From a virus, in the IMG/VR virus record IMGVR_UViG_3300035169_000077, positions 34,688 through 98,687 of that record: a stretch of 64,000 nucleotides of DNA, one strand, 5' to 3'. The first letter of the stretch is position 1. Each line of letters starts with the position of its first letter. The position numbers and the translations under genes are program-made. Shown here piece by piece: positions 1 through 64,000 of this stretch. The notes under the pieces are model-generated. The model saw only the letters and a program-made list of their open reading frames with translations. It made no database searches and was not told the origin of the DNA.

Positions 1-11
1 CGGCGCTGTGC

Positions 12-209
12 ATGGTCCCGATCGCGGGCCCGCTGGCTTACGTCTTCTGGGTCGACAACGGGATGCTCACGTCGTCGCTGCTGGCCTGGGTTGAGGTGTC
101 CGGCCCGGTGCTGTCCACGCTGGCGATGCTGCGGCTCTGCTGGGTGTTCGCGCGTATCCACCGGGACGGCAACGGGCACGGCGGGCCTCGGGGCAACGGT
201 GACGGGTGA
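12..209 (+). CDS. small membrane protein, start possibly outside window
   Basis: Two hydrophobic stretches (about residues 2-15 and 20-46) followed by a polar Gly/Asp/His-rich tail suggest a small integral membrane protein. The frame stays open upstream of the ATG to the window edge, so the true start may be outside. Its stop overlaps the next small membrane gene by 11 bases. Its position upstream of lysis genes makes a holin-like role possible, but nothing in the sequence proves it. Confidence 0.45.
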   Translation: MVPIAGPLAYVFWVDNGMLTSSLLAWVEVSGPVLSTLAMLRLCWVFARIHRDGNGHGGPRGNGDG

Positions 210-300
210 TGCCCGCCGGGCACTGTGGCCCTTGCTCATCGCCGCCATCACCGTGACAGCGGTAGGGGTGGCAGTCCTCATCGCACTCGTCAGCCACTAG
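199..300 (+). CDS. single-pass membrane peptide (33 aa)
   Basis: A GTG start was chosen because it overlaps the upstream stop and gives a compact protein: a short basic N-terminus (DARRALW), one hydrophobic helix of about 22 residues, and a two-residue polar end. This is typical of small phage membrane peptides. Function is unknown. Confidence 0.5.
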   Translation: MTGDARRALWPLLIAAITVTAVGVAVLIALVSH

Positions 301-312
301 CAAAGGGGCCTG

Positions 313-858
313 ATGGCACTCGCGGACCTGTCCGTCCTCGCCGCGCGGAAGAACGGCGGCTCGTTCCCCACGGGCTACCCGTCGTCGCCGCTCACGTTCT
401 ACAGCCCGGTCGACGATCTCCATGGCGCGCTCCTCGACGTGATGAACGCCGCGACGTCCAGCCTGGTCGTGGTGATGTACGGGCTGGATGATGACGAGCT
501 GGTGAAGCTGCTCCACGAGAAGCTCGACGATGAGCACTGCTTCGTGCAGCTCACCCTCGACTCCTCCCAGGCTGCCGGGAAGCACGAGGCGGCGCTGCTC
601 GCCAAGGACGTCTTCCCGTCGAACACGGTCGCCATAGGTCGCAGCGAACGGGGCGCGATCATCCACCTGAAAATGGTGGTCGCGGACGGAATCGACGTGA
701 TCACGGGGTCGACGAACTGGTCAGAGTCCGGGGAGTCGCTACAAGATAATGCCCTGATCATCATCAGGGACGCCCATGTCGCGGCAGAGGCTCGCACTAG
801 AGCGGACATCATTCACCAGACGATTCTCACGAGGGCCGCTGCCCTGCACGCCTCCTAG
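313..858 (+). CDS. phospholipase D-family phosphodiesterase, single HKD motif
   Basis: The HKD active-site signature is complete: H118-x-K120-x4-D125, followed by a GSTNWS turn and a downstream Q/N pair. At 181 residues with one motif it matches the Nuc-type members, which dimerise to form one active site. The family cleaves phosphodiester bonds in nucleic acid or lipid; the substrate cannot be read here. There is no signal peptide, so it is probably cytoplasmic. AAAGGGG precedes the ATG. The last 37 codons are a diverged duplicate of a tail found again at 1371-1469, beyond the HNH gene that converges on this one. Confidence 0.85.
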
Positions 859-1339
859 CAACTGCCCGCCGCTCGTTCTCCCGCTTGGTCACCGGGTCAA
901 GGTGCTCGGGATTCACGCATGCCCGGACGCAGCAGAGGTGATCTAGGTGCTTCCCGGTCGGGATCGGGCCGACGTGCTGTTCGTACATCCAGCGGTGCGC
1001 CCGGAGGGTCTTGCCGTCTCGCCGTAGGGCGCCGTAACCGGTTTTGAGCATCGCTCGCGCCCAGATCCAGCAGGGCGTTTCGTAGCCCATGTCTTCGACT
1101 CGGTACAGCGGCTTGGTGTGGATACGCAGGAGTCCTTCGGATATAGCCCGGCGCGCCTCAGGCGAAAAGACCCTGCCGGTACCGGCGTCAGCGATAGCTG
1201 CCCGGTGCTCCGGCGTCAGCGATCGCCCGCGCATCTTCGATGCGCGGAGTTCCCGGATCTCTGGATTGGTCCACTGATGTCCTCGCAGGTAACGACCGCG
1301 AGTCGGATGTCCGCCGCAACCGCAAAGGCAATCTGACAT
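827..1339 (-). CDS. HNH homing-type endonuclease with NUMOD3 repeats
   Basis: 170 residues. An N-terminal Cys cluster ([19 protein letters not shown]) is followed by two NUMOD3-like DNA-binding repeats (around [13 protein letters not shown] and [15 protein letters not shown]). The HNH domain has [11 protein letters not shown] and [18 protein letters not shown] with the expected His/Asn and Cys residues. NUMOD3 plus HNH is the architecture of free-standing and intron homing nucleases. The ATG at MSDCLCG was chosen because the extra upstream residues of the open frame lie antisense to the displaced PLD tail. Its 3' end overlaps the PLD gene by 32 bases on the opposite strand. Confidence 0.85.
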
Positions 1340-1355
1340 GTCAAAAGCATACCAG

Positions 1356-2369
1356 CTAGCCGTCATTCGCAATGCCTTGGTGATCATCAGGGACCCGCAC
1401 GTGGCCGCTGAGGCGCGGACGCGGGCGGACATGATCCACCAGCATGTCCTGACGGCCGCGCGCCGGTAACTCCGCCTTGGGCTGCCTGCCCGAAGCCATC
1501 AATGCCCGGTCAAGGCACTCCGCGTAGTCGGGGGCGATCAGGTCGAACGCGGACAGGCCATTGCCGAACCAGTAGTCGTCCCAGTTCGCCGGGTCCATGC
1601 GCAGGCCGCCTAGGCTGCCGCGAAGGCCGGCCATCCCCAGTTCCCACTGCACGGGGCGGGGAAGGCCCCAGAACAGGTCCCGCGCCTCCTGCTCGCGGTG
1701 CTCGTCGCGGGCTTCCTCGTCATGCTGCGCCCATTCTTCCGGGGCCTCCCGCGCCCATTTCGGCCTCAGGTCGGTGCCCTCGGGCGGCTGCCATGCGGCC
1801 GCCCTGGGGTTCGGGAACTGATCGGCCGCCGAGTAGGACAGGACAACCGGCTCGTCATCGCGGGACCGGAGGAACGCGGTCACGTCCTCCCATGACTCAT
1901 GGCTTGGCCGGCCGCACCGCTCGCGGTAGCCGGTGTTGCGGCGGAACGTCCCCGCGTCCAGGCCCTCGTCGATCATCTCGGCGAGCCATGCCCGGTCGGC
2001 CCCCTCGCACCAGCAGTGGATCTCAGCCTGCCCGGCGATGCGGGCAGCGAGCCTCAGTGGGTTGTTACTGCCGGCGGCTGCCATCGCGGTGTTCAGCAGC
2101 AGCGTGAGCGAGTCGATCTCGCAGCCCTTCCACCACAGGACAGGCTCCGAGATGCGCAGCAGCGTCTCTACCGACTTCAGCCACGCGTCATCGTCACGGA
2201 ACCGCAGCCCCGGGTAGGGGTCGGGGGCGAGTTCGCGGCACAACGCGATGTGGCTCGGCATGTCGAGCACCGCAAGGGCGGCGTCCTTCACCAGGTTGTG
2301 CAGGTGATGGTGCTCGCCGCCCCAAAGCTCCGCGTCGCCCGACGGCGAGTGAAAGTAGACCCTGCTCAT
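1356..2369 (-). CDS. conserved phage protein of unknown function (337 aa)
   Basis: Starts [20 protein letters not shown], resembling an N-terminus I recall from actinophage hypothetical proteins. The middle is rich in Trp, Asp and Glu with a [10 protein letters not shown] segment; there is no signal peptide or membrane span. The longer upstream frame was discarded because its codons are antisense-like and low in complexity. The C-terminal 35 residues are encoded opposite the displaced PLD tail, so the native C-terminus may have been altered there. Confidence 0.7.
1371..1469 (+). pseudogene. displaced 3' end of a PLD-family gene
   Basis: In frame it reads [20 protein letters not shown] and continues to a TAA stop. 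About 24 of the first 30 residues match the end of the intact PLD protein, while the DNA is only about 70% identical, mostly changed at third positions. It has no start and no upstream PLD sequence. It is best read as the original 3' end left behind when the HNH gene arrived together with a new PLD tail. It lies antisense to the end of the leftward gene at 1356-2369. Confidence 0.7.
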
Positions 2370-2436
2370 GCCGGCAAGCCTAGGCGTTGAGAAGCGCGTT
2401 CGGACGGCTGCGACTGCGGGAAGAAGGCGGCACCGG

Positions 2437-2529
2437 GTGAGCCTCGCTGACGTCCTGTGGGCCGGTGCCGCTCTCCTGGCCCTCGCGGTCCTGACGGCGG
2501 TAGCCGACTGGCTCCGGGGTGGCCTGTGA
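2437..2529 (+). CDS. single-pass membrane peptide (30 aa)
   Basis: Starts at GTG with AAGAAGG upstream. One Ala/Leu/Val helix spans most of the protein and ends in DWLRGGL. The TGA stop overlaps the GTG of the next gene (GTGA), which suggests translational coupling. Lysis-cassette position; holin-like or accessory role possible. Confidence 0.5.
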   Translation: MSLADVLWAGAALLALAVLTAVADWLRGGL

Positions 2530-2666
2530 CCGCGAACGGCCAGTGGTGGCTCTGCCCCAACGAGCCGCGATGCCCTCACGCCGCCGTGGTGCACGACATC
2601 GAGGACTTCGACGACGAAACCCCGCGCTGCTGCGCCGAGGGCTGCGACTGCGGAAAGCGGGCCTAG
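2526..2666 (+). CDS. small Cys/His-rich zinc-binding-type protein (46 aa)
   Basis: Reads WWLCPNEPRCPHA, then an acidic stretch and CCAEGCDCGKRA. Paired Cys and a His suggest a small zinc knuckle. The GTG start overlaps the previous stop and the TAG stop overlaps the next GTG (TAGTG). Function unknown. Confidence 0.6.
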   Translation: MTANGQWWLCPNEPRCPHAAVVHDIEDFDDETPRCCAEGCDCGKRA

Positions 2667-2896
2667 TGTCGATCCTCCGGGACCTGTTCGGCCCGGGGAC
2701 GTGGGGTGCGGGTGGCAATCTCGCCGCCGCGCCGATCCTCGCGGTGATCAGCGGCGGCGTGGCGTGGCTGCTGCGGCACAAGATCGGCCGGGGACTCGCC
2801 GCCTGGTGGGCAAAGCACCACGGGCCGCACGCCATAGCCCAGCACCGTGAGGCGCTGCGGCAGCACGAGGAAGCCAAGCGGAGGGACGCGCAGTGA
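2666..2896 (+). CDS. membrane protein, holin-like candidate (76 aa)
   Basis: One hydrophobic segment (AAPILAVISGGVAWLL, about residues 20-36) is followed by a Lys/Arg/Trp-rich stretch and a charged C-terminal helix (HREALRQHEEAKRRDAQ). A longer frame reaches 2519, but the GTG that overlaps the upstream TAG is the better start. It directly precedes the endolysin, overlapping by four bases. Single-span topology with a charged tail fits holin or anti-holin partners in actinophage lysis cassettes; this role is inferred from position. Confidence 0.65.
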   Translation: MSILRDLFGPGTWGAGGNLAAAPILAVISGGVAWLLRHKIGRGLAAWWAKHHGPHAIAQHREALRQHEEAKRRDAQ

Positions 2897-3651
2897 GCAT
2901 CACGATGTTCGACACGATCACCGAGTCCGCGTGGCCATCTGACCCGCAGGCGGTCCTCGGCTACGTGGACGGCCACGTAGGGGACCAGCCGGACTGGGCT
3001 TATGTTCAGCACCGGTTCCCGAACGCCTTCCACCTGTCGATCGCCCTGGACCCCGCGCACGACGCGATGGCCCTGGACATCGAGACGGGGGCGGCTTCCC
3101 CGTCGTCGGCGGTCGCCTGGTACGAGCGGCAGAAGGCCAGGGGTGTCGCCCGCCCTTGCCTGTACGCCTCCGCCTCCCTGATGGAGGCCACCATCATCCC
3201 GGTAGTCCGCGCGGCCAGGTTCCCCCGTGACCAGGTGCGGCTGTGGTCGGCGCACTACACGCACTCGGCTCACATTTGCGGGCCGTCATCCTGCGGGCTG
3301 ACGTCGGTCGCCGTGGACGGCACCCAGTGGACTGACCGGGCGTACGGCCGGAACCTCGATCAGTCGCTCCTGCTCGGCGACTTCTTCGGCGCGGCACCCA
3401 AGCCCCCGCCCGGGCATCCGTCGCCGTGGCCCGCTGGCACGGTACTCCGTGAGGGGGACTCCGGCGCTGCCGTCCGCGCCTTGCAGACGGCACTGAGCGA
3501 CTCCGGCATCAGGGGAGTACGGGGCATCACCGTTGACTCGGTGTTCGGGCAGCAGACCCTGACCGCTGTCCGGAACTTCCAGGCGGATAAGGGGCTGGCG
3601 GTAGACGGCATCGCCGGGCCTCAGGTTCGCGCAGCTCTCGGCATCCGGTGA
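2893..3651 (+). CDS. endolysin: glycosidase-like domain plus peptidoglycan-binding domain
   Basis: 252 residues. The N-terminal domain (about 1-165) resembles the GH25/DUF1906-type barrel, with a strand MALDIETG that has the Asp and Glu expected of such lysozymes, and a later WSAHYTHS stretch. A Pro-rich linker leads to a C-terminal PG_binding_1 domain (about 188-252: LREGDSGAAVRALQTAL, then TAVRNFQADKGLAVDG). It would cut host peptidoglycan after holin release. No signal peptide is seen. The GTG start overlaps the previous stop. Confidence 0.85.
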   Translation: MSITMFDTITESAWPSDPQAVLGYVDGHVGDQPDWAYVQHRFPNAFHLSIALDPAHDAMALDIETGAASPSSAVAWYERQKARGVARPCLYASASLMEATIIPVVRAARFPRDQVRLWSAHYTHSAHICGPSSCGLTSVAVDGTQWTDRAYGRNLDQSLLLGDFFGAAPKPPPGHPSPWPAGTVLREGDSGAAVRALQTALSDSGIRGVRGITVDSVFGQQTLTAVRNFQADKGLAVDGIAGPQVRAALGIR

Positions 3652-3932
3652 TCCCCGCCGCCGAGCGCGTCCTGGTCCAGCTGTGGTGGACGGACGCGAC
3701 GAACGTCGCCGGAGGCTGGCACGACGCCGAAGACCTCGGCGAGTTCGCCACTAACGGCGCATGGGAGTGCTCAAACACCGGCTGGCTGGTCCATGAGGAC
3801 GAGAAGTGCTACGTGCTGGCCGGGCGCATGACCGACGACGGGCGCAACGTCGGCCTCATCGAGCGGATCCCCAAGGCGGCGGTAACCCGAAGGGCCGACT
3901 TCACCAGGCCGCAAGCTGGGGAGGCGCGCTGA
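3648..3932 (+). CDS. conserved small phage protein (94 aa)
   Basis: Soluble, with Trp-rich strands (VLVQLWWTDATNVAGGWHDAE) and a KCYVLAGRM motif. A GTG start overlaps the endolysin stop, so it is probably co-translated. Not recognised beyond a hypothetical family. Confidence 0.65.
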   Translation: MIPAAERVLVQLWWTDATNVAGGWHDAEDLGEFATNGAWECSNTGWLVHEDEKCYVLAGRMTDDGRNVGLIERIPKAAVTRRADFTRPQAGEAR

Positions 3933-4498
3933 TGACCGGAATCCCGCTCCGGATCGCCGAGCCGACAGGCCGCTACCAGCGGAGGCTCCGCCGGTTCACC
4001 TACGGGTCGAAGTCGGAATGCCCCGGATACCGGTACGGCCATGACGGGTCCGCCGTGATCGGCGAGGTACCCGGGGCTGAGCATGAGCCGGTTCGCGGCG
4101 ACAGCTGGCCGCACGACGATCCCCGCTGGCCTGCCGCGTGCGAGCGGTGCGGCCACCAGTTCGCGGACGCCGATGAGTGGCAGCGCAGCGACGACGAGGT
4201 GTTCAGGCTCCCCGACGGCACTGAGTTCGCCTTCACGGGCTCCCTCGGGATGGTCGCGCCTCCCGGGACGATGGTCCGCGCCGCCTGGTACGACGGGCAC
4301 GCTGGCCAGCCGGGCGAGTCCTGGCTGATCGCGCTCCCCGACGGCGGCGACTGGATAACCACCCAGGTCGCCAAGGGCGGGGGCTTCTGGACCGTGACGG
4401 GCACGGCACCGAACCTGACCGCGACGCCCTCGATCTTCCACAACGCCCCAACTGGGTGGCACGGCTGGCTGAGGGAAGGGGAGCTGGTTAGCGCATGA
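3932..4498 (+). CDS. conserved phage protein with zinc knuckle (188 aa)
   Basis: Contains C-x2-C in CERCGHQFADADEW near residue 70, then a beta-rich segment (GMVAPPGTMVRAAWYDGH). The start follows GGGGAGG and overlaps the preceding stop. It sits in the lysis/tail-proximal operon; role unknown. Confidence 0.75.
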   Translation: MTGIPLRIAEPTGRYQRRLRRFTYGSKSECPGYRYGHDGSAVIGEVPGAEHEPVRGDSWPHDDPRWPAACERCGHQFADADEWQRSDDEVFRLPDGTEFAFTGSLGMVAPPGTMVRAAWYDGHAGQPGESWLIALPDGGDWITTQVAKGGGFWTVTGTAPNLTATPSIFHNAPTGWHGWLREGELVSA

Positions 4499-4935
4499 GG
4501 CAGGCAGCACCGGATCCGGCACCGCTCGCCTACCTGGTGGAGCGGCTCTCGTACCGGCCCGGCTGGACGTTCAAGCTCGCGGACATCGACCGGGGGCAGG
4601 GCAGCGAGGGGCTGACCCTGATCATCACCACGCGCGGGTACGACAGCTACCACCCCGGTCGCGGCGAGAACTACCGGGTCAATCACTACATGCCAGTGCC
4701 GCCGGCCGCGTTCGATCACCGATCCTGGCAGCGATGGCTATTCGACCAGCTCCTCCTTGTCGAGCGGCACGAGGCCATGGAGTTCTTCCGCGTGCACGAC
4801 TCCCCGGGCAGCGAGCATGTCGTCCGCCCCTATGCGCCGTCGCATGGGCCGGGAAATGACCCGTACATCGTCCGGGAGATCGGCACCGGCATGGACCAGC
4901 GGACGTCGTTCCGGGGCGACGTCAACCCCCCGTGA
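4495..4935 (+). CDS. conserved phage protein (146 aa)
   Basis: Begins with an ERLSYRPGWTFKLADIDRGQ stretch and has a TLIITTRGYDSYHPG strand, a pattern I recall from actinophage hypothetical proteins. ATGA overlap with the gene before. Soluble; no catalytic motif seen. Confidence 0.7.
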   Translation: MRQAAPDPAPLAYLVERLSYRPGWTFKLADIDRGQGSEGLTLIITTRGYDSYHPGRGENYRVNHYMPVPPAAFDHRSWQRWLFDQLLLVERHEAMEFFRVHDSPGSEHVVRPYAPSHGPGNDPYIVREIGTGMDQRTSFRGDVNPP

Positions 4936-5177
4936 CCATCACCCTGGCCCGCCGGGTAGCAGGCCCCGAGGACCTGGAACTACCGGGCGACTACTGCGGG
5001 CCGCTCCCTGAGCTTGAGGGCCCTGACCTCACCCCGTCCGGCAGGACCGCCGTGTGGCTGGTGGCCCCGGACGGGTCACCGGTACGGCTCGCCTCCCCGC
5101 CGTGGGAGTTCACCGAGGCTGAAGACGGGTCGCTGGAGATCACCGTGGCGGCCGGAACGCCCTCCCCGGCAGCCTGA
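4932..5177 (+). CDS. small phage protein (81 aa)
   Basis: GTG start overlaps the upstream stop. Acidic, with two beta-like stretches (AVWLVAPDGSPVRLAS and GSLEITVAAG). Last gene of this run before the strand changes. An opposite-strand frame (4991-5425) overlaps most of it. Confidence 0.6.
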   Translation: MTITLARRVAGPEDLELPGDYCGPLPELEGPDLTPSGRTAVWLVAPDGSPVRLASPPWEFTEAEDGSLEITVAAGTPSPAA

Positions 5178-5425
5178 GCCAGGACGATCTCGCGCCCGCA
5201 GCAGATGGCGTGATCTTGCAGCGGAAGCCGGCCGGAGCGCGTCGACCACCAGCCGCGCGGATGAGTGCCCGCCGTGAACTCGATCCCGCACGCCGCCACC
5301 CGCACTTCCCCGCGAAAGCCGCCGTCGAAGCGGCGCACGATCAGGTGAGCAGATGTCGGCAACGCGGGGCCACCCGGATACATGGGGCTGAGGCCCATCG
5401 CCCACAGGTTGGGATCGTCGCTCAT
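4991..5425 (-). CDS. hypothetical protein, C-terminus doubtful
   Basis: The first ~95 residues look like a real protein (SAHLIVRRFDGGFRGEVRVA, then HAICCGREIV with paired Cys). The last ~55 are Ser/Gly-rich and lie antisense to the gene at 4932-5177, so the true 3' end may have been lost or the overlap may be tolerated. Starts at an ATG near a short spacer next to the tRNA-like sequence. Confidence 0.45.
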   Translation of the reverse strand: MSDDPNLWAMGLSPMYPGGPALPTSAHLIVRRFDGGFRGEVRVAACGIEFTAGTHPRGWWSTRSGRLPLQDHAICCGREIVLAQAAGEGVPAATVISSDPSSASVNSHGGEASRTGDPSGATSHTAVLPDGVRSGPSSSGSGPQ

Positions 5426-5449
5426 CCCGCCAGCCTAGGGCTACCTCGC

Positions 5450-5555
5450 AGGCCGGGCGGGACTTGAACGCCGCTCCTCAGGGCCTGGGCCGCCTCCGCT
5501 AGCGCGCTATCGCTCGGGCGCGGTTACCTGCGCTCTGCCGTTGAGCTACCGGCCT
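5450..5555 (-). tRNA. tRNA-like sequence with interrupted anticodon arm (probable pseudo-tRNA)
   Basis: On the minus strand a perfect 7-bp acceptor pair (AGGCCGG / CCGGCCT) encloses TA-GCTC-AACGGCA-GAGC, a canonical D arm. A TTCAAGT T-loop sits beside a poorly paired T stem. The anticodon arm (CAGG...CCTG) is separated by about 30 extra bases, including the palindrome TAGCGCGCTA, so no normal anticodon loop can be drawn. It is either an inactive tRNA remnant or a tRNA carrying a small insertion. At 106 bases it is too long for a class I tRNA and does not look like Leu, Ser or Sec. Confidence 0.45.
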
Positions 5556-5578
5556 GAGCCGACCCTACCCGGCCGGGG

Positions 5579-5992
5579 CTAGTCGACTAGCTTTCTTGAG
5601 GCCTCGCGTCGCCGCCATTCGCAGCGCCGCAGCGTGTGCTTGCGGAACAGCCGGTCCTCCCAGATGGCCCGCGCCCAGCGCCGCTCTCCCTTAACAGGCG
5701 ATTCAGGCACGGCGACCACGTCCGTCCCGCACGACTCGCACCGGCTCGGCCCTTCCCTCTCGCCAGTGCGGATGAGGAACGGCGCGGACTCGGCCAGCGA
5801 CGCCAGGTCCTCGGCGACCAGCGGCCCCTTGACGGGGTCAGCCTCCAGTTGCCGGAGCACGGCGGCGTAGTCCACGGCCGGGATGATCCCCTGCTCCAGG
5901 CCAGAGCGCAGGAACACGCCTCCTGGCGGGGCGTCCGGGTCCACGACGATCTTGAAGCCACTGAAAGCCCAGCCCTCATCCCCGGCGGTCAC
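5579..5992 (-). CDS. conserved hypothetical protein with zinc knuckle (137 aa)
   Basis: Contains CESCGTDVV and a basic C-terminus (FRKHTLRRCEWRRREASRKL). Leftward, alone between the tRNA-like sequence and the rightward tail genes. Soluble; role unknown. Confidence 0.65.
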   Translation of the reverse strand: MTAGDEGWAFSGFKIVVDPDAPPGGVFLRSGLEQGIIPAVDYAAVLRQLEADPVKGPLVAEDLASLAESAPFLIRTGEREGPSRCESCGTDVVAVPESPVKGERRWARAIWEDRLFRKHTLRRCEWRRREASRKLVD

Positions 5993-6023
5993 CCGCCCAA
6001 CGTACCCCGGGAGGTGACGGCGC

Positions 6024-7406
6024 TTGACCTCACTCGTTTACGTCACCATCACGGGCCAGTTCCTCGGCGGCGATGAGACGCCCCTCTCCGGAACGGTGAC
6101 CTTCACCGCAAGCCAGGCTGTCTACTCGGCAGGCCAGGAGATCGTCACCCCTGATGTCCCGGTCGCCGCGCAGATCACGGACGGCGTCCTCCTGGCCGAG
6201 TCGGGCGGCGCGCTGCAGCTGCTCGCGACGGACCAGAGCGGCCTGACGTTCCTGACCTTGAGCGGGTTCTTCTACTGGACCGTGCGGGTAGTGGCCGGCG
6301 GAGTCACTGAGCCGTCATGGTCGTTCGGCCTGCCGTCGTCGCCATCGAGCGTCGACTTGTTCGCCCTCGCGAACAGGCCCTTCACCGCAGGCGGCGTCAC
6401 CTCGGTCACGGCAGCGGACACCTCGGTTGTCATCGGGGGAACGGGCACGGCCCCGACGGTGCGGACGGGCACGCTGGACGTGATCGCCACCCAGCATGCG
6501 CCGGCGGGTAACTGGTCGAACAACAGCCACAAGATCACGTCGCTGGCAAACGGGGCCTCCGCGCAGGACGCGGCGGCGTTCGGGCAGGTCCCCACCTCAG
6601 CGGGGAGCATCGGCGGCCTCCTCGCCGCAAGCAACCTCTCCGACGTCGCCAATGCCGGCACGGCCCGGACCAACCTGGGCCTGGGCAGCGCGGCGACTCA
6701 GGCTAGCAGCGCGTTCGACGCGGCCGGGGCGGCCTCCGCAGTGCTGGCGCTTGCCGCGCTGCGCGCCAATAACCTGTCGGACCTGGCCAGCGCGCCGACG
6801 GCCCGGACCAACCTGGGCCTCGGCGGGGCGGCCGTGATCGGCGTCCCGGTCTCCATCGCCAACGGCGGCACCGGGCAGACTGCCCAGCAGGCGGCACTCG
6901 ACGCGCTCGCGGGAGCGGTCACCACGGCCCAGTTCCTGCGGGGCAACGGCACGCACGTCGTACTGGGCGCGATCCAGGCCACCGACGTCCCCACCCTCAA
7001 CCAGAGCACCACGGGGACGGCCGCCAACTTCACCGGCGGGGCGACCGTGCCCGCCTATGTGGCCCCGCACGTGGCGACGCTCACCGACGCGGCGACGGTC
7101 GCGGTCAACGCGGCCCTCGGCAACGACTACCGGCTCCTCACCACGAGCGGGGTAGGCGCATCGCGGACAATCGGCGCACCCTCTAGCCCGGTCGACGGGC
7201 AGGCCATCACGATCGACGTCCAGCAGGCATCCAGCGGGGGCCCGTACACGGTCACCTGGGCATCAGGGGCGGGCGGCTACTCGTTCGGCACCGACGGCGC
7301 GCCGACGCTGAGCACCGGTGCTAACGCGGTCGACACGATCGGCTTCCGCTACCACGCCGGCCTCGGCAAGTGGATATGCCTCGGGTGGAAATTGGGATTC
7401 GCGTGA
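6024..7406 (+). CDS. tail fibre / receptor-binding protein
   Basis: 460 residues. The N-terminal domain (about 1-115: MTSLVYVTITGQFLGGDETP through SVDLFALANRPF) is almost the same as in the large tail protein downstream and probably attaches both to the tail. The middle has two copies of the fibre repeat NLSDxAxAxTARTNLGLG (about residues 205-285), a hallmark of tail fibres. The C-terminal beta-rich region ends in WICLGWKLGFA. A TTG start is supported by GGGAGGTG upstream. Confidence 0.85.
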   Translation: MTSLVYVTITGQFLGGDETPLSGTVTFTASQAVYSAGQEIVTPDVPVAAQITDGVLLAESGGALQLLATDQSGLTFLTLSGFFYWTVRVVAGGVTEPSWSFGLPSSPSSVDLFALANRPFTAGGVTSVTAADTSVVIGGTGTAPTVRTGTLDVIATQHAPAGNWSNNSHKITSLANGASAQDAAAFGQVPTSAGSIGGLLAASNLSDVANAGTARTNLGLGSAATQASSAFDAAGAASAVLALAALRANNLSDLASAPTARTNLGLGGAAVIGVPVSIANGGTGQTAQQAALDALAGAVTTAQFLRGNGTHVVLGAIQATDVPTLNQSTTGTAANFTGGATVPAYVAPHVATLTDAATVAVNAALGNDYRLLTTSGVGASRTIGAPSSPVDGQAITIDVQQASSGGPYTVTWASGAGGYSFGTDGAPTLSTGANAVDTIGFRYHAGLGKWICLGWKLGFA

Positions 7407-8104
7407 CGATCAGCTTCCCCGCGACCAGCGGCGACCACAGCGTCACGGCGGAGGCGAATCCGCTGGTGATCGCGCCGCCGGCGAATGTCGCCAACGGCGA
7501 CTTGCTCGTCGCATGGGTCATCGCCAGGACCGGGATCAGCAGCGCGCCGGGCAGCTGGACGGCGCTGCAGTCGTTCACCACCAACGGGACGTTCGCGGCG
7601 TACTCGCTGAAGGTCCCGACCGCGTCGGCGCTGCCCGCTAACTGGACGTGGACCCCGGCGTCGGCGCGGGCGAGCGTGATCATCCAGCGGGTGACCGGCA
7701 CCGACCTCACCGCCTCCGTCACCGTCGGCGGGACCTGCGGGGCGGGCACTGACGCCGGGTTCGGGACGACGTACTCGTCATTCCTGCCGATGCAGCTGCC
7801 CGGCATCACGCCACCGGACGCGTGGGCCGCCTGCGTCGGGACGTTCTTCACCGGGGACGCCAACACTCCCTCGGCGGACCTCGTGCCGGGCGGGACGCTG
7901 CTGGCGACGGCGACGACCACGAGCGCCGGGGCTGGCCGGTCGTCGTCGGGGATCTACGGCGCTGTCGCGGCCGGGCCGACCGGCACGATCGTGTGCGCGA
8001 ACGACTGGCCGGGCGCGCCCGGCGGCCAGGACGGCATCCTGCTCGGCTTCACCGCCGTGCGCGCCCCCGTGAAGAGCGGGCTGCTGATGGCGGGGGTCAT
8101 ATGA
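7403..8104 (+). CDS. tail-associated beta-sandwich protein (233 aa)
   Basis: Rich in Ala/Thr/Ser/Gly strands; the motif PPANVANGDLLVAWVIARTG recurs in the middle of the next tail protein (AAGNLLIAHVGGNG). Its GTG start overlaps the previous fibre stop and its stop overlaps the next ATG, so the three proteins are coupled. Likely a minor tail or adhesin-like module. Confidence 0.75.
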   Translation: MTISFPATSGDHSVTAEANPLVIAPPANVANGDLLVAWVIARTGISSAPGSWTALQSFTTNGTFAAYSLKVPTASALPANWTWTPASARASVIIQRVTGTDLTASVTVGGTCGAGTDAGFGTTYSSFLPMQLPGITPPDAWAACVGTFFTGDANTPSADLVPGGTLLATATTTSAGAGRSSSGIYGAVAAGPTGTIVCANDWPGAPGGQDGILLGFTAVRAPVKSGLLMAGVI

Positions 8105-10641
8105 CGAGCCTGTCGTACGTCACGATCACTGGCCAGTTCACCGGGGGCGGCAACACGCCCCTGTCGGGCAGCGTGACCTTCACGCCGAGTCAGGCTGTCT
8201 ACGCCGGGGGCGTCCCCGTCGTCACTCCCGGGGTGCCGATTACCGCCCAGGTGATCGCCGGGCAGCTGTTGTCCGAGCACGGGGGGCCGCTCCGGCTCCT
8301 GGCGACCGACAACGACGGCCTGACCTTCCTGACCCTGACGGGCTTTTTCTGGTGGTCGGTTGAGGCGGTCATCGGCGGCGTCACTCAGCCGGCGTGGTCT
8401 TTCGGCTTGCCTTCCAGCCCGACAAGCGTCGACTTGTTCGCCCTCGCGAACACGCCCTTCGGTGGAGGCGGCGGCGGCAACCTCCCGCCCGCGATCATCA
8501 CCTCCAGCGGCCCCCTTGGCCCTGAGTCAACGGCGATCCTCGCCGCCCCCGGCCTGACCGTCTCGCTGCCCGACGCGACCGCGGCACCGGGCAGGGCGAT
8601 CACGGTCAAGCTCGACTCGCCGTTCACCACCGGGACGGTCGAGACGATCAACGGGCAGCTCATCGACGGCTACCCCTCGTACCAGATGGCCGCCCGGTAC
8701 CAGTGGTGCACGCTCCAGTCGGACGGGACCAACTGGCAGGTCATCAGCGCCAAGCCCGGCGGCCTCCTGAGCATCCCCGTGCCAGTGCTGCCGGCCGGGA
8801 CCGCCAACGCGCCGTACAGCGCCCAGCTCACGGCCAGCGGCGGGTGGCCCGGGTACACGTGGAGCGTCAAGTCAGGGAGCCTGCCCGACGGCGTGACCCT
8901 GTCCACCTCAGGCGCCCTCTCAGGCACCCCGACAGTGGCGACGACCAGCGGCTTTACCGTCCAGGTGACCGACTCGATCGGCTCCATCGCGACGATCGCC
9001 CTGACTATCACGGTCGGCGGGGGCATCGTCCTCGTCCAGCAGGGCGCCGTGATTAACGCCTCGAACGGGGCCTCGGCGGCTCCCGTCTTCCTCAACGCCA
9101 CCGCGGCCGGGAACCTGCTCATCGCCCATGTCGGCGGCAACGGCTCCGGGGCCATCACCACGACCGCTTCCGGCTGGGTTGTCGTCGGCGCCGGCGGCCA
9201 TGCGATCGCCTACAAGGAGAACTGCGGGGCCGGCGAGACGCCTCCCGTCTTCTCTCGCGGCAGCACCAGCGACATGTGGGCGTACCTGGAGGAGTGGACC
9301 GGGGCCGCCACCTCAGGCGCGGCAGACCAGTCCGTGTCATCCTCCGCCGGGTCGTCGGCATGGACAGCGGTATTCCCGGCGCTGAGCACCGTGCCGGGGG
9401 AACTGCTGGCCTGCGCGGGCTACTGGAACGGCAGCAACACGGGCGGCAGCGTCGCGCTGACCAGCTTCCTCGACAACACCGGCGACACGATCACCGGCAC
9501 GTTCCTCCAGGGCGGGAATAGCTTCGGCCAGTACTTCGCCGGGGTCTCCGGGGTCGCCGGCCCGACCGGCAGCACGCATGACCAGGTCGGGATGACCCTC
9601 AGTGTCTTCGCGGGCGGCGACGGCACCCTGGTCTCGTTCCAGCCCGGCAACCAGGGGCCGCCCGGGAACCCCGTCGTCACCACCGCGTCCCCGCTGCCAT
9701 CAGCGTCCACGCTGCAGCCGTACACGGTGATCCTCGCCGCAGAAGACGGGGTCCCGCCCTACACGTGGTCGATCGCGTCCGGCACGCTCCCGGCAGGCCT
9801 CGCGCTCTCCGCGGACGGCGTCATCTCCGGCTCCCCCGTGACCGCCGCCGTGTACTCGTTCACCGTCCGGGTCACCGACAGCATCAGCGACTCCGGCACC
9901 ATGCCGCTGGGCCTCACGGTCGCGCAGACTCCCACCCCGACGTTCGTGACGTCGGCCTTCACGGAGGCCACCGGAAGCCGCAGCCAGCCGTATCCCGGCA
10001 TAGCCGCCATCACCGGGCCCACTCAGGACCCGACCGTCAACAACAACGTGTGGTCGCCGGTGACCGGGACGGCGTCCGAGCTATTCGTGGTCGATCCCAC
10101 CCGCTTCTGGGTAGTCGCCAACATGCCACCCGGGAACACTCAGGTGCTGGCATTCCAGAGCAATGACCTGCGGTTCGGCGAGTTGCCGCTCAGCAGCTTC
10201 ACTAAGGTCGTCAGCTCGTTCAGCGAGGAAATGAACCCGACTCCCGGCACGCAAGCCTGGGCGGCCTATGACATCTGGCTGAATAACTGGAACAACGAGA
10301 TCATGATCCATCATGATCTCGCCAGGTTCAATCCTTACGACTCCACGCCCCTGGCCAGGGGAATCTCGTTCGGCGGGAGCAACGGCGTGCCAGTCCTGGC
10401 CTGGGACCTGCACCTTTACGGCACCAGTGAATATGTCTGGCAGCCAGCGAATAACGCGTTCAATATCCAGTCGGGCAGCGTTGACATTTTGCAAATGCTT
10501 CAGTGGATGATTGACAATGCGTTCCTGCCGGCGGTTAACACCTTCACGGCAGTCGGCTACGGCTGGGAGATGTGCAGCACCGGCGGCCTTGATGAATTCT
10601 TCCAGGTGACCGCTTTCACCCTTGACGCCGAGTACGGCTAA
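8101..10641 (+). CDS. large tail-tip protein: two He_PIG Ig-like domains and a GH12-like C-terminus
   Basis: 846 residues. Residues ~1-115 repeat the attachment domain of the 6024 fibre. Two He_PIG-type Ig domains (about 225-305 and 524-610) carry the signature SGSLPDGVTLSTSGALSGTP / SGTLPAGLALSADGVISGSP. Between them is a beta-sandwich like the preceding protein. The C-terminal ~230 residues resemble glycoside hydrolase family 12: AYDIWL, then N-E733-I-M-I (GH12 nucleophile E-I-M-I-W), VNTF, and G-W-E823-M near the end as acid/base candidate. If correct, the tail tip degrades a host glucan. The GH12 assignment is inference from motifs and spacing. Confidence 0.8.
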   Translation: MTSLSYVTITGQFTGGGNTPLSGSVTFTPSQAVYAGGVPVVTPGVPITAQVIAGQLLSEHGGPLRLLATDNDGLTFLTLTGFFWWSVEAVIGGVTQPAWSFGLPSSPTSVDLFALANTPFGGGGGGNLPPAIITSSGPLGPESTAILAAPGLTVSLPDATAAPGRAITVKLDSPFTTGTVETINGQLIDGYPSYQMAARYQWCTLQSDGTNWQVISAKPGGLLSIPVPVLPAGTANAPYSAQLTASGGWPGYTWSVKSGSLPDGVTLSTSGALSGTPTVATTSGFTVQVTDSIGSIATIALTITVGGGIVLVQQGAVINASNGASAAPVFLNATAAGNLLIAHVGGNGSGAITTTASGWVVVGAGGHAIAYKENCGAGETPPVFSRGSTSDMWAYLEEWTGAATSGAADQSVSSSAGSSAWTAVFPALSTVPGELLACAGYWNGSNTGGSVALTSFLDNTGDTITGTFLQGGNSFGQYFAGVSGVAGPTGSTHDQVGMTLSVFAGGDGTLVSFQPGNQGPPGNPVVTTASPLPSASTLQPYTVILAAEDGVPPYTWSIASGTLPAGLALSADGVISGSPVTAAVYSFTVRVTDSISDSGTMPLGLTVAQTPTPTFVTSAFTEATGSRSQPYPGIAAITGPTQDPTVNNNVWSPVTGTASELFVVDPTRFWVVANMPPGNTQVLAFQSNDLRFGELPLSSFTKVVSSFSEEMNPTPGTQAWAAYDIWLNNWNNEIMIHHDLARFNPYDSTPLARGISFGGSNGVPVLAWDLHLYGTSEYVWQPANNAFNIQSGSVDILQMLQWMIDNAFLPAVNTFTAVGYGWEMCSTGGLDEFFQVTAFTLDAEYG

Positions 10642-10759
10642 GCGGCCCGCTCCTCCCCCATCACCTGACCCCCCTCCCGCAAGTTACGGCGCCCTTAGCG
10701 CAACCACGGCCGCGCACCCGCGGCACGCCTGGCCAATTTCAACGAGAAGGAGAACCGTC

Positions 10760-11050
10760 ATGACCACTCCCGCCCCCGAGCCAACTTCCGCCCACGAGGG
10801 CTTCCTCGGCCACGTCCGCGACTGGTTCGAGCGCGACATCGCCCCCGAGATCGCCGTCGTGAAGGCAGACCTGGAGAAGGTCAAGGCCCTCGCCCCCCAG
10901 CTGTCCAGCGTGGCGACCACGCTTGAGACGCTGGTGAAGGCCCTCGCGCCCAGTGCGGCCCCGGAAGTCGCCACGCTCGTCGAAGACGCGGAGAAGGCCG
11001 CCGCGATCATCGCGCGGATCGCGGCGGAGCTGGGCGCGGCCGGCCTGTAG
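10760..11050 (+). CDS. small alpha-helical phage protein (96 aa)
   Basis: Start set at the ATG after GAGAAGGAG. Predicted almost wholly helical with coiled-coil character (EIAVVKADLEKVKALAPQ; VATLVEDAEKAAAIIARIAA). No membrane span. Last gene of the tail block, directly before a strong terminator. Role unknown. Confidence 0.75.
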   Translation: MTTPAPEPTSAHEGFLGHVRDWFERDIAPEIAVVKADLEKVKALAPQLSSVATTLETLVKALAPSAAPEVATLVEDAEKAAAIIARIAAELGAAGL

Positions 11051-11102
11051 GCTTTTGCCCGGCAGAGGCCACGCTCGGTTCCACGGGAGGCGCTGAGCAG
11101 CA

Positions 11103-11145
11103 GAGAGGCCCCGGTCACCTGTGGGTGGCCGGGGCCTCTCTTTTT
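11103..11145 (+). terminator. rho-independent terminator of the tail block
   Basis: A perfect 12-bp stem (GAGAGGCCCCGG / CCGGGGCCTCTC) with a 14-base loop is followed directly by TTTTT. It closes the rightward late genes. Confidence 0.95.
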
Positions 11146-11270
11146 GCGTTCCCGGGGTCCGGTGGCCCGGGCGGGGCGCGGCGGCGGGTGGCCAGGTCCC
11201 GCCCCGGGCTTCAGGTCGCCGCGCCCGGTTCAACGATAGGCTCTGTCCCGCTGCACGACGGGTAACACCG

Positions 11271-11300
11271 CGCCCCGCCCCTCAAGCGAGGGGCGGGGCG
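11271..11300. terminator. 13-bp GC hairpin between converging blocks
   Basis: CGCCCCGCCCCTC / GAGGGGCGGGGCG with an AAGC loop, then TTCTTC on the plus strand. It lies just past the end of the leftward CCA-enzyme gene and may act in both directions. Confidence 0.8.
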
Positions 11301-11309
11301 TTCTTCGCG

Positions 11310-12677
11310 TTATCCTCGCTCGGCCAGCCAGCGGAGCGCCCCGGCCTCATCCCCGAACTCCCCGGCATCCTGTGCCTCCAGGGCCTCGGCGAGGATGGGC
11401 TTGAACGACGGCCCCGGCTTCATCCCCGCCGCGATCAGGTGGTCCCCGGTCAGCAGTCCCTTCGCGGGGCGTTCCTCAACCTTCAGGTCCCGGCCCAGGT
11501 CGAACCACGCGCCTGCCGTGCTCCACGCGTCCGGGTCGCCGCGCCCCTTCGCGTCGGCCGCGCACACAAGCGCGAGTTCGGTCAGGGTCGCGGGCTCCAG
11601 CCTGCGCACCAGCCGCCGCACCGCCGGCTTCGTCGGCCGCCCGAAGCAGTTCATGTGCTCCCGGATCAGCGGGACGATGCGGGCGATGATGCCCTCAGGG
11701 CAGCCGATCGACCGGAGGAACGCCGTCGCAGGCTCTACGCCGGCCTCCGCGTGGCCATGGGAGGTGATCCGGCCCTCGGTGAGCTGGCTGTGAGTGACCT
11801 TGCCGACGTCGTGCAAGAGCGCGGCGAAGACGATGACCAGCCGGTCTGTTCCGGTCAGGCCCGCCTCATCGGCAAGCCGGGCAGCCTGGTCAGCGGCTAG
11901 CCCGGCGTGGGTCCACACGTCGCCCTCCGGGTGCCATTCGGGGTCCTGCTCGACGCCGTGCATGTACGCGAGTTCGGGGTAGCGCGCGTCCCACCAGGTG
12001 TCATGCAGGACCGCCAGCGCCCGGCTGACGTGCGTGCCGCGCGTGCCGATCTTCTCCCACTCGCCCCAGATGCGCTCGGCCGGCAGTTCCCGGTACGAGC
12101 CCAGGAGATCCCGGCACAAGATGGCCGTCTCGGGGACCATGGTGAAGCCGAACCGGGCCGCGAACTGGACGCCGCGCAGGACGCGCAGCGGGTCCTCGCT
12201 GAACGCGTCCGACGTGTGGCGCAGGATCCCGGCCCGGATGTCGGCCAGGCCCCCGTGAGGGTCGATCAGCCCCCCCGTTGCCGGGTCGAGCATGATCGCG
12301 TTCATCGTGAAGTCCCGCCGGGCGCTTGCCTGGGCGAAGCTGATGTCCATGTCCGGCGAGACCTCGAAGCCCCGGTGGCCCGCGCTGACCTTCCGCTCGC
12401 GGCGGGGGACGTTGATGTCCAGGTCGGTGTCCCCGGCGCGGACCTTCAGCACGCCGTAGCTCTTGCCGACCTCATCCACGCGGCCTGCGCGGCTGAGGGC
12501 TTCCGTCAGCGCGGCGAACGTCAGGCCGTAGACCTCAACGTCAACGTCCTTGCTCTCGGCCCCGCCCATGAGGGCATCACGCACGAAGCCGCCTACGAGC
12601 AGCGGGTGGCCGCCAGCTTGGCGGATCGCGGCCAGCACTCGCTCAACGTCCGGCGACAGGCGGGGCAGCGTGATCAC
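11310..12677 (-). CDS. CCA tRNA nucleotidyltransferase-like protein with HD domain
   Basis: 455 residues. Class II nucleotidyltransferase head: LLVGGFVRDALMGG (about 26-39), DVDVEVYG with the metal-binding Asp pair, and RRDFTMNAI, followed by the ADIRAGILRH and EDPLRVLRG motifs of CCA-adding enzymes. An HD phosphohydrolase domain follows (LLHDVGK, then GHAEAG and HMNCFG). The family adds or repairs the 3' CCA of tRNA. The GTG start overlaps the upstream gene's stop, so it is translated with the RlaP-like protein. Confidence 0.9.
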   Translation of the reverse strand: MITLPRLSPDVERVLAAIRQAGGHPLLVGGFVRDALMGGAESKDVDVEVYGLTFAALTEALSRAGRVDEVGKSYGVLKVRAGDTDLDINVPRRERKVSAGHRGFEVSPDMDISFAQASARRDFTMNAIMLDPATGGLIDPHGGLADIRAGILRHTSDAFSEDPLRVLRGVQFAARFGFTMVPETAILCRDLLGSYRELPAERIWGEWEKIGTRGTHVSRALAVLHDTWWDARYPELAYMHGVEQDPEWHPEGDVWTHAGLAADQAARLADEAGLTGTDRLVIVFAALLHDVGKVTHSQLTEGRITSHGHAEAGVEPATAFLRSIGCPEGIIARIVPLIREHMNCFGRPTKPAVRRLVRRLEPATLTELALVCAADAKGRGDPDAWSTAGAWFDLGRDLKVEERPAKGLLTGDHLIAAGMKPGPSFKPILAEALEAQDAGEFGDEAGALRWLAERG

Positions 12678-13387
12678 GGGCGGTCCCAGTAGGCGCGGCG
12701 GACTTCTTGCAGCCACGCCTCGGCGGCAGCCTCGTCCGGGCGATCCGGGAGCACGCCGGGCTTGTCGAATGCCTCCTCGGCGCGGGCGAGCACGTCCCTC
12801 GCCACCTCTACGCCCCGCGTGGCGACGTCCTCGCCGAACTCACGGCACGCCGCAGCCTGCGCAAGGCTCAGGCGCACGCTCAGCCGGCCGCTGACGTGCA
12901 GTGCCGTCCCCTGGTGGATCAGCCTCCACAGATGGCGGGCGTGCTTCTCGGTACGCTTCCTGGTGTCGGCCGAGAACGACCCGTCACCCCGGTTCTCCAG
13001 CCGGCGGAACTGCTGGGTGGCATACCCGAGGTAGGCGTTCCGGACCGCCGGCCGCGACAGGAGCGACTTGCGGATATCTACCAGCAGGTAACCCTCGCGC
13101 GTCGCCGTCTCGTACCTGTCAAGCCACAGCAGCTCCGCGACGGTCGGATTGCACTTCAGGAGGAGCGCGGCCAGCTTTCCCGCCTCGTGGTACGTCGCGT
13201 CCGGCTTGGTGCTGACCCGGCTCGCGGCCTTCCCGAGCGGCGGGTGCAGCCCGTGGAACGCCACGGTGGGCGCGGCGTAGCAGCCGATCCGGTCCACGTC
13301 GGAGTCCTCGGTCGCCAGCCCGTATGCCGTTGAGCCGTTGATGCCCGCGAGGAGCACGTTCGGCGGCGGCTTCATCTCAGCGTCCAC
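12674..13387 (-). CDS. RlaP-like nucleotidyltransferase (RNA-repair type)
   Basis: 237 residues. Polymerase-beta-type active site G-S-x-A-Y-G-L-A-T-E-D-S-D-V-D near residues 18-32 and a TVAELLWLD stretch match the COG3541 / RlaP family, linked to RNA-repair operons in bacteria and phages. A GTG start was chosen for its GAGGGGAA site; a longer frame reaches 13429. Paired with the CCA enzyme, it suggests repair of damaged tRNA during infection. That role is inferred from family and pairing. Confidence 0.8.
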   Translation of the reverse strand: MDAEMKPPPNVLLAGINGSTAYGLATEDSDVDRIGCYAAPTVAFHGLHPPLGKAASRVSTKPDATYHEAGKLAALLLKCNPTVAELLWLDRYETATREGYLLVDIRKSLLSRPAVRNAYLGYATQQFRRLENRGDGSFSADTRKRTEKHARHLWRLIHQGTALHVSGRLSVRLSLAQAAACREFGEDVATRGVEVARDVLARAEEAFDKPGVLPDRPDEAAAEAWLQEVRRAYWDRP

Positions 13388-13527
13388 GCTTTCCCCTCTT
13401 CCGTCGCGCCCCGTCCCGCTTCCTGGCATGGTGCCCGGGTCGCGGGGCGGGGCGCACCTCGTTTTAGCCAGGGGCCTAACAGCGGCACTCCCGGTCGGCT
13501 AGTCTCCTCCTGCGTGAGTTGAATGCT

Positions 13528-13555
13528 CCCGGCCGCGTCCCACGCCACGGCCGGG
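13528..13555. terminator. hairpin past the collagen-like gene
   Basis: 8-bp stem CCCGGCCG / CGGCCGGG with a 12-base loop, just after the end of the leftward gene at 13570. No clear T tract. The adjoining 13388-13527 holds no gene and may contain the promoter of the RNA-repair pair, with no clear -35/-10. Confidence 0.5.
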
Positions 13556-13569
13556 CGCCTACCAGGCTT

Positions 13570-14412
13570 TTAGCCGGCGTTGACCTGGACGGCGGTTACC
13601 GTCAGGTCATCAAGGACGTAGGTGCCGGCACCCTGGTCGCTGTCGTAGCCGAACGCGTAAACGTGGAGCGTCGTGTCCTGCGCCAGCGTGACCACGGTCG
13701 ACCCGCTGAAGTAGGAGTCGATCGTCGTGTGCCCTCCGGACTCCAGCGCCCCGCTTCCCACGTTGAGCAGGTCCCCGGTGAAGGACGAGTTCTTGGCCTC
13801 GTCGTAGGCGAAGAACTGGGGGAACACCTGCACGTCGCTGGTCATCAGCGGCGTCGCCTTGGCGGTCATGGACAGCAGGTAGGTGCCCGCCTTCAGGCTG
13901 ACCGTCCCGACTTCCGTGGAGTTCGCGACGAACCCGCCGCCCGTGGCCACGCTCGCCACGCTGCCCAGGTCATGAGCGCCCGCGCTGACGACCCCGGACG
14001 GCCCTTGCGGTCCCGCCGCGCCGTCCGCCCCGTCCGCGCCAGCCGGGCCAGCCTGCCCCTGGCTGCCGGTTGCGCCAGCCGGTCCCTGCGCTCCTGCCGC
14101 CCCGGTCGCTCCCTTCGCCCCCGCGGGCCCTGCCGGCCCGGCCGAGTCCCACGCCAGCGCCGTCGTCCCCGCCGGGCACCCGCCCGACGCCTGGTAGTCC
14201 GCAGCGTGCCAGTACACCCGGGTCAGCACCCGGGCGGACGGGGTACGCGAGTTCGCCACGCACCCGTACAACGTCGCCGACGTCGCCTTCGGCGGGGTGA
14301 CCGCGCTCGTGCTCGCAGACGCCGCGGTCATCAGCCCGAACGCCGCAGCGCTCACCGCCACGCCCGTCACGACCGCTACGGCCCACGGCCGCCTGATCCA
14401 TCCGACCCTCAT
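13570..14412 (-). CDS. secreted collagen-like protein with C1q/TNF-like C-terminal domain
   Basis: 280 residues. A signal peptide (basic VGWIRRPW, hydrophobic AVAVVTGVAVSAAAFGLM, AxA-type site near residue 33) is followed by a short domain with two Cys. A collagen-like tract of about 17 G-x-y triplets (roughly residues 90-140) leads to a ~135-residue beta-rich domain (GTVSLKAGTYLLSMTAKATP, TVVTLAQDTTLHVYAFGYD), like trimeric C1q-type heads. Because it has its own signal peptide and not a tail neighbourhood, it may be exported by the lysogen rather than built into virions. Confidence 0.85.
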   Translation of the reverse strand: MRVGWIRRPWAVAVVTGVAVSAAAFGLMTAASASTSAVTPPKATSATLYGCVANSRTPSARVLTRVYWHAADYQASGGCPAGTTALAWDSAGPAGPAGAKGATGAAGAQGPAGATGSQGQAGPAGADGADGAAGPQGPSGVVSAGAHDLGSVASVATGGGFVANSTEVGTVSLKAGTYLLSMTAKATPLMTSDVQVFPQFFAYDEAKNSSFTGDLLNVGSGALESGGHTTIDSYFSGSTVVTLAQDTTLHVYAFGYDSDQGAGTYVLDDLTVTAVQVNAG

Positions 14413-14437
14413 TGACTGCCCTTTCGTAGCCCCCGCC

Positions 14438-15373
14438 CTAGCGGCGGGGGAGGTTCACGCGGGCCGGGCTCTCGCGGTCGAAGATGCCGCCCTCAACCGC
14501 GTCAAGGCAGCGACGGCACTTCTCCGCCCCCATCCCGATGACCGGCAGGACCGCCCCGTTGCCCGTCCGGTAGAACTGGTGCGAGATCCCGTTGCGGTGG
14601 TACGCCCCAGGCCCCGGGCACTCCGGCTCCGCCTGGCATTCGGTGCCGTCCACGTGCCGGACAACGTGACCGGGGCACGACAGCCGCCACCTGCGGCCCT
14701 CCGCAGCGGGAACCCAGCGCTCCTCGTACGCCATCGCGGCAGACGGGCATGACCGGCCGCCCTTTGACCGCCGGCGAAGGTGGAACGCGGGAGGCGGGGC
14801 ACCGGGAAGCAGCAGGTTCTCGCCCCCGAAGCTGACGGACTTGTGCCGGGAGGTGACCGGCTCCCCGCACGCCCAGCAGCACCCCGGCATGATCCCCTCA
14901 AGGCGGGCCATCTCCGCCGCGCCCTTGTCCAGCTCCCGCTTGATGTCAAGCTCCGGGCACGGCCACGGCTCCCCGCACTCACGGCACACCGGGTAGTGGG
15001 GGTGGAGGACGAACACCCTCCGCCCCGCGTACGGGCGGACCTTCACGTGCCTGCGCTTCCCGCCGCTGGCCGGCACCACGATCAGGTACAGCGGGCGGCC
15101 GTCCCATTCCTCCTCGCTGCCGGGGTTCAGCCGGCCATCCGGGGGGAACGGCCTGCCTGCCCGCGCGGCCCTCGCCGCCCGGTCCCGCTCGGCCTCGTAC
15201 CGCCCCCGGTCCGCCTCGTCCCAGTCGATGACCCGGACAAGCCGTGCCTCACGGACCACCCAGACCTTCCGGCCGTTGGCGACCAGGTCCCCGGGCTTCA
15301 GGTCGCGCCACTGACGGTGCTCACCGCCCTGCGGCTCCCACATGTCACCGCGAGGTCCCCAGAAGACGCTCAC
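14438..15373 (-). CDS. multi-zinc-knuckle protein near the integration module (311 aa)
   Basis: At least five Cys pairs: CRECGEPWPCPE, GCCWACGEPV, SCPSA/SCPGH, ECQAEPECPG and CRRCLD. The N-terminus has an SH3-like HRQWRDLKPGDLVANGRKVW stretch. It begins at a GTG that overlaps a tiny upstream frame. Looks like a nucleic-acid-binding or structural zinc protein. An internal ATG (MWEPQGG) is an alternative start. Confidence 0.75.
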   Translation of the reverse strand: MSVFWGPRGDMWEPQGGEHRQWRDLKPGDLVANGRKVWVVREARLVRVIDWDEADRGRYEAERDRAARAARAGRPFPPDGRLNPGSEEEWDGRPLYLIVVPASGGKRRHVKVRPYAGRRVFVLHPHYPVCRECGEPWPCPELDIKRELDKGAAEMARLEGIMPGCCWACGEPVTSRHKSVSFGGENLLLPGAPPPAFHLRRRSKGGRSCPSAAMAYEERWVPAAEGRRWRLSCPGHVVRHVDGTECQAEPECPGPGAYHRNGISHQFYRTGNGAVLPVIGMGAEKCRRCLDAVEGGIFDRESPARVNLPRR

Positions 15374-15426
15374 CGCGAACGTCCCGTGAGCTGGGCGGCC
15401 AGCGCGGCCCAGGTGAGCGGGGTCAC
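15370..15426 (-). CDS. possible 18-residue bridging peptide
   Basis: A short frame, MTPLTWAALAAQLTGRSR, starts at a GTG overlapping the excisionase stop and ends in a TGA overlapping the GTG of the next gene. It may be a coupling leader that carries ribosomes between the two genes, or chance. Confidence 0.3.
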   Translation of the reverse strand: MTPLTWAALAAQLTGRSR

Positions 15427-15719
15427 GCGGCGTCCTTGCGACGCCTCGGAGGCCGGGACTCCAGGACGGGAACGCTCTCGGCAGCCTGCGCCCTCCGTCG
15501 CGACGGAGGGCGGGACGAGAGCTGGCTTGACGGCTTGACCTCGTTCGCCCGCAGGTAGGCGAGCAGGTGCTCTGGCAGGAACACGGTGTCCCGCCCCACC
15601 TTGGAATGGCCGATCCGGCCGGCGCGGGCCTCTTCCATCATCCACTCGCCGGACTTCCCGCCGAGGGCCTCCCCGGCGTCCTCCGGTGTGTAGATGATCG
15701 GGGGGCGCGTCTCGGTCAT
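15423..15719 (-). CDS. excisionase-like small HTH protein (98 aa)
   Basis: Residues 8-60 (IIYTPEDAGEALGG, then GRIGHSKVGRDTVFLPEHL) match the MerR-like winged helix of phage excisionases and HTH_17 proteins. The C-terminus is Arg-rich (SRPPSRRRAQAAE, PPRRRKDAA), apt for DNA bending. It lies in the leftward arm beside the integrase and overlaps the XRE gene by four bases, so it is made from the same transcript. Confidence 0.75.
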   Translation of the reverse strand: MTETRPPIIYTPEDAGEALGGKSGEWMMEEARAGRIGHSKVGRDTVFLPEHLLAYLRANEVKPSSQLSSRPPSRRRAQAAESVPVLESRPPRRRKDAA

Positions 15720-15946
15720 GCCGCCACCGCCCAGTCCAGGGGAGCGGCGAGTATCCCGGCGAGGACGGCCATCTCGTCGCTCGGCACGGCGCGGCGGCCG
15801 GCCTCGACCTTCGACACGGTGGGCTGCCACCACGGGTGCCCGGCACCGCGCATCTTGTCGGCTAGCTGCTCCTGCGTCAGCCCGGCTGCCTTCCGCAGCG
15901 CGGAGAGCCTGTCCCCGACGCGCTGTTCCTCGGTCATGCCAGACAT
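15716..15946 (-). CDS. XRE-family repressor, integration switch (76 aa)
   Basis: HTH_3 fold: VGDRLSALRKAAGLTQEQLA, then PTVSKVEAGRRAVPSDEM, ending in a short hydrophobic tail. Divergent from the regulator at 16039. An inverted-repeat operator starts six bases upstream of the ATG, so it probably controls itself and the excisionase gene behind it. A second in-frame ATG (MTEEQRV) lies nine bases in. Confidence 0.8.
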   Translation of the reverse strand: MSGMTEEQRVGDRLSALRKAAGLTQEQLADKMRGAGHPWWQPTVSKVEAGRRAVPSDEMAVLAGILAAPLDWAVAA

Positions 15947-15951
15947 GATGC

Positions 15952-15968
15952 CATACCAATCCGGTATG
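15952..15968. promoter_or_regulatory. operator 1 of the integration switch
   Basis: CATACC-AATCC-GGTATG: perfect 6-bp arms around a 5-bp spacer, at the start of the leftward XRE gene. Same architecture as operator 2; their centres lie 60 bp apart. Confidence 0.8.
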
Positions 15969-16011
15969 CGATGCAAGACTCTTGGAGTCGCGACTGAAAT
16001 GGTCGCGCGAG

Positions 16012-16028
16012 CATACCGACTTGGTATA
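16012..16028. promoter_or_regulatory. operator 2 of the integration switch
   Basis: CATACC-GACTT-GGTATA: same half-sites and spacing as operator 1 (one arm base differs). It lies 10 bases before the GTG of the rightward XRE gene. The interval also holds the inverted repeat CGCGAC / GTCGCG at 15989-16007. TTGGTATA may double as part of the rightward promoter. Confidence 0.8.
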
Positions 16029-16038
16029 TCGTCCGGGG

Positions 16039-16530
16039 GTGACCCCACCGCACCCCGACGTGCTCCGCATAGGCGAGAACGTCCGCATAGCCCGGGAGCG
16101 CAAGGGCCTGTCCCAGGCCGCGCTCGCCGAGGAGATGCGCGCCCGCGGCTTCACCGCATGGCAGCAGCCCGCCGTGTATAAGACCGAGAAGGGCGTCCGC
16201 GAGCCCAGCGGCCGGGAGATGGCAGCCCTCGCCGCGATCCTCGGCACCACGATTGAGCGGTTCTTCTGGCTCCAGGGGGAGGCCGCCGAGTCCGACGCCG
16301 CAGACGCCGCCATCGTCGCCGTCCGCCAGTCATGGCAGGGCGCCTCCGACGCTGTCCTGCGCCTGGAGGCCGCGCTAGCCTCGGGTCGGCACCGGCTCGC
16401 GCAGGCGAAGGCCAGCAAGTACAAGCGGGTACGCGAGGTCGCCGGGGAGCTTGAGGCGGAACTCGGCGAGTCCACCCTGGAGGCCGCCGTAGGCGACGGC
16501 CTCGCCCGGCTCGAGGACGGGGACACCTGA
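16039..16530 (+). CDS. XRE-family regulator upstream of integrase (163 aa)
   Basis: N-terminal HTH_3: RIGENVRIARERKGLSQAAL, then QPAVYKTEKGVREPSGREM. The C-terminal ~100 residues are helical with heptad-like charge (AVLRLEAALASGRHRLAQAK; VREVAGELEAEL), probably for oligomerisation. The GTG start was preferred to an upstream ATG because it follows GGGGG and clears operator 2. The stop overlaps the integrase start (TGATG). Confidence 0.85.
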   Translation: MTPPHPDVLRIGENVRIARERKGLSQAALAEEMRARGFTAWQQPAVYKTEKGVREPSGREMAALAAILGTTIERFFWLQGEAAESDAADAAIVAVRQSWQGASDAVLRLEAALASGRHRLAQAKASKYKRVREVAGELEAELGESTLEAAVGDGLARLEDGDT

Positions 16531-18203
16531 TGGGGTACGCGGAGCTCGTCCGGTCGCCGAGGGGGAACTACTGGCGCGCCCGGTTCAAGGGAGCGGACGG
16601 CAAGCTCGTGACCGTCGTTGACGAGGCCGGCGCCGTCCTCCGGTACGACGGGAAGCGCAAGGCCAAGAAGGCGGCAGACGACCGGGAGAAGGACGCCCGC
16701 CAGGGCCGGTGGCATGACCCGGCAGCGGGGATGATGCTCGTCAAGCCGTGGGCGCAGGAATGGTACGCGGGCCTGAGCCTCGCGCCGAAGACCATGGCCA
16801 ACATCAAGAGGCACCTGGAGCATCACATCATCCCGTTCTTCGGCGAGGACGAGCTGAGAGCGGTCGACGCCGCGCGGATCGCCGAGTGGAAGGCGGAGGA
16901 GAAGGCCGCGGGGATGTCGCCGAACAGCATCAGGACGTGGCACGGCACCCTGCACACGCTGCTAGAGGACGCCAGGCTGACCGGGAGGATCAGCGTCAAC
17001 CCGGCGACGGCCAGGCGCGGCCGGGGACGGCGGGACGGCGGGGCGCGAAGGTCGCAGGTACAGCAGGAGCGCGTCATCACGTCACCCCTCGGCATCCTGC
17101 TGATCGCCGAGCGGATGTCGGTCCTGTCCGGCCGCGATGACGAGTTCGCCATGGTGGAGGCGGCCTACGGCTGCGCCCTGCGCCTCGGCGAGCTGACCGG
17201 CCTCGAGGTGCCGTCCGTCCGGGCGGGCGGCCTCAACCCCCGTAACCCGCTCCGCAAGGTCGCCGGCGAGCTGCGGGACGAGGCCATGCGAGTGGAATGG
17301 CAGCTTACCGAGGTTGAGGGGGAGCTGCTGCGGGAGCGGCCGAAGAACGGCTCCACCGGCGACCTTGACCTGCCCCCGTACCTGTCCCGGCTGATCGGGG
17401 AGCATGTTGCCGCGGCCGGCCCGCGGGAGTGCCCGTGCCACGGGACCGTCCACGCGTTCCGGGGGATGGGCGCGGCGAGCGCGAGGCCCGTGGTGCCCTT
17501 GCGGGTCGTCGCGGGGTACGCGGGCGTCTCGGAGGCCGCGGCGTACGTGGCGCTCGGCGGCAAGGGGCGGGTGTCGGACGCGACCCGCGAGAAGGTGGCG
17601 GCGGCGGCCCGGGAGGTCGGGTGGGTGCGGCCGGCGCGCCTGGACGGCCCGGCATGGCACTGGCGGCAGTCGGCGTTCGAGGCGATGTTCACCGCCGCGG
17701 TGTCGGGCTGGCTTCCGCCGGACGCGCCGCGCCCGCGCCGGCCGGTGCCGCTGGCGGGGGAGTGGCCCGGGACGCGGCTGCGCGGGCGCAACGCCCAGGG
17801 GCGGGCGTCGCTGCGGTGGGAGCCGGTCGCGGAGGGGATGACCCCGCACGGGCTGCGCCACTCGCTGAAGACCAGGATGGAGGAGGCCGGGATACCGGAG
17901 GTCGCCTCCGAGGCCCGGCTGCGGCACGAGATCCCCGGGGTGTCCGGCGCCTACCGGCACGTGACCCCCGAGATGCGCGCCCAGGTGACCCGGCTGCTAC
18001 AACAGGACTGGGAGGCGGCGCTGGACGAGCGGCTCGCGATGTCGCCCCGGTCGCCCGTCGCGGTGCTCGGCCGGCTGCTCCAGGAGCGGGCTGAGGCCCG
18101 CAAGCCCCGCCTTGTCTCCAGTGCGTCTCCAGAAGCAGCAGGGCCGGCTTCCCTCCCGAGGGTGGAAACCGGCCCTGACCTGCGTCGGGGTGACTGGATT
18201 TGA
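16530..18203 (+). CDS. int: tyrosine integrase with an inserted LacI-type HTH
   Basis: 557 residues, longer than usual (about 380-450). Core-binding domain near 70-165 (TMANIKRHLEHHIIPFFGED). Catalytic residues: R218 (ALRLGEL), H440-G-L-R443-H, H466 and Y475 (SGAYRH). Residues ~325-371 read RVVAGYAGVSEAAAYVALGG, RVSDATREKVAAAAREVGW, a clear LacI-family helix-turn-helix inserted between the catalytic Arg and the HxxR box. The 3' end of the gene enters the attachment core, so the last codons could differ in the prophage. Translated with the XRE gene upstream. Confidence 0.95.
   Translation: MGYAELVRSPRGNYWRARFKGADGKLVTVVDEAGAVLRYDGKRKAKKAADDREKDARQGRWHDPAAGMMLVKPWAQEWYAGLSLAPKTMANIKRHLEHHIIPFFGEDELRAVDAARIAEWKAEEKAAGMSPNSIRTWHGTLHTLLEDARLTGRISVNPATARRGRGRRDGGARRSQVQQERVITSPLGILLIAERMSVLSGRDDEFAMVEAAYGCALRLGELTGLEVPSVRAGGLNPRNPLRKVAGELRDEAMRVEWQLTEVEGELLRERPKNGSTGDLDLPPYLSRLIGEHVAAAGPRECPCHGTVHAFRGMGAASARPVVPLRVVAGYAGVSEAAAYVALGGKGRVSDATREKVAAAAREVGWVRPARLDGPAWHWRQSAFEAMFTAAVSGWLPPDAPRPRRPVPLAGEWPGTRLRGRNAQGRASLRWEPVAEGMTPHGLRHSLKTRMEEAGIPEVASEARLRHEIPGVSGAYRHVTPEMRAQVTRLLQQDWEAALDERLAMSPRSPVAVLGRLLQERAEARKPRLVSSASPEAAGPASLPRVETGPDLRRGDWI
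18114..18134 (+). repeat. left copy of 21-bp direct repeat flanking att
   Basis: GTCTCCAGTGCGTCTCCAGAA matches the copy at 18355 in 17 of 21 positions. It lies inside the integrase 3' end, 50 bases left of the att core. Candidate integrase arm-type site. Confidence 0.6.
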
Positions 18204-18226
18204 ACCAGCGGCCTCTTCGTCCCGAA
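18184..18226 (-). other. attachment-site core: 3' half of tRNA-Pro(CGG)
   Basis: On the minus strand it reads the anticodon loop TTCGGGA (anticodon CGG), CGAAG, variable loop AGGCC, T arm GCTGG-TTCAAAT-CCAGT, acceptor CACCCCG and discriminator A. The 5' half of the tRNA is missing: upstream bases no longer pair with CGAAG. Integration here would rebuild a host tRNA-Pro gene. It begins 20 bases inside the integrase gene, so attP overlaps int. Confidence 0.85.
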
Positions 18227-18354
18227 CAAGCCAGCCCGCCAATTTATGCTCCAGTGGTCGCGCAGGTCAAACCGTTGCGGTCTCGGATTCCAAGGTCGGG
18301 CAATAGGTGCCCGGCCCGTTTCAGCCTTCCCCGGCAGGCGTCGGCGGGGTAGCT

Positions 18355-18375
18355 GTCTCCAGGAATTCTCCAGAA
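18355..18375 (+). repeat. right copy of 21-bp direct repeat flanking att
   Basis: GTCTCCAGGAATTCTCCAGAA, partner of the copy at 18114, about 130 bases right of the att core. Candidate arm-type site. The rest of 18204-18402 holds no gene. Confidence 0.6.
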
Positions 18376-18402
18376 AGGATGAGGCGAGAGTGGCGCGGGG
18401 GA

Positions 18403-18702
18403 TCACGCCTCCCGGATGCGCTCCGGCACCACGACGTACGCCCCGGACCACATCGTCAGGGCGGCGCTCCACTCAAGCTGCACGACGGGACGGCCGCGGC
18501 GGTCCTCCCACCGGGCGGCCACGGTAACCAGCCTCCAGGACCCGCCACCGAACAGCACCTCGCACGGGGAGCCGTCAGCGCGCCACGTCCCGTCAGGGAT
18601 GTCATCGACGGGAAGGGCTTCCTCGAGCGCGGGGCACTCGCGGGGGTCACGGGGAGGCACGAGGGCAGGAGTACCCGCAGGGGCCGGCATAAAATCCGGC
18701 AT
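18403..18702 (-). CDS. small conserved protein (99 aa)
   Basis: Pro-rich start (MPAPAGTPALVPPRDP), then two beta-rich stretches (EVLFGGGSWRLVTVAARWED, VVQLEWSAALTMWSGAYVVV) suggesting a compact SH3-like fold. Leftward, next to att. Function unknown. Confidence 0.6.
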   Translation of the reverse strand: MPDFMPAPAGTPALVPPRDPRECPALEEALPVDDIPDGTWRADGSPCEVLFGGGSWRLVTVAARWEDRRGRPVVQLEWSAALTMWSGAYVVVPERIREA

Positions 18703-18746
18703 GAAATCGCGCCCCTCGTCGGAAGCCCCCCGGCTAGGCTTGCGGC

Positions 18747-18923
18747 ATGCGGATGCCCTTCGAGAGGCTCATGGAACTGGTCGCCGCTGTCGGCCCGGAC
18801 GAGGCGCGGCTTCCGCTCGGGGCTTTCGCGGAGCGATGGGGCGAGCCTTCGGAGCGGATCGCCGACGCGATCGACGCGGTGCGGGTGCTGAACGGGGAAC
18901 GGACGTACATCACGGTGACGTGA
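18747..18923 (+). CDS. small HTH-like protein (58 aa)
   Basis: ATG-initiated frame with a helix-turn-helix-like core (EARLPLGAFAERWGEPSERI, then DAIDAVRVLNGERTYITVT). A TAGGCT hexamer lies about 10 bases upstream. Divergent from the 18403 gene; followed by a strong hairpin. Too short for routine ORF cut-offs. Confidence 0.6.
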   Translation: MRMPFERLMELVAAVGPDEARLPLGAFAERWGEPSERIADAIDAVRVLNGERTYITVT

Positions 18924-18924
18924 G

Positions 18925-18962
18925 CGCGAGGCCCGGCAAACCTTAGCCTGCCGGGCCTCGCG
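18925..18962 (+). terminator. 14-bp hairpin terminator
   Basis: CGCGAGGCCCGGCA / TGCCGGGCCTCGCG with a 10-base loop two bases after the 18747 gene stop. No T run. Confidence 0.75.
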
Positions 18963-19210
18963 GTATCGCCGGCCCTTGCGTCCGGCAGTGCGGTTCGGGG
19001 GAGCTGGAAACCGCCTTCACAGCCTCGGCCGCTGGCCGGCAAAGCCCTCACGGGGTGCCGGGCATCCCTTTCCAGTGCGCTCCCCCTATACGGGAGTCCT
19101 GCGTAAGCCTGATCCCGCGACGGTTCCAGCGCGGATACCCACTGCGGTCAGGCGGTGGTCAAGCCCTTGCCGTAGCCCGGCTGGCGTGAACCGTTAACTG
19201 GGCGAATCCG
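18963..19210. other. non-coding interval before tRNA
   Basis: No convincing reading frame; the one open frame (18976-19197) has Arg/Pro-rich, shadow-type codon use. It could hold a leader or small RNA; nothing definite was seen. Confidence 0.4.
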
Positions 19211-19284
19211 TGGCGCGAGCCGGATTTGAACCGGCGACCTACGGGTTATGAGCCCGCCGAGCTACCGAGCTGCTCCATCGCGCT
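19211..19284 (-). tRNA. tRNA-Met(CAT), initiator-type
   Basis: A full 74-base cloverleaf: acceptor AGCGCGA / TCGCGCC with an A.C mismatch at 1:72, D arm GAGC/GCTC, anticodon arm GCGGG-CTCATAA-CCCGT, T arm GCCGG-TTCAAAT-CCGGC, discriminator A. The unpaired 1:72 and three consecutive G-C pairs below the anticodon loop (GGG/CCC) are hallmarks of the initiator tRNA. No full CCA is encoded. Confidence 0.9.
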
Positions 19285-19299
19285 GGGTCAAGCTTAGCG

Positions 19300-19629
19300 T
19301 TACGACAGGATCTTTCGCGCGAGGCGCTTCCGCCAGTTCGGGACGGGTTCCCGCGCGTCGTGGACGGTGGCGGTGGTTCCGTTGCCGGTGATGGTGTTCG
19401 CCAACTCCCATTCCTCGTCCCACCGCCGGCCGCCCTGGTAGTGCTCCAGCCAGCGCTCGTACTGGTGGCCATAGCCGCTGGAGGACTCGTGCGCGAGCTT
19501 CTCGGCGATGCGCCGCAGCGCGACCCGGCGCTTCATCCGGGGCTGGAACCAGCCGAACCACTTCGTGCCGACCGCGCCGATGAGGAGCGCCAGGGTCGGC
19601 CCGAGCCACAGTCCAAGGGTGTCCCACAT
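19300..19629 (-). CDS. membrane protein with basic cytoplasmic tail (109 aa)
   Basis: Starts MWDTLGLWLGPTLALLIGAV, one transmembrane helix at the very N-terminus, then KWFGWFQPRMKRRVALRRIA and a soluble tail with many Trp/Arg. The upstream extension of the frame is non-conserved in character and was dropped. Ends close to the tRNA gene. Confidence 0.65.
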   Translation of the reverse strand: MWDTLGLWLGPTLALLIGAVGTKWFGWFQPRMKRRVALRRIAEKLAHESSSGYGHQYERWLEHYQGGRRWDEEWELANTITGNGTTATVHDAREPVPNWRKRLARKILS

Positions 19630-19700
19630 GGGCGGAACCTTAGCGGACGTGCTGCCTTTAACTCCGGGCCGGATAATATCCCCGCCCTGGCAAAGGGCGA

Positions 19701-19728
19701 GGGGGCGGCTCTTCCACCAGCCGCCCCC
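19701..19728 (-). terminator. hairpin ending the first early operon
   Basis: GGGGGCGGCT / AGCCGCCCCC with an 8-base loop, about 110 bases past the last operon gene (19838). The interval 19630-19837 otherwise holds no gene; GGATAATATCC at 19672-19682 is the only AT-rich spot. Confidence 0.6.
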
Positions 19729-19837
19729 CGGAGTGCCCGCCATCCGTTCCGAGACAGGTGAGCAGTTCCCCATGCTGCCACGGGATGGGACCGGGTGAGG
19801 CCCCCGTACGGAAGTGGACGGAACTGAACGAGATCTC

Positions 19838-19984
19838 TTACAGCAGCAGCGCGATGACCACCGCGACTGGGACGAGCGCGGCCAGCAACAGGGCCGCGCG
19901 GGCGAGGATGCCCAGCAGCCTCCGGCGCTGCACCGGACCAGACCGCCGCCACAGCCCCCGCCACGTCCGGGGGGCGTCCCTCAC
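19838..19984 (-). CDS. tail-anchored membrane peptide (48 aa)
   Basis: Arg/Trp-rich N-terminus (RTWRGLWRRSG) and a C-terminal Leu/Ala/Val helix that runs to the stop (LLAALVPVAVVIALLL). GTGA overlap with the gene before. Last gene of the long leftward operon that begins near 28361. Confidence 0.6.
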   Translation of the reverse strand: MRDAPRTWRGLWRRSGPVQRRRLLGILARAALLLAALVPVAVVIALLL

Positions 19985-20259
19985 GGGGGCGCCTCGCCGT
20001 GGAAGACCTGGACGTTCGGCCCCGTCCGCATGCCGAGCGCGTAGTTGTGCGCCTCCACGGCTTCCCTGGCCAGCTCCGGGGAGTCCATTACCCCTATCGG
20101 GGGGTGGCCCTTCCAGTCCCCGCCGGCATCCGCGTACAGGTTCCTCGGGTTGGAGCGGCCGACTCGCCACGGGACGTCCCTCAGCTCTCCCATCGCAGCG
20201 TGGTAGCGGGCCGTGGCCTCCGAGATCATCGCCCGGCCGCCGTCGCCGAGGTCACTCAT
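19981..20259 (-). CDS. small conserved early protein (92 aa)
   Basis: Has the pattern WRVGRSNPRNLYAD then IGVMDSPELAREAVEAHN, which I recall as a recurrent small-protein signature in actinophages and Streptomyces. Start set at MSDLGDGG. No enzyme motif. Confidence 0.7.
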   Translation of the reverse strand: MSDLGDGGRAMISEATARYHAAMGELRDVPWRVGRSNPRNLYADAGGDWKGHPPIGVMDSPELAREAVEAHNYALGMRTGPNVQVFHGEAPP

Positions 20260-20482
20260 CGTCGTCACCCTCCAGCGTGATCCCGTGTTCCGCGAACGCG
20301 GCCACGATCGCAGGGTCGCCCTTGAACTCCTCAAGCGAGTAGTCCGCGGTGTCCCAGTCCTCGCCGAGGAGCTTGCCGATCAGCGGGCCGAGGACGCGGC
20401 GCTTGATCTCATCGCTTGCCCCCGCGTCGATCAGCCCCTGCGCTACCGGGTCGAAGATCTCCGCCGCGCTTGCCCATCCCAT
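20252..20482 (-). CDS. small acidic early protein (76 aa)
   Basis: Helical and acidic: MGWASAAEIFDPVAQGLID, GEDWDTADYSLEEFKGDPAI, ending DDDE. Resembles a family I recall from Streptomyces phages. Overlaps the preceding gene by about 40 bases. Confidence 0.7.
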   Translation of the reverse strand: MGWASAAEIFDPVAQGLIDAGASDEIKRRVLGPLIGKLLGEDWDTADYSLEEFKGDPAIVAAFAEHGITLEGDDDE

Positions 20483-20865
20483 AACAGGTCATCCTCTCTC
20501 AGGTCGCAGGCGATGTACCTGCCGTCGGCGATGGCCTGCGCGGCTTCCCGTAGCTGGTCTTCGCGGGTACTGAACGCCCCGGCCGCGATCCGGGCGGCGA
20601 TCCCGAAGTGCCGGTGCCAGGTGCGCCAGCGGTCAGGCTGGCCGGGGACCCTGGCGGGGTCGGACTTCGGGAACTGCCGGCCGGCGTGGGCTTGGATCTT
20701 CCGCGCGACCGCCTCGGCCAGGACCGGCGCGGCGGCCTCCAGGATCTCGCGGGCCGGGCCTGTGAAGTCCCGCCACGTCAGGTGAGGCGCGCTGTACTCG
20801 CTCTCGTACTGGCGCAGCAGGACTTCAGCCGCGGCTTGGACGGCGTTGTCAGGAACTCTCGGCAT
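20443..20865 (-). CDS. early protein of unknown function (140 aa)
   Basis: Mostly helical, with LTWRDFTGPAREILEAAAPV and a C-terminal GRYIACDLREDDLLW. Overlaps both neighbours, as usual in this operon. Confidence 0.65.
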   Translation of the reverse strand: MPRVPDNAVQAAAEVLLRQYESEYSAPHLTWRDFTGPAREILEAAAPVLAEAVARKIQAHAGRQFPKSDPARVPGQPDRWRTWHRHFGIAARIAAGAFSTREDQLREAAQAIADGRYIACDLREDDLLWDGQARRRSSTR

Positions 20866-21328
20866 CGCGGCCTCCTGCCTCGATCGCGGCCTGCTCCCGG
20901 GCGCGGTACGCCCGCCAGAGGGTGCGCTCGCCGTCGACGAGCAGGTACGGCAGCATGACCTCGGTTACCGTGGCCATCCCGGCGGCGACGAGCGCGAGCT
21001 GGGCCTCAAGCCAGTCGCGTGCCACCCGCCAGGCGACGTCCGCCGCGTGCTTCCGGGTGGCGAGCTTCGCCAGCGCGGGCCGGGTGAGCTTCGGCGGGTT
21101 GTCCCGCAGCATCGCCATGATGACCGCGTGGGCGCCGCCGACGTTCACCGGCAGGTCGAACGCGCGAGGCCCGTGCGGAGTGTCCAGCCGGAACGACAAG
21201 CCCGCAGGCTCCCGGTTCTCGTAGTGGACGGCGACCGATGCCGCGCCCGCGTCGGCGAGCATCGCCTGGCACTCGGCCGCCGTCTTCGCGGCCGGGACCG
21301 TCGTCGAGTAGTTTGTGGGCCTAGCCAC
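20849..21328 (-). CDS. early protein of unknown function (159 aa)
   Basis: N-terminal strand-turn segment (ASVAVHYENREPAGLSFRLD), then FDLPVNVGGAHAVIMAMLRD and a helix ending in VDGERTLWRAYRAREQ. The DGERTLWRAYR pattern I recall from other actinophage proteins. Confidence 0.7.
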   Translation of the reverse strand: MARPTNYSTTVPAAKTAAECQAMLADAGAASVAVHYENREPAGLSFRLDTPHGPRAFDLPVNVGGAHAVIMAMLRDNPPKLTRPALAKLATRKHAADVAWRVARDWLEAQLALVAAGMATVTEVMLPYLLVDGERTLWRAYRAREQAAIEAGGRDAESS

Positions 21329-21539
21329 CGCTTTCCTCCTCTAGCCGCACCACGGCGGCTACCTCGTGCAACTCGCCCCTGCCTACCGCTTTCGTCTGCG
21401 CACGGCGCTCGTCCCGCTCAATGAACGCGGTGTCCCGGTCGTCAAGGCCGGGAGCGTCAATGTCGGGCTGGCCGCTGGCCTGATTCCAGGTCACGACGAC
21501 GAACCCGAGAACCTCGCCTCCCGCGTACTCAGGCACCAT
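21321..21539 (-). CDS. small early protein (72 aa)
   Basis: Starts MVPEYAGGEVLGFVVVTWNQ, then a charged helical tail (DDRDTAFIERDERRAQTKAV). The longer upstream frame is a shadow of the next gene. Confidence 0.6.
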   Translation of the reverse strand: MVPEYAGGEVLGFVVVTWNQASGQPDIDAPGLDDRDTAFIERDERRAQTKAVGRGELHEVAAVVRLEEESGG

Positions 21540-22080
21540 CGCCACCCTTCCCGGCGGGCCGCCGGCTGGTGATCGCGAGGGGAAGCGTTGCGCCGTAGGA
21601 GCGGAACCGCGCCATGTCGCTGGCGCCCTTCCCGGCGAGCTCCGCGGCGAGAGCGGCCACCACGGCGGGGTCGTCCAGCTTCCCGAACGCCTCCGGGTCA
21701 ACAGGGTGACCGGTTCCGCCGAGTTGCATCGACTCAAGCAGCAGGCGGAACGCCACCTTGTCCGGCATCCATCCGCCCTCGGGCTTGCAGCCCCACGGGC
21801 ACGGCAGCCACTCGACTACTCCCCACAGCCTGCAGATCAGGGGCCGCAGGTCGTAGGCGAGGCACCGGCCGTCCGGTCCGAGCGCCTCGCACCAGTAGTC
21901 GCAGGGCTTCTTGCGGGCCTCATCCTCGGGCGTGAGCGGGTGGCCCGCCAGGGCGAGGCGACGGCGCTCCCACGGGGTCATGCTGGCAGGCCCGCAGGAT
22001 ATCCAGCAGTTGCCAAGGCAGCCCGGTATCGCGGGGACCTGGTCGTAGATGGCCTGCATCCGCTCGGCCCGGTCAGCCAC
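21529..22080 (-). CDS. YkgJ-type cysteine-cluster protein (183 aa)
   Basis: Cys arrangement C-x3-C-x3-C (CLGNCWISCGP), CDYWCEALGPDGRCLAYDLR, PLICRLWG, CPWGC matches the zinc/iron-chelating YkgJ (CxxCxxCC) family of unknown biochemical role. A second member of the same type is at 43406. Soluble. Confidence 0.75.
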   Translation of the reverse strand: MADRAERMQAIYDQVPAIPGCLGNCWISCGPASMTPWERRRLALAGHPLTPEDEARKKPCDYWCEALGPDGRCLAYDLRPLICRLWGVVEWLPCPWGCKPEGGWMPDKVAFRLLLESMQLGGTGHPVDPEAFGKLDDPAVVAALAAELAGKGASDMARFRSYGATLPLAITSRRPAGKGGDGA

Positions 22081-22567
22081 GGCTAGCCTCCCCGGTCAGG
22101 TGCCGGGTGATCAGCGGCCTCACCATGCACTCGTCCGCTGGCACCGGGTCGCCCGTGTCGTCCCCGGTCGCCTGCTGGACGATCTCCGTGCAGCCAGGGC
22201 AGGCCATCGACAGGGGCCGCTCCTCGCAGTACCGGCCGGGATCGTCGCCGCCCTTCACGGCCGGCGAGCCGTCCGGGTGCGCCTCATCCCACTCGTCCCA
22301 GGCCTCCAGCTCGTCTCCGGTCGCGCCAGGGTGGATCTCAGGGCGCGGGTGGGGGCAGTCGTCAGCGGAGCCGTAAAGCTGCGCGGGACGGTGGGCCAGC
22401 GCCAGGGCGTCCACGGTCCTGGCGAGCTTTAGCGTGGTCCCGAGCAGCAGGCCGGCCGTGAACGTCTGGTCGACCGGACGGGAATCGCTCTTGCTGAACA
22501 CGGCGCGCGCTGTCGTGACGATCTCCCGGACCCCGGCCAGCGCGAGAGCGATCTTGTCGTCAGCCAT
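22073..22567 (-). CDS. early protein with zinc-type Cys/His (164 aa)
   Basis: Helical N-terminus (FTAGLLLGTTLKLARTVDAL), an acidic middle with CPHPRPEIHPG, then CEERPLSMACPGCTEIV. Probably zinc-bound; function unknown. Confidence 0.65.
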   Translation of the reverse strand: MADDKIALALAGVREIVTTARAVFSKSDSRPVDQTFTAGLLLGTTLKLARTVDALALAHRPAQLYGSADDCPHPRPEIHPGATGDELEAWDEWDEAHPDGSPAVKGGDDPGRYCEERPLSMACPGCTEIVQQATGDDTGDPVPADECMVRPLITRHLTGEASRG

Positions 22568-22832
22568 TCGGCTTCTCCTCTCCCAGCAGGGCGCGGGTGA
22601 TGGCCTCGCGCAGTTCGGCCGCGCGGCGGTTCCCTGCGGCGGGAGTGCCGGCCGCCTCCACGGCCTCGGGCATCCCGGCCTCCGCGAGCAGGGCGGTTAT
22701 CTTCCCGGACGCGGCATCCCAGGCGCCGGCCAGTTTCAGTACCTCCTCCACGGCGTCAGCCAACCGGGGGACGTCACGGGCCTGCTCCCGGGCACGGATC
22801 GCGGTGAGCTCAGCGGCAACGGCGTCAGCCAT
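22560..22832 (-). CDS. small helical early protein (90 aa)
   Basis: Ala/Glu-rich helices with a Gly break (AGTPAAGNRRAAELREAI). Overlaps neighbours by eight bases on both sides. No motif recognised. Confidence 0.6.
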   Translation of the reverse strand: MADAVAAELTAIRAREQARDVPRLADAVEEVLKLAGAWDAASGKITALLAEAGMPEAVEAAGTPAAGNRRAAELREAITRALLGEEKPNG

Positions 22833-23292
22833 AACTGGCCATCAGCAGGAGCCGCACATTCTGGGGCCAGTCGATGTTCCAGTGCGCCCAGACCTTCCCG
22901 AACGCTTCCAGCTCGGCAGGCGTCGGCTCCGCGAGGGTGGCCTGGTCGACCTCCTCGCAGCCCCACTCGACCGAGGTGAGGCTCCGCTTCAGGATGAGGG
23001 CATCGCCGCCGAGCTCGTACCCGTAGGAGCGGAAGTCCAGCGGGACCGCCGCGTCCCGGCGCTTGTTGTACGGCTCGCGGAACTCGGCGAACCAGGCGCG
23101 GCGCTCGTCCAGCGTGATCGCATCGAAGTCCGGCGTGTCCGGCTCCTGCTCAGTGAAGCCGAACAGCGCCGGGAACCGCTCTTCCATGTTGAACGTGTCA
23201 AGGTCGCGCTCCGCGAAGTCGAAGCCCTCGTCGTTCTCGCTGTCGCCGAAGTCGACGCCCCACGCCAGGTACGCGTCGGCACTTGATCCCAT
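22825..23292 (-). CDS. acidic early protein (155 aa)
   Basis: N-terminus ADAYLAWGVDFGDSENDEGF; rich in Asp, Glu and Phe; DFRSYGYELGGDALILKRS in the middle. The AYLxWG start I recall from other actinophage hypothetical proteins. ATG preceded by GAGAGGAATCGAT. Confidence 0.7.
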   Translation of the reverse strand: MGSSADAYLAWGVDFGDSENDEGFDFAERDLDTFNMEERFPALFGFTEQEPDTPDFDAITLDERRAWFAEFREPYNKRRDAAVPLDFRSYGYELGGDALILKRSLTSVEWGCEEVDQATLAEPTPAELEAFGKVWAHWNIDWPQNVRLLLMASYG

Positions 23293-23316
23293 ATCGATTC
23301 CTCTCGTTGTCGCAGG

Positions 23317-23514
23317 TCAGAAGGGAGGTTCATCCTGGTAGCCGCCTGGCGGCTCCGGGTTCATCGGCTCTCGCGGGCAGTCGCACGGCTTCCCGTCGTG
23401 CTCTTTGTCCTCGTGGTCCTGCCGCTCCCATTCGGCGATCTGGTCGAAGTCGGGCTCCTCCTGGGGGAGGGTGGACTCGACGTCTTTTTCCCACTCGCCG
23501 TCTTCGTTGATCAC
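23317..23514 (-). CDS. small acidic zinc-knuckle-like protein (65 aa)
   Basis: GTG start overlaps the upstream stop. Very acidic (EEPDFDQIAEWERQDHEDKE), then KPCDCPREP, ending GGYQDEPPF. The C-terminal DEPPF tail resembles acidic tips of SSB-like proteins, but there is no OB fold here. Confidence 0.6.
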   Translation of the reverse strand: MINEDGEWEKDVESTLPQEEPDFDQIAEWERQDHEDKEHDGKPCDCPREPMNPEPPGGYQDEPPF

Positions 23515-23963
23515 TCGCCGGGCACCCCCGTCACGCCGAGCCTGATGAACGTGATCGCCCGCCCGGCCCGGTCGCAGGTCTCCTTCGTCTTGCCGCTGCA
23601 GTCGTCGCACAGCAGGCGCAGCACGTGGCCCGGCGCGGGGCTTCGGTCGGCGTTGGCGCGGCCCATCGCCGCCATCCACACGGCCGCCGCGTGCGAGCAC
23701 CCATCGCAGGTCAGCGGCATCTCTGGAGGCTCTCCGGCAGCGCGCCGGCATGCTTCCCGGTAGGCCCTGCCGAACCGCTCGCGAAGGTCCGGGGTATCGA
23801 GGATGCCGGGCGACCCCTGGACCCCGACCAGGACCGCGTCCCGCAGCCTGCCGACCCTGACCTTGTCGCCCATCGCGTCGGTGATGACGTCGATGATCTC
23901 GGCCTCGTCGAGGTCCGCCACGAGAGCGTCACGCCTTTCCTCGGCTGCCTCGAACTGGTCCAT
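23511..23963 (-). CDS. early zinc-binding-type protein (150 aa)
   Basis: LTCDGCSHAAAVWMAAMGRA and LLCDDCSGKTKETCD give two Cys pairs after a helical N-terminal half. TGATG junction with the gene before it. Confidence 0.65.
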   Translation of the reverse strand: MDQFEAAEERRDALVADLDEAEIIDVITDAMGDKVRVGRLRDAVLVGVQGSPGILDTPDLRERFGRAYREACRRAAGEPPEMPLTCDGCSHAAAVWMAAMGRANADRSPAPGHVLRLLCDDCSGKTKETCDRAGRAITFIRLGVTGVPGE

Positions 23964-24253
23964 CAGTTCCCTCCTCCTGCCGCCGTGGCGGCGTCTGCCG
24001 TGCCCGGGAAATGCGCGCCGAGGGAAGCGACGAACGCGCTCAGCAGCCGCTCCGCCTCCGGCTTCAGCTCCCCCGGGCCGTCTCCGTAGCGGCGCACGGC
24101 CTGCATGCCGGGCAAGTCAGTGGTCAGCACCCACTCGCCGCTTGCCTGCAGAGATCGCCAGATCGAGAACAGGCACGCCTCCACGGTGCCGACGTGGCCG
24201 CCGATCATGCCGAGGGGAGTCTCCTGCCAGCGGATGCGCTCAGCCACGCTCAT
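23963..24253 (-). CDS. small early protein (96 aa)
   Basis: Starts MSVAERIRWQETPLGMIGGH, a pattern I recall from actinophage small proteins (TxxGxIGGHVG), followed by LFSIWRSLQASGEWVLTTDL. Soluble; unknown function. Confidence 0.65.
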   Translation of the reverse strand: MSVAERIRWQETPLGMIGGHVGTVEACLFSIWRSLQASGEWVLTTDLPGMQAVRRYGDGPGELKPEAERLLSAFVASLGAHFPGTADAATAAGGGN

Positions 24254-24537
24254 TTCAGTTCTTCCTGTCCTGCCGCCGTGGCGGCCCTGTTGATCCTGTC
24301 CGCGTGCTCCCTGTACGCGGCTGACGTGTCGCAGCCGATCAGGAAGTTCATCCCGTCGTGGCGCGGGAAGTGGGTACGCCATGCCAGCCAGCGGGGGACG
24401 TCGTACTCCGGCATCCGGTGCGGGGGCACGGTCAGCAGCTCGTACTTCTCGCCCGGCTCGATCGGCTGGTCGCAGTCGTTGCATGCGTGCGTCGTGCGGG
24501 CGGTGCGGACCCTGACGGCGATCGGGTAGTCAGTCAC
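24250..24537 (-). CDS. zinc-ribbon-type early protein (95 aa)
   Basis: ARTTHACNDCDQPIEPGEKY is a typical treble-clef knuckle with KYELLTVPPH after it. A GTG start overlaps the upstream stop. Likely nucleic-acid or protein binding. Confidence 0.7.
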   Translation of the reverse strand: MTDYPIAVRVRTARTTHACNDCDQPIEPGEKYELLTVPPHRMPEYDVPRWLAWRTHFPRHDGMNFLIGCDTSAAYREHADRINRAATAAGQEELK

Positions 24538-24947
24538 GGCGCTTCCTCCCCGAGGATCTCGCGGGCCACGGCCAGTGCCCCGTCCCAGTGCTTGCAGGCG
24601 CCGCCCAGGTAGCCGCACCCGCAGTGCCACCACGGGCCGGGATCGTCCTTGACCTCCTCGGCGCACCGCCCCGCCGTCTCCTCCAGCCACCCGGCCAGAG
24701 GCTCGCGGGCATTGCCGAGGAGAACGATCAGCGTGGCGTCGGCCTTCTGGCGCCCCTCGTGCGCCGGGTCGCCGCACCGGTACATCTCCGCGACCATGTG
24801 ACCGTCTGGCATGCCGGGGCCGTCAACCGCAGGGTCAACGCCGTCCAGGTACGACACCCTCCACGGGGCCGGGGTAGCGGTGCTCCCGGCCTCCCTCAGG
24901 AGGTTGGCGGCACGGCGGAGGGTCTCGGCGGGGTGCTCGGCGCTCAC
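24534..24947 (-). CDS. early protein with HCGCGY motif (137 aa)
   Basis: N-terminal AEHPAETLRRAANLLREAG is shared in style with the next gene (AEHPAHLMARAAEYIRQRA), so the two look like paralogues. WWHCGCGYLGGACKHWD may bind metal. Small-protein family common in actinomycetes. Confidence 0.7.
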   Translation of the reverse strand: MSAEHPAETLRRAANLLREAGSTATPAPWRVSYLDGVDPAVDGPGMPDGHMVAEMYRCGDPAHEGRQKADATLIVLLGNAREPLAGWLEETAGRCAEEVKDDPGPWWHCGCGYLGGACKHWDGALAVAREILGEEAP

Positions 24948-25297
24948 TGCGGCCCTTCCTCGTCGCTCAGGTAGGCGCGGGCAACCGCGATCGCCTCGTC
25001 AACGCCGACGCGGCCGGCCAGCTCGGCGTCCATGCCGACCATCCACGCGATCTTGTCCAGAAGGGCCGCGACCGCCCGGGACGTGGCCAGGTCCCAGGGG
25101 GCGGCCATCTCGCCAGCGGGGCCGCCGAGGCCGTTCGCCACGCCTGCGCGGTACCTCGTGTTGGCGTCGGCGGCCGTCTCGAACCGCCAGTAGGAGCGGA
25201 ACGGGTCGGCCATCTCGGCTTCCATGGCATCGGCGCGCTGCCGGATGTACTCGGCGGCACGGGCCATCAGGTGGGCGGGGTGCTCAGCCGTGGTCAC
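24944..25297 (-). CDS. early protein, paralogue of its neighbour (117 aa)
   Basis: Shares the AEHPAxLxxRAAxxxR N-terminus with the 24534 gene but lacks its Cys motif; AWMVGMDAELAGRVGVDEAI near the end. GTG start overlaps the stop of the DUF4236-like gene. Confidence 0.7.
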   Translation of the reverse strand: MTTAEHPAHLMARAAEYIRQRADAMEAEMADPFRSYWRFETAADANTRYRAGVANGLGGPAGEMAAPWDLATSRAVAALLDKIAWMVGMDAELAGRVGVDEAIAVARAYLSDEEGPQ

Positions 25298-25458
25298 CGT
25301 GACCGCCTCCGCCGCTTAGGCGTGGCCGTGACTCCCAGCCAGCCGAACGGCGTCCGCGTCCCCGCAGACACCCGCACCCGGCCACGGCCGAGCGGCTCTG
25401 AGATGCGGAGCCGGAAAGGGCCAACCCGCACCGACTGGGAAACCCTCAAGCCCCTCAC
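25294..25458 (-). CDS. DUF4236-like small basic protein (54 aa)
   Basis: MRGLRVSQSVRVGPFRLRIS, then GRGRVRVSAGTRTPFGWLGV and a Lys/Arg tail. The alternation of VxVGPFRLxxS and VSAGTRTPFG strands matches DUF4236, a beta-rich actinobacterial domain of unknown role. GTG at the start; its stop overlaps the next GTG. Not long enough for a standard ORF cut-off, but coupling on the 3' side supports it. Confidence 0.7.
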   Translation of the reverse strand: MRGLRVSQSVRVGPFRLRISEPLGRGRVRVSAGTRTPFGWLGVTATPKRRRRSR

Positions 25459-25459
25459 G

Positions 25460-25756
25460 TCAGTTCACCGGCCCTAGCACGATGACGCGCTCGGCGTTGC
25501 CGCCGGGCTCGTACAGGTCGTCCGCGTCAGACTGCGTCCAAGCCCCTGTGCGCACCCACCCGGCGACGTCCTCCGCCGTGGGGTACACCTCGCCGGAGTA
25601 GGTGCTGTCCGGCTCGTACACCGCCTCCCACGCTTCGGCGAGGGGTGAGTGGCCGTTGCCCTCCGCGTCCTTCCGCAGGACCACCTTGCGGTCCCTCGGC
25701 TGCGTGGCGAGGTAGTCGAGCAGGTCGCCCACGGTGCTCATCTTGTTGTCGGTCAA
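25460..25756 (-). CDS. small early protein (98 aa)
   Basis: MSTVGDLLDYLATQPRDRKV then VVLRKDAEGNGHSPL: resembles small phage proteins that begin with a TVGELI-type helix. Ends in VIVLGPVN. Soluble. Confidence 0.7.
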   Translation of the reverse strand: MTDNKMSTVGDLLDYLATQPRDRKVVLRKDAEGNGHSPLAEAWEAVYEPDSTYSGEVYPTAEDVAGWVRTGAWTQSDADDLYEPGGNAERVIVLGPVN

Positions 25757-26358
25757 CGTTCCGGTCCTCTCGCCAGAAGGCCGGCAACGGCGGCCTCGTC
25801 GCCGGGATAGTCAGGGTCGGGGAAAGAGTCCAGGCGGGCGCGGTCGTCCGCCTCGGCCAGCGCCCGCGCCTCCCGGCGGACGGCAGGGTAGCCGTCAACG
25901 TGGCCGCAGGGGTTCTTCCAGCCGTCGCAGCCCAGCTGCCGCGAGCCGTCGTAGGAGGTCGTCTCGAAAGGCTCGCCGCGCGGGCCGTCGCACTGCGGGC
26001 ACGTCCACGGGAGCGTCACCCGGATGCTGTGGAATCCCTCGTGCTGCTGGCTTCCGGGGATGGTGACTGTCCTCACCGAGGGTGCCTCGCCGACGCGCGA
26101 TGGCATCGCCTCCGCCGCCGCCGGCTCGGCGTCGGCGAGGCGGCACGACTCCATCCACGCCTTAGCGAACGCCTCCCGCTCGGCCGGGCTGGAAATGTGC
26201 GCCGACGTCGTCTTGCCGTGCTCGTCCCTGATCAGGAACTGGACCGCGCCGCCGTCCTCGTCGTCCTCGGGCGGGTAGGCGCCGATCGTGAGCTCCTCGC
26301 CGAAGAAGCCGCGCACGGTGTGCGTGAAGGCGGCGTCGGGCATCTCGTCACTGGCCAC
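25753..26358 (-). CDS. early zinc-binding-type protein (201 aa)
   Basis: Beta-rich N-terminus (FFGEELTIGAYPPEDDEDGG), middle HEGFHSIRVTLPWTCPQCDG and LGCDGWKNPCGHVDG. Ends in a charged region. Function unknown. Confidence 0.65.
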   Translation of the reverse strand: MASDEMPDAAFTHTVRGFFGEELTIGAYPPEDDEDGGAVQFLIRDEHGKTTSAHISSPAEREAFAKAWMESCRLADAEPAAAEAMPSRVGEAPSVRTVTIPGSQQHEGFHSIRVTLPWTCPQCDGPRGEPFETTSYDGSRQLGCDGWKNPCGHVDGYPAVRREARALAEADDRARLDSFPDPDYPGDEAAVAGLLARGPER

Positions 26359-26746
26359 TGACCGTCACCCCGTGGCACCGCTCGCACGTCCGGAACCCTG
26401 CAGCCCACTCTGAGCGGGCAACCCGGTGAGCGCACAGGCCGGTCACGTAGCCGTCCTCGAAGCCGGGGAAAGGCTCGCCGACAGGGAAGGGCTCCGCGTC
26501 CAGGACCGTGACCGTGATTCCGTCACTTAGCCGCTGGCCTCCCTTCAGGGCCTCGGCCACGGGACCGGAGACCTCCGCGCCCAGGAGGCAGGCGGCCACC
26601 CCCGCTGGCGTGGCGTCGTCAAACTCGCAGTCCTCCGCGAACTGCGCCGCCTGCGCCTCCGTCATCCAGACCACTACCGGCACCAGCACCGCCACCACGG
26701 GCGGATCCGGCCGCTTGTCCTCTTCCTGCTCCACTGGCTCAGCCAC
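26348..26746 (-). CDS. early protein with C-terminal zinc knuckle (132 aa)
   Basis: Acidic start, hydrophobic VVAVLVPVVVWMTEAQAAQF (a strand rather than a clear membrane span), ending FRTCERCHGVTVSGQ with C-x2-C-H. Confidence 0.6.
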   Translation of the reverse strand: MAEPVEQEEDKRPDPPVVAVLVPVVVWMTEAQAAQFAEDCEFDDATPAGVAACLLGAEVSGPVAEALKGGQRLSDGITVTVLDAEPFPVGEPFPGFEDGYVTGLCAHRVARSEWAAGFRTCERCHGVTVSGQ

Positions 26747-26749
26747 GGT

Positions 26750-27325
26750 TCAGCCCTCCTCTTCGTCGCTGTTGATGACCGGGAACACGTGCCCGGCGAA
26801 CTCGCACACATCGGCTAGCAGCCCGTCCGGCCCGGCTCCCTCTACGTTGAAGACCCGGTCCCGCCCTAGGCGCGAGTCGTCGTTGCCGCTGGCGCTGCAC
26901 GTGGGGCAGTAGCGGGGCTCGTCCTGCCCGGCTGCCTCCGCCTCGGCTAGCGCCTGCTCCCAGCAGGCGCGCAGCACCGGGTACCAGCCGGGCATCTCAC
27001 GGAGGACCCGGGAGACGCTCGCCCACTCCTCGCCTGTCATCGCGTCCACTGCGGGTGCCTGGTCCGGGAACGGGAACGTCCCGGCGACGTCGGCGGCGAA
27101 GTCGCCCGGCACCCGGCCCCCGGACTCCCCCGCGATCCCCGCAGCCCTCCGCCCCAGCATCCCGGCGAGCAGCGCGGCCCCCTTCGCGGTCAGCGCCTCC
27201 CACTGCGACGGCGTGAAGTACGACCACGCGCCCGCGTCAAGCAGCACGCTCCCGTAGTCGCCCCGGATCCTCGCCTGCCCGTCCTGGGTGTCCACCGGCA
27301 CCCACTGGGTTACCTGCCCGGTCAT
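26750..27325 (-). CDS. early protein of unknown function (191 aa)
   Basis: Start at MTGQVTQWVPVDTQDGQARI. Contains AWSYFTPSQWEALTAKGAAL, a C-x2-C in RYCPTCSASGND, and an acidic end. The upstream extension is a shadow. Confidence 0.65.
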   Translation of the reverse strand: MTGQVTQWVPVDTQDGQARIRGDYGSVLLDAGAWSYFTPSQWEALTAKGAALLAGMLGRRAAGIAGESGGRVPGDFAADVAGTFPFPDQAPAVDAMTGEEWASVSRVLREMPGWYPVLRACWEQALAEAEAAGQDEPRYCPTCSASGNDDSRLGRDRVFNVEGAGPDGLLADVCEFAGHVFPVINSDEEEG

Positions 27326-27450
27326 CCCGCTCCCCCTTCGCTGGTCACTGCCGTCTTCTCCGCCCTCTCCGCGCACAGCAGGCACCGGGACGGGTCAAGG
27401 CCGTCCTCGCACACGTCATCCACCGCCTCCGCGTACATCCAGTTCGTCAC
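27322..27450 (-). CDS. tiny zinc-knuckle protein (42 aa)
   Basis: Frame reads VDDVCEDGLDPSRCLLCAER with three well-spaced Cys, a pattern I recall from actinophage micro-proteins. GTG start; TGA overlaps the next ATG (ATGA). Below common length cut-offs but well placed in the operon. Confidence 0.6.
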   Translation of the reverse strand: MTNWMYAEAVDDVCEDGLDPSRCLLCAERAEKTAVTSEGGAG

Positions 27451-27454
27451 CGGG

Positions 27455-27691
27455 TCACCCCTTCCCGGCCGGCGTGGCCAGCCAGACCGCGTTCGCCTTG
27501 TCCTCCGTGGCCGTCAGGGTCACGGGGGTGAAGTCCGGCAGGCTGAGCGCCCCGGACATGCCGCCCGGTGCCTCCCAGTCCAGCCGGGTCGACTCGTACC
27601 GGTCACCGAGGCCGGCATCAGTCACCGTCACCGCGCCGGGGAACACGGGGAGCGTCACCGTGTCGCCGGGGCGGATACGCCATGCCTCCAC
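27455..27691 (-). CDS. small beta-rich early protein (78 aa)
   Basis: RPGDTVTLPVFPGAVTVTDA and FTPVTLTATEDKANAVWLAT form regular strands. No Cys. One base separates it from the preceding gene. Confidence 0.6.
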   Translation of the reverse strand: MEAWRIRPGDTVTLPVFPGAVTVTDAGLGDRYESTRLDWEAPGGMSGALSLPDFTPVTLTATEDKANAVWLATPAGKG

Positions 27692-27692
27692 G

Positions 27693-27911
27693 TCAGGCCG
27701 CCTCCGCCGCGAGATCGGCCAGCAGGACGTTCCGCGTCACGAGGTCAGTCCCGGCGCGCTCGTCTGCGGCGGGGAACTCAACCGTGGCGAAGCGCTCGCC
27801 GCACTGGCTGAACAGCCGCAGGACGCGGCCCTCATCGCTGTACCCGAGCGCGTCGTGCTCGGGGTCAAGCTCGCCCGTGAAGCGGACGGCGCCGCCAGCC
27901 TGGATCGTCAT
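27693..27911 (-). CDS. small early protein (72 aa)
   Basis: MTIQAGGAVRFTGELDPEHD, then RVLRLFSQCGERFATVEFPA. The ATG at 27911 was chosen because AGGGAGG lies at the right distance; an upstream ATG adds 11 residues. Confidence 0.6.
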   Translation of the reverse strand: MTIQAGGAVRFTGELDPEHDALGYSDEGRVLRLFSQCGERFATVEFPAADERAGTDLVTRNVLLADLAAEAA

Positions 27912-27950
27912 CGGGGTCCCTCCCTGGGATGCCGGGTCAGTCATCGGGGG

Positions 27951-28361
27951 TCAGGCCGCCTTCCGCAGCGAGGACTGCGCCGGGCCGTCCGCGATGAGGA
28001 CGATGACGGCCGCGCAGCGGTGGTAGCAGGGGCGCTTTGCGGTCAGTCCCCGGCTCGCGTCGCAGTTGCAGCCCTTCGGGGTGGTGACGTGGACGTCGCT
28101 GCCGTCCTCGGACACCGCGCGGAACACGTCGGGGCGCTGGCCGGCGCGGACGATGCCGCCGTCCTCGATCAGCTCGCGGGCCTTCTCGACCTGCGCCGGG
28201 GTCCACTGCGACAGGTCCGCGACCTTCGCGGCCTTGCGGAGCTTGGCGCGGCAGCCGGATCCGCGCATCACGGCGAGGCTCTCCGGGCTGCTGATCTTGC
28301 GCCCGCAGCCGAGGCACCGGGCCTCTTGGCTGGTCTCAGTGGTCACCGCGTCGTTGCTCAT
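27951..28361 (-). CDS. SWIM-type zinc protein, first gene of early operon A
   Basis: 136 residues. An N-terminal DUF6011-like knuckle (CLGCGRKISSPESLAVMRGS, then GCRAK), a helical middle, and GCNCDASRGLTAKRPCYHRC, which fits the SWIM signature C-x-C-xn-C-x-H. SWIM domains bind DNA or proteins and occur with recombination factors. It is the first gene downstream of the leftward promoter at 28365-28411, so it is probably made earliest in this operon. Confidence 0.8.
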   Translation of the reverse strand: MSNDAVTTETSQEARCLGCGRKISSPESLAVMRGSGCRAKLRKAAKVADLSQWTPAQVEKARELIEDGGIVRAGQRPDVFRAVSEDGSDVHVTTPKGCNCDASRGLTAKRPCYHRCAAVIVLIADGPAQSSLRKAA

Positions 28362-28373
28362 GCTTATAGTATG

Positions 28374-28390
28374 TGCCAAGACCGTTGGCA
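28374..28390. promoter_or_regulatory. operator A1 in divergent early promoter
   Basis: TGCCAA-GACCG-TTGGCA, a perfect 6-5-6 inverted repeat. On the minus strand it lies between a TTGACA -35 (28391-28396) and CATACTAT (28367-28374), so a bound repressor would block operon A. Confidence 0.8.
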
Positions 28391-28391
28391 T

Positions 28392-28408
28392 TGTCAAGAC
28401 TGTTGGCA
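28392..28408. promoter_or_regulatory. operator A2 in divergent early promoter
   Basis: TGTCAA-GACTG-TTGGCA, same 6-5-6 pattern with one arm mismatch, centred 18 bp from A1. It adjoins TAGTAT (28411-28416), the likely -10 of the rightward gene at 28426, whose mRNA would be almost leaderless. Confidence 0.75.
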
Positions 28409-28425
28409 CATAGTATTGTCGCGGT

Positions 28426-28641
28426 GTGGACCACGAAACGCTGAAGGCCCTCGCACGGGCCGACGCCCGCGCCAAGGCAAGATCCAACGACACGCACAAG
28501 GCCCTCGTCGCGGCCATCTGGGAAGCGGCAGACCAGGGAATGCCGCAGGTCGAGATCGTCCGGGATACCGGGCTGACCCGCGAGCGCATCCGGCAACTCT
28601 GCGACCCCGTATACCGGGAGAAGCACGGTGGTGAGAAATGA
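28426..28641 (+). CDS. small HTH regulator of early operon A (71 aa)
   Basis: C-terminal half reads MPQVEIVRDTGLTRERIRQL, a sigma-like/CRP-like helix-turn-helix; N-terminus charged and helical. GTG start about 10 bases past the -10, with no SD seen. As the gene divergent from operon A, it is the best candidate to bind operators A1/A2 (inference). Confidence 0.75.
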   Translation: MDHETLKALARADARAKARSNDTHKALVAAIWEAADQGMPQVEIVRDTGLTRERIRQLCDPVYREKHGGEK

Positions 28642-28898
28642 GTGACTTCCCGAACCGCGAGCACGCCAACGAGGACAGGACCGCCCGGCAGCAGGCGATC
28701 GAGGCACTGGACGCCATCGCCAGGGACGCTGAGGTCCTGAAGCGCAGGCTCAGCAACGGCAGCTACGCCGACGTGACCGACGCCGAGTCGCTCGTCGCCA
28801 AGGCGGGGCAGGTCGCGCGGCGCCTCGCGGTGCTCGACACTCTCCGGCATGTCCGCGAGTGGCACGCGGCCGACGTCGCCGCCCCGAAGGGGCAGTGA
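28638..28898 (+). CDS. small helical protein (86 aa)
   Basis: ATGA overlap with the regulator. Helical, with EALDAIARDAEVLKRRL and LVAKAGQVARRLAVLDTLRH; coiled-coil-like. Possibly a partner of the regulator. Confidence 0.7.
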   Translation: MSDFPNREHANEDRTARQQAIEALDAIARDAEVLKRRLSNGSYADVTDAESLVAKAGQVARRLAVLDTLRHVREWHAADVAAPKGQ

Positions 28899-28901
28899 CC
28901 T

Positions 28902-29201
28902 GTGAGCGTCAGCGGCCCGCTCCCCCGGTGGACGATGCTCAAGCCCGGAGGCCCGTACGAGGCGACCGACCCTCACGGCGTCGCATGGCGCCTCTGGGCT
29001 GCCGGCTCGCCTCCCGCCGATGACCCGTTCCCCGCTGGCTACCGGCTCGCGCCCCGCGATGACCTGGCAAACGTCAACTTCATCAGCGACCATGGCGGCC
29101 TCTACCACGCGCTCGACATGGCGGGCCTGCGCATCGCTGGTGACGCTGTCCGGGCCGATCCGGGCGGGGCGCGGCGGCAACTCGGGCTTGAGGACGGCTA
29201 G
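28902..29201 (+). CDS. small conserved protein (99 aa)
   Basis: Contains KPGGPYEATDPHGVAWRLWA and DDLANVNFISDHGGLYHALD. GTG start, last of three rightward genes; converges with operon B's last gene six bases away, with no clear terminator. Confidence 0.65.
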   Translation: MSVSGPLPRWTMLKPGGPYEATDPHGVAWRLWAAGSPPADDPFPAGYRLAPRDDLANVNFISDHGGLYHALDMAGLRIAGDAVRADPGGARRQLGLEDG

Positions 29202-29206
29202 CCCGC

Positions 29207-29440
29207 TCACGCTTCCCCGCACTCCCCGCACTGCCAGCCGTCGTCACCATCGGAGCGGATCACCGTCCCGGCCTCGAACGACTCGCCGCAGCCGGAGCAC
29301 TTACCGCCCCAGCGGGCCTCGAACCACGGGCCGTGGCCGCCTGCCCTGCGCAGGCTCCGCTCACGCTCGGCTGCCCGCTTCACCGCCCCGTTGCAGTCGG
29401 CGCACGAGGCGGGGTCGAGGTCGTGGATGCAGTACGTCAC
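29207..29440 (-). CDS. double zinc-knuckle protein (77 aa)
   Basis: CIHDLDPASCADC and, after a basic stretch, KCSGCGESFEAGTVI with a final GWQCGECGEA: six Cys in three pairs plus His. Last gene of operon B. GTG start overlaps the stop before it. Confidence 0.7.
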   Translation of the reverse strand: MTYCIHDLDPASCADCNGAVKRAAERERSLRRAGGHGPWFEARWGGKCSGCGESFEAGTVIRSDGDDGWQCGECGEA

Positions 29441-29685
29441 GCTGGGCCGCCCCAGTCCCCCGGCATCCACCCGGAGGGGCGGCCGAAGTCCTCCGGGGTC
29501 ACCTTGAGCGGCGCAAGAGGCTCCGGCGTGCGCCGCTCCCACCGAAGGGGCAGGCACGGCACCAGGCAGGCGTACACGGCCCCAGGAGCCACGTACAGCC
29601 CGATCCACCAGTCGCGCGGCTCGAACACCAGGGAGAGGCGGCCGAGGCGGAGCAGGCCCGTTGACAGGTCGCGGGGGGCGGTCAC
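29437..29685 (-). CDS. small hydrophobic/Trp-rich protein (82 aa)
   Basis: LGRLSLVFEPRDWWIGLYVA, then PGAVYACLVPCLPLRWERRT, a pattern I recall from actinophage small proteins of unknown role (RDxWIGxY, VCxLPxLPLRWRR). Not a clear membrane span. Confidence 0.7.
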   Translation of the reverse strand: MTAPRDLSTGLLRLGRLSLVFEPRDWWIGLYVAPGAVYACLVPCLPLRWERRTPEPLAPLKVTPEDFGRPSGWMPGDWGGPA

Positions 29686-30263
29686 GGGCCGTTCTCCGCC
29701 GCGCCGCGATCAGGCCACCCGCACGGCAGCGTCCGGGAGCCTTCCTCGTAGCCCTCGTCACCGGGGGCGAGAAGGTGGCCGTGCTCGCGCATCAGGCCGC
29801 GGTAAGCCTCCGGGTCGCCCTTGGCCTGCTCCCACAGCTGGTGCGGGGAGGGCTTCGCTGACGGCCTGAACCTCCGCACCGGGATTCCCGCCTGTTCTGC
29901 CTTGCCCGCGCAGTCAGCGGCCCCGTGGGAGTCATGCGGAGGGCGACTCGCATGCTTGCGGCACGGGGCCAGGAAAGCCAGGCAGACATCCGCGCCCGCC
30001 GCGACCATCTCCGTGTTACGCGCCAGCCCGGCGGCCTTCCCGCCCCGCCAGCCCGCAGGGTGCCGCTCAACGGTGAACCCGTGATCACGGGCGAGGCGAT
30101 CGGCAATGGCGTCAGCTCCAGTGGGGCACGCGCCGTGGACGACAGTGACGCGCCGCCCTTGCCGCGCCCCCTCGCCGGCCGCCAGCCCGAGCTGGTAGGC
30201 GATCAGGTCGCCGTCGTCCCAGTCCCTGCTGCCAGTGACCAGGATGCGGTAAGGACGGCTCAC
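29682..30263 (-). CDS. SLOG-family protein (DUF2493/YAcAr type)
   Basis: Rossmann-like nucleotide-binding fold: YRILVTGSRDW (about 5-15), VVHGACPTGADAIADRLA, VERHPAGW, GKAAGLARNTEMVAAGADV. This is the SLOG superfamily signature; members bind nucleotide-derived ligands and are often phage or defence associated. The extra ~60-residue C-terminus is unassigned. Enzymatic role here unknown. Confidence 0.85.
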   Translation of the reverse strand: MSRPYRILVTGSRDWDDGDLIAYQLGLAAGEGARQGRRVTVVHGACPTGADAIADRLARDHGFTVERHPAGWRGGKAAGLARNTEMVAAGADVCLAFLAPCRKHASRPPHDSHGAADCAGKAEQAGIPVRRFRPSAKPSPHQLWEQAKGDPEAYRGLMREHGHLLAPGDEGYEEGSRTLPCGWPDRGAAENGP

Positions 30264-30484
30264 GACGCGCCACCGCCCTCCGGCTCAGGCTCGCCATTGA
30301 CGGCCCGGATGGCCGCCTTCACGGCCGCCTGATGGGCTGCCGACCCGCGTCCCCTCCCGTAGTCGAACGCCCGGTAGACGGCGTTCTGGAGGGGCTTGCT
30401 GACCCGCTTCCAGTCCTCGGAGCACATGAGCTTGTCGTCGTCGTTCACGGTGCGGCCGCAGCCGGAGGGGCACGGGTGGCTCAT
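30260..30484 (-). CDS. small zinc-knuckle protein (74 aa)
   Basis: MSHPCPSGCGRTVNDDDKLM, then CSEDWKRVSKPLQNAVYRAF: the CxxGCGRxV...CxxxWxxVPxxLQxAVxxA pattern is common in actinophage small proteins. Basic C-terminal half. Confidence 0.75.
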   Translation of the reverse strand: MSHPCPSGCGRTVNDDDKLMCSEDWKRVSKPLQNAVYRAFDYGRGRGSAAHQAAVKAAIRAVNGEPEPEGGGAS

Positions 30485-30885
30485 AGCTTGCCTCCTCGCC
30501 TCTCGCCGCGCATGAGCGCCGCCACCGCATCGCCGAGGTGGCGCCACTTCCCGCCGGGCGGCAGGAACGATCCGGGGAGCAGCCCGTCCGCCGCCCACAA
30601 GCGCACCGCCTGCTGGCTCGCGCCGAACTGGGCGGCCACCTCCGGGGTGGTCATCAGCCCGGGCAGCGCTGGCAGGATGATGACCGGGCCGGGAAGGCCG
30701 GCGCGGAAGGCCTCCACCTGGGCGCGGTGCCAGCGGCGGTGCCCGTGCGGGGTGCGGAGCAGGGCCGGCAGCTTGCCGGAGGCATCCCAGGCGATGACCG
30801 TCCGGGGATCGGCGCGCAGGAGCGAGGCGACCTCCCCGGCGGCGATGACCTCACCCGGGGCGAATCCCCCGGGGGCGTCAGTCAT
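30481..30885 (-). CDS. tandem MerR/BldC-type HTH protein (134 aa)
   Basis: Two winged HTH units: EVASLLRADPRTVIAWDASG with GHRRWHRAQVEAF, and TTPEVAAQFGASQQAVRLWA. Each resembles BldC or excisionase-type DNA-binding domains. A two-unit version in one chain suggests binding to direct repeats. Confidence 0.8.
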   Translation of the reverse strand: MTDAPGGFAPGEVIAAGEVASLLRADPRTVIAWDASGKLPALLRTPHGHRRWHRAQVEAFRAGLPGPVIILPALPGLMTTPEVAAQFGASQQAVRLWAADGLLPGSFLPPGGKWRHLGDAVAALMRGERRGGKL

Positions 30886-31231
30886 CGCCGTCTCCGTTGC
30901 CGAGCAGCCCGAGCAAAGCCTCCAGCGGCACCACGTCCAGGGCGTGCGTCTGCCCCAGGCCGTCCCCGGGACGGAAGAAGGTGAACTTCAGGTCGCCGGC
31001 CCCGGAGCGGATGCGCTCCCTCTCCGCTTCGGCGGCCCTCGCGACCTGCTCACGGACGAAGGCAAGCTCAGCGCGGGCCTCCGCAAGCCCTGCCTCCGCC
31101 TCCTCGCAGGCCGCACGGTAATGCTCAGCGGCAAGCTGCACGCGCTCCCGCTCCGCCTCGCGGAACTCCTCCCCGCTGGCGCCGTCCGGGTCAGCCCGGG
31201 TTACCGGGTCGCCGATGAAGATCTCGGTCAA
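30878..31231 (-). CDS. coiled-coil early protein (117 aa)
   Basis: TTG start preceded by AAGGAGG and overlapping the upstream stop. Long Glu/Ala/Arg helix (EEFREAERERVQLAAEHYRA on), then a small C-terminal domain (LKFTFFRPGDGLGQTHALDV). Confidence 0.65.
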   Translation of the reverse strand: MTEIFIGDPVTRADPDGASGEEFREAERERVQLAAEHYRAACEEAEAGLAEARAELAFVREQVARAAEAERERIRSGAGDLKFTFFRPGDGLGQTHALDVVPLEALLGLLGNGDGDD

Positions 31232-31419
31232 CGTGCCCTCCTTATGTCGGACTCGGAAACTGCGGCGTCGCAGCACCCGTCTAGGGAGACCGTCCACCTA
31301 AGGTCCGGGGCAGCCTTCGATTCGAACGGTGCGCTGATCGTCCCGGTGCTGCCGTGCCAGGGGTGGTCCCGGCTGGTGATCAGGACGCGGTCGCCGGGCT
31401 TGAACGGGGCGGCTTTCAC
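31228..31419 (-). CDS. small KOW/SH3-like protein (63 aa)
   Basis: KAAPFKPGDRVLITSRDHPW, GSTGTISAPFES, DLRWTVSLDG fit a small SH3-like barrel. GTG start overlaps the stop upstream; the longer frame is a shadow. Confidence 0.65.
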   Translation of the reverse strand: MKAAPFKPGDRVLITSRDHPWHGSTGTISAPFESKAAPDLRWTVSLDGCCDAAVSESDIRRAR

Positions 31420-31757
31420 CGCTCGTCCTCGGTGACCTGCGGCGGCACGGCGGACGCCTCCTGATGGCAGCGGACGGTGAACCTCCGGTTGGCGTGCCAC
31501 CCCTCCGGGCCGGTGATGACCCCGACGCCCCGGAACGCCATCGACGCGGTGCAGGCGCACCAGACGACGAACTTCGCGGCGAGGTAGGACGGGTGGTGGA
31601 ACCGCAGGTCGTGAGGCACCGGGCCGCAGTCACGGGCGACCGTGGCGAAGAACTCCGCGAACGTCTCCGGCGTGAAGCTCCCCGCGTTGTGGACGTAGAC
31701 GGCGGCCTCCAGCTCGCCGTCCCAGGTGGTGAACGCCACGGTTCCCTTGGTGCTCAC
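31416..31757 (-). CDS. early protein of unknown function (113 aa)
   Basis: Beta-rich (VAFTTWDGELEAAVYVHNAG, LAAKFVVWCACTASMAFRGV), one CxC. Overlaps both neighbours by four bases. Not recognised. Confidence 0.65.
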   Translation of the reverse strand: MSTKGTVAFTTWDGELEAAVYVHNAGSFTPETFAEFFATVARDCGPVPHDLRFHHPSYLAAKFVVWCACTASMAFRGVGVITGPEGWHANRRFTVRCHQEASAVPPQVTEDER

Positions 31758-32005
31758 GGCGATGCCTCCGGCGCGTCCCTCGATGCCTCGCCGAGCACGA
31801 CGTGCTTCCCCTTGGCGTCGGCCTCGCTGATGAGCCCGCGGTCGTGCATCGCGTCCAGCGCCATGCGGGCCGTGACGTAGCCAACCCGGACGTGACGCTG
31901 GACGAGGGACGCCCAGACCTGCTCCCGTCCTGCGGCGAACCTGGCCACCTCGTCGTAGATCGCCTGATGGCCAGCTATCCAGTCGTCATACAGCGGATCA
32001 GTCAT
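31754..32005 (-). CDS. FtsK-gamma-like winged-helix protein (83 aa)
   Basis: ASLVQRHVRVGYVTARMALD, then AMHDRGLISEADAKGKHVVL matches the DNA-binding gamma domain of FtsK translocases, here free-standing without a motor. It could read host polar DNA motifs or act as a small regulator (inference). Confidence 0.7.
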   Translation of the reverse strand: MTDPLYDDWIAGHQAIYDEVARFAAGREQVWASLVQRHVRVGYVTARMALDAMHDRGLISEADAKGKHVVLGEASRDAPEASP

Positions 32006-32705
32006 GGCCGCCCTCCAGCGCCTCGCGGGCCAGCACCGGGTACGGCATGCCGGCGCGGCACTCGGCGATGGCCTCCAGCGCGGCCCGGTAGCGGAGTTGC
32101 AGGTCGCGGGCGGTGTTCCAGTCGCGTTCCAGGGTGGCGAGCCTGGCGCGGGCATGCAGGAGGCACGGGCGGCAGCCGAACGCGTCATGGGCCGTGCCGT
32201 TCGCGTGGCCTTCCTCGGCCGCGAGGGCGTGCGCGATCAGGTCCGCTTCAGTGAGGGGCGGCTCGCCTTTCAGGGTGGCGGCCTGCGCCGCGAGGTCGTC
32301 CCGCTCTTCGATCAGGCGCTGGTTCTCGCCCTGCCAGCGGGCCGCCGTCTTGAGTGCCGCGCTCACCTCACGATCGGTCTCGGCCTGCCGCTCGCGGGCC
32401 TTGTCCCGTTCCCTGGCGATCCGGTGAACATCACGGCCTAGCTCCTCGGTGACGCCCTTGAGGCTGGTGACCTCAGCGGCGAGGCGGGCGTTGTCGGCGG
32501 CCAGGGTGTTCCGCTCGTCAGCGAGTGCGGGGGCGAGCTCGCGGAGCAGCCGCACGCCGTACGTGAGGCCGTCAGCCCTGCCACGGTGATAGTTCGCGAG
32601 GTTCCGCGCCCCCTCGATGTCAGCGTCCGAGGCAGCGCCGAGGGATAGCCTCACGCCCTCCTCCAGCCGGACGGCGAGGGCCTCCGGCGTCAGCGGCTCA
32701 GGCAT
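31998..32705 (-). CDS. coiled-coil protein with zinc knuckle (235 aa)
   Basis: A long coiled coil (about 60-165: LADERNTLAADNARLAAEVT on) is followed by AFGCRPCLLHARARLATLER. Neighbouring genes at 32698 and 33185 also contain long coiled coils, suggesting a filament or hetero-oligomer. Confidence 0.7.
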   Translation of the reverse strand: MPEPLTPEALAVRLEEGVRLSLGAASDADIEGARNLANYHRGRADGLTYGVRLLRELAPALADERNTLAADNARLAAEVTSLKGVTEELGRDVHRIARERDKARERQAETDREVSAALKTAARWQGENQRLIEERDDLAAQAATLKGEPPLTEADLIAHALAAEEGHANGTAHDAFGCRPCLLHARARLATLERDWNTARDLQLRYRAALEAIAECRAGMPYPVLAREALEGGHD

Positions 32706-33192
32706 CGTCGCCTCCGAACCATGCGTGGCACGACGGGCAGCGGCGCGCCTCGCACTCCGGGCACTCAAGCTCGGCGACGGCGAAGTTCGTGCCGAACTCG
32801 CTACCGCACCCGCCGCACGTCACGTCCAGCCAGCCCGGTTCCCCGTCACGAGGGCGCACGTCCGCCGGCCGCGCGCCGCTGGCCTCCAGGTAGGCGATGA
32901 GCTCACGGCGGACGGACTCGCCATCCTGGCCGCCCTGCAGCGCGATGCGCCGGACCTCGGCGAGCTGCTCGTGGAGCCTGCCGTGCGACGTGGCCAGCGC
33001 GTTGCACTCCCCGCGCAGCCGCTCCCGCTCGGCCTTGACTTCCGTGTGACGCTTCTGGACGTCGGCGAGGGTTTCAGCCCATCGCTGGTTGGCGGCCAGG
33101 GCGTGGGCCAGCTTCGCGGCGAGCTGGTCCCGCTCGGTGGTGCTCTCGCTGACCGTGAGCTCATCAAGCTGTGCTGGCGTCGGCTCAGGCAC
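32698..33192 (-). CDS. coiled-coil protein with C-terminal zinc ribbon (164 aa)
   Basis: Coiled coil to about residue 90, then LDVTCGGCGSEFGTNFAVAE, LECPECEARRCPSCHAW: three Cys pairs. Overlaps both neighbours by eight bases. Confidence 0.7.
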   Translation of the reverse strand: MPEPTPAQLDELTVSESTTERDQLAAKLAHALAANQRWAETLADVQKRHTEVKAERERLRGECNALATSHGRLHEQLAEVRRIALQGGQDGESVRRELIAYLEASGARPADVRPRDGEPGWLDVTCGGCGSEFGTNFAVAELECPECEARRCPSCHAWFGGDDA

Positions 33193-34156
33193 CGCGGGCC
33201 TCCCCGGAGCCGGCCGGGGTGGCGTCAGCGATGCCTGCCTCGTTCAGCAGCTCGCGGAGGCGGCCTGCCTCGCGGCGGGCCATGTCCCGCTCGCCGATCA
33301 GCAGGTCCCTGTGCTCACGAACATCGGAGAGCGCGATGACAAGGAGGCGCTCCTGCTCGCTGAGCCGGGCGTTCCCGGTGGTGAGCTCGTCGATCCTGCG
33401 CACGTCGCCGAGGTTGTGGGCAAGCTCGCGGTGCTCGGCCAGCTCCCTGCGCGCTTCGGCCAGTTCCTCGCGGAGGCCGCTGGCCCCGATCCCCGCATCG
33501 GCGGCGACCTCCCACCCGGCGTCCGTGTCTGCCTGCTCGTCATAGCCGGGCTTGCCGCGCCCCCGCTCAGATGCGCCGGCGTGCCAGTCATCCCACGCCT
33601 TGCGGGCGGCTTTCCCTGGCGCGGCCTCCGGCGCGGGCGCGTCGTGCGGGTGCCACGCCTTCACGGCGGTCACGTCGGCGACCGCGATCACCTTCAGGGC
33701 GGACGCCTCGTGCGTGGCGTCCGCGATCTTGACGATGCGCCCGGGTGGCACCCCGGGGGCGAACGCGATCACGAGCACCCCGCCTTCGCAGCCTGTGCGG
33801 ACGATGCGGGCGCCCCCGGCGGGAACCTCGATGGGGTCCGGCGCGGGATCGTACGTCTCCCGGAGCACGTCATCGTCGATCGGGTAGTACTCGCCCCGGA
33901 CGCCCCTGATCAGCCACTGGCTGTCCTTGACGCCAACCCAGGTGGAGTGGAGCCTGTCGTAGACCTCGGCGGTGATGCCCGGGTCGCGCTGCAGGGCCTC
34001 CGGGCTGGCGAAGCGGAACAGGCCCTGCGTGAATGCCTGGACCTCCTCGAAGTTGGAGCCGGTCCACCGGATCGCGCTGACGGTGACGGGCTTCTTCCGG
34101 TACAGGCCGCTGGCGCGGTCAGGGGCGATCGTTTCCCCGGTATCAGTTCCGGTCAT
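33185..34156 (-). CDS. phage protein: PGDYG-type N-domain fused to coiled coil (323 aa)
   Basis: Residues ~17-105 (LYRKKPVTVSAIRWTGSNFE, DSQWLIRGVRGEYYPIDDDV) belong to a small domain widespread in phages and of unknown role. A second beta domain follows (GARIVRTGCEGGVLVIAFAP), then a long coiled coil from about 215. The leader AAGGAATCCCTC before the ATG is repeated before the 34186 gene. Confidence 0.75.
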   Translation of the reverse strand: MTGTDTGETIAPDRASGLYRKKPVTVSAIRWTGSNFEEVQAFTQGLFRFASPEALQRDPGITAEVYDRLHSTWVGVKDSQWLIRGVRGEYYPIDDDVLRETYDPAPDPIEVPAGGARIVRTGCEGGVLVIAFAPGVPPGRIVKIADATHEASALKVIAVADVTAVKAWHPHDAPAPEAAPGKAARKAWDDWHAGASERGRGKPGYDEQADTDAGWEVAADAGIGASGLREELAEARRELAEHRELAHNLGDVRRIDELTTGNARLSEQERLLVIALSDVREHRDLLIGERDMARREAGRLRELLNEAGIADATPAGSGEARGA

Positions 34157-34185
34157 GAGGGATTCCTTCGGTTCGGGATGGGGGG

Positions 34186-34407
34186 CTAGCGCTTGAGGAG
34201 GCCGATGACCACTGCGATGCCCACGACCACCAGCAGTACGAAAACCGTGACGGCCGCGCCGATCCACAGCGGCGACACCACCCACCACCACGACCAGCCG
34301 ATCTTGTGCAGCAGCTTGAGCGCGACGAACAGGATGGTCAGCAGGCCGGCGAAGCCGGTCCCGCCGGATGCCGAGGCGCTTGCGCTCGCGCCCTGGTTAC
34401 GTGCCAT
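34186..34407 (-). CDS. two-span membrane protein (73 aa)
   Basis: FAGLLTILFVALKLLHKIGW, SWWWVVSPLWIGAAVTVFVL: the LKLxxxIxWSWWWVxxPLW pattern is a recurrent phage membrane family. Ser/Ala-rich N-terminus outside the spans, RKL-type basic end. Ribosome site AAGGAATCCCTC. Confidence 0.8.
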   Translation of the reverse strand: MARNQGASASASASGGTGFAGLLTILFVALKLLHKIGWSWWWVVSPLWIGAAVTVFVLLVVVGIAVVIGLLKR

Positions 34408-34443
34408 GAGGGATTCCTTTCGCTTGGACCGGGGGGTGGCCCC

Positions 34444-34479
34444 GTGCGCGTCCCGCCCGGGGAAGAGAGGGACGCGCAC
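34444..34479 (-). terminator. 11-bp hairpin inside operon B (attenuator?)
   Basis: GTGCGCGTCCC / GGGACGCGCAC with a 14-base loop in the 87-base gap between two genes, the widest gap in operon B. It may stop or process the transcript so that distal genes are made at a lower level. Confidence 0.6.
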
Positions 34480-34494
34480 GAGGGGATCGGGGGG

Positions 34495-35019
34495 CTAGCT
34501 GGCCGCGTCGGGCATCTCGCGGAGGACCCGGGCGACGCGCTCCCGGATGGCCTCCAGCGCGTCAGCGCCGCCGATGGTGTCGCGTACCGTGGCGATGTTC
34601 AGGACCACCTTCAGCTCGGCCTCAAGGCCTGCCACCTGCGCGGCGAGGTCCGGGCCTGCCTCCGCGCGGTGCCCGTCCATCCCGGCGTACTGCCACTGCC
34701 CGGGGGCGTAGAGGGCCACGGGCTTCAGCAGCGGGGCCGTCGCGGTCATGTCCGGGGTGCCGATGACCAGCGTGCCTTCAGTGCAGCCGATGCCGTCCGC
34801 CTCCCACTGCTGGTCCGGGCCGGTGAAGGTGGTCACGGTCACCGTGGGCGGTCCGGCGCGGCGTGCCGCGACCGCGTCCGCCGCATCCCGGAAGCCGACC
34901 TGTACCTCCGGCGGAAGCGCGTCGAACGGCAGGCCCGCGCCGAACGTGACGTTCTCGCCGACGATGAAGGCCCCGAAGGCGGCGTAGGCGACCTCGCCCA
35001 GGGGAGTTTCCTCGGTCAT
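34495..35019 (-). CDS. early protein of unknown function (174 aa)
   Basis: AYAAFGAFIVGENVTFGAGL and a beta-rich core (TVTVTTFTGPDQQWEADGIG), then a helical end (LEAIRERVARVLREMPDAAS). Not recognised. Confidence 0.65.
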   Translation of the reverse strand: MTEETPLGEVAYAAFGAFIVGENVTFGAGLPFDALPPEVQVGFRDAADAVAARRAGPPTVTVTTFTGPDQQWEADGIGCTEGTLVIGTPDMTATAPLLKPVALYAPGQWQYAGMDGHRAEAGPDLAAQVAGLEAELKVVLNIATVRDTIGGADALEAIRERVARVLREMPDAAS

Positions 35020-35393
35020 TGACTGGTCCTCTCGGTTTCGCCGGTCCCGGCACCGTGCCGGGCCTGGGTGTCGTGCTGTCCTGCGGGCGGGGCCGTCCCG
35101 GCTTTCTGGGCGCGGACCAGCTCGGCGTGGGCGGCGGCCTTCGCCCGGAAGGCGGCCATGTCGCCGAGGGTCTCCGGGTCGACGGTGGCCTCTGCCGGGG
35201 GCGCGGCATTCCAGGGCTGCAATGACGAGATCGGCCGCCACCCTTGCCCCCACATGGCCGTGACGTACTCGGCGGCGAACGGCTCGCAGTCCGCGGCATC
35301 CGCGCCGGAGGCCACCGCGGCGTCCCGTTCGCGGAGACGGCGGGCGAGGGAATCGACGGCGCGGCGCTTGGCGCGGTCCTCTGCGGCGGTCAC
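35016..35393 (-). CDS. early protein of unknown function (125 aa)
   Basis: Charged helical N-terminus (AEDRAKRRAVDSLARRLRER), then AEYVTAMWGQGWRPISSLQP and a polar Thr/Gly/Gln tail. The WGQGWRP segment I recall from actinophage proteins. GTG start overlaps the stop before it. Confidence 0.65.
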   Translation of the reverse strand: MTAAEDRAKRRAVDSLARRLRERDAAVASGADAADCEPFAAEYVTAMWGQGWRPISSLQPWNAAPPAEATVDPETLGDMAAFRAKAAAHAELVRAQKAGTAPPAGQHDTQARHGAGTGETERTSQ

Positions 35394-35731
35394 GATGCCC
35401 TCCTGGCTGCGGTGACGGTCGCGCAGGTGATGAGGTGATCGGGCTTCGGGGCGCGGCAGCATGGGCACGCGGGGCGCTCCGGCTTCCGGTACTTCTGGCC
35501 GGCGACGGCGTGGGCTGCCTTGCACCCGGGGCACGCGTCCTCCCCGGCCCGCAGGTGCTGGCGGTAGCCGTAGTCGCTGCCGCACGCCTCGCCCGGCCCG
35601 GTGAGGCCGGTGGCGATGCTGCGGGTGCCGCCCTTCCCGTTGCCGTCCGGGAGCAGCCCGAGGGCGGTCATCTCGGCCTCGAACGCGAGGACCGTCGCTG
35701 ACGCCCGGTCGCAGGGGCGGGGGGCGGTCAC
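35390..35731 (-). CDS. zinc-knuckle protein (113 aa)
   Basis: CGSDYGYRQHLRAGEDACPG, then CKAAHA, RPACPCCRAPKPDH: the GxxxYxxHxRxGExxCxxCxxA pattern is shared by many actinophage and Streptomyces small proteins. Starts with a CDRAS helix. Confidence 0.7.
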   Translation of the reverse strand: MTAPRPCDRASATVLAFEAEMTALGLLPDGNGKGGTRSIATGLTGPGEACGSDYGYRQHLRAGEDACPGCKAAHAVAGQKYRKPERPACPCCRAPKPDHLITCATVTAARRAS

Positions 35732-36030
35732 CGGGTACCTCCCGGGGCCAGCCCGAGGAGAGCCGCGACCTCCGCCGTCCGCCCCTGCTGCTCGGCGAGC
35801 CTCCCCGTGCACGTAGGGCACCACGACAGGCCCTCAGGCAGGTCGTGCGGGGCTTCCCGGATGATCGCCTGCGACTCGACGTGCGGGCCTGTGGACTGGC
35901 CGCACAGCGTCTCCGTGGCACGCTGGCCTTTGGGTCCTTCCTCGCGGACCACGTGGACGCGGCGGACCTGCCCGGCTCGCCTGCCGTCCTGGACGTAGCC
36001 ACGCTGGCAGGTGCGGACAGGGGCGCTCAC
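35728..36030 (-). CDS. small Cys-containing protein (100 aa)
   Basis: Basic start (RTCQRGYVQDGRRAGQVRRV), ETLCGQSTG and SWCPTCTGRLAEQQG. Likely zinc bound by four dispersed Cys. Confidence 0.6.
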   Translation of the reverse strand: MSAPVRTCQRGYVQDGRRAGQVRRVHVVREEGPKGQRATETLCGQSTGPHVESQAIIREAPHDLPEGLSWCPTCTGRLAEQQGRTAEVAALLGLAPGGTR

Positions 36031-36389
36031 CGGGCACCTCCCGGCACCAGCACGGGACGGGGCACGGAAAGCTCCCGGGCCTTGCGGACGATCGCGTCAC
36101 GGAGGGCACGGGACTTCGCGCCGAGGAGCCTGCGGGCGCGGTCCCCCCGCTTGCGGCGGGAAAGCCACCACAGGACCGCCGCGATGACCACGGCGATGGC
36201 CTCCCCGGCCGCGTTCCACCCCGCGCCGGCGGCGAGGTCAGCCATGGCCGCGACGGCGTTGGCCGCAGCGGCCCCGGCCCACCATGACCCGGCGGGGACT
36301 GGCCGCAGGGCGCGGACGAGGGCGAGGACGAGCGCCTCCGCGCCCGTCTCGGCGGCGGCCGTCGCGATCATGACGACAGGGCCGGTCAC
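36027..36389 (-). CDS. membrane protein (120 aa)
   Basis: Two or three hydrophobic Ala-rich spans (VVMIATAAAETGAEALVLAL; AIAVVIAAVLWWLS) and a basic C-terminal region (RRKRGDRARRLLGAKSRALR). Unknown role. Confidence 0.65.
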   Translation of the reverse strand: MTGPVVMIATAAAETGAEALVLALVRALRPVPAGSWWAGAAAANAVAAMADLAAGAGWNAAGEAIAVVIAAVLWWLSRRKRGDRARRLLGAKSRALRDAIVRKARELSVPRPVLVPGGAR

Positions 36390-36643
36390 GGGACGTCGCC
36401 CCGGACCATCGCGTCAACGGCGACCTCAAGGGCCTCGGCGATCAGCCACGCCGTACGCAGGGTCGGGCCGCTCTTGCGGGCCTGGAGGCTGAAGAGGGTC
36501 CCCTCGCTGACCCCGGACTCGGCCGCGAGCCTCTTCACGGTCCAGCGGCGAGCCAGCCGCAGGCGGGTCATCGACTTGGTGAACGACACGTCGGGGTCCC
36601 TCACGGCGGTCAGGGGCAACTCGGCCGGCGGGCTAGCGGGCAT
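36386..36643 (-). CDS. XRE-family regulator inside operon B (85 aa)
   Basis: MTRLRLARRWTVKRLAAESG, VSEGTLFSLQARKSGPTLRT: HTH_3 fold. Embedded in the replication operon, so it may repress or tune its own transcript. Confidence 0.8.
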   Translation of the reverse strand: MPASPPAELPLTAVRDPDVSFTKSMTRLRLARRWTVKRLAAESGVSEGTLFSLQARKSGPTLRTAWLIAEALEVAVDAMVRGDVP

Positions 36644-36968
36644 TCGCCCTCCTCGGGGTTGCGGGGGTAACGGGACGGGAGGGACGGCGGGGGCGGGCGG
36701 ACGGCGCGGAGCCGATCAGCCGGACCCTTGCGAGGGCCTTGCATGACCAGGCGTGCGGCCTGAAGCGGTGCTCGCCCGAACGGCACTGGTAGTCGTCGGG
36801 GACGCGGCGGCAGCGGGGCGTGTCGGTGATGTCCCAGCGGACGACCCACGGCCCGTCAGGGCCGGTGCTGAGGGCGAGCAGCTCGCCCGTGGCCATGAGG
36901 GCGAACAGCACCCGCTCTGCGCAGTCGGGGCAGTCCCCGAGGCCCGGTCTCGGCCGTGAGGTGCTCAT
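36633..36968 (-). CDS. zinc-type protein next to initiator gene (111 aa)
   Basis: DCPDCAERVLFALMATGELL, a beta middle (WVVRWDITDTPRCRRVPDDY) and QCRSGEHRFRPHAWSCKAL. Arg/Pro-rich tail. ATGA overlap with the putative initiator gene upstream. Confidence 0.7.
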   Translation of the reverse strand: MSTSRPRPGLGDCPDCAERVLFALMATGELLALSTGPDGPWVVRWDITDTPRCRRVPDDYQCRSGEHRFRPHAWSCKALARVRLIGSAPSARPRRPSRPVTPATPRRANAR

Positions 36969-38293
36969 GCGGTCATCGCCTCGGTCTTGACGTGGTGGGC
37001 GTTGTCTTCCGGGAGGCCGCACTTGCAGTAGTTCTCGCCCATGCTGGTGCGGTACTCGAAGCTGAAGGCGTGCCGTTTGGGGCCTTGGCCCGGGTTTGCC
37101 TGCGGCCGGATCTCGTCCCATTCGGGGTCGGCGAGGATCTCCCGGAGCGTCTGGCCTGCCGGGTCTGGCGGCAGGAGGTTCGCGATGTCCGCTTCCTTGC
37201 GCACGCTGGTGCGGTAATAGCCGGGAGTGCTGATCACGGTGCCGTTTTCCTCGGCCCGCTTGTCGATGACGCCCTTGGCGAAGCGGGCTTCCTGGGGAGT
37301 GACCACCCGGGCGCGGCCCTTGCAGAACTCATCGGAGATGGCGGCGAGCGCCGCAGCCTCGAAAGCGTCACGGGACCGGGAAGCGTCACCGGAACCGTCA
37401 CGGCGGCGACGCTTCTGAGCTGCGGTTCCATTGCCGGCGACGCTTGCGGAAAGGCGTTTCGCCTGGTCAGAAGCGTCACGGCCCGCGCGTGCGCCTGATT
37501 TTGACTCACCCGGCAGATAGATAGATCTATCTTGATCATCCAGGGAAGCGTCACCAGGAATGTGACGCTTCTGGCCTGCGGAAATGGTTCCCGTGACGCT
37601 TCCGGAAGCGTCAAAAGAAGCGTCACCGGCAAAGGGTGAAGCGTCACCGTTGCGGCGTGCGGTGACGCATCCCACGCATGCCACCGCGATGTTTCCCGCG
37701 TTCATTTCCCCGTCCCTGTTGACCATTTCCCATGCGCCCGAGTCGCGGGCGCGGCCCTTCCCCCACCTGACCGGCACCGAGCAGAACCGGCACCGGTCGC
37801 CGTCCCTGGCCCGCACGGCGTCCCTGAGGGCCTTGTCCCGGTAGATGGCCTGCCTCGGCCGCCTCGCCGTCGCGGGACGCCGTGCCGTGGCCGCAGGGGC
37901 CACGGGCTGCACCAGGGCCGGGGCGGCCTGCGCGGTGCCGTCCCACCGTTCCCGCCAGTTCACGAACTGGTAGCCGTCTTTCACCTTCCGCCAGATGCCC
38001 ATGCGGACGAGGATGCCGGCGGCCCGTTCCCCGTCGCTGGTCAGCGTCGCCAGCACGGAGGCGCGGATGAATCCCGTGTTCCCGTTGCGGGCGCACCAAG
38101 CGCCCGCCTTGGACAGGACCCCGGCCGTCGCGTCGTCAAGGTCGCGGGTGTCGGCGGAGTCTCCGAAGGTGTCATGGGGGGTGAACTTCACTGGCGCTGC
38201 CCATTCCAGGGGCAGCGCGGGGGGTGCGCCATGAGGTGCGTCCGATCGGTGCAGCGGGATTAACGTCGGCCGGCGGCAGTGCATGACGCCCAC
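36965..38293 (-). CDS. putative replication initiator with HNH-like zinc domain
   Basis: 442 residues. Residues ~35-130 (VKFTPHDTFGDSADTRDLDD, TSDGERAAGILVRMGIWRKV) form a winged-helix domain like those of phage replication proteins. Then an HNH-like Cys unit (DGDRCRFCSVPV, IAVACVGCVTARR), a low-complexity linker whose DNA carries the iterons (37361-37669), and a C-terminal helical domain (TPQEARFAKGVIDKRAEENG). Initiator role is inferred from the winged helix, iterons and position. GTG start overlaps the stop before it; a GTG at 38191 is an alternative. Confidence 0.7.
   Translation of the reverse strand: MGVMHCRRPTLIPLHRSDAPHGAPPALPLEWAAPVKFTPHDTFGDSADTRDLDDATAGVLSKAGAWCARNGNTGFIRASVLATLTSDGERAAGILVRMGIWRKVKDGYQFVNWRERWDGTAQAAPALVQPVAPAATARRPATARRPRQAIYRDKALRDAVRARDGDRCRFCSVPVRWGKGRARDSGAWEMVNRDGEMNAGNIAVACVGCVTARRNGDASPFAGDASFDASGSVTGTISAGQKRHIPGDASLDDQDRSIYLPGESKSGARAGRDASDQAKRLSASVAGNGTAAQKRRRRDGSGDASRSRDAFEAAALAAISDEFCKGRARVVTPQEARFAKGVIDKRAEENGTVISTPGYYRTSVRKEADIANLLPPDPAGQTLREILADPEWDEIRPQANPGQGPKRHAFSFEYRTSMGENYCKCGLPEDNAHHVKTEAMTA
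37361..37669. other. candidate replication origin: iteron cluster with AT-rich block inside the initiator gene
   Basis: About 13 copies of the 10-mer GAAGCGTCAC or close variants in 310 bases. Direct at 37361, 37380, 37392, 37470, 37545, 37605, 37617, 37638; inverted at 37408, 37438, 37562, 37593, 37662. Between copies at 37497-37540 lies an AT-rich stretch with AGATAGATAGATCTATCTTG, unusual at this G+C and a good DNA-unwinding element. The two orientations encode different peptides (GDAS against QKRH), so the repeat is conserved as DNA. Confidence 0.7.
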
Positions 38294-38487
38294 TACGGCG
38301 CACCCCTCTCGATCGGCGGGTTGTCACCACGCAGCCCGAGCCCGAGGCATCCCGTCCATGCCGGGGCAGCCAGCACCGTCAGGCACGCGAGCAGCGGCAG
38401 CAGGGACGGGAGCGAGAGCGGCCGGGGGACGGCGACGATCAGGCCGAAGACAAAGGCGGCGACGATCGCGGCCAGGCGGTCCCTCAT
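38293..38487 (-). CDS. two-span membrane protein (64 aa)
   Basis: Spans at about 4-21 (LAAIVAAFVFGLIVAVP) and 27-46 (LLPLLACLTVLAAPAWTG). Its TAG stop overlaps the GTG of the initiator gene (TAGTG); ATGA overlap upstream. Could anchor the replication complex, but that is only position. Confidence 0.65.
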   Translation of the reverse strand: MRDRLAAIVAAFVFGLIVAVPRPLSLPSLLPLLACLTVLAAPAWTGCLGLGLRGDNPPIERGAP

Positions 38488-39395
38488 GGCGGCGTCACCG
38501 GCCCGTTGCCCTCCCAGTTGCGGCGCATGCCGCCGCGTGCCATGCCCAGGTAGTCCTCTATCGCGGCCCCGGTGAATCGGCCCTTGCCGTTGGCGACGCG
38601 GAGGCTTGCGCACATCAGCGTGATCGCGCCGAAGCTGGCGTCTTCGCGAGCGGCGAGGAACTTGTCCAGGTGATCCCGCTTCTTCTTGCTGAGCTGAGAG
38701 AACGGCGGGGACAGGAACAGGATGGTGAACTCATCGTCGCCGTCGATAACGGTCGTGTGGCTCAGGTACCGGACCCCGGGGATCTCGCGCACGGGAGTGA
38801 ACAACAGTCGCACCGCTCCCGCCGCAGACAGGTCAGCGAACCCCCGGCGCACGGCCAGCGGCGTACGGCGCTCAGATCTCGCCATGAGGTCGATCGTCAG
38901 CTTCCCGACCGGCGGCAGCGGGGGGAGTCCGGCGGGACACCGTAGGCACCGCACGTGACTGTTTCCCTCATGGCGAATCTCGCCGGCGAAGGCGTGCGCC
39001 ACTATCTCCGGAAGAATCGCCGCGAACGCGCGGGCGCGGTCGCCTGCCGGGCAGGCGCATGAGTCGCCGCAGCCCGACTGTCCCAGCGCGTGGGCGACGA
39101 ACGACGCGGCGGCATCGTAGGCGCCCTCGCCGTACTGGGGATCGAGCACGATGTTGTGCGCCTCGGTGCCGATCACGACGTCCGCGTTGCGCGTGTCGTC
39201 GCCGTCCCGGCCGTGATACGGGCGCATCATCAGGCCGGTCCAGTGATGGTAGGCGCAGCACCTGTCCCCGGCCACCTCAGGATTGGCGATGCAGCCCTGC
39301 TCTTCCGGGTCCGCGAGGTTCTCGATCCAGCCTGCCGCAGCCCACGTAGCCGGGTCGTTCCATGTCGGCGCGGGTGCGCCCTGCGGACTGTTCAA
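38484..39395 (-). CDS. first gene of operon B, Cys-rich protein (303 aa)
   Basis: Cys clusters GCIANPEVAGDRCCAYHHW and GCGDSCACPAGDRARA, later VRCLRCPAG; the middle is beta-rich (RRGFADLSAAGAVRLLFTPV), and the end is basic (SQLSKKKRDHLDKFL, MARGGMRRNWEGN). TTG start with GGAAGG upstream. No known family recognised. Being first after the promoter at 39421, it may act at the onset of replication. Confidence 0.7.
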   Translation of the reverse strand: MNSPQGAPAPTWNDPATWAAAGWIENLADPEEQGCIANPEVAGDRCCAYHHWTGLMMRPYHGRDGDDTRNADVVIGTEAHNIVLDPQYGEGAYDAAASFVAHALGQSGCGDSCACPAGDRARAFAAILPEIVAHAFAGEIRHEGNSHVRCLRCPAGLPPLPPVGKLTIDLMARSERRTPLAVRRGFADLSAAGAVRLLFTPVREIPGVRYLSHTTVIDGDDEFTILFLSPPFSQLSKKKRDHLDKFLAAREDASFGAITLMCASLRVANGKGRFTGAAIEDYLGMARGGMRRNWEGNGPVTPP

Positions 39396-39420
39396 CGCTC
39401 GCCTTCCGATCGCCCAGAAC

Positions 39421-39439
39421 CAACTATGTCAACTATACT
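39421..39439. promoter_or_regulatory. direct-repeat operator in the divergent promoter of operon B
   Basis: CAACTATGT-CAACTATAC: two 9-bp units in tandem, in an AT-rich patch. The plus strand contains TATACT (a -10 for the gene at 39518) and the minus strand TTGACA, so divergent promoters overlap here. The interval is 122 bases. Confidence 0.65.
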
Positions 39440-39517
39440 CGCCTACACGATAGCGCGCACTAGCGCCACCACGATCAGGCGTGGATGCGTCATGGCGCGG
39501 CGTGCGAAGATCAGTGA

Positions 39518-39775
39518 GTGCCCGAGGAGTTGCCCGAGTTGCCAGAGGTCGCCAGCGCCTACCGCGCGTACAAGCAGGCAGACGAGGAAGCCCTGCTGAT
39601 CCGCTACCGTGCCCGCGCCACGCTCGGCGCGGTGATCCTCCGCGATCGGAGGCGGGCCGGCATGTCGCAGTCCGAGGTAGCCGACCAGCTCGGCGTCCGG
39701 ACCCAGCAGGTGATCCGGTACGAGGCCGCGTACCGGGCGTGGCTGAAGGAGCACCCGGACGAGCCGCTCGGCTAG
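39518..39775 (+). CDS. XRE-type regulator divergent from operon B (85 aa)
   Basis: LGAVILRDRRRAGMSQSEVA, DQLGVRTQQVIRYEAAYRAW: helix-turn-helix with an acidic N-terminal helix. GTG start. Likely controller of the replication operon through the 9-bp repeats (inference from position). Confidence 0.8.
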   Translation: MPEELPELPEVASAYRAYKQADEEALLIRYRARATLGAVILRDRRRAGMSQSEVADQLGVRTQQVIRYEAAYRAWLKEHPDEPLG

Positions 39776-39912
39776 CCATCGCCTTCCCCGTCCGTTCCTC
39801 TAAGCGCGATCTTCCGTGCCAGCAGGGGCACGGCGAATCCGGCGACGACGACCAGGGCGCAGGCGACGGCGAAGCCCGCGAGCGCGAGGGCTTCCCGCCA
39901 GTGGCCGCTCAC
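39772..39912 (-). CDS. single-pass membrane peptide (46 aa)
   Basis: HWREALALAGFAVACALVVV, AGFAVPLLARKIA: one membrane helix, then a polar tail. GTG start overlaps the gene upstream. Last gene of operon C; below usual cut-offs but coupled. Confidence 0.6.
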   Translation of the reverse strand: MSGHWREALALAGFAVACALVVVAGFAVPLLARKIALRGTDGEGDG

Positions 39913-40025
39913 CGGAGCCAGCCCTCAACCCGGTCACAGGCAGCCGAGAGCCTCAGCCACGCGCCGAACGGCACGCGCCCCGCCGCCTCCACCAGGAAGC
40001 GCTCCAGCCTGCCTTTCAGCCTCAC
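39909..40025 (-). CDS. small basic amphipathic peptide (38 aa)
   Basis: MRLKGRLERFLVEAAGRVPF, then GAWLRLSAACDRVEGWLR: amphipathic helices, net basic. GTGA overlap on both sides, so it is likely translated. Unknown role. Confidence 0.55.
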   Translation of the reverse strand: MRLKGRLERFLVEAAGRVPFGAWLRLSAACDRVEGWLR

Positions 40026-40636
40026 TCGCACGGGGTCACCACCCGGACCTCCACGAGCGTCCCGCCCGTCACCGACAGGACATGCTCAGCCGCCTCCCGG
40101 GTCATGATGTCCGCCGAGGTAAGCCACCCGCCCCCGGAGAGGGACCGCCTGGTGGCCACGCTGTAGCCGAGCACGCCGTCAGGGAGAGGCTCCGGGACCT
40201 TGACCTCCGGCACGCCCGCGGCTTCCTCTTCCAGGAACTCGCGCTCCCAGTCCGGCAGGGCCTCCGCTGGTCCCTCTCGCGGCCCAGACTCCATCTCGCG
40301 CCGGATGCCGTCCAGGTAGCCCCGGGTGTCCATCAGCGTCTCGCCATGATGGATTACCGCGCCGGGCCACATGCCGCAGGCGCACACCCGGATCGCCGAC
40401 CCCCCATAGGCCGGCAGGTCCAGGTCGAACTCGTGCGGGGTGCGCAGGAGATACTCGCGCACCGATTCCGAGCGGGAGATCTCGATCGACGCGCCCGTGA
40501 CAGGAACCAGCGGCCCGTCTCCCGCTTGCACCATGGCCTTCGGCGCGGACGCCGCAACGTCGGCCTCTACCCGCTCTTCCCAGGCCTCAGCCGGCCTTTC
40601 CGCCTGCTGTCCGAACCTCCACCACCTAGACGGCAC
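40022..40636 (-). CDS. protein of unknown function (204 aa)
   Basis: GTG start. Trp/Arg-rich N-terminus (PSRWWRFGQQAE), a middle FDLDLPAYGGSAIRVCACGM and HHGETLMDTRGYLDGIRREM, and a C-terminal beta domain (HVLSVTGGTLVEVRVVTPCE). Not recognised. Confidence 0.65.
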   Translation of the reverse strand: MPSRWWRFGQQAERPAEAWEERVEADVAASAPKAMVQAGDGPLVPVTGASIEISRSESVREYLLRTPHEFDLDLPAYGGSAIRVCACGMWPGAVIHHGETLMDTRGYLDGIRREMESGPREGPAEALPDWEREFLEEEAAGVPEVKVPEPLPDGVLGYSVATRRSLSGGGWLTSADIMTREAAEHVLSVTGGTLVEVRVVTPCE

Positions 40637-41099
40637 TTTCCACGCCCTCTCCGCCTATCGGCTTCATGAAGTCCTCTTCGCTCATCCACTCCACGCCGTC
40701 GGCGTAGTGCCGGTGAACGTCATGCGCCACTGCGGACGTGGTCTCGCACCGCGACTTCCTGCCCGCGTGCTCCAGCACCACAGGGCAGCGGCCATCGGGG
40801 ACCGACCACCACGGCTCCCTGCCGGCGCGGGCCCGGAGCCGCTTCCCCAGCGTCTTCACGTCCCCCGCGTCGATCACGTCCACCGACTGGCCCATCCGCA
40901 TGGCGCCCCCGGCCAGCGGCCACAGGTACGCCCTCCACTCCCCGGGCTCCCCGTCAGGCGAGCGGCGGAACACGCTGCCGACCACGACCGTCTCTCCGTG
41001 GTCAGCCCAGAAGCCCTGATCCCGGTTGGAGTAGCGGGCGATGACCCAGCCGTCACGCTCCCCGGTCATCGCGATCTCCGCGTCATGCAGGCTGGTCAC
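40626..41099 (-). CDS. protein of unknown function (157 aa)
   Basis: GWVIARYSNRDQGFWADHGE, EPGEWRAYLWPLAGGAMRMG, then GRCPVVLEHAGRKSRCETTS. Beta-rich, two Cys. GTG start one base from the previous stop. Confidence 0.65.
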   Translation of the reverse strand: MTSLHDAEIAMTGERDGWVIARYSNRDQGFWADHGETVVVGSVFRRSPDGEPGEWRAYLWPLAGGAMRMGQSVDVIDAGDVKTLGKRLRARAGREPWWSVPDGRCPVVLEHAGRKSRCETTSAVAHDVHRHYADGVEWMSEEDFMKPIGGEGVESAV

Positions 41100-41100
41100 G

Positions 41101-41463
41101 TCAGGACCCCCCCTCGCACGTCACGTAGTGGTCAGGGCGGTAGGCACCGCAGCACCGCTGGCGCTCCGGGTGCTTCCGGGTGGCATTCCGCGGCCTTCCG
41201 CCCTTCCGGCCCGGCCTAACGTCGGCGACGGGCTTCACGGCCTCCCGCGGGATGGCCGCTGCCCGGGGCAGCGGCCGTGCCTCAGCAGCGGCCGGGACCA
41301 CTGGGGCGACGGGAGCCGGGACGAACGGCCTCGACGGGACCGCCTGCACGGTCAGCCCTTCGCCAGGGGCCAGGACCCCGCGCGACTCAAGTTCGGCGGT
41401 CAGCTCCTCCAGCCGCCGCGCCTCAGCAGGCGTGGGCGCGCTCCTGTACGGGACTGCCGTCAC
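41101..41463 (-). CDS. basic protein with C-terminal Cys motif (120 aa)
   Basis: Pro/Ala-rich linker, then PGRKGGRPRNATRKHPERQR (AT-hook-like RKGGRPRN) and CCGAYRPDHYVTCEGGS. The AT-hook-like core suggests minor-groove DNA binding; the Cys end resembles the RPDHxVTC tails of other proteins here. Confidence 0.65.
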   Translation of the reverse strand: MTAVPYRSAPTPAEARRLEELTAELESRGVLAPGEGLTVQAVPSRPFVPAPVAPVVPAAAEARPLPRAAAIPREAVKPVADVRPGRKGGRPRNATRKHPERQRCCGAYRPDHYVTCEGGS

Positions 41464-41945
41464 GAGGCACCTCCCGGCGGCATCCTTCGGATCATCCCGG
41501 GCTGCTGGCGGGGCTGGCGCTTGGCGGTCCACGGCTTCCCGCGCCTGCTCCTGGCTGCCTTCGCGTTCGCCGACTCCGCGGCCTTCCACGCCTTGCGAGC
41601 TTCCTGCCCGGCCAAGGGCGATGCCGCATTTCCGCCCCTGGCCGGAGCCTGACCGGGTGACGGCGGCGACCCCTCAGCCCCGCCGTCACCCGGAGCGTGG
41701 CCCTCGCCGTCGCGGCCTCCCTGGGTGGAGTGGGGTCGCGACGGCGAGGGAGCATCGGATGCCAGCCCGCCCCGCACGGGGGGGCGACGGGACGGGCTGG
41801 CGGTACCCCGGGGGGTGGGACGGGGGTCATTCCCGCCCGGGGCCGGCGCGAGGGAGCGTGAAGGCTCGACCTCTGCGCCGTCTTGGCCGGCATCTCCCGA
41901 AGAGAGGGCGGGAGATGCCGGAGTCTCGAAGTCTTCAGCGGTCAT
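41460..41945 (-). CDS. disordered basic protein (161 aa)
   Basis: Low complexity, Pro/Ser/Gly-rich to about 110, then a Lys/Arg-rich end (ARSRRGKPWTAKRQPRQQPG). Overlaps both neighbours. Real translation is likely from the couplings, but codon use is shadow-like in places. Confidence 0.5.
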   Translation of the reverse strand: MTAEDFETPASPALSSGDAGQDGAEVEPSRSLAPAPGGNDPRPTPRGTASPSRRPPVRGGLASDAPSPSRPHSTQGGRDGEGHAPGDGGAEGSPPSPGQAPARGGNAASPLAGQEARKAWKAAESANAKAARSRRGKPWTAKRQPRQQPGMIRRMPPGGAS

Positions 41946-42877
41946 GGCGTCCCGGCTTCCTTGCCGGGGATCTCGATTTCGATCGCCTCGCCTGCCGCGA
42001 CCTGGGCAACGCGGTCACGGAGCGCGGTCAGCTCCGCGATGCTCCGGTGAAGGTCCCTGCCGTCTCGCGGCAGGCGCCGGGCCCTCGCCTTGGCGGGCTT
42101 CGCGGGCAGGCCGGCCGGGGGTGCTGAGCGTGCCACGTCCAGGACCGTCCCCGGCGGGTAGTCCCACAGCGCCGACCGGCCAGCGGGCTTGACGGCGGCC
42201 GTCCCGATCGCGGCGGCAGCGTGCTCCAGGGCCTCGGGGAAGGTGAGCGTGCGCCGCTCAGCAACCTCGCCGGGCACCGACAAGAGCTGGACCTTCATCG
42301 GCAAGCGCCTCAGCATCGCCCCGCTGATGAGGGTCCGCTCATGCTCGCAGCCGAGGTCAGAGCAGCGGGTGACGATCGTGCGCGCGGTCAGCACGTAATC
42401 CCCGGGCCTTATCCAGCAGGCGTACCAGGGGAGGTTCGGGCCGGCCTGCCGCTGCGAGTGCCCCGGGTCGGTGACCTGCCAGCCTGCGCACTCGCATGCA
42501 GGGTCAAAGCACTTCCCGCCGCGATGCCCCTCCGTCAGATGCTGGCGGCCGGAGTACGCCGTGGCATGGCCGGAGACGAACGGGCACGCTGCCCGGGCGT
42601 ACGCGGCACAGGGCGGGCAGGTGGGCGGCTCGTCGAAGCGAAGTTCCAGAACCTGGCGGGGGCCGCAGACGAGCACCGGGCGCGGCCCCGCCGGGTTGCC
42701 GCAGGACTGGCACAAGCCACGCCGCCACGCCTGCTCATAGCGGGCGGTGTGCGGCGAGCGGAAGTCCACCCCGCCGTCTGCCAGCTCGGCGTTCACCCAC
42801 GGCAGCGCGATGCCGCCCTTGACGGGACGGTGGGCCATCGACGCCGGGATAGCGGGCCGCGCCTCTGCCTCAGCCAC
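41942..42877 (-). CDS. large Cys-rich protein (311 aa)
   Basis: Cys pairs LCQSCGNPAG, PTCPPCAAYARAACP, KCFDPACECAGWQ and TRCSDLGCEHER. Contains WYACWIRPGDYVLTARTIVT. Basic Ala/Pro linker and a helical C-terminus. Probably several zinc knuckles; role unknown. Confidence 0.7.
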   Translation of the reverse strand: MAEAEARPAIPASMAHRPVKGGIALPWVNAELADGGVDFRSPHTARYEQAWRRGLCQSCGNPAGPRPVLVCGPRQVLELRFDEPPTCPPCAAYARAACPFVSGHATAYSGRQHLTEGHRGGKCFDPACECAGWQVTDPGHSQRQAGPNLPWYACWIRPGDYVLTARTIVTRCSDLGCEHERTLISGAMLRRLPMKVQLLSVPGEVAERRTLTFPEALEHAAAAIGTAAVKPAGRSALWDYPPGTVLDVARSAPPAGLPAKPAKARARRLPRDGRDLHRSIAELTALRDRVAQVAAGEAIEIEIPGKEAGTP

Positions 42878-43409
42878 GGTCGCCTCCCTCTCCGGGGAGG
42901 TTCACGCTGTCGATATTGACCCCGTGGCGGAGCAGGTACCTCGCGGCGTCCTCGGGGGCCATCCGGCTCGCCCCGGTGACCAGGACGGCAAGCCGCTCCA
43001 CGTCCGCAGGGTCCGGCTCGGCCGCCGCCTCTGCCGCATCGGCGAACGCCACCAGAAGGCCCGCGAACTGCCGGACGGCATGCGGGGGCATCACCTCGCA
43101 GGCGTCACCTGTCTCAATCCGCACCTGCCGCCCCAGGTCGACGGCCACCAGGCGGAAGCCCCGGAAGTTCACGGGCTCCGACGTGTCCACGTCCGGCCTC
43201 GGGGTGATCACCGGGGCAGGCTTGCCGTTCGCGGCGTGCATGGCGACAGCGATCTCAGCCAGATCGGTTTCCCCGTCCAAAAAGAACGCGGCAGGGTGGT
43301 GCGCGATGCCCGGGAGCGCGATCACCAGCCGTGCCGGCTTGTCCCCCTCGGCCGGCATCACCGTCAGCGTGCGGCCCGTCTTGTCCGTCCAGCTCGTCGC
43401 GTTGCTCAT
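42870..43409 (-). CDS. protein of unknown function (179 aa)
   Basis: TGRTLTVMPAEGDKPARLVI, FFLDGETDLAEIAVAMHAAN and FRGFRLVAVDLGRQVRIETG give beta strands; the C-terminal half is helical. Soluble. Confidence 0.65.
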   Translation of the reverse strand: MSNATSWTDKTGRTLTVMPAEGDKPARLVIALPGIAHHPAAFFLDGETDLAEIAVAMHAANGKPAPVITPRPDVDTSEPVNFRGFRLVAVDLGRQVRIETGDACEVMPPHAVRQFAGLLVAFADAAEAAAEPDPADVERLAVLVTGASRMAPEDAARYLLRHGVNIDSVNLPGEGGDRG

Positions 43410-43870
43410 AGCCCGAGCATCCCCAGCAGGCCGCCGATGCCGTACGACTCGGACTCCGGCTCGCGCCCCAGCAACTCCGAGAGCTGCCCCTGGCGGTCCT
43501 TCCACGCCATCGCTACTTCCTCGTGCAGCCCGCCGGGCAGCCCGTCGTGCCACAGCGCGCGGCACTCGGCCGGCTTGGCGGCATGGATGCGGCACCGGCC
43601 GCCCTGAAAAAACACGCAGGTGCCATTCGGGTTACCGGGGAACTCGGATCCCGGCTTGGCTCCCACGACGGCGGGCGACAGGACGAAGGCATCCCCGCCG
43701 CCGTCGACTTCCCACCAGTCCACGGCGAGGTGCGCGTCAAAGAACTCCTGAAGGCTCATGCCCGTCAGCGCGGCGGCCTTCTCGGCCTCGCCCGGCAGGA
43801 ACCAGCCCGGCTTGGCCTTGCACGCACGCTGGCACCCGTCGCACGTGCAGCTCTCCCTCGTCCCGCTCAT
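43406..43870 (-). CDS. YkgJ-type cysteine-cluster protein (154 aa)
   Basis: CTCDGCQRACKAKPGWFLPG, EAEKAAALTGMSLQEFFDAH, then CVFFQGGRCRIHAAKPAECR: typical zinc/iron-chelating YkgJ layout. Same family type as the 21529 protein but a different subgroup. Next to an HNH gene. Confidence 0.8.
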   Translation of the reverse strand: MSGTRESCTCDGCQRACKAKPGWFLPGEAEKAAALTGMSLQEFFDAHLAVDWWEVDGGGDAFVLSPAVVGAKPGSEFPGNPNGTCVFFQGGRCRIHAAKPAECRALWHDGLPGGLHEEVAMAWKDRQGQLSELLGREPESESYGIGGLLGMLGL

Positions 43871-44241
43871 GCTCCGCTTCCCGTCGTCTCGAACAGCGGG
43901 ACCACGCCCGCCGCCGCTAGCTCGCGCGCTCGCGTGGCGCGCCTGGTCTCCGCGTGATGCTCACGGTCGTAGTGCAGATGGCAGCCTTGACAGAGGGCGC
44001 GCAGGTTGGCGGGGTCCACGTTCTCCGGTGCGTGGTCAAGGTGTGCGGTGGTGAGCACGACCGTGGAGCCGGTGCCGTAGGCGGGCTGCCCGTGGAAGTT
44101 CGGGCAGCGGCTCCCGTCGTGCGTCCGCCGCCCGCACTCACCGAGGCACTCGCACTGGCCCCCGGCGCGCTCCCTGATCGCCTTGGAGATCTCCGTCCAG
44201 TTCGCCGGATAGCGCTCGCGGTTCTCCGGTCGGATGGGCAT
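43867..44241 (-). CDS. HNH endonuclease (124 aa)
   Basis: MPIRPENRERYPANWTEISK is a widespread phage HNH start; CECLGECGRRTH, TTAHLDHAPENVDPANLRAL and CQGCHLHYDREHH carry the HNH and zinc ligands. Such small HNH proteins often assist DNA packaging or nick DNA. Almost wholly overlapped out of frame by the next gene's C-terminus. Confidence 0.85.
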   Translation of the reverse strand: MPIRPENRERYPANWTEISKAIRERAGGQCECLGECGRRTHDGSRCPNFHGQPAYGTGSTVVLTTAHLDHAPENVDPANLRALCQGCHLHYDREHHAETRRATRARELAAAGVVPLFETTGSGA

Positions 44242-44420
44242 AACTCGGCCTCTCCGTCGTCGCGGGTGACCTTTACCTGCGGCCCCTGCTCCAGGTCCAG
44301 CAGCTCGTCAAGCGACGGCTTGCGAGCGTGCCGCCTCCGGTTCCGCCATGCGGCCAGGTTCCATCCGGCCGTCCCGCCGAAGATCGCGCCGAGGACCGCC
44401 ACGGACACCCACCAGGTCAC
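43917..44420 (-). CDS. membrane protein, long overlap with HNH gene
   Basis: N-terminus WWVSVAVLGAIFGGTAGWNL is a membrane span, followed by a basic and acidic cytoplasmic part (RNRRRHARKPSLDELLDLEQ). No stop occurs before the HNH start, so the frame continues 325 bases through it as low-complexity Arg/Ser/Pro sequence. Either the overlap is real, or a stop has been lost by a frameshift or substitution. Confidence 0.5.
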   Translation of the reverse strand: MTWWVSVAVLGAIFGGTAGWNLAAWRNRRRHARKPSLDELLDLEQGPQVKVTRDDGEAELCPSDRRTASAIRRTGRRSPRRSGSAPGASASASVSAGGGRTTGAAARTSTGSPPTAPAPRSCSPPHTLTTHRRTWTPPTCAPSVKAAICTTTVSITRRPGAPRERAS

Positions 44421-44740
44421 GAGCCCGCCTCCGTGTCGCCCATCAGCGCCTCAGCCTCAAGCTCCGCGTCCGTTACCGCTGCAGTCCCGGCCTTGTCCCC
44501 GTAGCCGCGCAGGACCATCGCCCACCGGCCTTCGTCGATCAGGTCCAGCGCGCCGCCGTCACGGGGCACGGGGGCCTTGCGGAGCCTCCACTTCCTCCAT
44601 GCGAGCCGCCACGGCAGGCCGCGCCTCCGCCGGCGCGCGGCGGCCAGGAAGCGGTGCAGCTCACTGCGGAAGCACCAGGCCACCGCGGTGCCGTAGGCGA
44701 GGACCAGGACCAGGACCACGGCCACGCGGGCCCCGATCAT
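44417..44740 (-). CDS. membrane protein with basic juxtamembrane region (107 aa)
   Basis: ARVAVVLVLVLAYGTAVAWC spans the membrane, then RFLAAARRRRRGLPWRLAWR and an acidic tail. ATGA overlaps. Confidence 0.65.
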   Translation of the reverse strand: MIGARVAVVLVLVLAYGTAVAWCFRSELHRFLAAARRRRRGLPWRLAWRKWRLRKAPVPRDGGALDLIDEGRWAMVLRGYGDKAGTAAVTDAELEAEALMGDTEAGS

Positions 44741-45060
44741 GAGGTGCCCCCCGCCTTGTACTCCCGCTCGTACCGGGCGGCCGTCGCCCTCGCGATCCCC
44801 GCGTACTCAGCGGCCTCAAGGCGCGTGAAGCCCGCGTCACGGGCCTCCGCGTACGCGGCGAGGCGGGCTCCGCGGCCCCCGGGTGCCCGCCGTGCCTCCG
44901 GAACTTGCGGGATGACCTCCGCCAGGTCCCGGTGGACTCCCTTGAACGGGTCCCAGCCGGCCGTCTTGCGGAAGCGGTAAGCGACCTCGGGGGGCCGTCC
45001 GTTGCGGGGGCTTGCCGCCGGCCGGTATCCGGGAAGCGGGCCGGTCCTCGTCTCAGCCAC
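44737..45060 (-). CDS. small HTH-like protein (107 aa)
   Basis: Pro-rich N-terminus with WDPFKGVHRDLAE; C-terminus AYAEARDAGFTRLEAAEYAG, IARATAARYEREYK fits a transposase/terminase-small-type helix-turn-helix. Function unknown. Confidence 0.65.
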   Translation of the reverse strand: MAETRTGPLPGYRPAASPRNGRPPEVAYRFRKTAGWDPFKGVHRDLAEVIPQVPEARRAPGGRGARLAAYAEARDAGFTRLEAAEYAGIARATAARYEREYKAGGTS

Positions 45061-45370
45061 GGCCGGCCTCCGTCCGGCACAGTTCCTCGGCTGCCAGCCC
45101 GAGGAGGTCAGACAGGAGCGCGGGCACGTGCGTCATGTCCGTCCCGCGCTGCCGCAGCCGCTCGCTCAGGTGGTCAAGCTGCGGGGCGACCGAGGCCAGC
45201 ACCCGCCCCGCTGTCGCCGCGTCGTCCCCGAACTCCTCCCGGATCGCGTCGGCGATGATGATCGAGGTCGGGGCCAGCATGGTTATCCGGTAGCCGCCCT
45301 TGCGGCGCCTCTCCCGGATCGCCGCGAGGGTCCGGTCCGTCTGCGCTGTCAGCGCCGCCTGGAGGGTCAC
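45053..45370 (-). CDS. helical protein (105 aa)
   Basis: GTG start overlapping the HNH gene stop. Long helices (LTAQTDRTLAAIRERRRKGG; VLASVAPQLDHLSERLRQRG). No Cys; unknown role. Confidence 0.6.
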   Translation of the reverse strand: MTLQAALTAQTDRTLAAIRERRRKGGYRITMLAPTSIIIADAIREEFGDDAATAGRVLASVAPQLDHLSERLRQRGTDMTHVPALLSDLLGLAAEELCRTEAGRG

Positions 45371-45858
45371 GCCGCCACCTCCGAGGGAGGCTCGCTGTGC
45401 CGGTCTCCGTCCGGAAGCAGGTACCAGACCGCGAAGCCGCCGTCCTCGGTGGCGTAAGCCACGCCCTTGGCCGCCGGGTCGCTGCCGGACTCCAGGAGCC
45501 ACCCGTGCTCCTGCGCGTCCTTGACGTGACCGTGAACCCAGCCGTGACAGCCGGTAGTATTCCCGGACCCGCAGAGCAGGATCAGGTTCTCCGGGGAGTC
45601 GGGGCCAAGCTGGGAGCGCCGGATCCGGTGGTGGACGTTGTGCGGCTCGCCCATGACGAACAGGCCGCAGCGGACACAGCACCAGGCATCCCGCTTGTAG
45701 ACCAGCTTGCGGACAGCGAGCGGGATGGAGTCCTTCCTGCTCGCCTGCATCGGCACGGCGCGGTTCAGGCCGCTCGTCCGCGCGAGTCCCGTAGCGCGGC
45801 TCAGCCCCTTCCCCCGGGGCATCTCCGCCTTGCGGGACGACATCGGGACCTGCTTCAC
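45367..45858 (-). CDS. HNH endonuclease (163 aa)
   Basis: Basic N-terminus, then VYKRDAWCCVRCGLFVMGEP, HNVHHRIRRSQLGPDSPENL, ILLCGSGNTTGCHGWVH: HNH core with four Cys zinc ligands. GTG start. Distinct from the 43867 and 827 HNH proteins. Confidence 0.8.
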   Translation of the reverse strand: MKQVPMSSRKAEMPRGKGLSRATGLARTSGLNRAVPMQASRKDSIPLAVRKLVYKRDAWCCVRCGLFVMGEPHNVHHRIRRSQLGPDSPENLILLCGSGNTTGCHGWVHGHVKDAQEHGWLLESGSDPAAKGVAYATEDGGFAVWYLLPDGDRHSEPPSEVAA

Positions 45859-45983
45859 CGGTCCTCCTCCGGCTCGGGCGGCTGGTAGCCGGAACTGGCC
45901 GCGAGCCCTGCGGCGACCCGCTTGCACAGGGCCATCGAGTCCGCGATCAGCTCGGGCAGCGTCATCTCCTCCAGGCGGGGCAT
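45855..45983 (-). CDS. micro-protein (42 aa)
   Basis: MPRLEEMTLPELIADSMALC, then KRVAAGLAASSGYQPPEPEE: two short helices and an acidic tail. Coupled to both neighbours. Confidence 0.55.
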   Translation of the reverse strand: MPRLEEMTLPELIADSMALCKRVAAGLAASSGYQPPEPEEDR

Positions 45984-46243
45984 CAGGCCACCGCCGTCTC
46001 TGCCGCCACCGGGTCGCCGATCTGGTACCGCGCCGATCCGCAAGCGCACGTGAACAGCCCGGCCGCGCGGTCGAAGCCCCAGAACCCGCACTTGCCGTGA
46101 CCGTCAAGCCAGGACAGCAGGTGCCCGGCGGCGTTCAGCAGGTCGGCGGCCAGCTCGTCCGGCGCCCCCGGGCGGAGGGGAACCCCGCCGAGGGCGTCAA
46201 CGGCCACCACCTGGACCGGGTACTTGACCTCCAGGTCACTCAC
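45983..46243 (-). CDS. small protein (86 aa)
   Basis: Beta start (VKYPVQVVAVDALGGVPLRP), helical middle, GLFTCACGSARYQIGD knuckle. Overlaps the Gp3-like gene. Confidence 0.6.
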   Translation of the reverse strand: MSDLEVKYPVQVVAVDALGGVPLRPGAPDELAADLLNAAGHLLSWLDGHGKCGFWGFDRAAGLFTCACGSARYQIGDPVAAETAVA

Positions 46244-47273
46244 CGGGCACCGCCTCGGGGAGGCGCTTCTGCAGCACGGCCAGGTAGTCCCGCAGCACGA
46301 TGTAGTGATCAGGCCGCGCAGGGTCCGGGCAGATCATGTCGGTCGGGTCGATGCCGTGCGCCCGGCCTCGCTCTTTCAGCGCGTCGATATCGCCGCGCGT
46401 CCGCGCCCCGGCAGCCAGGTCGGCGACCATCTGGGCATCCAGCGGCACCCGGTCATCAACCATCGACAGGTCCAGCGGCGGCGGCGCGTCCGCGGCGCGG
46501 CCGGCCATGATCGCCAGCGGCCCGGTGCCGTGCCGTGGCGGGAGTTGCGCGGCCAGTGGCCGTCCCGCGAGCTCGCCAGCGGCGATCGCCCGCACTGACT
46601 CGTCAACCCGCAGGACCGGCACGTTGTACTGGCGGAGCAGCCCGTCGACCCGCGACTCCCGGTACTCCAGGACGAGCGTCGCCGCGAGGAGCTGCCCGAT
46701 CGCCCTGGCCCGCTCCAGCATCACGGCCTGGTCGACGATCTCCGCCGCCGCCTGCTCGCTCTTGGACAGGAGTTGCCAGACCCCGATGCCGGGGACGTCG
46801 GCGAGGACCATCTTGATCCACGTGTACGGGTAGCAGCCCTGCGGCACCTTCTGGGCGGCCAGCCTGCGCCGCTCCCGGATCGCCTCCCACACGGACTCCT
46901 CATCGCACGGGTCATCAGGCTGCGGGCACTGGCACGGACCCCGGGTCGGCCTGGTAGTCGTCACGCCGTCGCACACCACCGACGGGCCGCCGCCAGACCA
47001 GCGCATCATCGCCTGCCTGATCACCAGGTCGCCGGGCGGCAGCGCCATCCCCAGCTCCCGCACGGGCGTGTAAACCTCCCACTGCCGGCCCCACGGGCGC
47101 GGGTCCTGGCCCTGGTAAAGCTCCGCGATCGTGCAGGCGGCAAGCTCCGAGGAGGTGGTGAACCGGAATCCCTCCAGCCGGTGCGGGCGCCCCTTCTCGT
47201 CCTTGTCGCCGGACCTGATCCGGCCGATCGTGAGGTTCCTGCGCTGGATTCCCGCCAGGATCGTGCTCGTCAT
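46236..47273 (-). CDS. Gp3-like (RDF-family) protein (345 aa)
   Basis: N-terminal ~200 residues read GRIRSGDKDEKGRPHRLEGF, RFTTSSELAACTIAELYQGQ, WGRQWEVYTPVRELGMALPP, then a CDG-xn-CQC cluster and WQLLSKSEQAAAEI. This order (GRPxxLxxFRFTS, QWEVYT, CDG, CxC, GxWxL) is the pattern I know for the Gp3-like recombination directionality factor family of actinophages. In phiC31 such a protein steers a serine integrase; this phage has a tyrosine integrase, so its role here may be DNA replication or repair. C-terminal 140 residues helical. Confidence 0.7.
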   Translation of the reverse strand: MTSTILAGIQRRNLTIGRIRSGDKDEKGRPHRLEGFRFTTSSELAACTIAELYQGQDPRPWGRQWEVYTPVRELGMALPPGDLVIRQAMMRWSGGGPSVVCDGVTTTRPTRGPCQCPQPDDPCDEESVWEAIRERRRLAAQKVPQGCYPYTWIKMVLADVPGIGVWQLLSKSEQAAAEIVDQAVMLERARAIGQLLAATLVLEYRESRVDGLLRQYNVPVLRVDESVRAIAAGELAGRPLAAQLPPRHGTGPLAIMAGRAADAPPPLDLSMVDDRVPLDAQMVADLAAGARTRGDIDALKERGRAHGIDPTDMICPDPARPDHYIVLRDYLAVLQKRLPEAVPGE

Positions 47274-47443
47274 GACGACAGCACCTCGCAGGCGTCCCCG
47301 GGGATTTCCTCGGTCGTCGTCGCGATGACCTCGAAGCCGCCGTCCGCCGCCTCCGTGACCTCGCCGCCGTACTGGTCGGCGAGGCTGTCCGCTATGCCGC
47401 GGTCCCCGGTCGTGAACCTGAACTGAACCGGCGTCCCCGTCAC
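47270..47443 (-). CDS. small protein (57 aa)
   Basis: VQFRFTTGDRGIADSLADQY, GGEVTEAADGGFEVIATTTE: a compact alpha/beta unit. GTG start overlaps the nuclease stop; sandwiched between nuclease and Gp3-like genes, so perhaps a cofactor. Confidence 0.6.
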   Translation of the reverse strand: MTGTPVQFRFTTGDRGIADSLADQYGGEVTEAADGGFEVIATTTEEIPGDACEVLSS

Positions 47444-48585
47444 GCCGCCACCCCCTCGTCCTGCGACAGTCGCTCCCCGGCGAGGTGAAGGCCATGGTCG
47501 GCGAGCATCACCCGCGCCGTCTCGACCGTCTTCCCGCCGATCCCCTTCGTCGCCAGGAGCCGCCCGGCGGTCATCGCCGCGAGTTGCTCCAGGTCGCTGA
47601 TCCCGGCCTTGATGAGCGGGGCGAGCGCCCGCCCGTAGCCCTCGCCGTCCAGGTCCGCGAGGCGCGGCTGCCGGATGGTGCCGTCCGCGCGGAGCGGGTA
47701 GCAGACCTTCCCGGGCTTCTTCTTCGCGCCCTTGCGCCCGTCGTGCAGCTCCAGCGCCCGCCGGAACCTGTTCCACGCCATCGCGTCATCCCGGCCGGAG
47801 ATCAGCATCAGCCGGTAGCCGCGCTCGTACTCGGGCCGCAGGTGCAGCACCGCCCCGCACTCCGTCGCCGGCATCGCCACGAGGTCGCCCAGCCCCCGTT
47901 CCCGGGCCACGGTCATCCGCCGGTAGGCAGCCACCTGCTCGGGCACCGTGGCGTCCAGGTACTTGCCGGTCTTCACGTCGACGCACGGCATCACCCCGCC
48001 GCCCGGGGTGAACCGCCCGGCCCGGCCGACCGCGAGGCCGGGGAGCCGGGCGATGATGTCGAGCGTCCCGGCCACCTGCAGCGCGGGGTTGTAGACCGTC
48101 ATCTCCGACGCCTCGAACTCGGGCCGGAAGTCCTCAACCCAGTTCAGGAAGCCCCAGAGCATCACGTCCGCGACTTCCTCCACGGGGATGCCGTCGTAGT
48201 CCTCCCCGGCGAGCCTGCCCGGCAGCACGGGCAGCGCCAGCTCCGCCCCGCTCCCCTCCGGTGACGCCTGCCACAAGATCAGCGCCTCAACCACGTCGTG
48301 GACGTAGCCGCCGGTGTCCCGCTTGCGGTCCCTGATCCGGGCGGCCTCCTCCTTGGCGTGCTTCACGGTGGCGTCACGGCCCAGCGCGCCGGCCATCTCG
48401 AACAGGTCACCCCAGTTGTCGATCGCGTACTCGGCCGCGATCCCCGCCGCCCACCCGGTCAGCCACGGCTTGCCCTCCGTCGCGGCCAGGACCGTGGTCA
48501 CGCTTGGGAACGACTCGCCGGTCGGCGGGTAGGTGTACGAGCGGCTGCCGTCGTCCTCGGTGACGGCGGCGACGGGGTTGCTCAT
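47440..48585 (-). CDS. Cas4/RecB-like PD-(D/E)XK exonuclease with HhH end (381 aa)
   Basis: SFPSVTTVLAATEGKPWLTG start, GGYVHDVVEAL (motif His), LQVAGTLDIIARLPG (motif II Asp), CVDVKTGKYLDATVPEQVAA (E/D-x-K then Q of motif QxxxY): all RecB-type nuclease motifs. C-terminal LLATKGIGGKTVETARVMLA is a helix-hairpin-helix. It probably processes DNA ends during recombination or replication. No Cys cluster for a Cas4 Fe-S centre is evident. Confidence 0.85.
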   Translation of the reverse strand: MSNPVAAVTEDDGSRSYTYPPTGESFPSVTTVLAATEGKPWLTGWAAGIAAEYAIDNWGDLFEMAGALGRDATVKHAKEEAARIRDRKRDTGGYVHDVVEALILWQASPEGSGAELALPVLPGRLAGEDYDGIPVEEVADVMLWGFLNWVEDFRPEFEASEMTVYNPALQVAGTLDIIARLPGLAVGRAGRFTPGGGVMPCVDVKTGKYLDATVPEQVAAYRRMTVARERGLGDLVAMPATECGAVLHLRPEYERGYRLMLISGRDDAMAWNRFRRALELHDGRKGAKKKPGKVCYPLRADGTIRQPRLADLDGEGYGRALAPLIKAGISDLEQLAAMTAGRLLATKGIGGKTVETARVMLADHGLHLAGERLSQDEGVAA

Positions 48586-48953
48586 GATGCTTCCCCCGCT
48601 GCTGCCTTGATTCCGTCCGCTACTTCGGTGCCGCAGATCGCGGCGATGACCACCAGGAGGAGCGCCATCGCTAGCGCGCACTCGCTGGCTGACTTCTCCA
48701 GCGCCTCCCCGTCCGGGTCCTCTACTGCGGACAGCTCCGGGTACCGGGCCTCCCAGTGGATGACCCCGCTGGCCAGGGCCTGGTGCTCGTCAAGGGCGGC
48801 GTCAAGGTTCATGCACGCCGCGATGGCCGCGCCCTTGAAGTCCCACAGTTCGCTGACCGCGAGGGCCGCGTGAAGGACGGCGTGCGCCCTCGCGGCGATG
48901 TCCTCCGGGGAGCGCCGGCGGATGAGGACCGGGAGCGCGGTGCTAGCCGTCAT
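48582..48953 (-). CDS. protein of unknown function (123 aa)
   Basis: Helical, with ARAHAVLHAALAVSELWDFK and a hydrophobic C-terminal stretch (ECALAMALLLVVIAAICG) that may be a membrane helix. Confidence 0.6.
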   Translation of the reverse strand: MTASTALPVLIRRRSPEDIAARAHAVLHAALAVSELWDFKGAAIAACMNLDAALDEHQALASGVIHWEARYPELSAVEDPDGEALEKSASECALAMALLLVVIAAICGTEVADGIKAAAGEAS

Positions 48954-49716
48954 CACGGGCACCCCCCTCGCCGCGCGCGGTGAACGACGGGTCGGCCAGG
49001 GCGCGCGATGGCCGCGTGTCCCTGAGGGCCCGGCGGATGCCCCGCTCCTCAAGCAGCGAGGCGATGAGCGCGTCAAGGTAGGCATCCGTCATCAGCCCCA
49101 GGGCGAACGCCTCCCCGTCGTTGCGGGGGTCGTCGCCGAGGTGGATGGCCGGCTTGCCGTCGATCGCCCGGCGCTGCGGCATGCCGTCCAGCGCCACGGC
49201 CGCGACGCGGCGAGCGCCGCCGAGGCCGATGAGGACCGGCATCCCGGCCGGCGGGGCTGGCTCACGGTGACGCTCAGGGGCCACGCGGGCAGGCTCCGGC
49301 AGTTCCCCTTCGGGGACATGCTGCTGCACCGTGGTTGCCGCCACGACGGCGGAGATCCCGGCCGGGGCGTGCGGGTCCCAGCCCTTCAGCGCCTCAACCA
49401 CCTGCCGCAACTCGTCCAGGCCGGGCCTTTCCGGGGCGTTCAGCATCTGGTCCAGCCGCTCGCGGTGGTGGTCCAGGTCAGGTACCCGGCGGGGCAGCGG
49501 CTCCAGGCCTTCCGCCGTGGCGGCCGGCGCGGTCTCAGCCTCAGGCACCTCCTGCGCGGGGGCCTCCGCCTCCGGGACCGGGGCGGGCAGCAACTCCGGG
49601 GCGACATCGGGTGCCGCCACGGGGGCGGCCTTCTCCGGGACCGCCGCAGGCTCGTCCAGGCCCGCGCGGCGGGGGCGGCCGTGGTGGCCGGGATGGGGGG
49701 AGAACATCGCGATCAT
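48943..49716 (-). CDS. protein of unknown function (257 aa)
   Basis: A Pro/Ala/Glu-rich N-terminal half (disordered), a helical part (ERLDQMLNAPERPGLDELRQ) and a C-terminal globular region (VLIGLGGARRVAAVALDGMP; AFALGLMTDAYLDALIASLL). Not recognised. Confidence 0.6.
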   Translation of the reverse strand: MIAMFSPHPGHHGRPRRAGLDEPAAVPEKAAPVAAPDVAPELLPAPVPEAEAPAQEVPEAETAPAATAEGLEPLPRRVPDLDHHRERLDQMLNAPERPGLDELRQVVEALKGWDPHAPAGISAVVAATTVQQHVPEGELPEPARVAPERHREPAPPAGMPVLIGLGGARRVAAVALDGMPQRRAIDGKPAIHLGDDPRNDGEAFALGLMTDAYLDALIASLLEERGIRRALRDTRPSRALADPSFTARGEGGARDDG

Positions 49717-49985
49717 GACCGCGCCTCGCCTTCCCGTGACCGGTCGGCGGCCTGGGCGACCCACCTGGCGATGATCGCCGTGGTGTAGTCCTCCCACTGG
49801 GACATCCAGTGAAGGGTCCGCGCCTCGAACTCGCTGACCTCAACCCCGGCGCCCTGCAGGGTCCGGAGGAGGAACTCGGCCCGCTGGCTGGGTGCCTGGG
49901 TTACCCGGTCAGGATCGGGGGGGATCGCGGCGTGCGCCCATGCGCGGGCCTCGCGCTCGGTCTCGAAGGGCCCCGGGGCGCTCAT
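49713..49985 (-). CDS. small protein (90 aa)
   Basis: FETEREARAWAHAAIPPDPD, EVSEFEARTLHWMSQWEDYT: helical, acidic, Trp-rich. ATGA overlaps. Role unknown. Confidence 0.65.
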   Translation of the reverse strand: MSAPGPFETEREARAWAHAAIPPDPDRVTQAPSQRAEFLLRTLQGAGVEVSEFEARTLHWMSQWEDYTTAIIARWVAQAADRSREGEARS

Positions 49986-50341
49986 GCCGCCACCGCCGCT
50001 TCCCGCATCAGGGCCGCCTTCCGCTGCCGCCGCGCCTCAGCCGACGCCACGGCGGTCGCCTGGTAGGCGATCCCCCCGCCGAACTCCCGCCGCGCCTGCC
50101 AGTAGTCATCGCTTCCGAACGCGGGCCCGGCGTTGACGCCGAGGATCACCGCTATCCGCTCGACCTCGGCGCGGTTCTCCTCATCGGTGCCCCCGGTCAC
50201 CTGGCGGGACAGCGGGTCGACGCCGCCGAGGGGGAGGTGAGGGTGGCCGGCGATGAACGCGGCCATGGCGGTCAGGCCCGCGTGGACGTCCGCAGGGTCG
50301 CGTAGCGCCCTCGCCCTCGCGGGGGTCTCGGTGATGGTCAC
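49982..50341 (-). CDS. small protein (119 aa)
   Basis: GTG start with AAGGAG ten bases upstream. VHAGLTAMAAFIAGHPHLPL, EVERIAVILGVNAGPAFGSD: alpha/beta. First gene after a hairpin, so possibly a sub-operon start. Confidence 0.65.
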   Translation of the reverse strand: MTITETPARARALRDPADVHAGLTAMAAFIAGHPHLPLGGVDPLSRQVTGGTDEENRAEVERIAVILGVNAGPAFGSDDYWQARREFGGGIAYQATAVASAEARRQRKAALMREAAVAA

Positions 50342-50389
50342 TGTGGCGTTCTCCTTTCGTGCGTTACCTTGGTGGTGGCGTTCTCCGCC

Positions 50390-50419
50390 CGGCCCCCGGT
50401 CGCATCGGGGGCCGTTTTT
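50390..50419. terminator. hairpin with T5 on the plus strand
   Basis: CGGCCCCCG / CGGGGGCCG, seven-base loop, then TTTTT on the plus strand. No rightward gene precedes it, so it may block antisense transcription into the switch genes, or act as an mRNA-stabilising hairpin in the leftward message. Confidence 0.65.
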
Positions 50420-50421
50420 CG

Positions 50422-50688
50422 TTAGGCGGTGTCCTGCGTGGTGGTCGTGAGCTGGTCCCAGCGCCGGGGCTTGCCCCTGCGGATCGGGATCACGTCCGGC
50501 CCGGCCTGTACCGCCGCTTCCAGCCGGCATGTCCGCCCGCACTTCTTGCACGTGGCCGTCCGGCCGTCCGCGTCAGCGGTGAACTGCGAGCCGCACCGGC
50601 CGCAGGCGACCGTCATGACGGTCCGCTCCCAGGTCGTGACCTCCGTGCGGACCGACCCGGCGATGATCAAGTCGCGGATCGCGGTCAT
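50422..50688 (-). CDS. zinc-ribbon protein (88 aa)
   Basis: VACGRCGSQFTADADGRTAT, then CKKCGRTCRLEAA: a complete four-Cys ribbon; N-terminus a beta strand (SVRTEVTTWERTVMTVACG). Confidence 0.7.
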   Translation of the reverse strand: MTAIRDLIIAGSVRTEVTTWERTVMTVACGRCGSQFTADADGRTATCKKCGRTCRLEAAVQAGPDVIPIRRGKPRRWDQLTTTTQDTA

Positions 50689-51320
50689 GCCGATGCCTCC
50701 AGCGCGGCCTGCGCCTCGCCCCACGTCTTCGACATGTCGCCGCTGACCGCGTCAATGAGCGACTTGAGGTAGTCGGCGCGCTCCTCATCGCGGCGCGCGT
50801 ACCGGTCGGTGATCTCCGCCATCTCCGCCGCGTACTTCGCGAGCTCGGAGAGGGTGGACATCTCGCCGTACTTGTCGTCGGGGAAGAGGGAGAGTTGCCC
50901 GGCGGCCTCTTGGCCCTTGCGCGCGAGTTCGCGGGCGGCATCGCGGCGCTTCTCGTCCTCATCCCGCGCGTCGAACGGCTCGGTGTCGAGGGTCGCCTGG
51001 ACCGGCGGGAAGCCGGCCTTGATGAGGCCCGACCAGTTCTCCAGATCCGCAAGAACTTTGCGGATCTGGTCCTCGCTCTCGTACATCCGGGCCGCCTGGA
51101 GGCGGTACTGAATTTCACGCGCCGAGAGCGTCTTGTAGCCCTTTGCGATGGCTTCGGCGATCAGCCGCTCGACGACTCCGGGCTTAAGGCTCCTGCGGCT
51201 TGCCGACATCGCCTCGTCGTCTGCCAGCAGCCGCCGGCCGAACCGCCAGCGTTCGAGGACGCTGCCGGAGTCGCTGGCGGCGATGTACCCCTCGATGCGG
51301 AGATAGCGGCCGTACTTCAT
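50685..51320 (-). CDS. winged-helix phage protein near the switch (211 aa)
   Basis: VVERLIAEAIAKGYKTLSAR, EIQYRLQAARMYESEDQIRK, VLADLENWSGLIKAGFPP form a winged-helix-like domain (about 48-115). Helical C-terminus (SELAKYAAEMAEITDRYARR). Second gene after the XRE repressor; may be an early regulator. Confidence 0.7.
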   Translation of the reverse strand: MKYGRYLRIEGYIAASDSGSVLERWRFGRRLLADDEAMSASRRSLKPGVVERLIAEAIAKGYKTLSAREIQYRLQAARMYESEDQIRKVLADLENWSGLIKAGFPPVQATLDTEPFDARDEDEKRRDAARELARKGQEAAGQLSLFPDDKYGEMSTLSELAKYAAEMAEITDRYARRDEERADYLKSLIDAVSGDMSKTWGEAQAALEASA

Positions 51321-51574
51321 GCCGCCGCCCCTGCCGGCTCGGCCTCGTCGGCGGTCTCGCCGTCGCGGGTGATTGCCGCGACGGGGACGTTGAGGATGTC
51401 GGCGATGCGCCGCATTACCTCGGGACTCGCGGGCCGCGTGTTGTTCTCGATGTTGCGCAGCGCCTGCTCGTGGATGCCGACGTGCTCGGCCAGGTCCCTG
51501 GCGCTGCGCCTGTCCTTTACCCGGAGGGCCCGGATTGCCGCGCCGTTCTGGCGGCGGCCTGGCTCACGTCTCAT
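51317..51574 (-). CDS. XRE-family regulator, leftward gene of the main switch (85 aa)
   Basis: AIRALRVKDRRSARDLAEHV, GIHEQALRNIENNTRPASPE, VMRRIADILNVPVAAITRDG: HTH_3. The ATG at 51574 was preferred to a TTG nine bases upstream. TTGACA on the minus strand at 51606-51611 gives a near-leaderless promoter. First gene of operon C; Cro-like or repressor role by position. Confidence 0.8.
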   Translation of the reverse strand: MRREPGRRQNGAAIRALRVKDRRSARDLAEHVGIHEQALRNIENNTRPASPEVMRRIADILNVPVAAITRDGETADEAEPAGAAA

Positions 51575-51829
51575 GGATGACAAGGTATGAGTAAACGTGA
51601 GTTGATGTCAACTTCGACGCGGCATCGAATGAGAGGAGCTTCCACGACTCACTCCGACAACGTGAGACAAGGTTGTTACGTCGCGCCTCCCGCGTACCGC
51701 GATGAGTTGATCTGAGGCCACTCGACATGTGGTGACCTGGCATGATGTTCCGTGAGGCAACTCATTGACAGCTCACACGGAATCAGTCACCCTCATGTGG
51801 CGAGGGGACTGCGACTAGGACGGAGCCGT
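51575..51829. promoter_or_regulatory. divergent promoter region of the main switch
   Basis: 255 bases without a gene. Inverted repeat AGTTGA-TG-TCAACT at 51600-51613; TGAGTTGAT recurs at 51598 and 51703; the inverse CAACTCAT is at 51758-51765, directly joined to a rightward TTGACA (51765-51770). The leftward -35 TTGACA (51611-51606) lies inside the inverted repeat. The TGAGTTG elements are the likely shared operators. Confidence 0.65.
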
Positions 51830-52342
51830 ATGCCGCCTGAAGACCTGCGCGCCTGGGAGCGCGCAGGCCCGATGCTCGCCGCGCGCCGGGCCCAGCTCAG
51901 CCCCCGCTACGCCAACCGCCGCGAGTTCGCCAGGGACACCGGCCTGAACTGGCGCACCCTGCATGACGCCGAGCGCGCCAAGCGAGCCAACTTCAAGGAC
52001 GAGACGCTCCGCGCGTTCGAGTCCGCCTACGCGCTCGTCCCCGGCTCGCTCGATCGCACCCTCGCCGGCGGCGACCTCGAGGCCGCCCTGCCGGAACCGC
52101 CCCGCCCCCCGGCGACCCGTGCCCTTGCCGCGGTGCCCGATGACGCCGATGAGGACGCGGTGATCGAGATGCTGATCGCCGGGGAGCGTGACGATGAGAA
52201 GCGCGAGGTGATGGAGCAGGCGTGGCGCTTCACGGCGATCCCTCGCGCCGGCCGGCTGAAGATGCTGCGGTCGTACCTGGAGGAGGACGCCGGGGAGGAG
52301 CAGGGGGAGCGGGGGGAGCGGCGGCGGGAGCCGGGCGCTTAA
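51830..52342 (+). CDS. phage repressor-like HTH protein, rightward gene of main switch (170 aa)
   Basis: MLAARRAQLSPRYANRREFA, RDTGLNWRTLHDAERAKRAN, FKDETLRAFESAYALVPGSL: an HTH with the layout I know from actinobacterial XRE-like proteins. Acidic C-terminal part with helices (EDAVIEMLIAGERDDEKREV), possibly dimerising. ATG after GGACGGAG. Candidate immunity repressor. Confidence 0.8.
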   Translation: MPPEDLRAWERAGPMLAARRAQLSPRYANRREFARDTGLNWRTLHDAERAKRANFKDETLRAFESAYALVPGSLDRTLAGGDLEAALPEPPRPPATRALAAVPDDADEDAVIEMLIAGERDDEKREVMEQAWRFTAIPRAGRLKMLRSYLEEDAGEEQGERGERRREPGA

Positions 52343-52640
52343 CGGGTCCTTTACGGTTCCTTAGGGAGTGCATTTGCAATCGGCTCATGCAATCGCACGT
52401 GCAATCTAACGACTGCATTGCAACATGGCGCAATCCCATGAAACAGGTAAACTCGGGATAACCCCGCGCACGTCACACATCACAGGCGACCCCCGGGCAA
52501 TTCACCGCCCCGGGAAAGCGCCCAAGGCACACAGGGCACCGCGCAGCCCCAGGAGCCACCGAGCACCACCTGGCACCAGAACGCGCAATTCCCCGGGCGG
52601 GAGGGGCCCGCGGGGATCCGCAAGGGGAGGACAACCGCAT
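52343..52640. promoter_or_regulatory. regulatory interval with TGCAATC array
   Basis: TGCAATC at 52375, 52388 and 52400 (13- and 12-bp steps), an inverted TGCATTGCAA at 52414-52423 and a fourth partial CGCAATC at 52429. The same heptamer pair forms the palindrome at 57041. The later half (52460-52620) is C-rich with many GGCACC/GCACC repeats and no convincing frame. Confidence 0.6.
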
Positions 52641-52943
52641 ATGGACGCTGCAGCCCTGGACGCCGTGCCCGAGCTGTGCAGGCAGACCCGCGCCGCTATC
52701 GACCGGCTCGCCGCCCTGATCGCCGCGACGGCCCCGGCCGCCGAGATCGTGTTCGCCGCCGCCGAGCTCGCCGACTTCCGCGCCTCATGGGAGCGTTCCT
52801 GCGAGGTCGTCAACGGCAGCGCAGGGCTCTTCGCGAGCATGAGGCGGCAGAGCCTCCGCGAGGGAGCCGCGCGGCGGGACGCCGAGCTCGCCGCCGCACG
52901 GGAAACGGGAGGCGCCCCGCCAGTGCGGCTCGTCGCCGGCTAG
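52641..52943 (+). CDS. small helical protein (100 aa)
   Basis: ATG after AAGGGGAGG. ETS-rich no; Ala/Glu/Arg-rich helices (RAAIDRLAALIAATAPAAEI, SLREGAARRDAELAAARETG). The longer frame upstream is Pro/Arg-rich shadow. Converges with the methyltransferase-like gene, sharing four bases. Confidence 0.65.
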   Translation: MDAAALDAVPELCRQTRAAIDRLAALIAATAPAAEIVFAAAELADFRASWERSCEVVNGSAGLFASMRRQSLREGAARRDAELAAARETGGAPPVRLVAG

Positions 52944-53761
52944 CGCCCGCGCGCCACCGCCGCTATCACCCTGGCCGCCAGCGGCGCGGCCAGGGCGGCC
53001 TCGGCATCGCGGTCCAGCGCCGGCCAGCACCGCACGTCCCCCGGCCCCCACACCAGTTCCATCCCAGCCCCCGCGATCCACCCGGCGACCACCTCAGCGG
53101 AGTGCCCCGCCGGCATCGCCCCGGCCGCCTCCGCCACGGCGCGGCCCATCTCCCCGCCGGACGGGCTGCCGCCCTCCACGGGCGTGGTGATCACCAGCGT
53201 CGACCCGGCGGGAAGCACCTCCGCGTACCCGGCGACCGCCTCCGCCGCCATCGGCCCGGGCCACCAGTGGGCGCATAGTTGCAACTGGACCGACCACGGG
53301 GCCTCAAGGCCCGCTGCCCGCGCCATGCCGGCGACCTGCCGGGGATCCGCCGCGGGGGCCTGGCACCCCAGGTCCGGCGGCCTCATTCCTGAGGGGGCCA
53401 GCACCCGGTGCCACAGCAGCGCGAGCGCCTCGTCCCCCGTGCAGTACAGGGCGCGGGACCCCGGCACGGCCCTCGCGGCGGCCCGGTGCGGCAGCGACGC
53501 CCCCGGCCACCCCGACGGCGGGTACCCGGCGGCGGCGATGATGAGCGACCGGGCGCCGCCCATGGCGACCGCCCACCCGGCGATCAGCGAGTGGAACTCC
53601 GCCGCCGCCCGGAACTGCGCCCGGGTCCCCGGCCACCGCCGCTCCACCCCGGCGGCGACCAGCCGCTCCGCCTCGTGCGCGCGCGGCCCTCCCCGCAGGG
53701 CCTCCAGCAGCCGCGCCCCCGTCGCGTCGGGCAGCGGCGGCACCGTCCCCCCCTGAACCAC
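52940..53761 (-). CDS. SAM-dependent methyltransferase-like protein (PF04672-like, diverged)
   Basis: 273 residues. TGARLLEALRGGPRAHEAER, FRAAAEFHSLIAGWAVAMGG, ARSLIIAAAGYPP, then AVPGSRALYCTGDEALALLW follow the order of PF04672 actinobacterial methyltransferases (GGxxxxxxDR, R-x-F, LDxGxGxPT, VVYVDxDP), but the DxGxG loop is degenerate (AAAGYPP). It may therefore have lost catalysis. GTG start with AAGGAGG; a longer start at 53806 is possible. Confidence 0.65.
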   Translation of the reverse strand: MVQGGTVPPLPDATGARLLEALRGGPRAHEAERLVAAGVERRWPGTRAQFRAAAEFHSLIAGWAVAMGGARSLIIAAAGYPPSGWPGASLPHRAAARAVPGSRALYCTGDEALALLWHRVLAPSGMRPPDLGCQAPAADPRQVAGMARAAGLEAPWSVQLQLCAHWWPGPMAAEAVAGYAEVLPAGSTLVITTPVEGGSPSGGEMGRAVAEAAGAMPAGHSAEVVAGWIAGAGMELVWGPGDVRCWPALDRDAEAALAAPLAARVIAAVARGR

Positions 53762-53844
53762 CGTGACCTCCTTGTCCCCCGGTCCCCACCGCAATTTTCG
53801 CCGCAATTACCGCGAGCGCAATATCGGTAAAAGTGCGTACCAGG

Positions 53845-53886
53845 GCGCACCATGGCACTGGTGCGCGCTGGTTTGCGCTGGTGCGC
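53845..53886. promoter_or_regulatory. operator array upstream of the GntR gene
   Basis: An inverted half GCGCACCA (53845-53852) faces TGGTGCGC (53859-53866). Then tandem 10-bp units TGGTGCGCGC-TGGTTTGCGC-TGGTGCGCGA repeat with one helical turn each. This allows several dimers on one face of the DNA between the methyltransferase-like and GntR genes. Confidence 0.7.
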
Positions 53887-53936
53887 GATGATGCCCGCTC
53901 ATCAGCGCCTAAGCGCGCGGCAATACCGTCCGCCCC

Positions 53937-54203
53937 ATGCGCGCTGCCCTTGACTTCCCCGGTCCCGACCCTCGCGGCGAGATCCCGCCCTACCTGCAGG
54001 TCGCCGGGGTGATCGAGCGGGCCATCAGGGACGGCTCCCTCGCCCCGGGCCAGGTCCTCCCCTCGTGGGGTGACCTGTCCCGCATGAGCGGCTACGGGCG
54101 GACCACCATCCGCAAGGCCATGGTCGTCCTGCGGGGCAAGGGGCTGGTGTACAGCATCGCCACCCGCAGTACCTACGTGTCCCGGGACATCCCCGGCCAG
54201 TGA
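53937..54203 (+). CDS. GntR-family winged-helix regulator (88 aa)
   Basis: IPPYLQVAGVIERAIRDGSL, APGQVLPSWGDLSRMSGYGR, TTIRKAMVVLRGKGLVYSIA is a bare GntR HTH without an effector domain. Likely binds the array immediately upstream and controls itself and the divergent methyltransferase-like gene. Confidence 0.85.
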   Translation: MRAALDFPGPDPRGEIPPYLQVAGVIERAIRDGSLAPGQVLPSWGDLSRMSGYGRTTIRKAMVVLRGKGLVYSIATRSTYVSRDIPGQ

Positions 54204-54205
54204 CC

Positions 54206-54226
54206 GGGGGGCCTCACTTGCCCCCC
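54206..54226. terminator. hairpin between GntR gene and Cys-rich micro-genes
   Basis: GGGGGGC / GCCCCCC with a seven-base loop, three bases past the GntR stop and overlapping the end of the leftward micro-protein gene; serves convergent transcripts. Confidence 0.6.
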
Positions 54227-54312
54227 TTGCAGGCGCTGCTTTCCTCGCAGGTGGCGCTTCCGCAGTCCGTTTTCGTCGCGTCGCCGTTGCTCTTGATCAC
54301 TACGTCGCACAT
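54214..54312 (-). CDS. Cys-rich micro-protein (32 aa)
   Basis: MCDVVIKSNGDATKTDCGSA, TCEESSACKGGK: four Cys, acidic. The ATG shares one base with the stop of the other micro-protein (TGATG). Not in any family I recognise; cytosolic metal-binding peptide or anti-defence peptide are both open. Confidence 0.55.
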   Translation of the reverse strand: MCDVVIKSNGDATKTDCGSATCEESSACKGGK

Positions 54313-54398
54313 CAGTCGTCACCCTTGTAATCGACCGAACCGGGGCAATTGGGGTTGTGGCAGTCGACGTAGGGATCTTTCGTGTCATCGCATCGCAT
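54312..54398 (-). CDS. Cys-rich micro-protein (28 aa)
   Basis: MRCDDTKDPYVDCHNPNCPG, SVDYKGDD: C-x9-C-H-x3-C, acidic tail. AT-rich codon use (AAAGATCCC, GATTACAAGGGT) compared with neighbours. Coupled to the 32-residue gene downstream. A GGGGGGTGAGAAGCC leader precedes the ATG. Confidence 0.55.
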   Translation of the reverse strand: MRCDDTKDPYVDCHNPNCPGSVDYKGDD

Positions 54399-54404
54399 GG
54401 CTTC

Positions 54405-54668
54405 TCACCCCCCGTCGCCGTCGCGCCCCGCCGGGGAGGGCCCGGGGAGGGTGCCCTCCCCGGCGGGAGTCATTTGCCACAGGCTGCCCTTCAGCCCGTG
54501 GCCGCGCGGCGCGGACGTCACGCGGCCCCGCACTTGGAGCAGGCAGAGGCAGTTGAGGACGGTGTCGCGGTGGATGCCGGTGATCCCCGCGATCTCCGGG
54601 GCGGGCAGCGGCCGCCCGGCTGAGGCGAGCGCGGCCGTCACCGCGGCGATCGTGGCTTCCCTGGGCAT
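54405..54668 (-). CDS. winged-helix regulator-like protein (87 aa)
   Basis: ATIAAVTAALASAGRPLPAP, EIAGITGIHRDTVLNCLCLL, QVRGRVTSAPRGHGLKGSLW: winged helix with a Gly/Pro-rich end. Probably DNA binding. Confidence 0.7.
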   Translation of the reverse strand: MPREATIAAVTAALASAGRPLPAPEIAGITGIHRDTVLNCLCLLQVRGRVTSAPRGHGLKGSLWQMTPAGEGTLPGPSPAGRDGDGG

Positions 54669-54674
54669 CGCCGG

Positions 54675-54971
54675 TCACCCTTCCTGCCCCGCCGGGGAGG
54701 CGTGCGGGGGCGCCTCCCCGGCGGGAGCCTCTTTCGCGGCAGCCGGGCGTGATCGCCTTTTCCGCCTCGGGGGCGCGAGCGCCTGGCCGACCCGCTCGCC
54801 GATCTCCCGGGGGGTGCCGGTGACCACGTCGCCGCCCGGGAGCGTCACCCGCACGCCGAGCCTGCCGCCGACCCTGTTGTCCAGCCAGGCGGTAGTCGCG
54901 GACCCCGGCGGCAGGCGGTGGGCCTCCGTGACGTCGTCAGCGGCGTCGAGGGCCTCCCGCCACGCGCTCAC
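54675..54971 (-). CDS. small basic-tailed protein (98 aa)
   Basis: AWREALDAADDVTEAHRLPP, VRVTLPGGDVVTGTPREIGE, then RRKRRSRPAAAKEAPAGEA. GTG start overlaps the stop of the gene before. Confidence 0.6.
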   Translation of the reverse strand: MSAWREALDAADDVTEAHRLPPGSATTAWLDNRVGGRLGVRVTLPGGDVVTGTPREIGERVGQALAPPRRKRRSRPAAAKEAPAGEAPPHASPAGQEG

Positions 54972-55234
54972 CGGCAGCCTCGCTGCTCGGACCAGCGGAC
55001 CCCGCATCCGCCCCTGGCCCGGGTACCGAGCCACTCCCTGCCGGTGCGCTCGTATTCCCGCGGGCGGTGGAGCGACGGGCGCACCGCCTCAACGCGGGCC
55101 AGCACCGCCCTGTCACTGGCGATGAGCTCCGTGGCCGCAGCCTCCCGGGCGCGGCCCTGGTCCCCGCACACCCCGGTCCACAGCGGCAGCGCGCCGCCGT
55201 CCGCCGGGAGCACCTCCCACGCGTACATGATCAT
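54968..55234 (-). CDS. small protein (88 aa)
   Basis: MIMYAWEVLPADGGALPLWT, AVLARVEAVRPSLHRPREYE, ending ARGGCGVRWSEQRGCR. Alternative start six bases in. Confidence 0.6.
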   Translation of the reverse strand: MIMYAWEVLPADGGALPLWTGVCGDQGRAREAAATELIASDRAVLARVEAVRPSLHRPREYERTGREWLGTRARGGCGVRWSEQRGCR

Positions 55235-55449
55235 GACCGTGCCCCCTGGCCGGAGGGCACGGTCCTGCGGGGGACCCGGGCCGCGTCGAGCTGGGCGCGG
55301 AGGCGGGGGCCGTCGTCGGCGTCCCAGTGCCCGCACGGGTCACTGAGGAGATGCGCGCACAGGTAGCCGAACCGGGCCGATACCTCCACCGCGTAGTCCC
55401 GCTCGGCGTCACGGGCCTGGCTGAGCAGCTCCGGGGGCGGGGCCATCAC
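55231..55449 (-). CDS. small protein (72 aa)
   Basis: ELLSQARDAERDYAVEVSAR, FGYLCAHLLSDPCGHWDADD, GPRLRAQLDAARVP: helical, two Cys and His. Role unknown. Confidence 0.6.
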   Translation of the reverse strand: MMAPPPELLSQARDAERDYAVEVSARFGYLCAHLLSDPCGHWDADDGPRLRAQLDAARVPRRTVPSGQGARS

Positions 55450-55658
55450 ATCCCCCCGGGGCTACGCGAGGCGTGGTCGGCCTCGATCAGGTCCATCAGC
55501 TCACCGGGAGTGGCGGCCTTGAGCGGCTTGCCTGTCCCGTCACCGCGCGTGGCGTGGTAGGCAGTCCCGGCCCTGATCTCGTAATCGTCTCCCCAGTGGC
55601 GCACGACCTCGCCTAGCGTGGTCTCGCGCGCCGCTGCCTGCTCTTCTGCCACCGTCAC
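55446..55658 (-). CDS. small acidic protein (70 aa)
   Basis: TTLGEVVRHWGDDYEIRAGT, AYHATRGDGTGKPLKAATPG, ELMDLIEADHASR: resembles small actinomycete proteins with a WGDxYxIR core. GTG/ATGA coupled to the next gene. The 107 bases upstream to 55765 hold no gene. Confidence 0.65.
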   Translation of the reverse strand: MTVAEEQAAARETTLGEVVRHWGDDYEIRAGTAYHATRGDGTGKPLKAATPGELMDLIEADHASRSPGGM

Positions 55659-55765
55659 TCCCTGTCAAGGGCTGATCTCCTGGTGGCAGAGACGCTACGC
55701 GCGGTTATTCCGGGCTCACAACGGCCATTCACCCCAGGCCGCCGGCGAAGGTGCAAAAGGCCAGG

Positions 55766-56944
55766 TCACATGGGCAGGTGCGTGGCCTCCGCCAGGTCGC
55801 GGAGGTCTTGCGGCAGCGGTCCCCGGCGCCTGCGGATGAGGTCCTCCATGATGTCCCGCGCGTACTGCTGGTTCCCCAGCCATTCCGGGGCCTCGGCGCG
55901 CAGGCCCGTCATGACCTCCACGACGTCGCCGTACTCGCGGCGCATCGAATGGGCGCTCGCGACGTCCAGCCGGTGCCGGAGCGCTTGCGCCGGCTCGATC
56001 TCCGCCAGCGAGCCGCGCACCCGCTCGGCGATCGCCAGCGTCCTCTCAGGCTGCCAGGTCAGCGCCGCGCTCTCCGCCGCGATCACCCGCACCGTGGCCG
56101 GCCCGAACCGGGCGGTGGTCGCCACGCTGAACGGCACGTCCCGGCCGATCCTCGCCGCCGCCGCCCGGGCCAGCGACAGGGCGTCTTGCGCCTCCCCGGG
56201 CTGGTTGTCGGTCGTCATCGCGTTCGCCACGTACAGCAGCATCTTCCCGTAGCCGGCCATCTCCCCGGTCGTCGCCCGGGAGAACCTCGGCTCGGCCCGG
56301 TCAGCCCACTCCACCGCCAGCTCCCCGGCCTCCGGGCTGCGGCCCTGCCGAAGCAGGCACCAGCACATCATCGACACCGCCGCGAGGGTGTCGGGGAGAT
56401 CGGGGGCCGCGTCGAGGGCGAGCCGCGCCGCCGTCCACGCGTCGTCGAACTGGCGGGTCATGTTCAGCAGCCACGCTGTTGCCGACAGCATCCGTGACCT
56501 GGCCGCCCGCTCGTCCTCTTCCCCGTTCAGCGACAGCGCGTCGCGGACGAGGCCGGGGAGGACCAGGCGGACGCGGGAGTACTCGCCGGCTCGCCACGCG
56601 GGCGTGAGGTCCGCCAGCCCGGCCAGCACCCCGGCCGGGGTCGCGGGCTCGTCCTCCTCGACTGCCGGGCCGCGCCGGTACAGGGCTGCCCGGACGTCCT
56701 CCCACGGCTCGCCCGGCACCGGCTGGTGCTCTCTCTCGCCGGGAACCATCAGGTCGCTGGTCCGCGCGTGCAGCGCCCTGGCGACCTTGTGGAGGGTCTC
56801 GTTGCGATGGCCGCCGTGGTCCTGCTCGATGTCCTTGACGGTCCGCAGCGACAGGCCAGAGGCCCGCCGCAGGTCGTCCTGCGTCATCCCGCGAAGCTTG
56901 CGCAGCCTTCGGACTCTTTCGCCGGTTGTGTTGCTAGACTCCAT
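55766..56944 (-). CDS. XRE-TPR transcriptional regulator (392 aa)
   Basis: N-terminal HTH_3 (GERVRRLRKLRGMTQDDLRR, ASGLSLRTVKDIEQDHGGHR) followed by ~300 residues of Ala-rich helical repeats typical of TPR-type Streptomyces regulators. Such proteins often respond to small peptides. ATG start. An inverted repeat GAAC-N9-GTTC at 56972-56988 lies 28 bases upstream. Confidence 0.85.
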   Translation of the reverse strand: MESSNTTGERVRRLRKLRGMTQDDLRRASGLSLRTVKDIEQDHGGHRNETLHKVARALHARTSDLMVPGEREHQPVPGEPWEDVRAALYRRGPAVEEDEPATPAGVLAGLADLTPAWRAGEYSRVRLVLPGLVRDALSLNGEEDERAARSRMLSATAWLLNMTRQFDDAWTAARLALDAAPDLPDTLAAVSMMCWCLLRQGRSPEAGELAVEWADRAEPRFSRATTGEMAGYGKMLLYVANAMTTDNQPGEAQDALSLARAAAARIGRDVPFSVATTARFGPATVRVIAAESAALTWQPERTLAIAERVRGSLAEIEPAQALRHRLDVASAHSMRREYGDVVEVMTGLRAEAPEWLGNQQYARDIMEDLIRRRRGPLPQDLRDLAEATHLPM

Positions 56945-57242
56945 GACGAGACCCCTCGCGTGACCCTTACCGAACCTTCGACAAGTTCAGGGTAGCGCGC
57001 GGGGTCTAATTTCGTTCCTCGGCAGGTCAGAAGCTCGTGCGATTGCACGTGCAATCACGATCCGTGAATGGCCGCCCTTTTTGGCCTCATTCCGGTAACC
57101 GCCGGGGCATCGTCATTCCCGGGTTGCCCCGCGTTGCTCCCCGCAACGGTCTGGTAACCGTTGTCAACCGGGGCGATCCCGGGCGCGTCGAACCATTCAT
57201 GAGCGCTTCCCGCCCCTTCCCCCGGGACGCGCCAGCGAGGGG
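56945..57242. promoter_or_regulatory. divergent regulatory interval with two palindromes
   Basis: Between the XRE-TPR and MmpS-like genes: GAAC-N9-GTTC (56972-56988); the perfect 16-bp palindrome GATTGCACGTGCAATC (57041-57056), matching the TGCAATC array at 52375; and CAACGGT-N6-ACCGTTG (57144-57163) before the rightward gene. No frame of note. Confidence 0.65.
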
Positions 57243-57941
57243 ATGACCATGACGCAGTGGCAGCCGCGGTATGACCCGGACGAGCACGCCCGGAGGCTTG
57301 ACCAGGGCACCGCGCCCCAGGGCCACGGGCAGCCACGCCAGCAGCCGCCGCCCCAGTGGCCACCGCAACCGCAGCCTCCGTACCAGCCGCAGTACCAGCA
57401 GCCTCAGCCCGGCTGGCAGCAGCCACCCCCGCAGTTCCCGCCGCCCGGCCCGGGGCACCGCCAGCCGCCCCGCAAGCGCAAGGGCGGCCTCGCCGCCTTC
57501 CTCATCGGCGGCACCGCCGCGGTCATCGTCGTCATCGTTATCGCCGCGGCGGCTAACAGCGGCAAGACGCCGGCACCGTCCGCCTCATCGCCTGCCGCCC
57601 CGCCCGCCAGCGCCTCCGCGCCCTCAAGCCCCGCCGCCGCAGCGGCAGCAGCGCAGACCGTCACCTACTCCGTGACCGGCTCCCCCGCTGATGTCACCTA
57701 CGGCCCGGCGGGCAGCGACCTCAGCGGCCACGTGCCGCTGCACAAGACGGTGAAGCTCGGCAACCCCTCGTACTACGCGATCTCGGCCCAGCTCCAGGGA
57801 GGGGGCACCGTGAAATGCGAGATCTCCGTCAATGGCAAGGTGGTCAGCAAGGCCACCGCGACGGGCGGCTATAACCTCGCACAATGCGAGATCGTGCAAG
57901 ATCCGTTCAGCGGCGGCTGGCAGGACGCGAACAGCGCCTAG
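57243..57941 (+). CDS. MmpS-like membrane-anchored protein (232 aa)
   Basis: A Pro/Gln-rich cytoplasmic N-terminus (about 1-78), RKRKGG stop-transfer, membrane span AAFLIGGTAAVIVVIVIAAA (about 83-102), a Ser/Ala/Pro stalk, and an MmpS-type beta domain (VTYSVTGSPADVTYGPAG; HKTVKLGNPSYYAISAQLQG; VKCEISVNGKVVSKATATGG) with two Cys. Surface-exposed. In a lysogeny island it is a plausible superinfection-exclusion or conversion protein (inference). Confidence 0.8.
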   Translation: MTMTQWQPRYDPDEHARRLDQGTAPQGHGQPRQQPPPQWPPQPQPPYQPQYQQPQPGWQQPPPQFPPPGPGHRQPPRKRKGGLAAFLIGGTAAVIVVIVIAAAANSGKTPAPSASSPAAPPASASAPSSPAAAAAAAQTVTYSVTGSPADVTYGPAGSDLSGHVPLHKTVKLGNPSYYAISAQLQGGGTVKCEISVNGKVVSKATATGGYNLAQCEIVQDPFSGGWQDANSA

Positions 57942-58248
57942 GGCTGATATCCGCATGGTGAAGCCAGCTTGAATAAGCCGGGCGCTTAGTGAAGCTATCC
58001 GGGCGATCAGTTGAATAACAGCACTCAGCCCCGCCCGGCGACCGTCCGGAAGCCTGCGGGGCTGTTCGGAACCCAGAGGGTTCTAGCGCCGCCGGCCTCA
58101 TCCCTAGCCAGCGTGGCCGCCCTTCCCGAGTTCGCGCGGCTTCTATGCCGGAGGGGCCGTTGCACCGGTCCTTAGGTGACCCTCCGTGGACAAGCCGCGC
58201 CGACGCCGCGCGGGCCGGAAGTCCAGACGCCTTGAAGCCTAGCGCCCG
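57942..58248. other. 307-base interval without a gene
   Basis: Contains the hairpins at 58026-58064 and 58069-58083 (GAACCC / GGGTTC). No frame longer than 40 codons with convincing codon use on either strand. Confidence 0.5.
58026..58064 (+). terminator. hairpin after the MmpS-like gene
   Basis: CAGCCCCGC / GCGGGGCTG with an inner CCGG...CCGG pair and a TTC tail; terminator of the rightward gene or of converging transcripts. Confidence 0.6.
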
Positions 58249-58590
58249 TCAAAGCCGGTCGTCATGGCATCCTTGCGGGCACCGCGTGTCGTACGCCTGG
58301 TGGTCGCACACGTACCGCGGCATCGGGCCTGCTATCTCCTTGGCGATGCCTGAGGCGAGCGCCGCGAACACGAGCTCTTCCAGCGCCCGCCGGTCATGGT
58401 CGCCGCACGTCGCCACGTAGATGGTCCGCGCGCCGAACACGTAGGGGCGCGGATGGTAGGTGACAAGCCGGTACTCGCCGTCCTCGAAGCCGCGCGCGGC
58501 GATGTCCGAGTTGTCGATCGCCTGGTAAGCGGCGGCGTAGTCCACGGCGCTGCCGGCCAGCGGGCCGTCAAGCATCAGCATCCTGGCCAT
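58249..58590 (-). CDS. small protein with Cys/His C-terminus (113 aa)
   Basis: LMLDGPLAGSAVDYAAAYQA, TYHPRPYVFGARTIYVATCG, then RYVCDHQAYDTRCPQGCHDD. GGGAGG upstream of the ATG. Unknown role. Confidence 0.65.
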   Translation of the reverse strand: MARMLMLDGPLAGSAVDYAAAYQAIDNSDIAARGFEDGEYRLVTYHPRPYVFGARTIYVATCGDHDRRALEELVFAALASGIAKEIAGPMPRYVCDHQAYDTRCPQGCHDDRL

Positions 58591-58604
58591 GCCCCATCCT
58601 CCCG

Positions 58605-58835
58605 CTACCCGCCGTCCGCTATGGCGTTCAGGGACCGGCCGATCCCGGCCCACTCCCGGGCCTTCCGGGCATCCTGGACCGAAAGCTTGGTGACCTCATG
58701 GCCGCGCTGCAGCCCCTCGCAGACCTTAGCCAGGTCGGCATCGCAGGCCCAGGTGACAACCGCGTCGCCCCAGCGCTCGATCACCCAGTGAGGATCAGCG
58801 GCGTCGCAGGCCTCGCAGCAGTAGGCACGGCTCAC
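58605..58835 (-). CDS. small Cys-rich protein (76 aa)
   Basis: AYCCEACDAADPHWVIERWG, DAVVTWACDADLAKVCEGLQ. GTG start overlapping the stop upstream. Two Cys pairs. Confidence 0.65.
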   Translation of the reverse strand: MSRAYCCEACDAADPHWVIERWGDAVVTWACDADLAKVCEGLQRGHEVTKLSVQDARKAREWAGIGRSLNAIADGG

Positions 58836-59233
58836 CGCCTCCGCCTCCGTGCCCTCTGCCGGCGCGCGTACTCCCGGTGAACCGCCGACATCTCCGCGCG
58901 GTGCCTCTGCTCGGCCTCGGCGAGCACGGCCAGCAGGGGCTTGAGGGACCTCCACGCCTCGCAAACGACCCTTGCGAACTCCTCAAAGCCAGGCCGCAGC
59001 ACCTCGGCCATCCGCCCGTAGAGCTGCGCGGGACTGGCGATCTCATAGCCGTGCGCCTTGTCGTCAACGGGCCACCAGTCCGCCGCGCCGTCCGGGAACA
59101 TGACGCTGTAGCAGCGCCGCCCGGTCTCCGGGTCATCCATCGTGCCGACCAGCCGCGCCCACTTGCCGCTGCGGTAGGCGTGCGGGTGGGTCGAGCGGAT
59201 CAGCGTGATGCTCTCGGTTGCCGTCTCCGTCAT
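58832..59233 (-). CDS. protein of unknown function (133 aa)
   Basis: ITLIRSTHPHAYRSGKWARL, VGTMDDPETGRRCYSVMFPD, DGAADWWPVDDKAHGYEI: a start typical of small actinophage proteins; C-terminus strongly basic (REYARRQRARRRRR). GGGAGG precedes the chosen ATG. Confidence 0.7.
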   Translation of the reverse strand: MTETATESITLIRSTHPHAYRSGKWARLVGTMDDPETGRRCYSVMFPDGAADWWPVDDKAHGYEIASPAQLYGRMAEVLRPGFEEFARVVCEAWRSLKPLLAVLAEAEQRHRAEMSAVHREYARRQRARRRRR

Positions 59234-59249
59234 GCCCCCCATCCTCCCG

Positions 59250-59414
59250 CTACAGCCACCCGGCGGGGAGCTGCCTACCGCACCCGGGGCACAGCCACGC
59301 GACCCGCTCCCCGGTCACGAGCAGGTTAACGGGAACCGCGCCAGGGTGAGCGCACGGGCCGAGGACCGCGCCCAGGCGGGCGAAGCCAAGCTCCGCGTCC
59401 GCGACCGTCGTCAT
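59250..59414 (-). CDS. small zinc-knuckle protein (54 aa)
   Basis: ARLGAVLGPCAHPGAVPVNL, VTGERVAWLCPGCGRQLPAG: C-x-H and C-x2-C, a layout common in actinophage micro-proteins. Confidence 0.7.
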   Translation of the reverse strand: MTTVADAELGFARLGAVLGPCAHPGAVPVNLLVTGERVAWLCPGCGRQLPAGWL

Positions 59415-59418
59415 GCCC

Positions 59419-59823
59419 TCATCCTCTCCCGCTGGTGGCACCCCACCAGCAACGCCATTCATGACCCCACGGGCAGCGGTAGTCGCATACGGTGCGACCA
59501 TCGTCTAGTTTGCTGCTGCGAAGCGGAGCGCGAATCTCGTACCTGCCGCAACGGCATAGCGGCATCGCGTCGCACGCGCAGGCGCATTGAGGGCACATGT
59601 CGCCAAGGCGCGGAGTCCCGGCATCGACTAGGACATTGGCGAGTTCGCCGTGATGTCTGCCACCGCACCGGCACGTGCAGTCTTGCTCGCCGCCCGGTTC
59701 GGTAGCCAGCAGGCATTGGGGTGAGCACTCATCCCGCGCGAGGTCCCCGGCCTCGATCTTGCCGCTGAAGTCCTGCGCGTCCAGCCATGTGCCGCTGCGG
59801 ACGCCTGCTAGCAAATCGTCCAT
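59419..59823 (-). CDS. Cys-rich protein, possible multi-zinc (134 aa)
   Basis: DECSPQCLLATEPGGEQDCT, CRCGGRHHG, DMCPQCACACDAMPLCRCGR, CDYRCPWGHEWRCWWG: about 15 Cys. The last third looks like a zinc ribbon. Codon use is less GC-biased than its neighbours. Confidence 0.65.
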   Translation of the reverse strand: MDDLLAGVRSGTWLDAQDFSGKIEAGDLARDECSPQCLLATEPGGEQDCTCRCGGRHHGELANVLVDAGTPRLGDMCPQCACACDAMPLCRCGRYEIRAPLRSSKLDDGRTVCDYRCPWGHEWRCWWGATSGRG

Positions 59824-59828
59824 GCCGC

Positions 59829-60020
59829 CTATCCTCTCCCCAGCAGCCGGGCCAGCGCTTCAACATCGGCCGCGACCATCCGCGCCCCGTCCCCGGAAAG
59901 CTCCCCGCCGAGCCTCGCCTTCAGGTCCCCCGGCCCGATGACCTCCACCGTCACCATCCCTAGCCTCGCCAGCGCTTCCCGCACTCCCTCATCTGAGGGA
60001 AGGACGAGGGAGGCGGGCAC
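59829..60020 (-). CDS. small protein (63 aa)
   Basis: GTG start. LPSDEGVREALARLGMVTVE, VIGPGDLKARLGGELSGDGA, RMVAADVEALARLLGRG: alpha/beta, no Cys. Confidence 0.55.
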   Translation of the reverse strand: MPASLVLPSDEGVREALARLGMVTVEVIGPGDLKARLGGELSGDGARMVAADVEALARLLGRG

Positions 60021-60082
60021 GACGGGGACTCCGGTGTGGACTTGGGGGTTCGGGGGCGCAGAGCGCGCGGTCTCTACCCTAT

Positions 60083-60445
60083 CTAGCGCGGGCCCCAGTA
60101 GGTTTGCTGACTGCGGGAGCCGAGGAGCGTCTGCACGCGGATGACCTCGTCGTAGGTGCCGGTGGCCATCCAGCCGAGTCGCCCGGCCTGCATCGCGGTC
60201 ATCGGGATGACACCGGGCGCGGCGGCCTGCCGGAGCAGGTCATTGGCGGCGCCCTCAGTCGGCGCGGCGAACTCGATCTCGTACTGCATGCTGGCCTCCT
60301 CGCGGTCGAGCTTCTCCCGTACCGCGTCGCTGATGAACTTGTTCGCGGCCTCGTCCGGCCGCAACGCCAGCCGCGCGACTAGCCGGTCCCGCACCATCTC
60401 CGGAAGCCGGACGCGGTACGGGGCGTGCTTGTGCTGGCCGGACAT
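60083..60445 (-). CDS. ribbon-helix-helix-like protein (120 aa)
   Basis: YRVRLPEMVRDRLVARLALR, PDEAANKFISDAVREKLDRE resembles a CopG/RHH DNA-binding unit; the C-terminal half (IEFAAPTEGAANDLLRQAAA) is a separate small domain. The ATG follows the stop of the next gene directly. Confidence 0.65.
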   Translation of the reverse strand: MSGQHKHAPYRVRLPEMVRDRLVARLALRPDEAANKFISDAVREKLDREEASMQYEIEFAAPTEGAANDLLRQAAAPGVIPMTAMQAGRLGWMATGTYDEVIRVQTLLGSRSQQTYWGPR

Positions 60446-60708
60446 CAGGCGGCGTGCAGCTTGGCGAAGCCGGCGACCTCGATGGCCATCTCGTCCGGCG
60501 TCTGCCAGGAGTCGGTCATCTGCTCCGTCCCGTCGGCGTCGTACCGGGTCGCGGTCCACCACTCGGCACCGTCCGCGTCGCGGTCGTCGTAGCCCATGGT
60601 CATGTGGTAGCCGTCGGGGGTCGTGACGCGCACGAGGCCGTCGGGGGTCTCGCTGATCAGGTCGTTGCCGACGCCCGCATCGAGAAGGGCCTTGGTGATC
60701 TCGCTCAT
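60445..60708 (-). CDS. small protein (87 aa)
   Basis: MSEITKALLDAGVGNDLISE, GLVRVTTPDGYHMTMGYDDR, EWWTATRYDADGTEQMTDSW: compact alpha/beta. Expressed from the repeat-bearing promoter at 60746-60782. Confidence 0.65.
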   Translation of the reverse strand: MSEITKALLDAGVGNDLISETPDGLVRVTTPDGYHMTMGYDDRDADGAEWWTATRYDADGTEQMTDSWQTPDEMAIEVAGFAKLHAA

Positions 60709-60745
60709 GTCCCGCTCCTGCCGCTTGCCCCGGAGTTGCTCCCCG

Positions 60746-60782
60746 GGCGGTAGGACCACCATATCAAGGCGGTAGGACCACC
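60746..60782. promoter_or_regulatory. 15-bp direct repeats in promoter
   Basis: GGCGGTAGGACCACC occurs at 60746-60760 and 60768-60782, exactly 22 bp apart (two helical turns), each followed by an NNNTCAA-type tail. On the minus strand this gives TTGACG and, about 17 bases on, GATATG, a probable promoter for the 60445 gene. Confidence 0.7.
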
Positions 60783-60805
60783 CGTCAAGCGGTTGCGGGA
60801 AGTTC

Positions 60806-60991
60806 CTACAGCGGCCCTTCCCGGGCCGCAAGCAGGACACGCAACTCCGCCCCAGGCACTGACTTCAGCCCGCCCAGGCCCCACCTGGTCCCCGCCTCCA
60901 GTGACGAGGCAGGAACCAGCAGCGTCACCTCGAACCTGGCAGCCTCATCCCGCTCCGGCAGCCCCAGGTCAAGCTCGGTCATCTCGTCCAT
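60806..60991 (-). CDS. small protein (61 aa)
   Basis: DEMTELDLGLPERDEAARFE, VTLLVPASSLEAGTRWGLGG, LKSVPGAELRVLLAAREGPL: an acidic N-terminus and one beta/alpha unit. Stands alone upstream of the repeats. Confidence 0.5.
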   Translation of the reverse strand: MDEMTELDLGLPERDEAARFEVTLLVPASSLEAGTRWGLGGLKSVPGAELRVLLAAREGPL

Positions 60992-61036
60992 GACCGGATG
61001 GTAAAGCGGGGCACTGACATTCCAGGGCGACCGGCG

Positions 61037-61303
61037 CTACTCGCCTTGCGGCGGCAAGACTCCCTCGGCGATCAGCATCTTCTCGAAGTCCTCCTGCGAG
61101 ACCGCTCCAGGCCGGCCGGCCGCGTTCCAGGCGCGGGACTCCGCGATCATCTCCGCTATGAACTCGGGAGTCTCATCCGGGTCCAGCTCGCCCGGCCCGA
61201 TCTCCCACGTGAGCACCTCGGCGAGCGCCTCCGCCTTGAGCTTCCCGAACTCCTCCGCGCTCACGTACCCGTGGGTAACCGCCCACGGGCCGTCCGCGCT
61301 CAC
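61037..61303 (-). CDS. small acidic protein (88 aa)
   Basis: Helical: GYVSAEEFGKLKAEALAEVL, DPDETPEFIAEMIAESRAWN, EDFEKMLIAEGVLPPQGE. Overlaps the PIN gene by four bases; could be a third TA-operon member. Confidence 0.6.
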   Translation of the reverse strand: MSADGPWAVTHGYVSAEEFGKLKAEALAEVLTWEIGPGELDPDETPEFIAEMIAESRAWNAAGRPGAVSQEDFEKMLIAEGVLPPQGE

Positions 61304-61746
61304 GACTCGCCTTCCCCGGGGTTCGCGATCTCGATGAAGTGCAGCGGCTCGTCAAGGTCGTGCGCGTGCTCGCGCCACTTGCCGGCGTTCAGGGTCAGGA
61401 TCGGGCAGACGGAGGCATCTGCCAGGGCGGCCGCGTGGGCATCCCAGGGATCCAGCCCGGTCCTTGCGATGACGTCCGCCAGCCTTACCGCCTGCTCGGA
61501 GCCCGCCAGCGGGGCCGGCAGCGCGGACTGCATGCGCTCCAGGCCGTGGAGGATCGCGCCCGCGTCCTCGGATCGCGCGTCAAGCGATGCCCCCGTGAGG
61601 GCCAGCGCCGGGATGACCAGCGCCCGGCCCCCGGCGTCCATGCGCTGGAGGAAGGTCATGATGTCGTAGTCGCCGCGGGCGGCCTCGGCGAGGACGCTCA
61701 CGTCAAGGACCAGCGGGACGGGCTGCGCGCCCCCGTCCTCGCTCAC
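61300..61746 (-). CDS. PIN-domain toxin (VapC-like)
   Basis: 148 residues. VPLVLDVSVLAEAARGDYDI (first Asp), VIPALALTGASLDARSEDAG, then LDPWDAHAAALADASVCPIL, TLNAGKWREHAHDL (distal Asp pair and TxN). The conserved acidic residues of PIN RNases are mostly present. VapC toxins cut tRNA or rRNA; the antitoxin is the gene before it (ATGA overlap). Confidence 0.8.
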   Translation of the reverse strand: MSEDGGAQPVPLVLDVSVLAEAARGDYDIMTFLQRMDAGGRALVIPALALTGASLDARSEDAGAILHGLERMQSALPAPLAGSEQAVRLADVIARTGLDPWDAHAAALADASVCPILTLNAGKWREHAHDLDEPLHFIEIANPGEGES

Positions 61747-62006
61747 CGGTCGCGGTGCGAGGCGGGGAGGGCCTCTATCTGGGCGTTGACGTGGGCCAGC
61801 ATCCGGGCGACTTTCGCCGGGTCGGCCCGCTCGGCCGCCTCCCGCAGCAGCCGCCGGGACTCGGCGTCGCGGAGCCGCTCGGCCTGAAGCGCCTCGTTGA
61901 CGACTGCGGACACGGATGCGGCCTTGCCGGAGTCCACGAGCCTCTCGGCGTAGGCGAACAGGTCGGGGTCGATCGTCACGCTCACGCGCGCCTTACGTTC
62001 GCTCAT
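61743..62006 (-). CDS. VapB-like antitoxin (87 aa)
   Basis: RKARVSVTIDPDLFAYAERL, VDSGKAASVSAVVNEALQAE: ribbon-helix-helix N-terminus; helical charged C-terminus for toxin neutralisation. ATG at 62006 chosen; a possible start 15 bases upstream. Operator palindrome at 62019. Confidence 0.8.
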   Translation of the reverse strand: MSERKARVSVTIDPDLFAYAERLVDSGKAASVSAVVNEALQAERLRDAESRRLLREAAERADPAKVARMLAHVNAQIEALPASHRDR

Positions 62007-62018
62007 ACTTTTATCGTA

Positions 62019-62028
62019 CACACGTGTG
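62019..62028. promoter_or_regulatory. palindrome at the toxin-antitoxin promoter
   Basis: CACACGTGTG, a perfect 10-bp palindrome 13 bases upstream of the antitoxin ATG, beside AT-rich TACGATAAAAGT. Fits autoregulation by the RHH antitoxin. Confidence 0.65.
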
Positions 62029-62078
62029 CGCGGATCGGGCCCGGAACTCGCGGGCCTCCCCGCAGGGGCACGGGGCGC

Positions 62079-62426
62079 TCACGCGGGCCTCGCCGACACC
62101 GCGGCGTCGGAGCCGCCTCGCCTCATGGCGACCACGCGAGGTCCGTTTGGACCCAGGATGGTGAGAAGCCCCTTGTAGTCGGTGTTGTATCGGGGCTGCT
62201 CAATGGCGATCGCAACCTTTTCAGCGCCCTCTGCCGCCTGCCTGTTCTCCATCCACGCCACCTCCGACCTTGCGACCTCGGGCCACCATGGCTTCGTGGA
62301 CTTATGCCCCCTGAACCTTCGCTTCGGGTTGCACGAACTGCCGATGTACAGCAAGTCGCCGTCTGCGTTGAACAGCCGGTAAACAGCGACCGGACGGGTT
62401 TCGGGAACTGGGCTCACCCACCCCAC
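62079..62426 (-). CDS. GIY-YIG nuclease (115 aa)
   Basis: VAVYRLFNADGDLLYIGSSC, NPKRRFRGHKSTKPWWPEVA, then AEGAEKVAIAIEQPRYN: all GIY-YIG landmarks (Y-x10-YIG, R, E, N). Single-domain proteins of this class often home or restrict DNA. GTG start chosen close to the upstream stop; a second GTG is nine bases in. Confidence 0.8.
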   Translation of the reverse strand: MGWVSPVPETRPVAVYRLFNADGDLLYIGSSCNPKRRFRGHKSTKPWWPEVARSEVAWMENRQAAEGAEKVAIAIEQPRYNTDYKGLLTILGPNGPRVVAMRRGGSDAAVSARPA

Positions 62427-62428
62427 GG

Positions 62429-62887
62429 CTACGCCTTCGCCACGGAGATCCCGGTGACCGGGACCGCCCCGAGGGCCTCGCGGGCGACGGGCAGCGCCGC
62501 CGTCACCGCCCCGCCTGCGTCGGCGGACTCCACGATCATGCGGACCAGCAGCCCCGGGCCTTCCGCCTCCGCTGTCGCCTCGCTGATCATCGGCTGCCCG
62601 TCCGCTTCGGCCCTGAGCCGGCCCGACGCGGCCTTCGCCCCGTCCGCGCCCGACCCGGACCGGAACTCGACCCGCCACCGCAGCCGCTCCAGCACCGTCG
62701 TCTTCCGGCCGTGCTCCACGAGGATCAGCCCCTCCTCGCCGGCTCGCGCGAATGCCCGGTTAGCGACGGAGTAGTCTGCGCCGACCTCCGACGCCAGTGC
62801 GGCGATGGTACTGGGGCCGCGCCCGTCGATGATGCGCTGGCGAAGCGCGGCGACTGCCCGCCCGTAGGCGGTGCGCGCGTCTGCCAC
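62429..62887 (-). CDS. GntR-like winged-helix regulator (152 aa)
   Basis: YGRAVAALRQRIIDGRGPST, IAALASEVGADYSVANRAFA, RAGEEGLILVEHGRKTTVLE: winged helix, with an unrelated beta/alpha C-terminus (LLVRMIVESADAGGAVTAAL). GTG start with AGGGAG site; the longer frame is less likely. Confidence 0.75.
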   Translation of the reverse strand: MADARTAYGRAVAALRQRIIDGRGPSTIAALASEVGADYSVANRAFARAGEEGLILVEHGRKTTVLERLRWRVEFRSGSGADGAKAASGRLRAEADGQPMISEATAEAEGPGLLVRMIVESADAGGAVTAALPVAREALGAVPVTGISVAKA

Positions 62888-62987
62888 CAGCTCTCCCTGT
62901 CCTGTCGTCGGGGCTACCGCCCAATCGTAGGGGCCGGCCTCCTGAGTTCCCAGCACGCCCTCGTCACGCTCCTTCGGTTAGTCCGTG

Positions 62988-63016
62988 ATGACATGTGTCA
63001 TGACTTCATCTATGCT
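62988..63016 (+). promoter_or_regulatory. promoter-operator of the WhiB operon
   Basis: Inverted repeat ATGACA-TG-TGTCAT at 62988-63001 overlaps the -35 (ATGACA), with TATGCT (63011-63016) 17 bases on. The ATG at 63023 lies only six bases past the -10, so a leaderless mRNA is likely. Confidence 0.75.
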
Positions 63017-63022
63017 AAGCCC

Positions 63023-63289
63023 ATGAGGACAAGAACACCCCTCACCATGACCCCGCGCAGGCTGCCCGCTATCGCCGCCCTGCGCCGGTACGCGGACGCC
63101 GTGCGCGCATGGTCGGAGTACAACATCGCCCAGAATGCCACCGGAGCCGGCTGGCTGACTGAGGAGTGGGAGCGGCTGGACAGCGAGTACCAGGAGGCTT
63201 CCGCGGCCGTCCCCCGGTGGCTGGCCGCGCCGATCCGCTGGCGGATCTTCCGCCGGCTCGACTACTTCCGCTGGACGGGGCAGGCATGA
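63023..63289 (+). CDS. small protein upstream of WhiB gene (88 aa)
   Basis: ALRRYADAVRAWSEYNIAQN, LTEEWERLDSEYQEASAAVP, RWRIFRRLDYFRW: basic N-terminus and helical body with many Trp/Tyr. No SD, likely leaderless. Overlaps the WhiB gene by four bases. Confidence 0.7.
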   Translation: MRTRTPLTMTPRRLPAIAALRRYADAVRAWSEYNIAQNATGAGWLTEEWERLDSEYQEASAAVPRWLAAPIRWRIFRRLDYFRWTGQA

Positions 63290-63723
63290 ACCGCCGCGCT
63301 GCCCTCGCCTTCAGCCCCGGCGCGGCCGGCCCCCTGCTCGCGGAGGCCCGGCCTGACCTGCCGTGGCAGGCCCGTGGCCTGTGCGCGCAGACGGATCCCG
63401 AGGCGTTCTTCCCTGAGCCGGGTGCCCCCAACTGGCGGGCCAAGCGGGTCTGCCGCAGCTGCCCGGTCAGGCGCGAGTGCCTCTCCTTCGCCGTGGACAA
63501 CGGCGAGGAATACGGCATCTGGGGCGGCCTGTCCGCGCATGAGCGCCGCCAGGTCGCGCCTCCCGCCGCTGACATGCCTGCTGAGCGCCGCTGCATGAAG
63601 GGCCTGCACGCCATGACGCCGGAGAACACGATCGGCTCTGGCTCGTGCCGTGCCTGCCGGAAGGCCGCCGATAGGGCGAGGCACCGCAGGCAGGCCCGGG
63701 AGGCCCTCAGTGCGGCAGCGTGA
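63286..63723 (+). CDS. WhiB-family Fe-S regulator (145 aa)
   Basis: LCAQTDPEAFFPEPGAPNWR, VCRSCPVRRECLSFAVDNGE, YGIWGGLSAHERRQ: four Cys and the GIWGG turn of WhiB/Wbl proteins, which bind a 4Fe-4S cluster and often act on the host sigma factor. The C-terminal half adds RRCMKGLHAM and GSCRACRKAADRARHRRQ, a second Cys-rich basic segment. Phage WhiB proteins can alter host transcription. Confidence 0.9.
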   Translation: MNRRAALAFSPGAAGPLLAEARPDLPWQARGLCAQTDPEAFFPEPGAPNWRAKRVCRSCPVRRECLSFAVDNGEEYGIWGGLSAHERRQVAPPAADMPAERRCMKGLHAMTPENTIGSGSCRACRKAADRARHRRQAREALSAAA

Positions 63724-63768
63724 CCGGTGCGGTGAGCGCCGGATGGACAACCCGAAGGGAAAATCACC

Positions 63769-63984
63769 TTGAAACCTCTTATCGGCTTCGCCCTCGTGGT
63801 GGGCGACGTCATCCTCGTCAGGGCGGTGACCAACACCTTCCGCGCGCACCAGTTGCACGGCGCGGCGCTGGCGGTGTACGTCGTCGCGGTGCTGGTCAGC
63901 ATCGCGCTGTGGGGATGGGTGCTGCGCCGCAAGCCGGCCAAGCCCGCAGCGCGGCCCTACGTCCCGTACGGCGGTGGCCGCTGA
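63769..63984 (+). CDS. two-span membrane protein (71 aa)
   Basis: TTG start. Spans about 3-20 (PLIGFALVVGDVILVRAV) and 33-52 (AALAVYVVAVLVSIALWG), then a basic Pro-rich tail (RRKPAKPAARPYVPYGGGR). Follows the WhiB gene by 45 bases. Confidence 0.65.
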   Translation: MKPLIGFALVVGDVILVRAVTNTFRAHQLHGAALAVYVVAVLVSIALWGWVLRRKPAKPAARPYVPYGGGR

Positions 63985-64000
63985 TGAACGCCGCCTTGCA
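63984..64000 (+). CDS. start of a further gene, truncated by window
   Basis: ATGAACGCCGCCTTG begins one base into the preceding stop (TGATG), consistent with coupling; nothing more can be said. Confidence 0.3.

Follow-up and report, generated by a model that had tools for sequence, protein, structure and literature searches.

A 310-bp segment of a viral genome, lying inside the gene of the phage's own predicted initiator, is likely to be its theta-type origin of replication. This reading is built on the repeats in the segment, their excess over what codon constraint yields, an AT-rich block between them, domain homology and a predicted fold for the encoded protein, and the linker-borne repeat clusters of about half of its relatives. 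The IMG/VR record carrying it (98,687 bases; genome 71% GC), of which bases 34,688-98,687 make up the window, that is, the whole 64,000-nucleotide stretch of DNA that was analyzed, has a tailed-phage gene set with a terminase, an integrase, a Gp3-like directionality factor and an exonuclease, and also has genes in the same order as phages with related terminases. The initiator gene (gene call g119) occupies window positions 36965..38191 on the minus strand, stop codon included, and encodes 408 amino acids from a GTG start at 38191, which is consistent with the opening M-[TP]-W-F-K-V-D-D of its family. Elsewhere in the window, a tyrosine-type integrase match encloses a LacI-like HTH stretch and is accompanied in the record by the Gp3-like directionality factor (window positions 16530-18203 and 46236-47273); such factors are of the type known from serine-integrase phages. 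The interval 11310-13387 holds a tRNA nucleotidyltransferase-like gene (PolyA_pol and HD) beside a second gene at 12674-13387.

The segment contains 12 copies of the 10-mer GAAGCGTCAC with no more than a single mismatch, and a thirteenth with two, between 37362 and 37671, confirming the sequence-only reading, which had counted about 13 in both orientations inside the gene. Six of these lie in the left half of the array (37362..37479: 37362+, 37380+, 37392+, 37406-, the two-mismatch copy 37437- and 37470+) and seven in the right half (37545..37671: 37545+, 37562-, 37593-, 37605+, 37617+, 37638+ and 37662-), giving the order + + + - - + / AT block / + - - + + + - along the plus strand. At 37636 there is an additional two-mismatch match, overlapping the 37638 copy. 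Over the 64 kb of the window the 10-mer is not enriched (84 found versus 77 expected with up to two mismatches), and the array is the top-scoring repeat cluster of the entire 98,687-base record, with a score of 13.1 versus 5.0 for the next best. One exact extra copy lies far from the array on the minus strand, at 33046-33055.

Between the two halves lies a block of 44 bases (37496..37539) with a GC content of 38.6%, a candidate unwinding element that contains the perfect 14-bp palindrome AGATAGATCTATCT at 37519-37532. So low a value is reached at only three places in the record, and a random interval of equal size would have it with P ~0.013. Sites of this kind might alternatively form an operator array to which the initiator or a phage repressor binds, regulating the early operon with no origin activity. 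Sites in both orientations close to a gene may serve as operators, and the phage encodes several helix-turn-helix proteins, some of them nearby (36386-36643, 39518-39775 and 51317-51574). However, 13 sites with an AT block deep in a coding region, at ~520-830 nt from its start, fit an origin better, and the clusters of the relatives considered below occur in the same region without common motifs. Accordingly, we regard an operator array as unlikely.

A different alternative is that the repeats merely reflect a repetitive linker of the GDAS type together with codon bias. The eight direct copies, on the coding strand, all lie in one frame, where they encode G/R-D-A-S or something close to it, and some copies of the array arose by an imperfect in-frame duplication (offset 156 nt, 73% over 44 nt); because of this shared frame and duplication, peptide repetition does contribute to the direct series. 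Against this, the four inverted copies are read in two further frames as CVT, SVT and QKR, and the fifth, two-mismatch copy as SVA, so that a peptide repeat fails to explain them. Moreover, synonymous-codon shuffles of the initiator gene (500 trials) produced a mean of 2.2 and a maximum of 7 copies versus the 12 observed. A purely peptide-level origin of the array is therefore very improbable, and the earlier claim of selection at the DNA level is supported by the inverted copies and the overall excess, while the direct copies are in part a matter of peptide repetition and duplication.

The first 84 residues of the protein (37940..38191, minus strand) form an N-terminal winged-helix domain with 21-38% identity to that of 22 relatives, which share the consensus MTWFKVDD...HPK...GLWxxAGxWCAxxLTDG...LVxxGLW...DGYxFHDW..YQP. 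The relatives come from phages of Microbacterium, Gordonia and Arthrobacter, with many others found by contig alignment, and they support the proposed affiliation of the virus with the actinophages. The window protein matches PHROG_2447 (E=3.6e-10) and also PHROG_3926, both replication initiation protein families, as well as the winged-helix-HNH fusion family PHROG_15463 (E=1.1e-9 over 258 aa); when the ORF is read as 442 aa, its residues 144-350 also match PHROG_26098. Pfam and NCBIfam scans of the protein gave no match. As a single-sequence structure model reached a pLDDT of only 39, an alignment-based AlphaFold2 model of residues 1-200 was used instead (mean pLDDT 80.5), which shows a winged helix and, beyond it, another small domain; its winged-helix part has the helix and strand order of that fold, with pLDDT mostly >80. 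A PDB fold search with this model returned nothing at E<=0.001. Among the relatives, Warren, Lumos, Archie, MrSmee, Dardanus, Dropshot, Goib, LitninMcQueen and Schmidt encode a DnaB-like or other helicase in the next gene downstream or the one after it, and some database records already name the relatives' protein a replication initiation protein or RepA-like replication initiator. From annotation and gene context we infer an initiator function for the winged-helix family, and the PHROG matches and predicted fold likewise favor the earlier identification of the window protein as a replication initiator. The proposal of a new initiator family, on the other hand, does not hold: the winged helix belongs to the annotated PHROG_2447 and PHROG_3926, and its fusions with HNH domains are already represented by PHROG_15463 and by Brevibacterium phages AGM1-16. 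The window protein is a divergent representative of an initiator family already known, and its plan resembles that of lambda O and RepA_N. Full-length searches recovered no close relatives in phages, plasmids, or viral or genome contigs, and the phages with related terminases have swapped early regions, none of which encodes this protein.

Behind the winged helix, at about residues 112-180 (37652..37856, minus strand), lies the zinc unit noted earlier as HNH-like. Alignment with nine fusion relatives and the structural model, in which this part has the HNH element order with pLDDT mostly >90, identify it as a degenerate HNH domain: the four cysteines (CxxC...CxxC) are kept and the catalytic D-H is replaced by E-M. 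With the catalytic pair lost, the unit probably serves as a zinc domain for structure or DNA contact. The best viral fold matches of the model of residues 1-200 are the HNH-endonucleases of the Brevibacterium AGM phages (E ~2e-6). The nine genes with a winged helix followed by an HNH domain (loci L422-L430) all keep D-H. In AGM1, gp50 has the same domain order as the window protein, with a weak winged-helix sequence match, and its linker after the HNH domain contains four tandem 198-bp units (L442:2933-3724), with six in AGM12 (L443:2933-4120). The GGGTC-type repeats of the AGM phages are situated near the 3' end of this gene, annotated as an HNH-endonuclease. De Melo and colleagues reportedly devoted a 2020 paper, cited in PMC9331655, to tandem repeats in the Brevibacterium AGM phages. 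We suggest that the gp50 repeats may be an expanded origin, and the origin reading would account for the tandem repeats reported in the HNH gene of these phages.

Repeat clusters were then scored in 22 sequenced actinophages with the winged helix, picked from the match lists for diversity (partial sequences were scanned for Yvonnetastic and Lumos, 40 kb each, Dori and Verity, 60 kb each, and Phistory minus its first 3 kb). In Jebeks, Schmidt, Yvonnetastic, Giles, EMoore and Dardanus (6/22), the top cluster of the scanned sequence lies in the initiator gene, which ranks 2-4 in six more (PropE1, Verity, MrSmee, Phistory, Goib and Petra). Scoring used 9-mers in 160-nt windows, a single setting picked once other word lengths had been explored, and no correction was applied for that choice. 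Fisher's combined p over the 22 is 8e-12 when the gene is compared with segments of equal length from its own genome and 2e-6 when it is compared with synonymous shuffles (7/22 singly <0.05), values that overstate independence because the phages are related to one another. The best clusters mostly fall at gene nt 220-540, in the linker right after the winged helix; the window array sits in the linker behind the inserted HNH-derived domain. Their motifs mostly differ from phage to phage, with TTCGGGCGAA common to MrSmee and Phistory. A linker repeat cluster, which the window gene also has, is strong in 12 of the 22 and was not previously a family-defining feature; it is weak or absent in 5-10, with none clear in Footloose, LitninMcQueen, Finkle, Lumos, Dori and some others. 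Conservation of the protein without the repeats, which the sequence-only reading had named as evidence against an origin, is accordingly seen in part of the family, and the outcome is mixed: 12 relatives have a strong cluster in the same linker region, with mostly differing motifs, and the others have a weak one or none. Only 4 of the 22 have an exceptional AT block (P<0.05) close to the repeats, which hence is a non-general part of the plan.

The window motif itself is common to no relative, its inverted pair is absent from the viral contigs scanned, and in contigs with two close direct copies of the 10-mer none of the loci examined has the winged helix. With both the motif and the full-length protein absent from all relatives, the array stands without direct comparative support. 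In a terminase-related contig (G011/G012; L122:10143-11129), a different HTH gene has seven copies of TGCCGGTACG in three frames with an adjacent AT-rich stretch. Linker arrays of GTCGACGGAA and GGGCTGGCAG occur in DUF2637 membrane/HTH genes of two other terminase-related contigs, G014 and G008 (L124:2263-3279 and L110:18320-19327); being linker-borne and only in modest excess over synonymous shuffles (6 versus a maximum of 5 and 10 versus a maximum of 7), these were set apart as a separate matter. In another terminase-related phage, intergenic AAGTCACG-type repeats in both orientations lie just 3' of a primase/helicase-like gene (L102:15769-15983).

A second element recurs in the relatives' initiator genes in the form of a pentamer tract. 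The pattern (CCCNN)3CCC is present in 17 of the 22, always on the coding strand, and in 16 of these nowhere else in the examined sequence on either strand (Jinkies has it in one further place), a count that is descriptive rather than a blind test because the pattern was defined after (CCCGA)n runs had been seen. Examples in winged-helix initiator genes are L126:32842-32864, L128:1908-1940 and L198:710-732. In 11 of 23 genes, the 5-nt run is longer than in any of 300 synonymous shuffles. The sequence CCCGACCCGACCCGACCCGACCC occurs at 80 or more loci in IMG/VR contigs, and 50 of 80 among the matches listed have it on the coding strand of a winged-helix ORF. Some of these 50 come from identical or nearly identical phages, and most of the other loci are without a winged-helix ORF in the piece examined. 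The winged-helix-HNH genes instead have GGGTC-type repeats, in at least L424, L426, L427, L429, L430 and AGM1, and the window gene has neither these nor a (CCCNN)n tract. The opposite strand of the tract would possibly fit a quadruplex. We tentatively raise the idea, conceivable though by no means probable, that the genes of actinophage winged-helix initiators generally contain a two-part origin that has gone largely undescribed, in which phage-specific iterons are usually joined by a nearly always genome-unique pentamer tract of the (CCCNN)n or GGGTC type, which might form a quadruplex and aid strand opening or helicase loading. The window would then be an AT-block variant without the tract, and the AGM 198-bp repeats an expanded version.

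If the region in the window is an origin, the winged helix would bind the 13 iterons flanking the AT block, and several bound copies would assemble into a nucleoprotein knot whose strain melts the 44-bp block. The C-terminal region (about residues 278-408; 36968..37360, minus strand) is by its position a candidate contact region for the helicase, loader or primase, comparable to those of lambda O and pSK41 Rep, and could then recruit the host DnaB helicase or its loader onto the open strand. The origin-encoded central part of the protein would be a dispensable linker, and its sequence would therefore be free to follow the needs of the DNA. The record has no DnaB_C match, and a DnaB-like helicase gene directly downstream, which many but not all relatives have, was not found in the window; the helicase partner would thus be the host's, as no DnaB gene was found in the record. 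GC skew across the window has no clear turn at the initiator gene.

The finding of no helicase gene in the record, the loss of the HNH catalytic pair, and record ends and completeness that are not established would also suit a former origin, no longer in use, in a decaying prophage; yet ORF and array are intact and structural, integration and recombination genes are present, which makes such decay still more improbable than a peptide-level explanation. Least credible of all is a parS-like partition centromere: short-repeat arrays do make up the parS loci of mycobacteriophages (PMC7157519), but the record has no ParA (PF13614) or ParB (PF02195) match and contains an integrase. An in-gene origin, our preferred reading, designates a specific 310-bp segment for direct cloning and testing, and comparable segments of ~100-250 bp can be named for about a dozen phage isolates of Mycobacterium, Gordonia, Arthrobacter and Propionibacterium. 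In the literature searched, origins of actinophages have been mapped for extrachromosomal prophages (Wetzel 2020, PMC7157519), with no mapped lytic origin for a phage of the winged-helix initiator family; the comparable repeats in the same part of the relatives' genes make their unmapped origins testable.

Finally, the proposed origin finds parallels in several known systems. In lambda, as in Stx phages, ori-lambda lies mid-way in the initiator gene O, with initiator-bound iterons and an AT-rich tract (PMC7466680, PMC6022878). The same plan, with an iteron-like array and an AT-rich element within the predicted initiator's own gene, is present in the window, in favor of the lambda-like arrangement that had been proposed for it. 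However, lambda has four iterons on one side of the AT tract, whereas the window has 13 short sites in both orientations flanking the AT block, a zinc domain is inserted, and no helicase-loader gene was recognized; in profile scans, the lambda-O family is not among the PHROG, Pfam or NCBIfam matches of the window protein. In pSK41 Rep (RepA_N), the N-terminal winged helix binds boxes central in rep, the ori-encoded linker is dispensable and the C-terminus contacts host primase (PMC5703833); this is a plasmid with four Rep boxes as opposed to a phage with 13 sites, and the RepA_N domain (PF06970) gave no Pfam match in the window protein. Closer are the actinophage initiators of PHROG_2447 and PHROG_3926 (RepA-like in SEA-PHAGES), often encoded beside helicase, SSB or recombination genes, which have a homologous winged helix and, in about half, a linker repeat cluster like that of the window; the window protein differs from them in its extra HNH-derived domain and in having no (CCCNN)n tract. 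The PHROG_15463 proteins, AGM gp50 and the nine fusion genes share with the window the complete order of winged helix, HNH and repeat-bearing linker, differing from it in an intact D-H pair and in repeats that are of the GGGTC/CCCGA type or 198-bp units in place of the window 10-mers.
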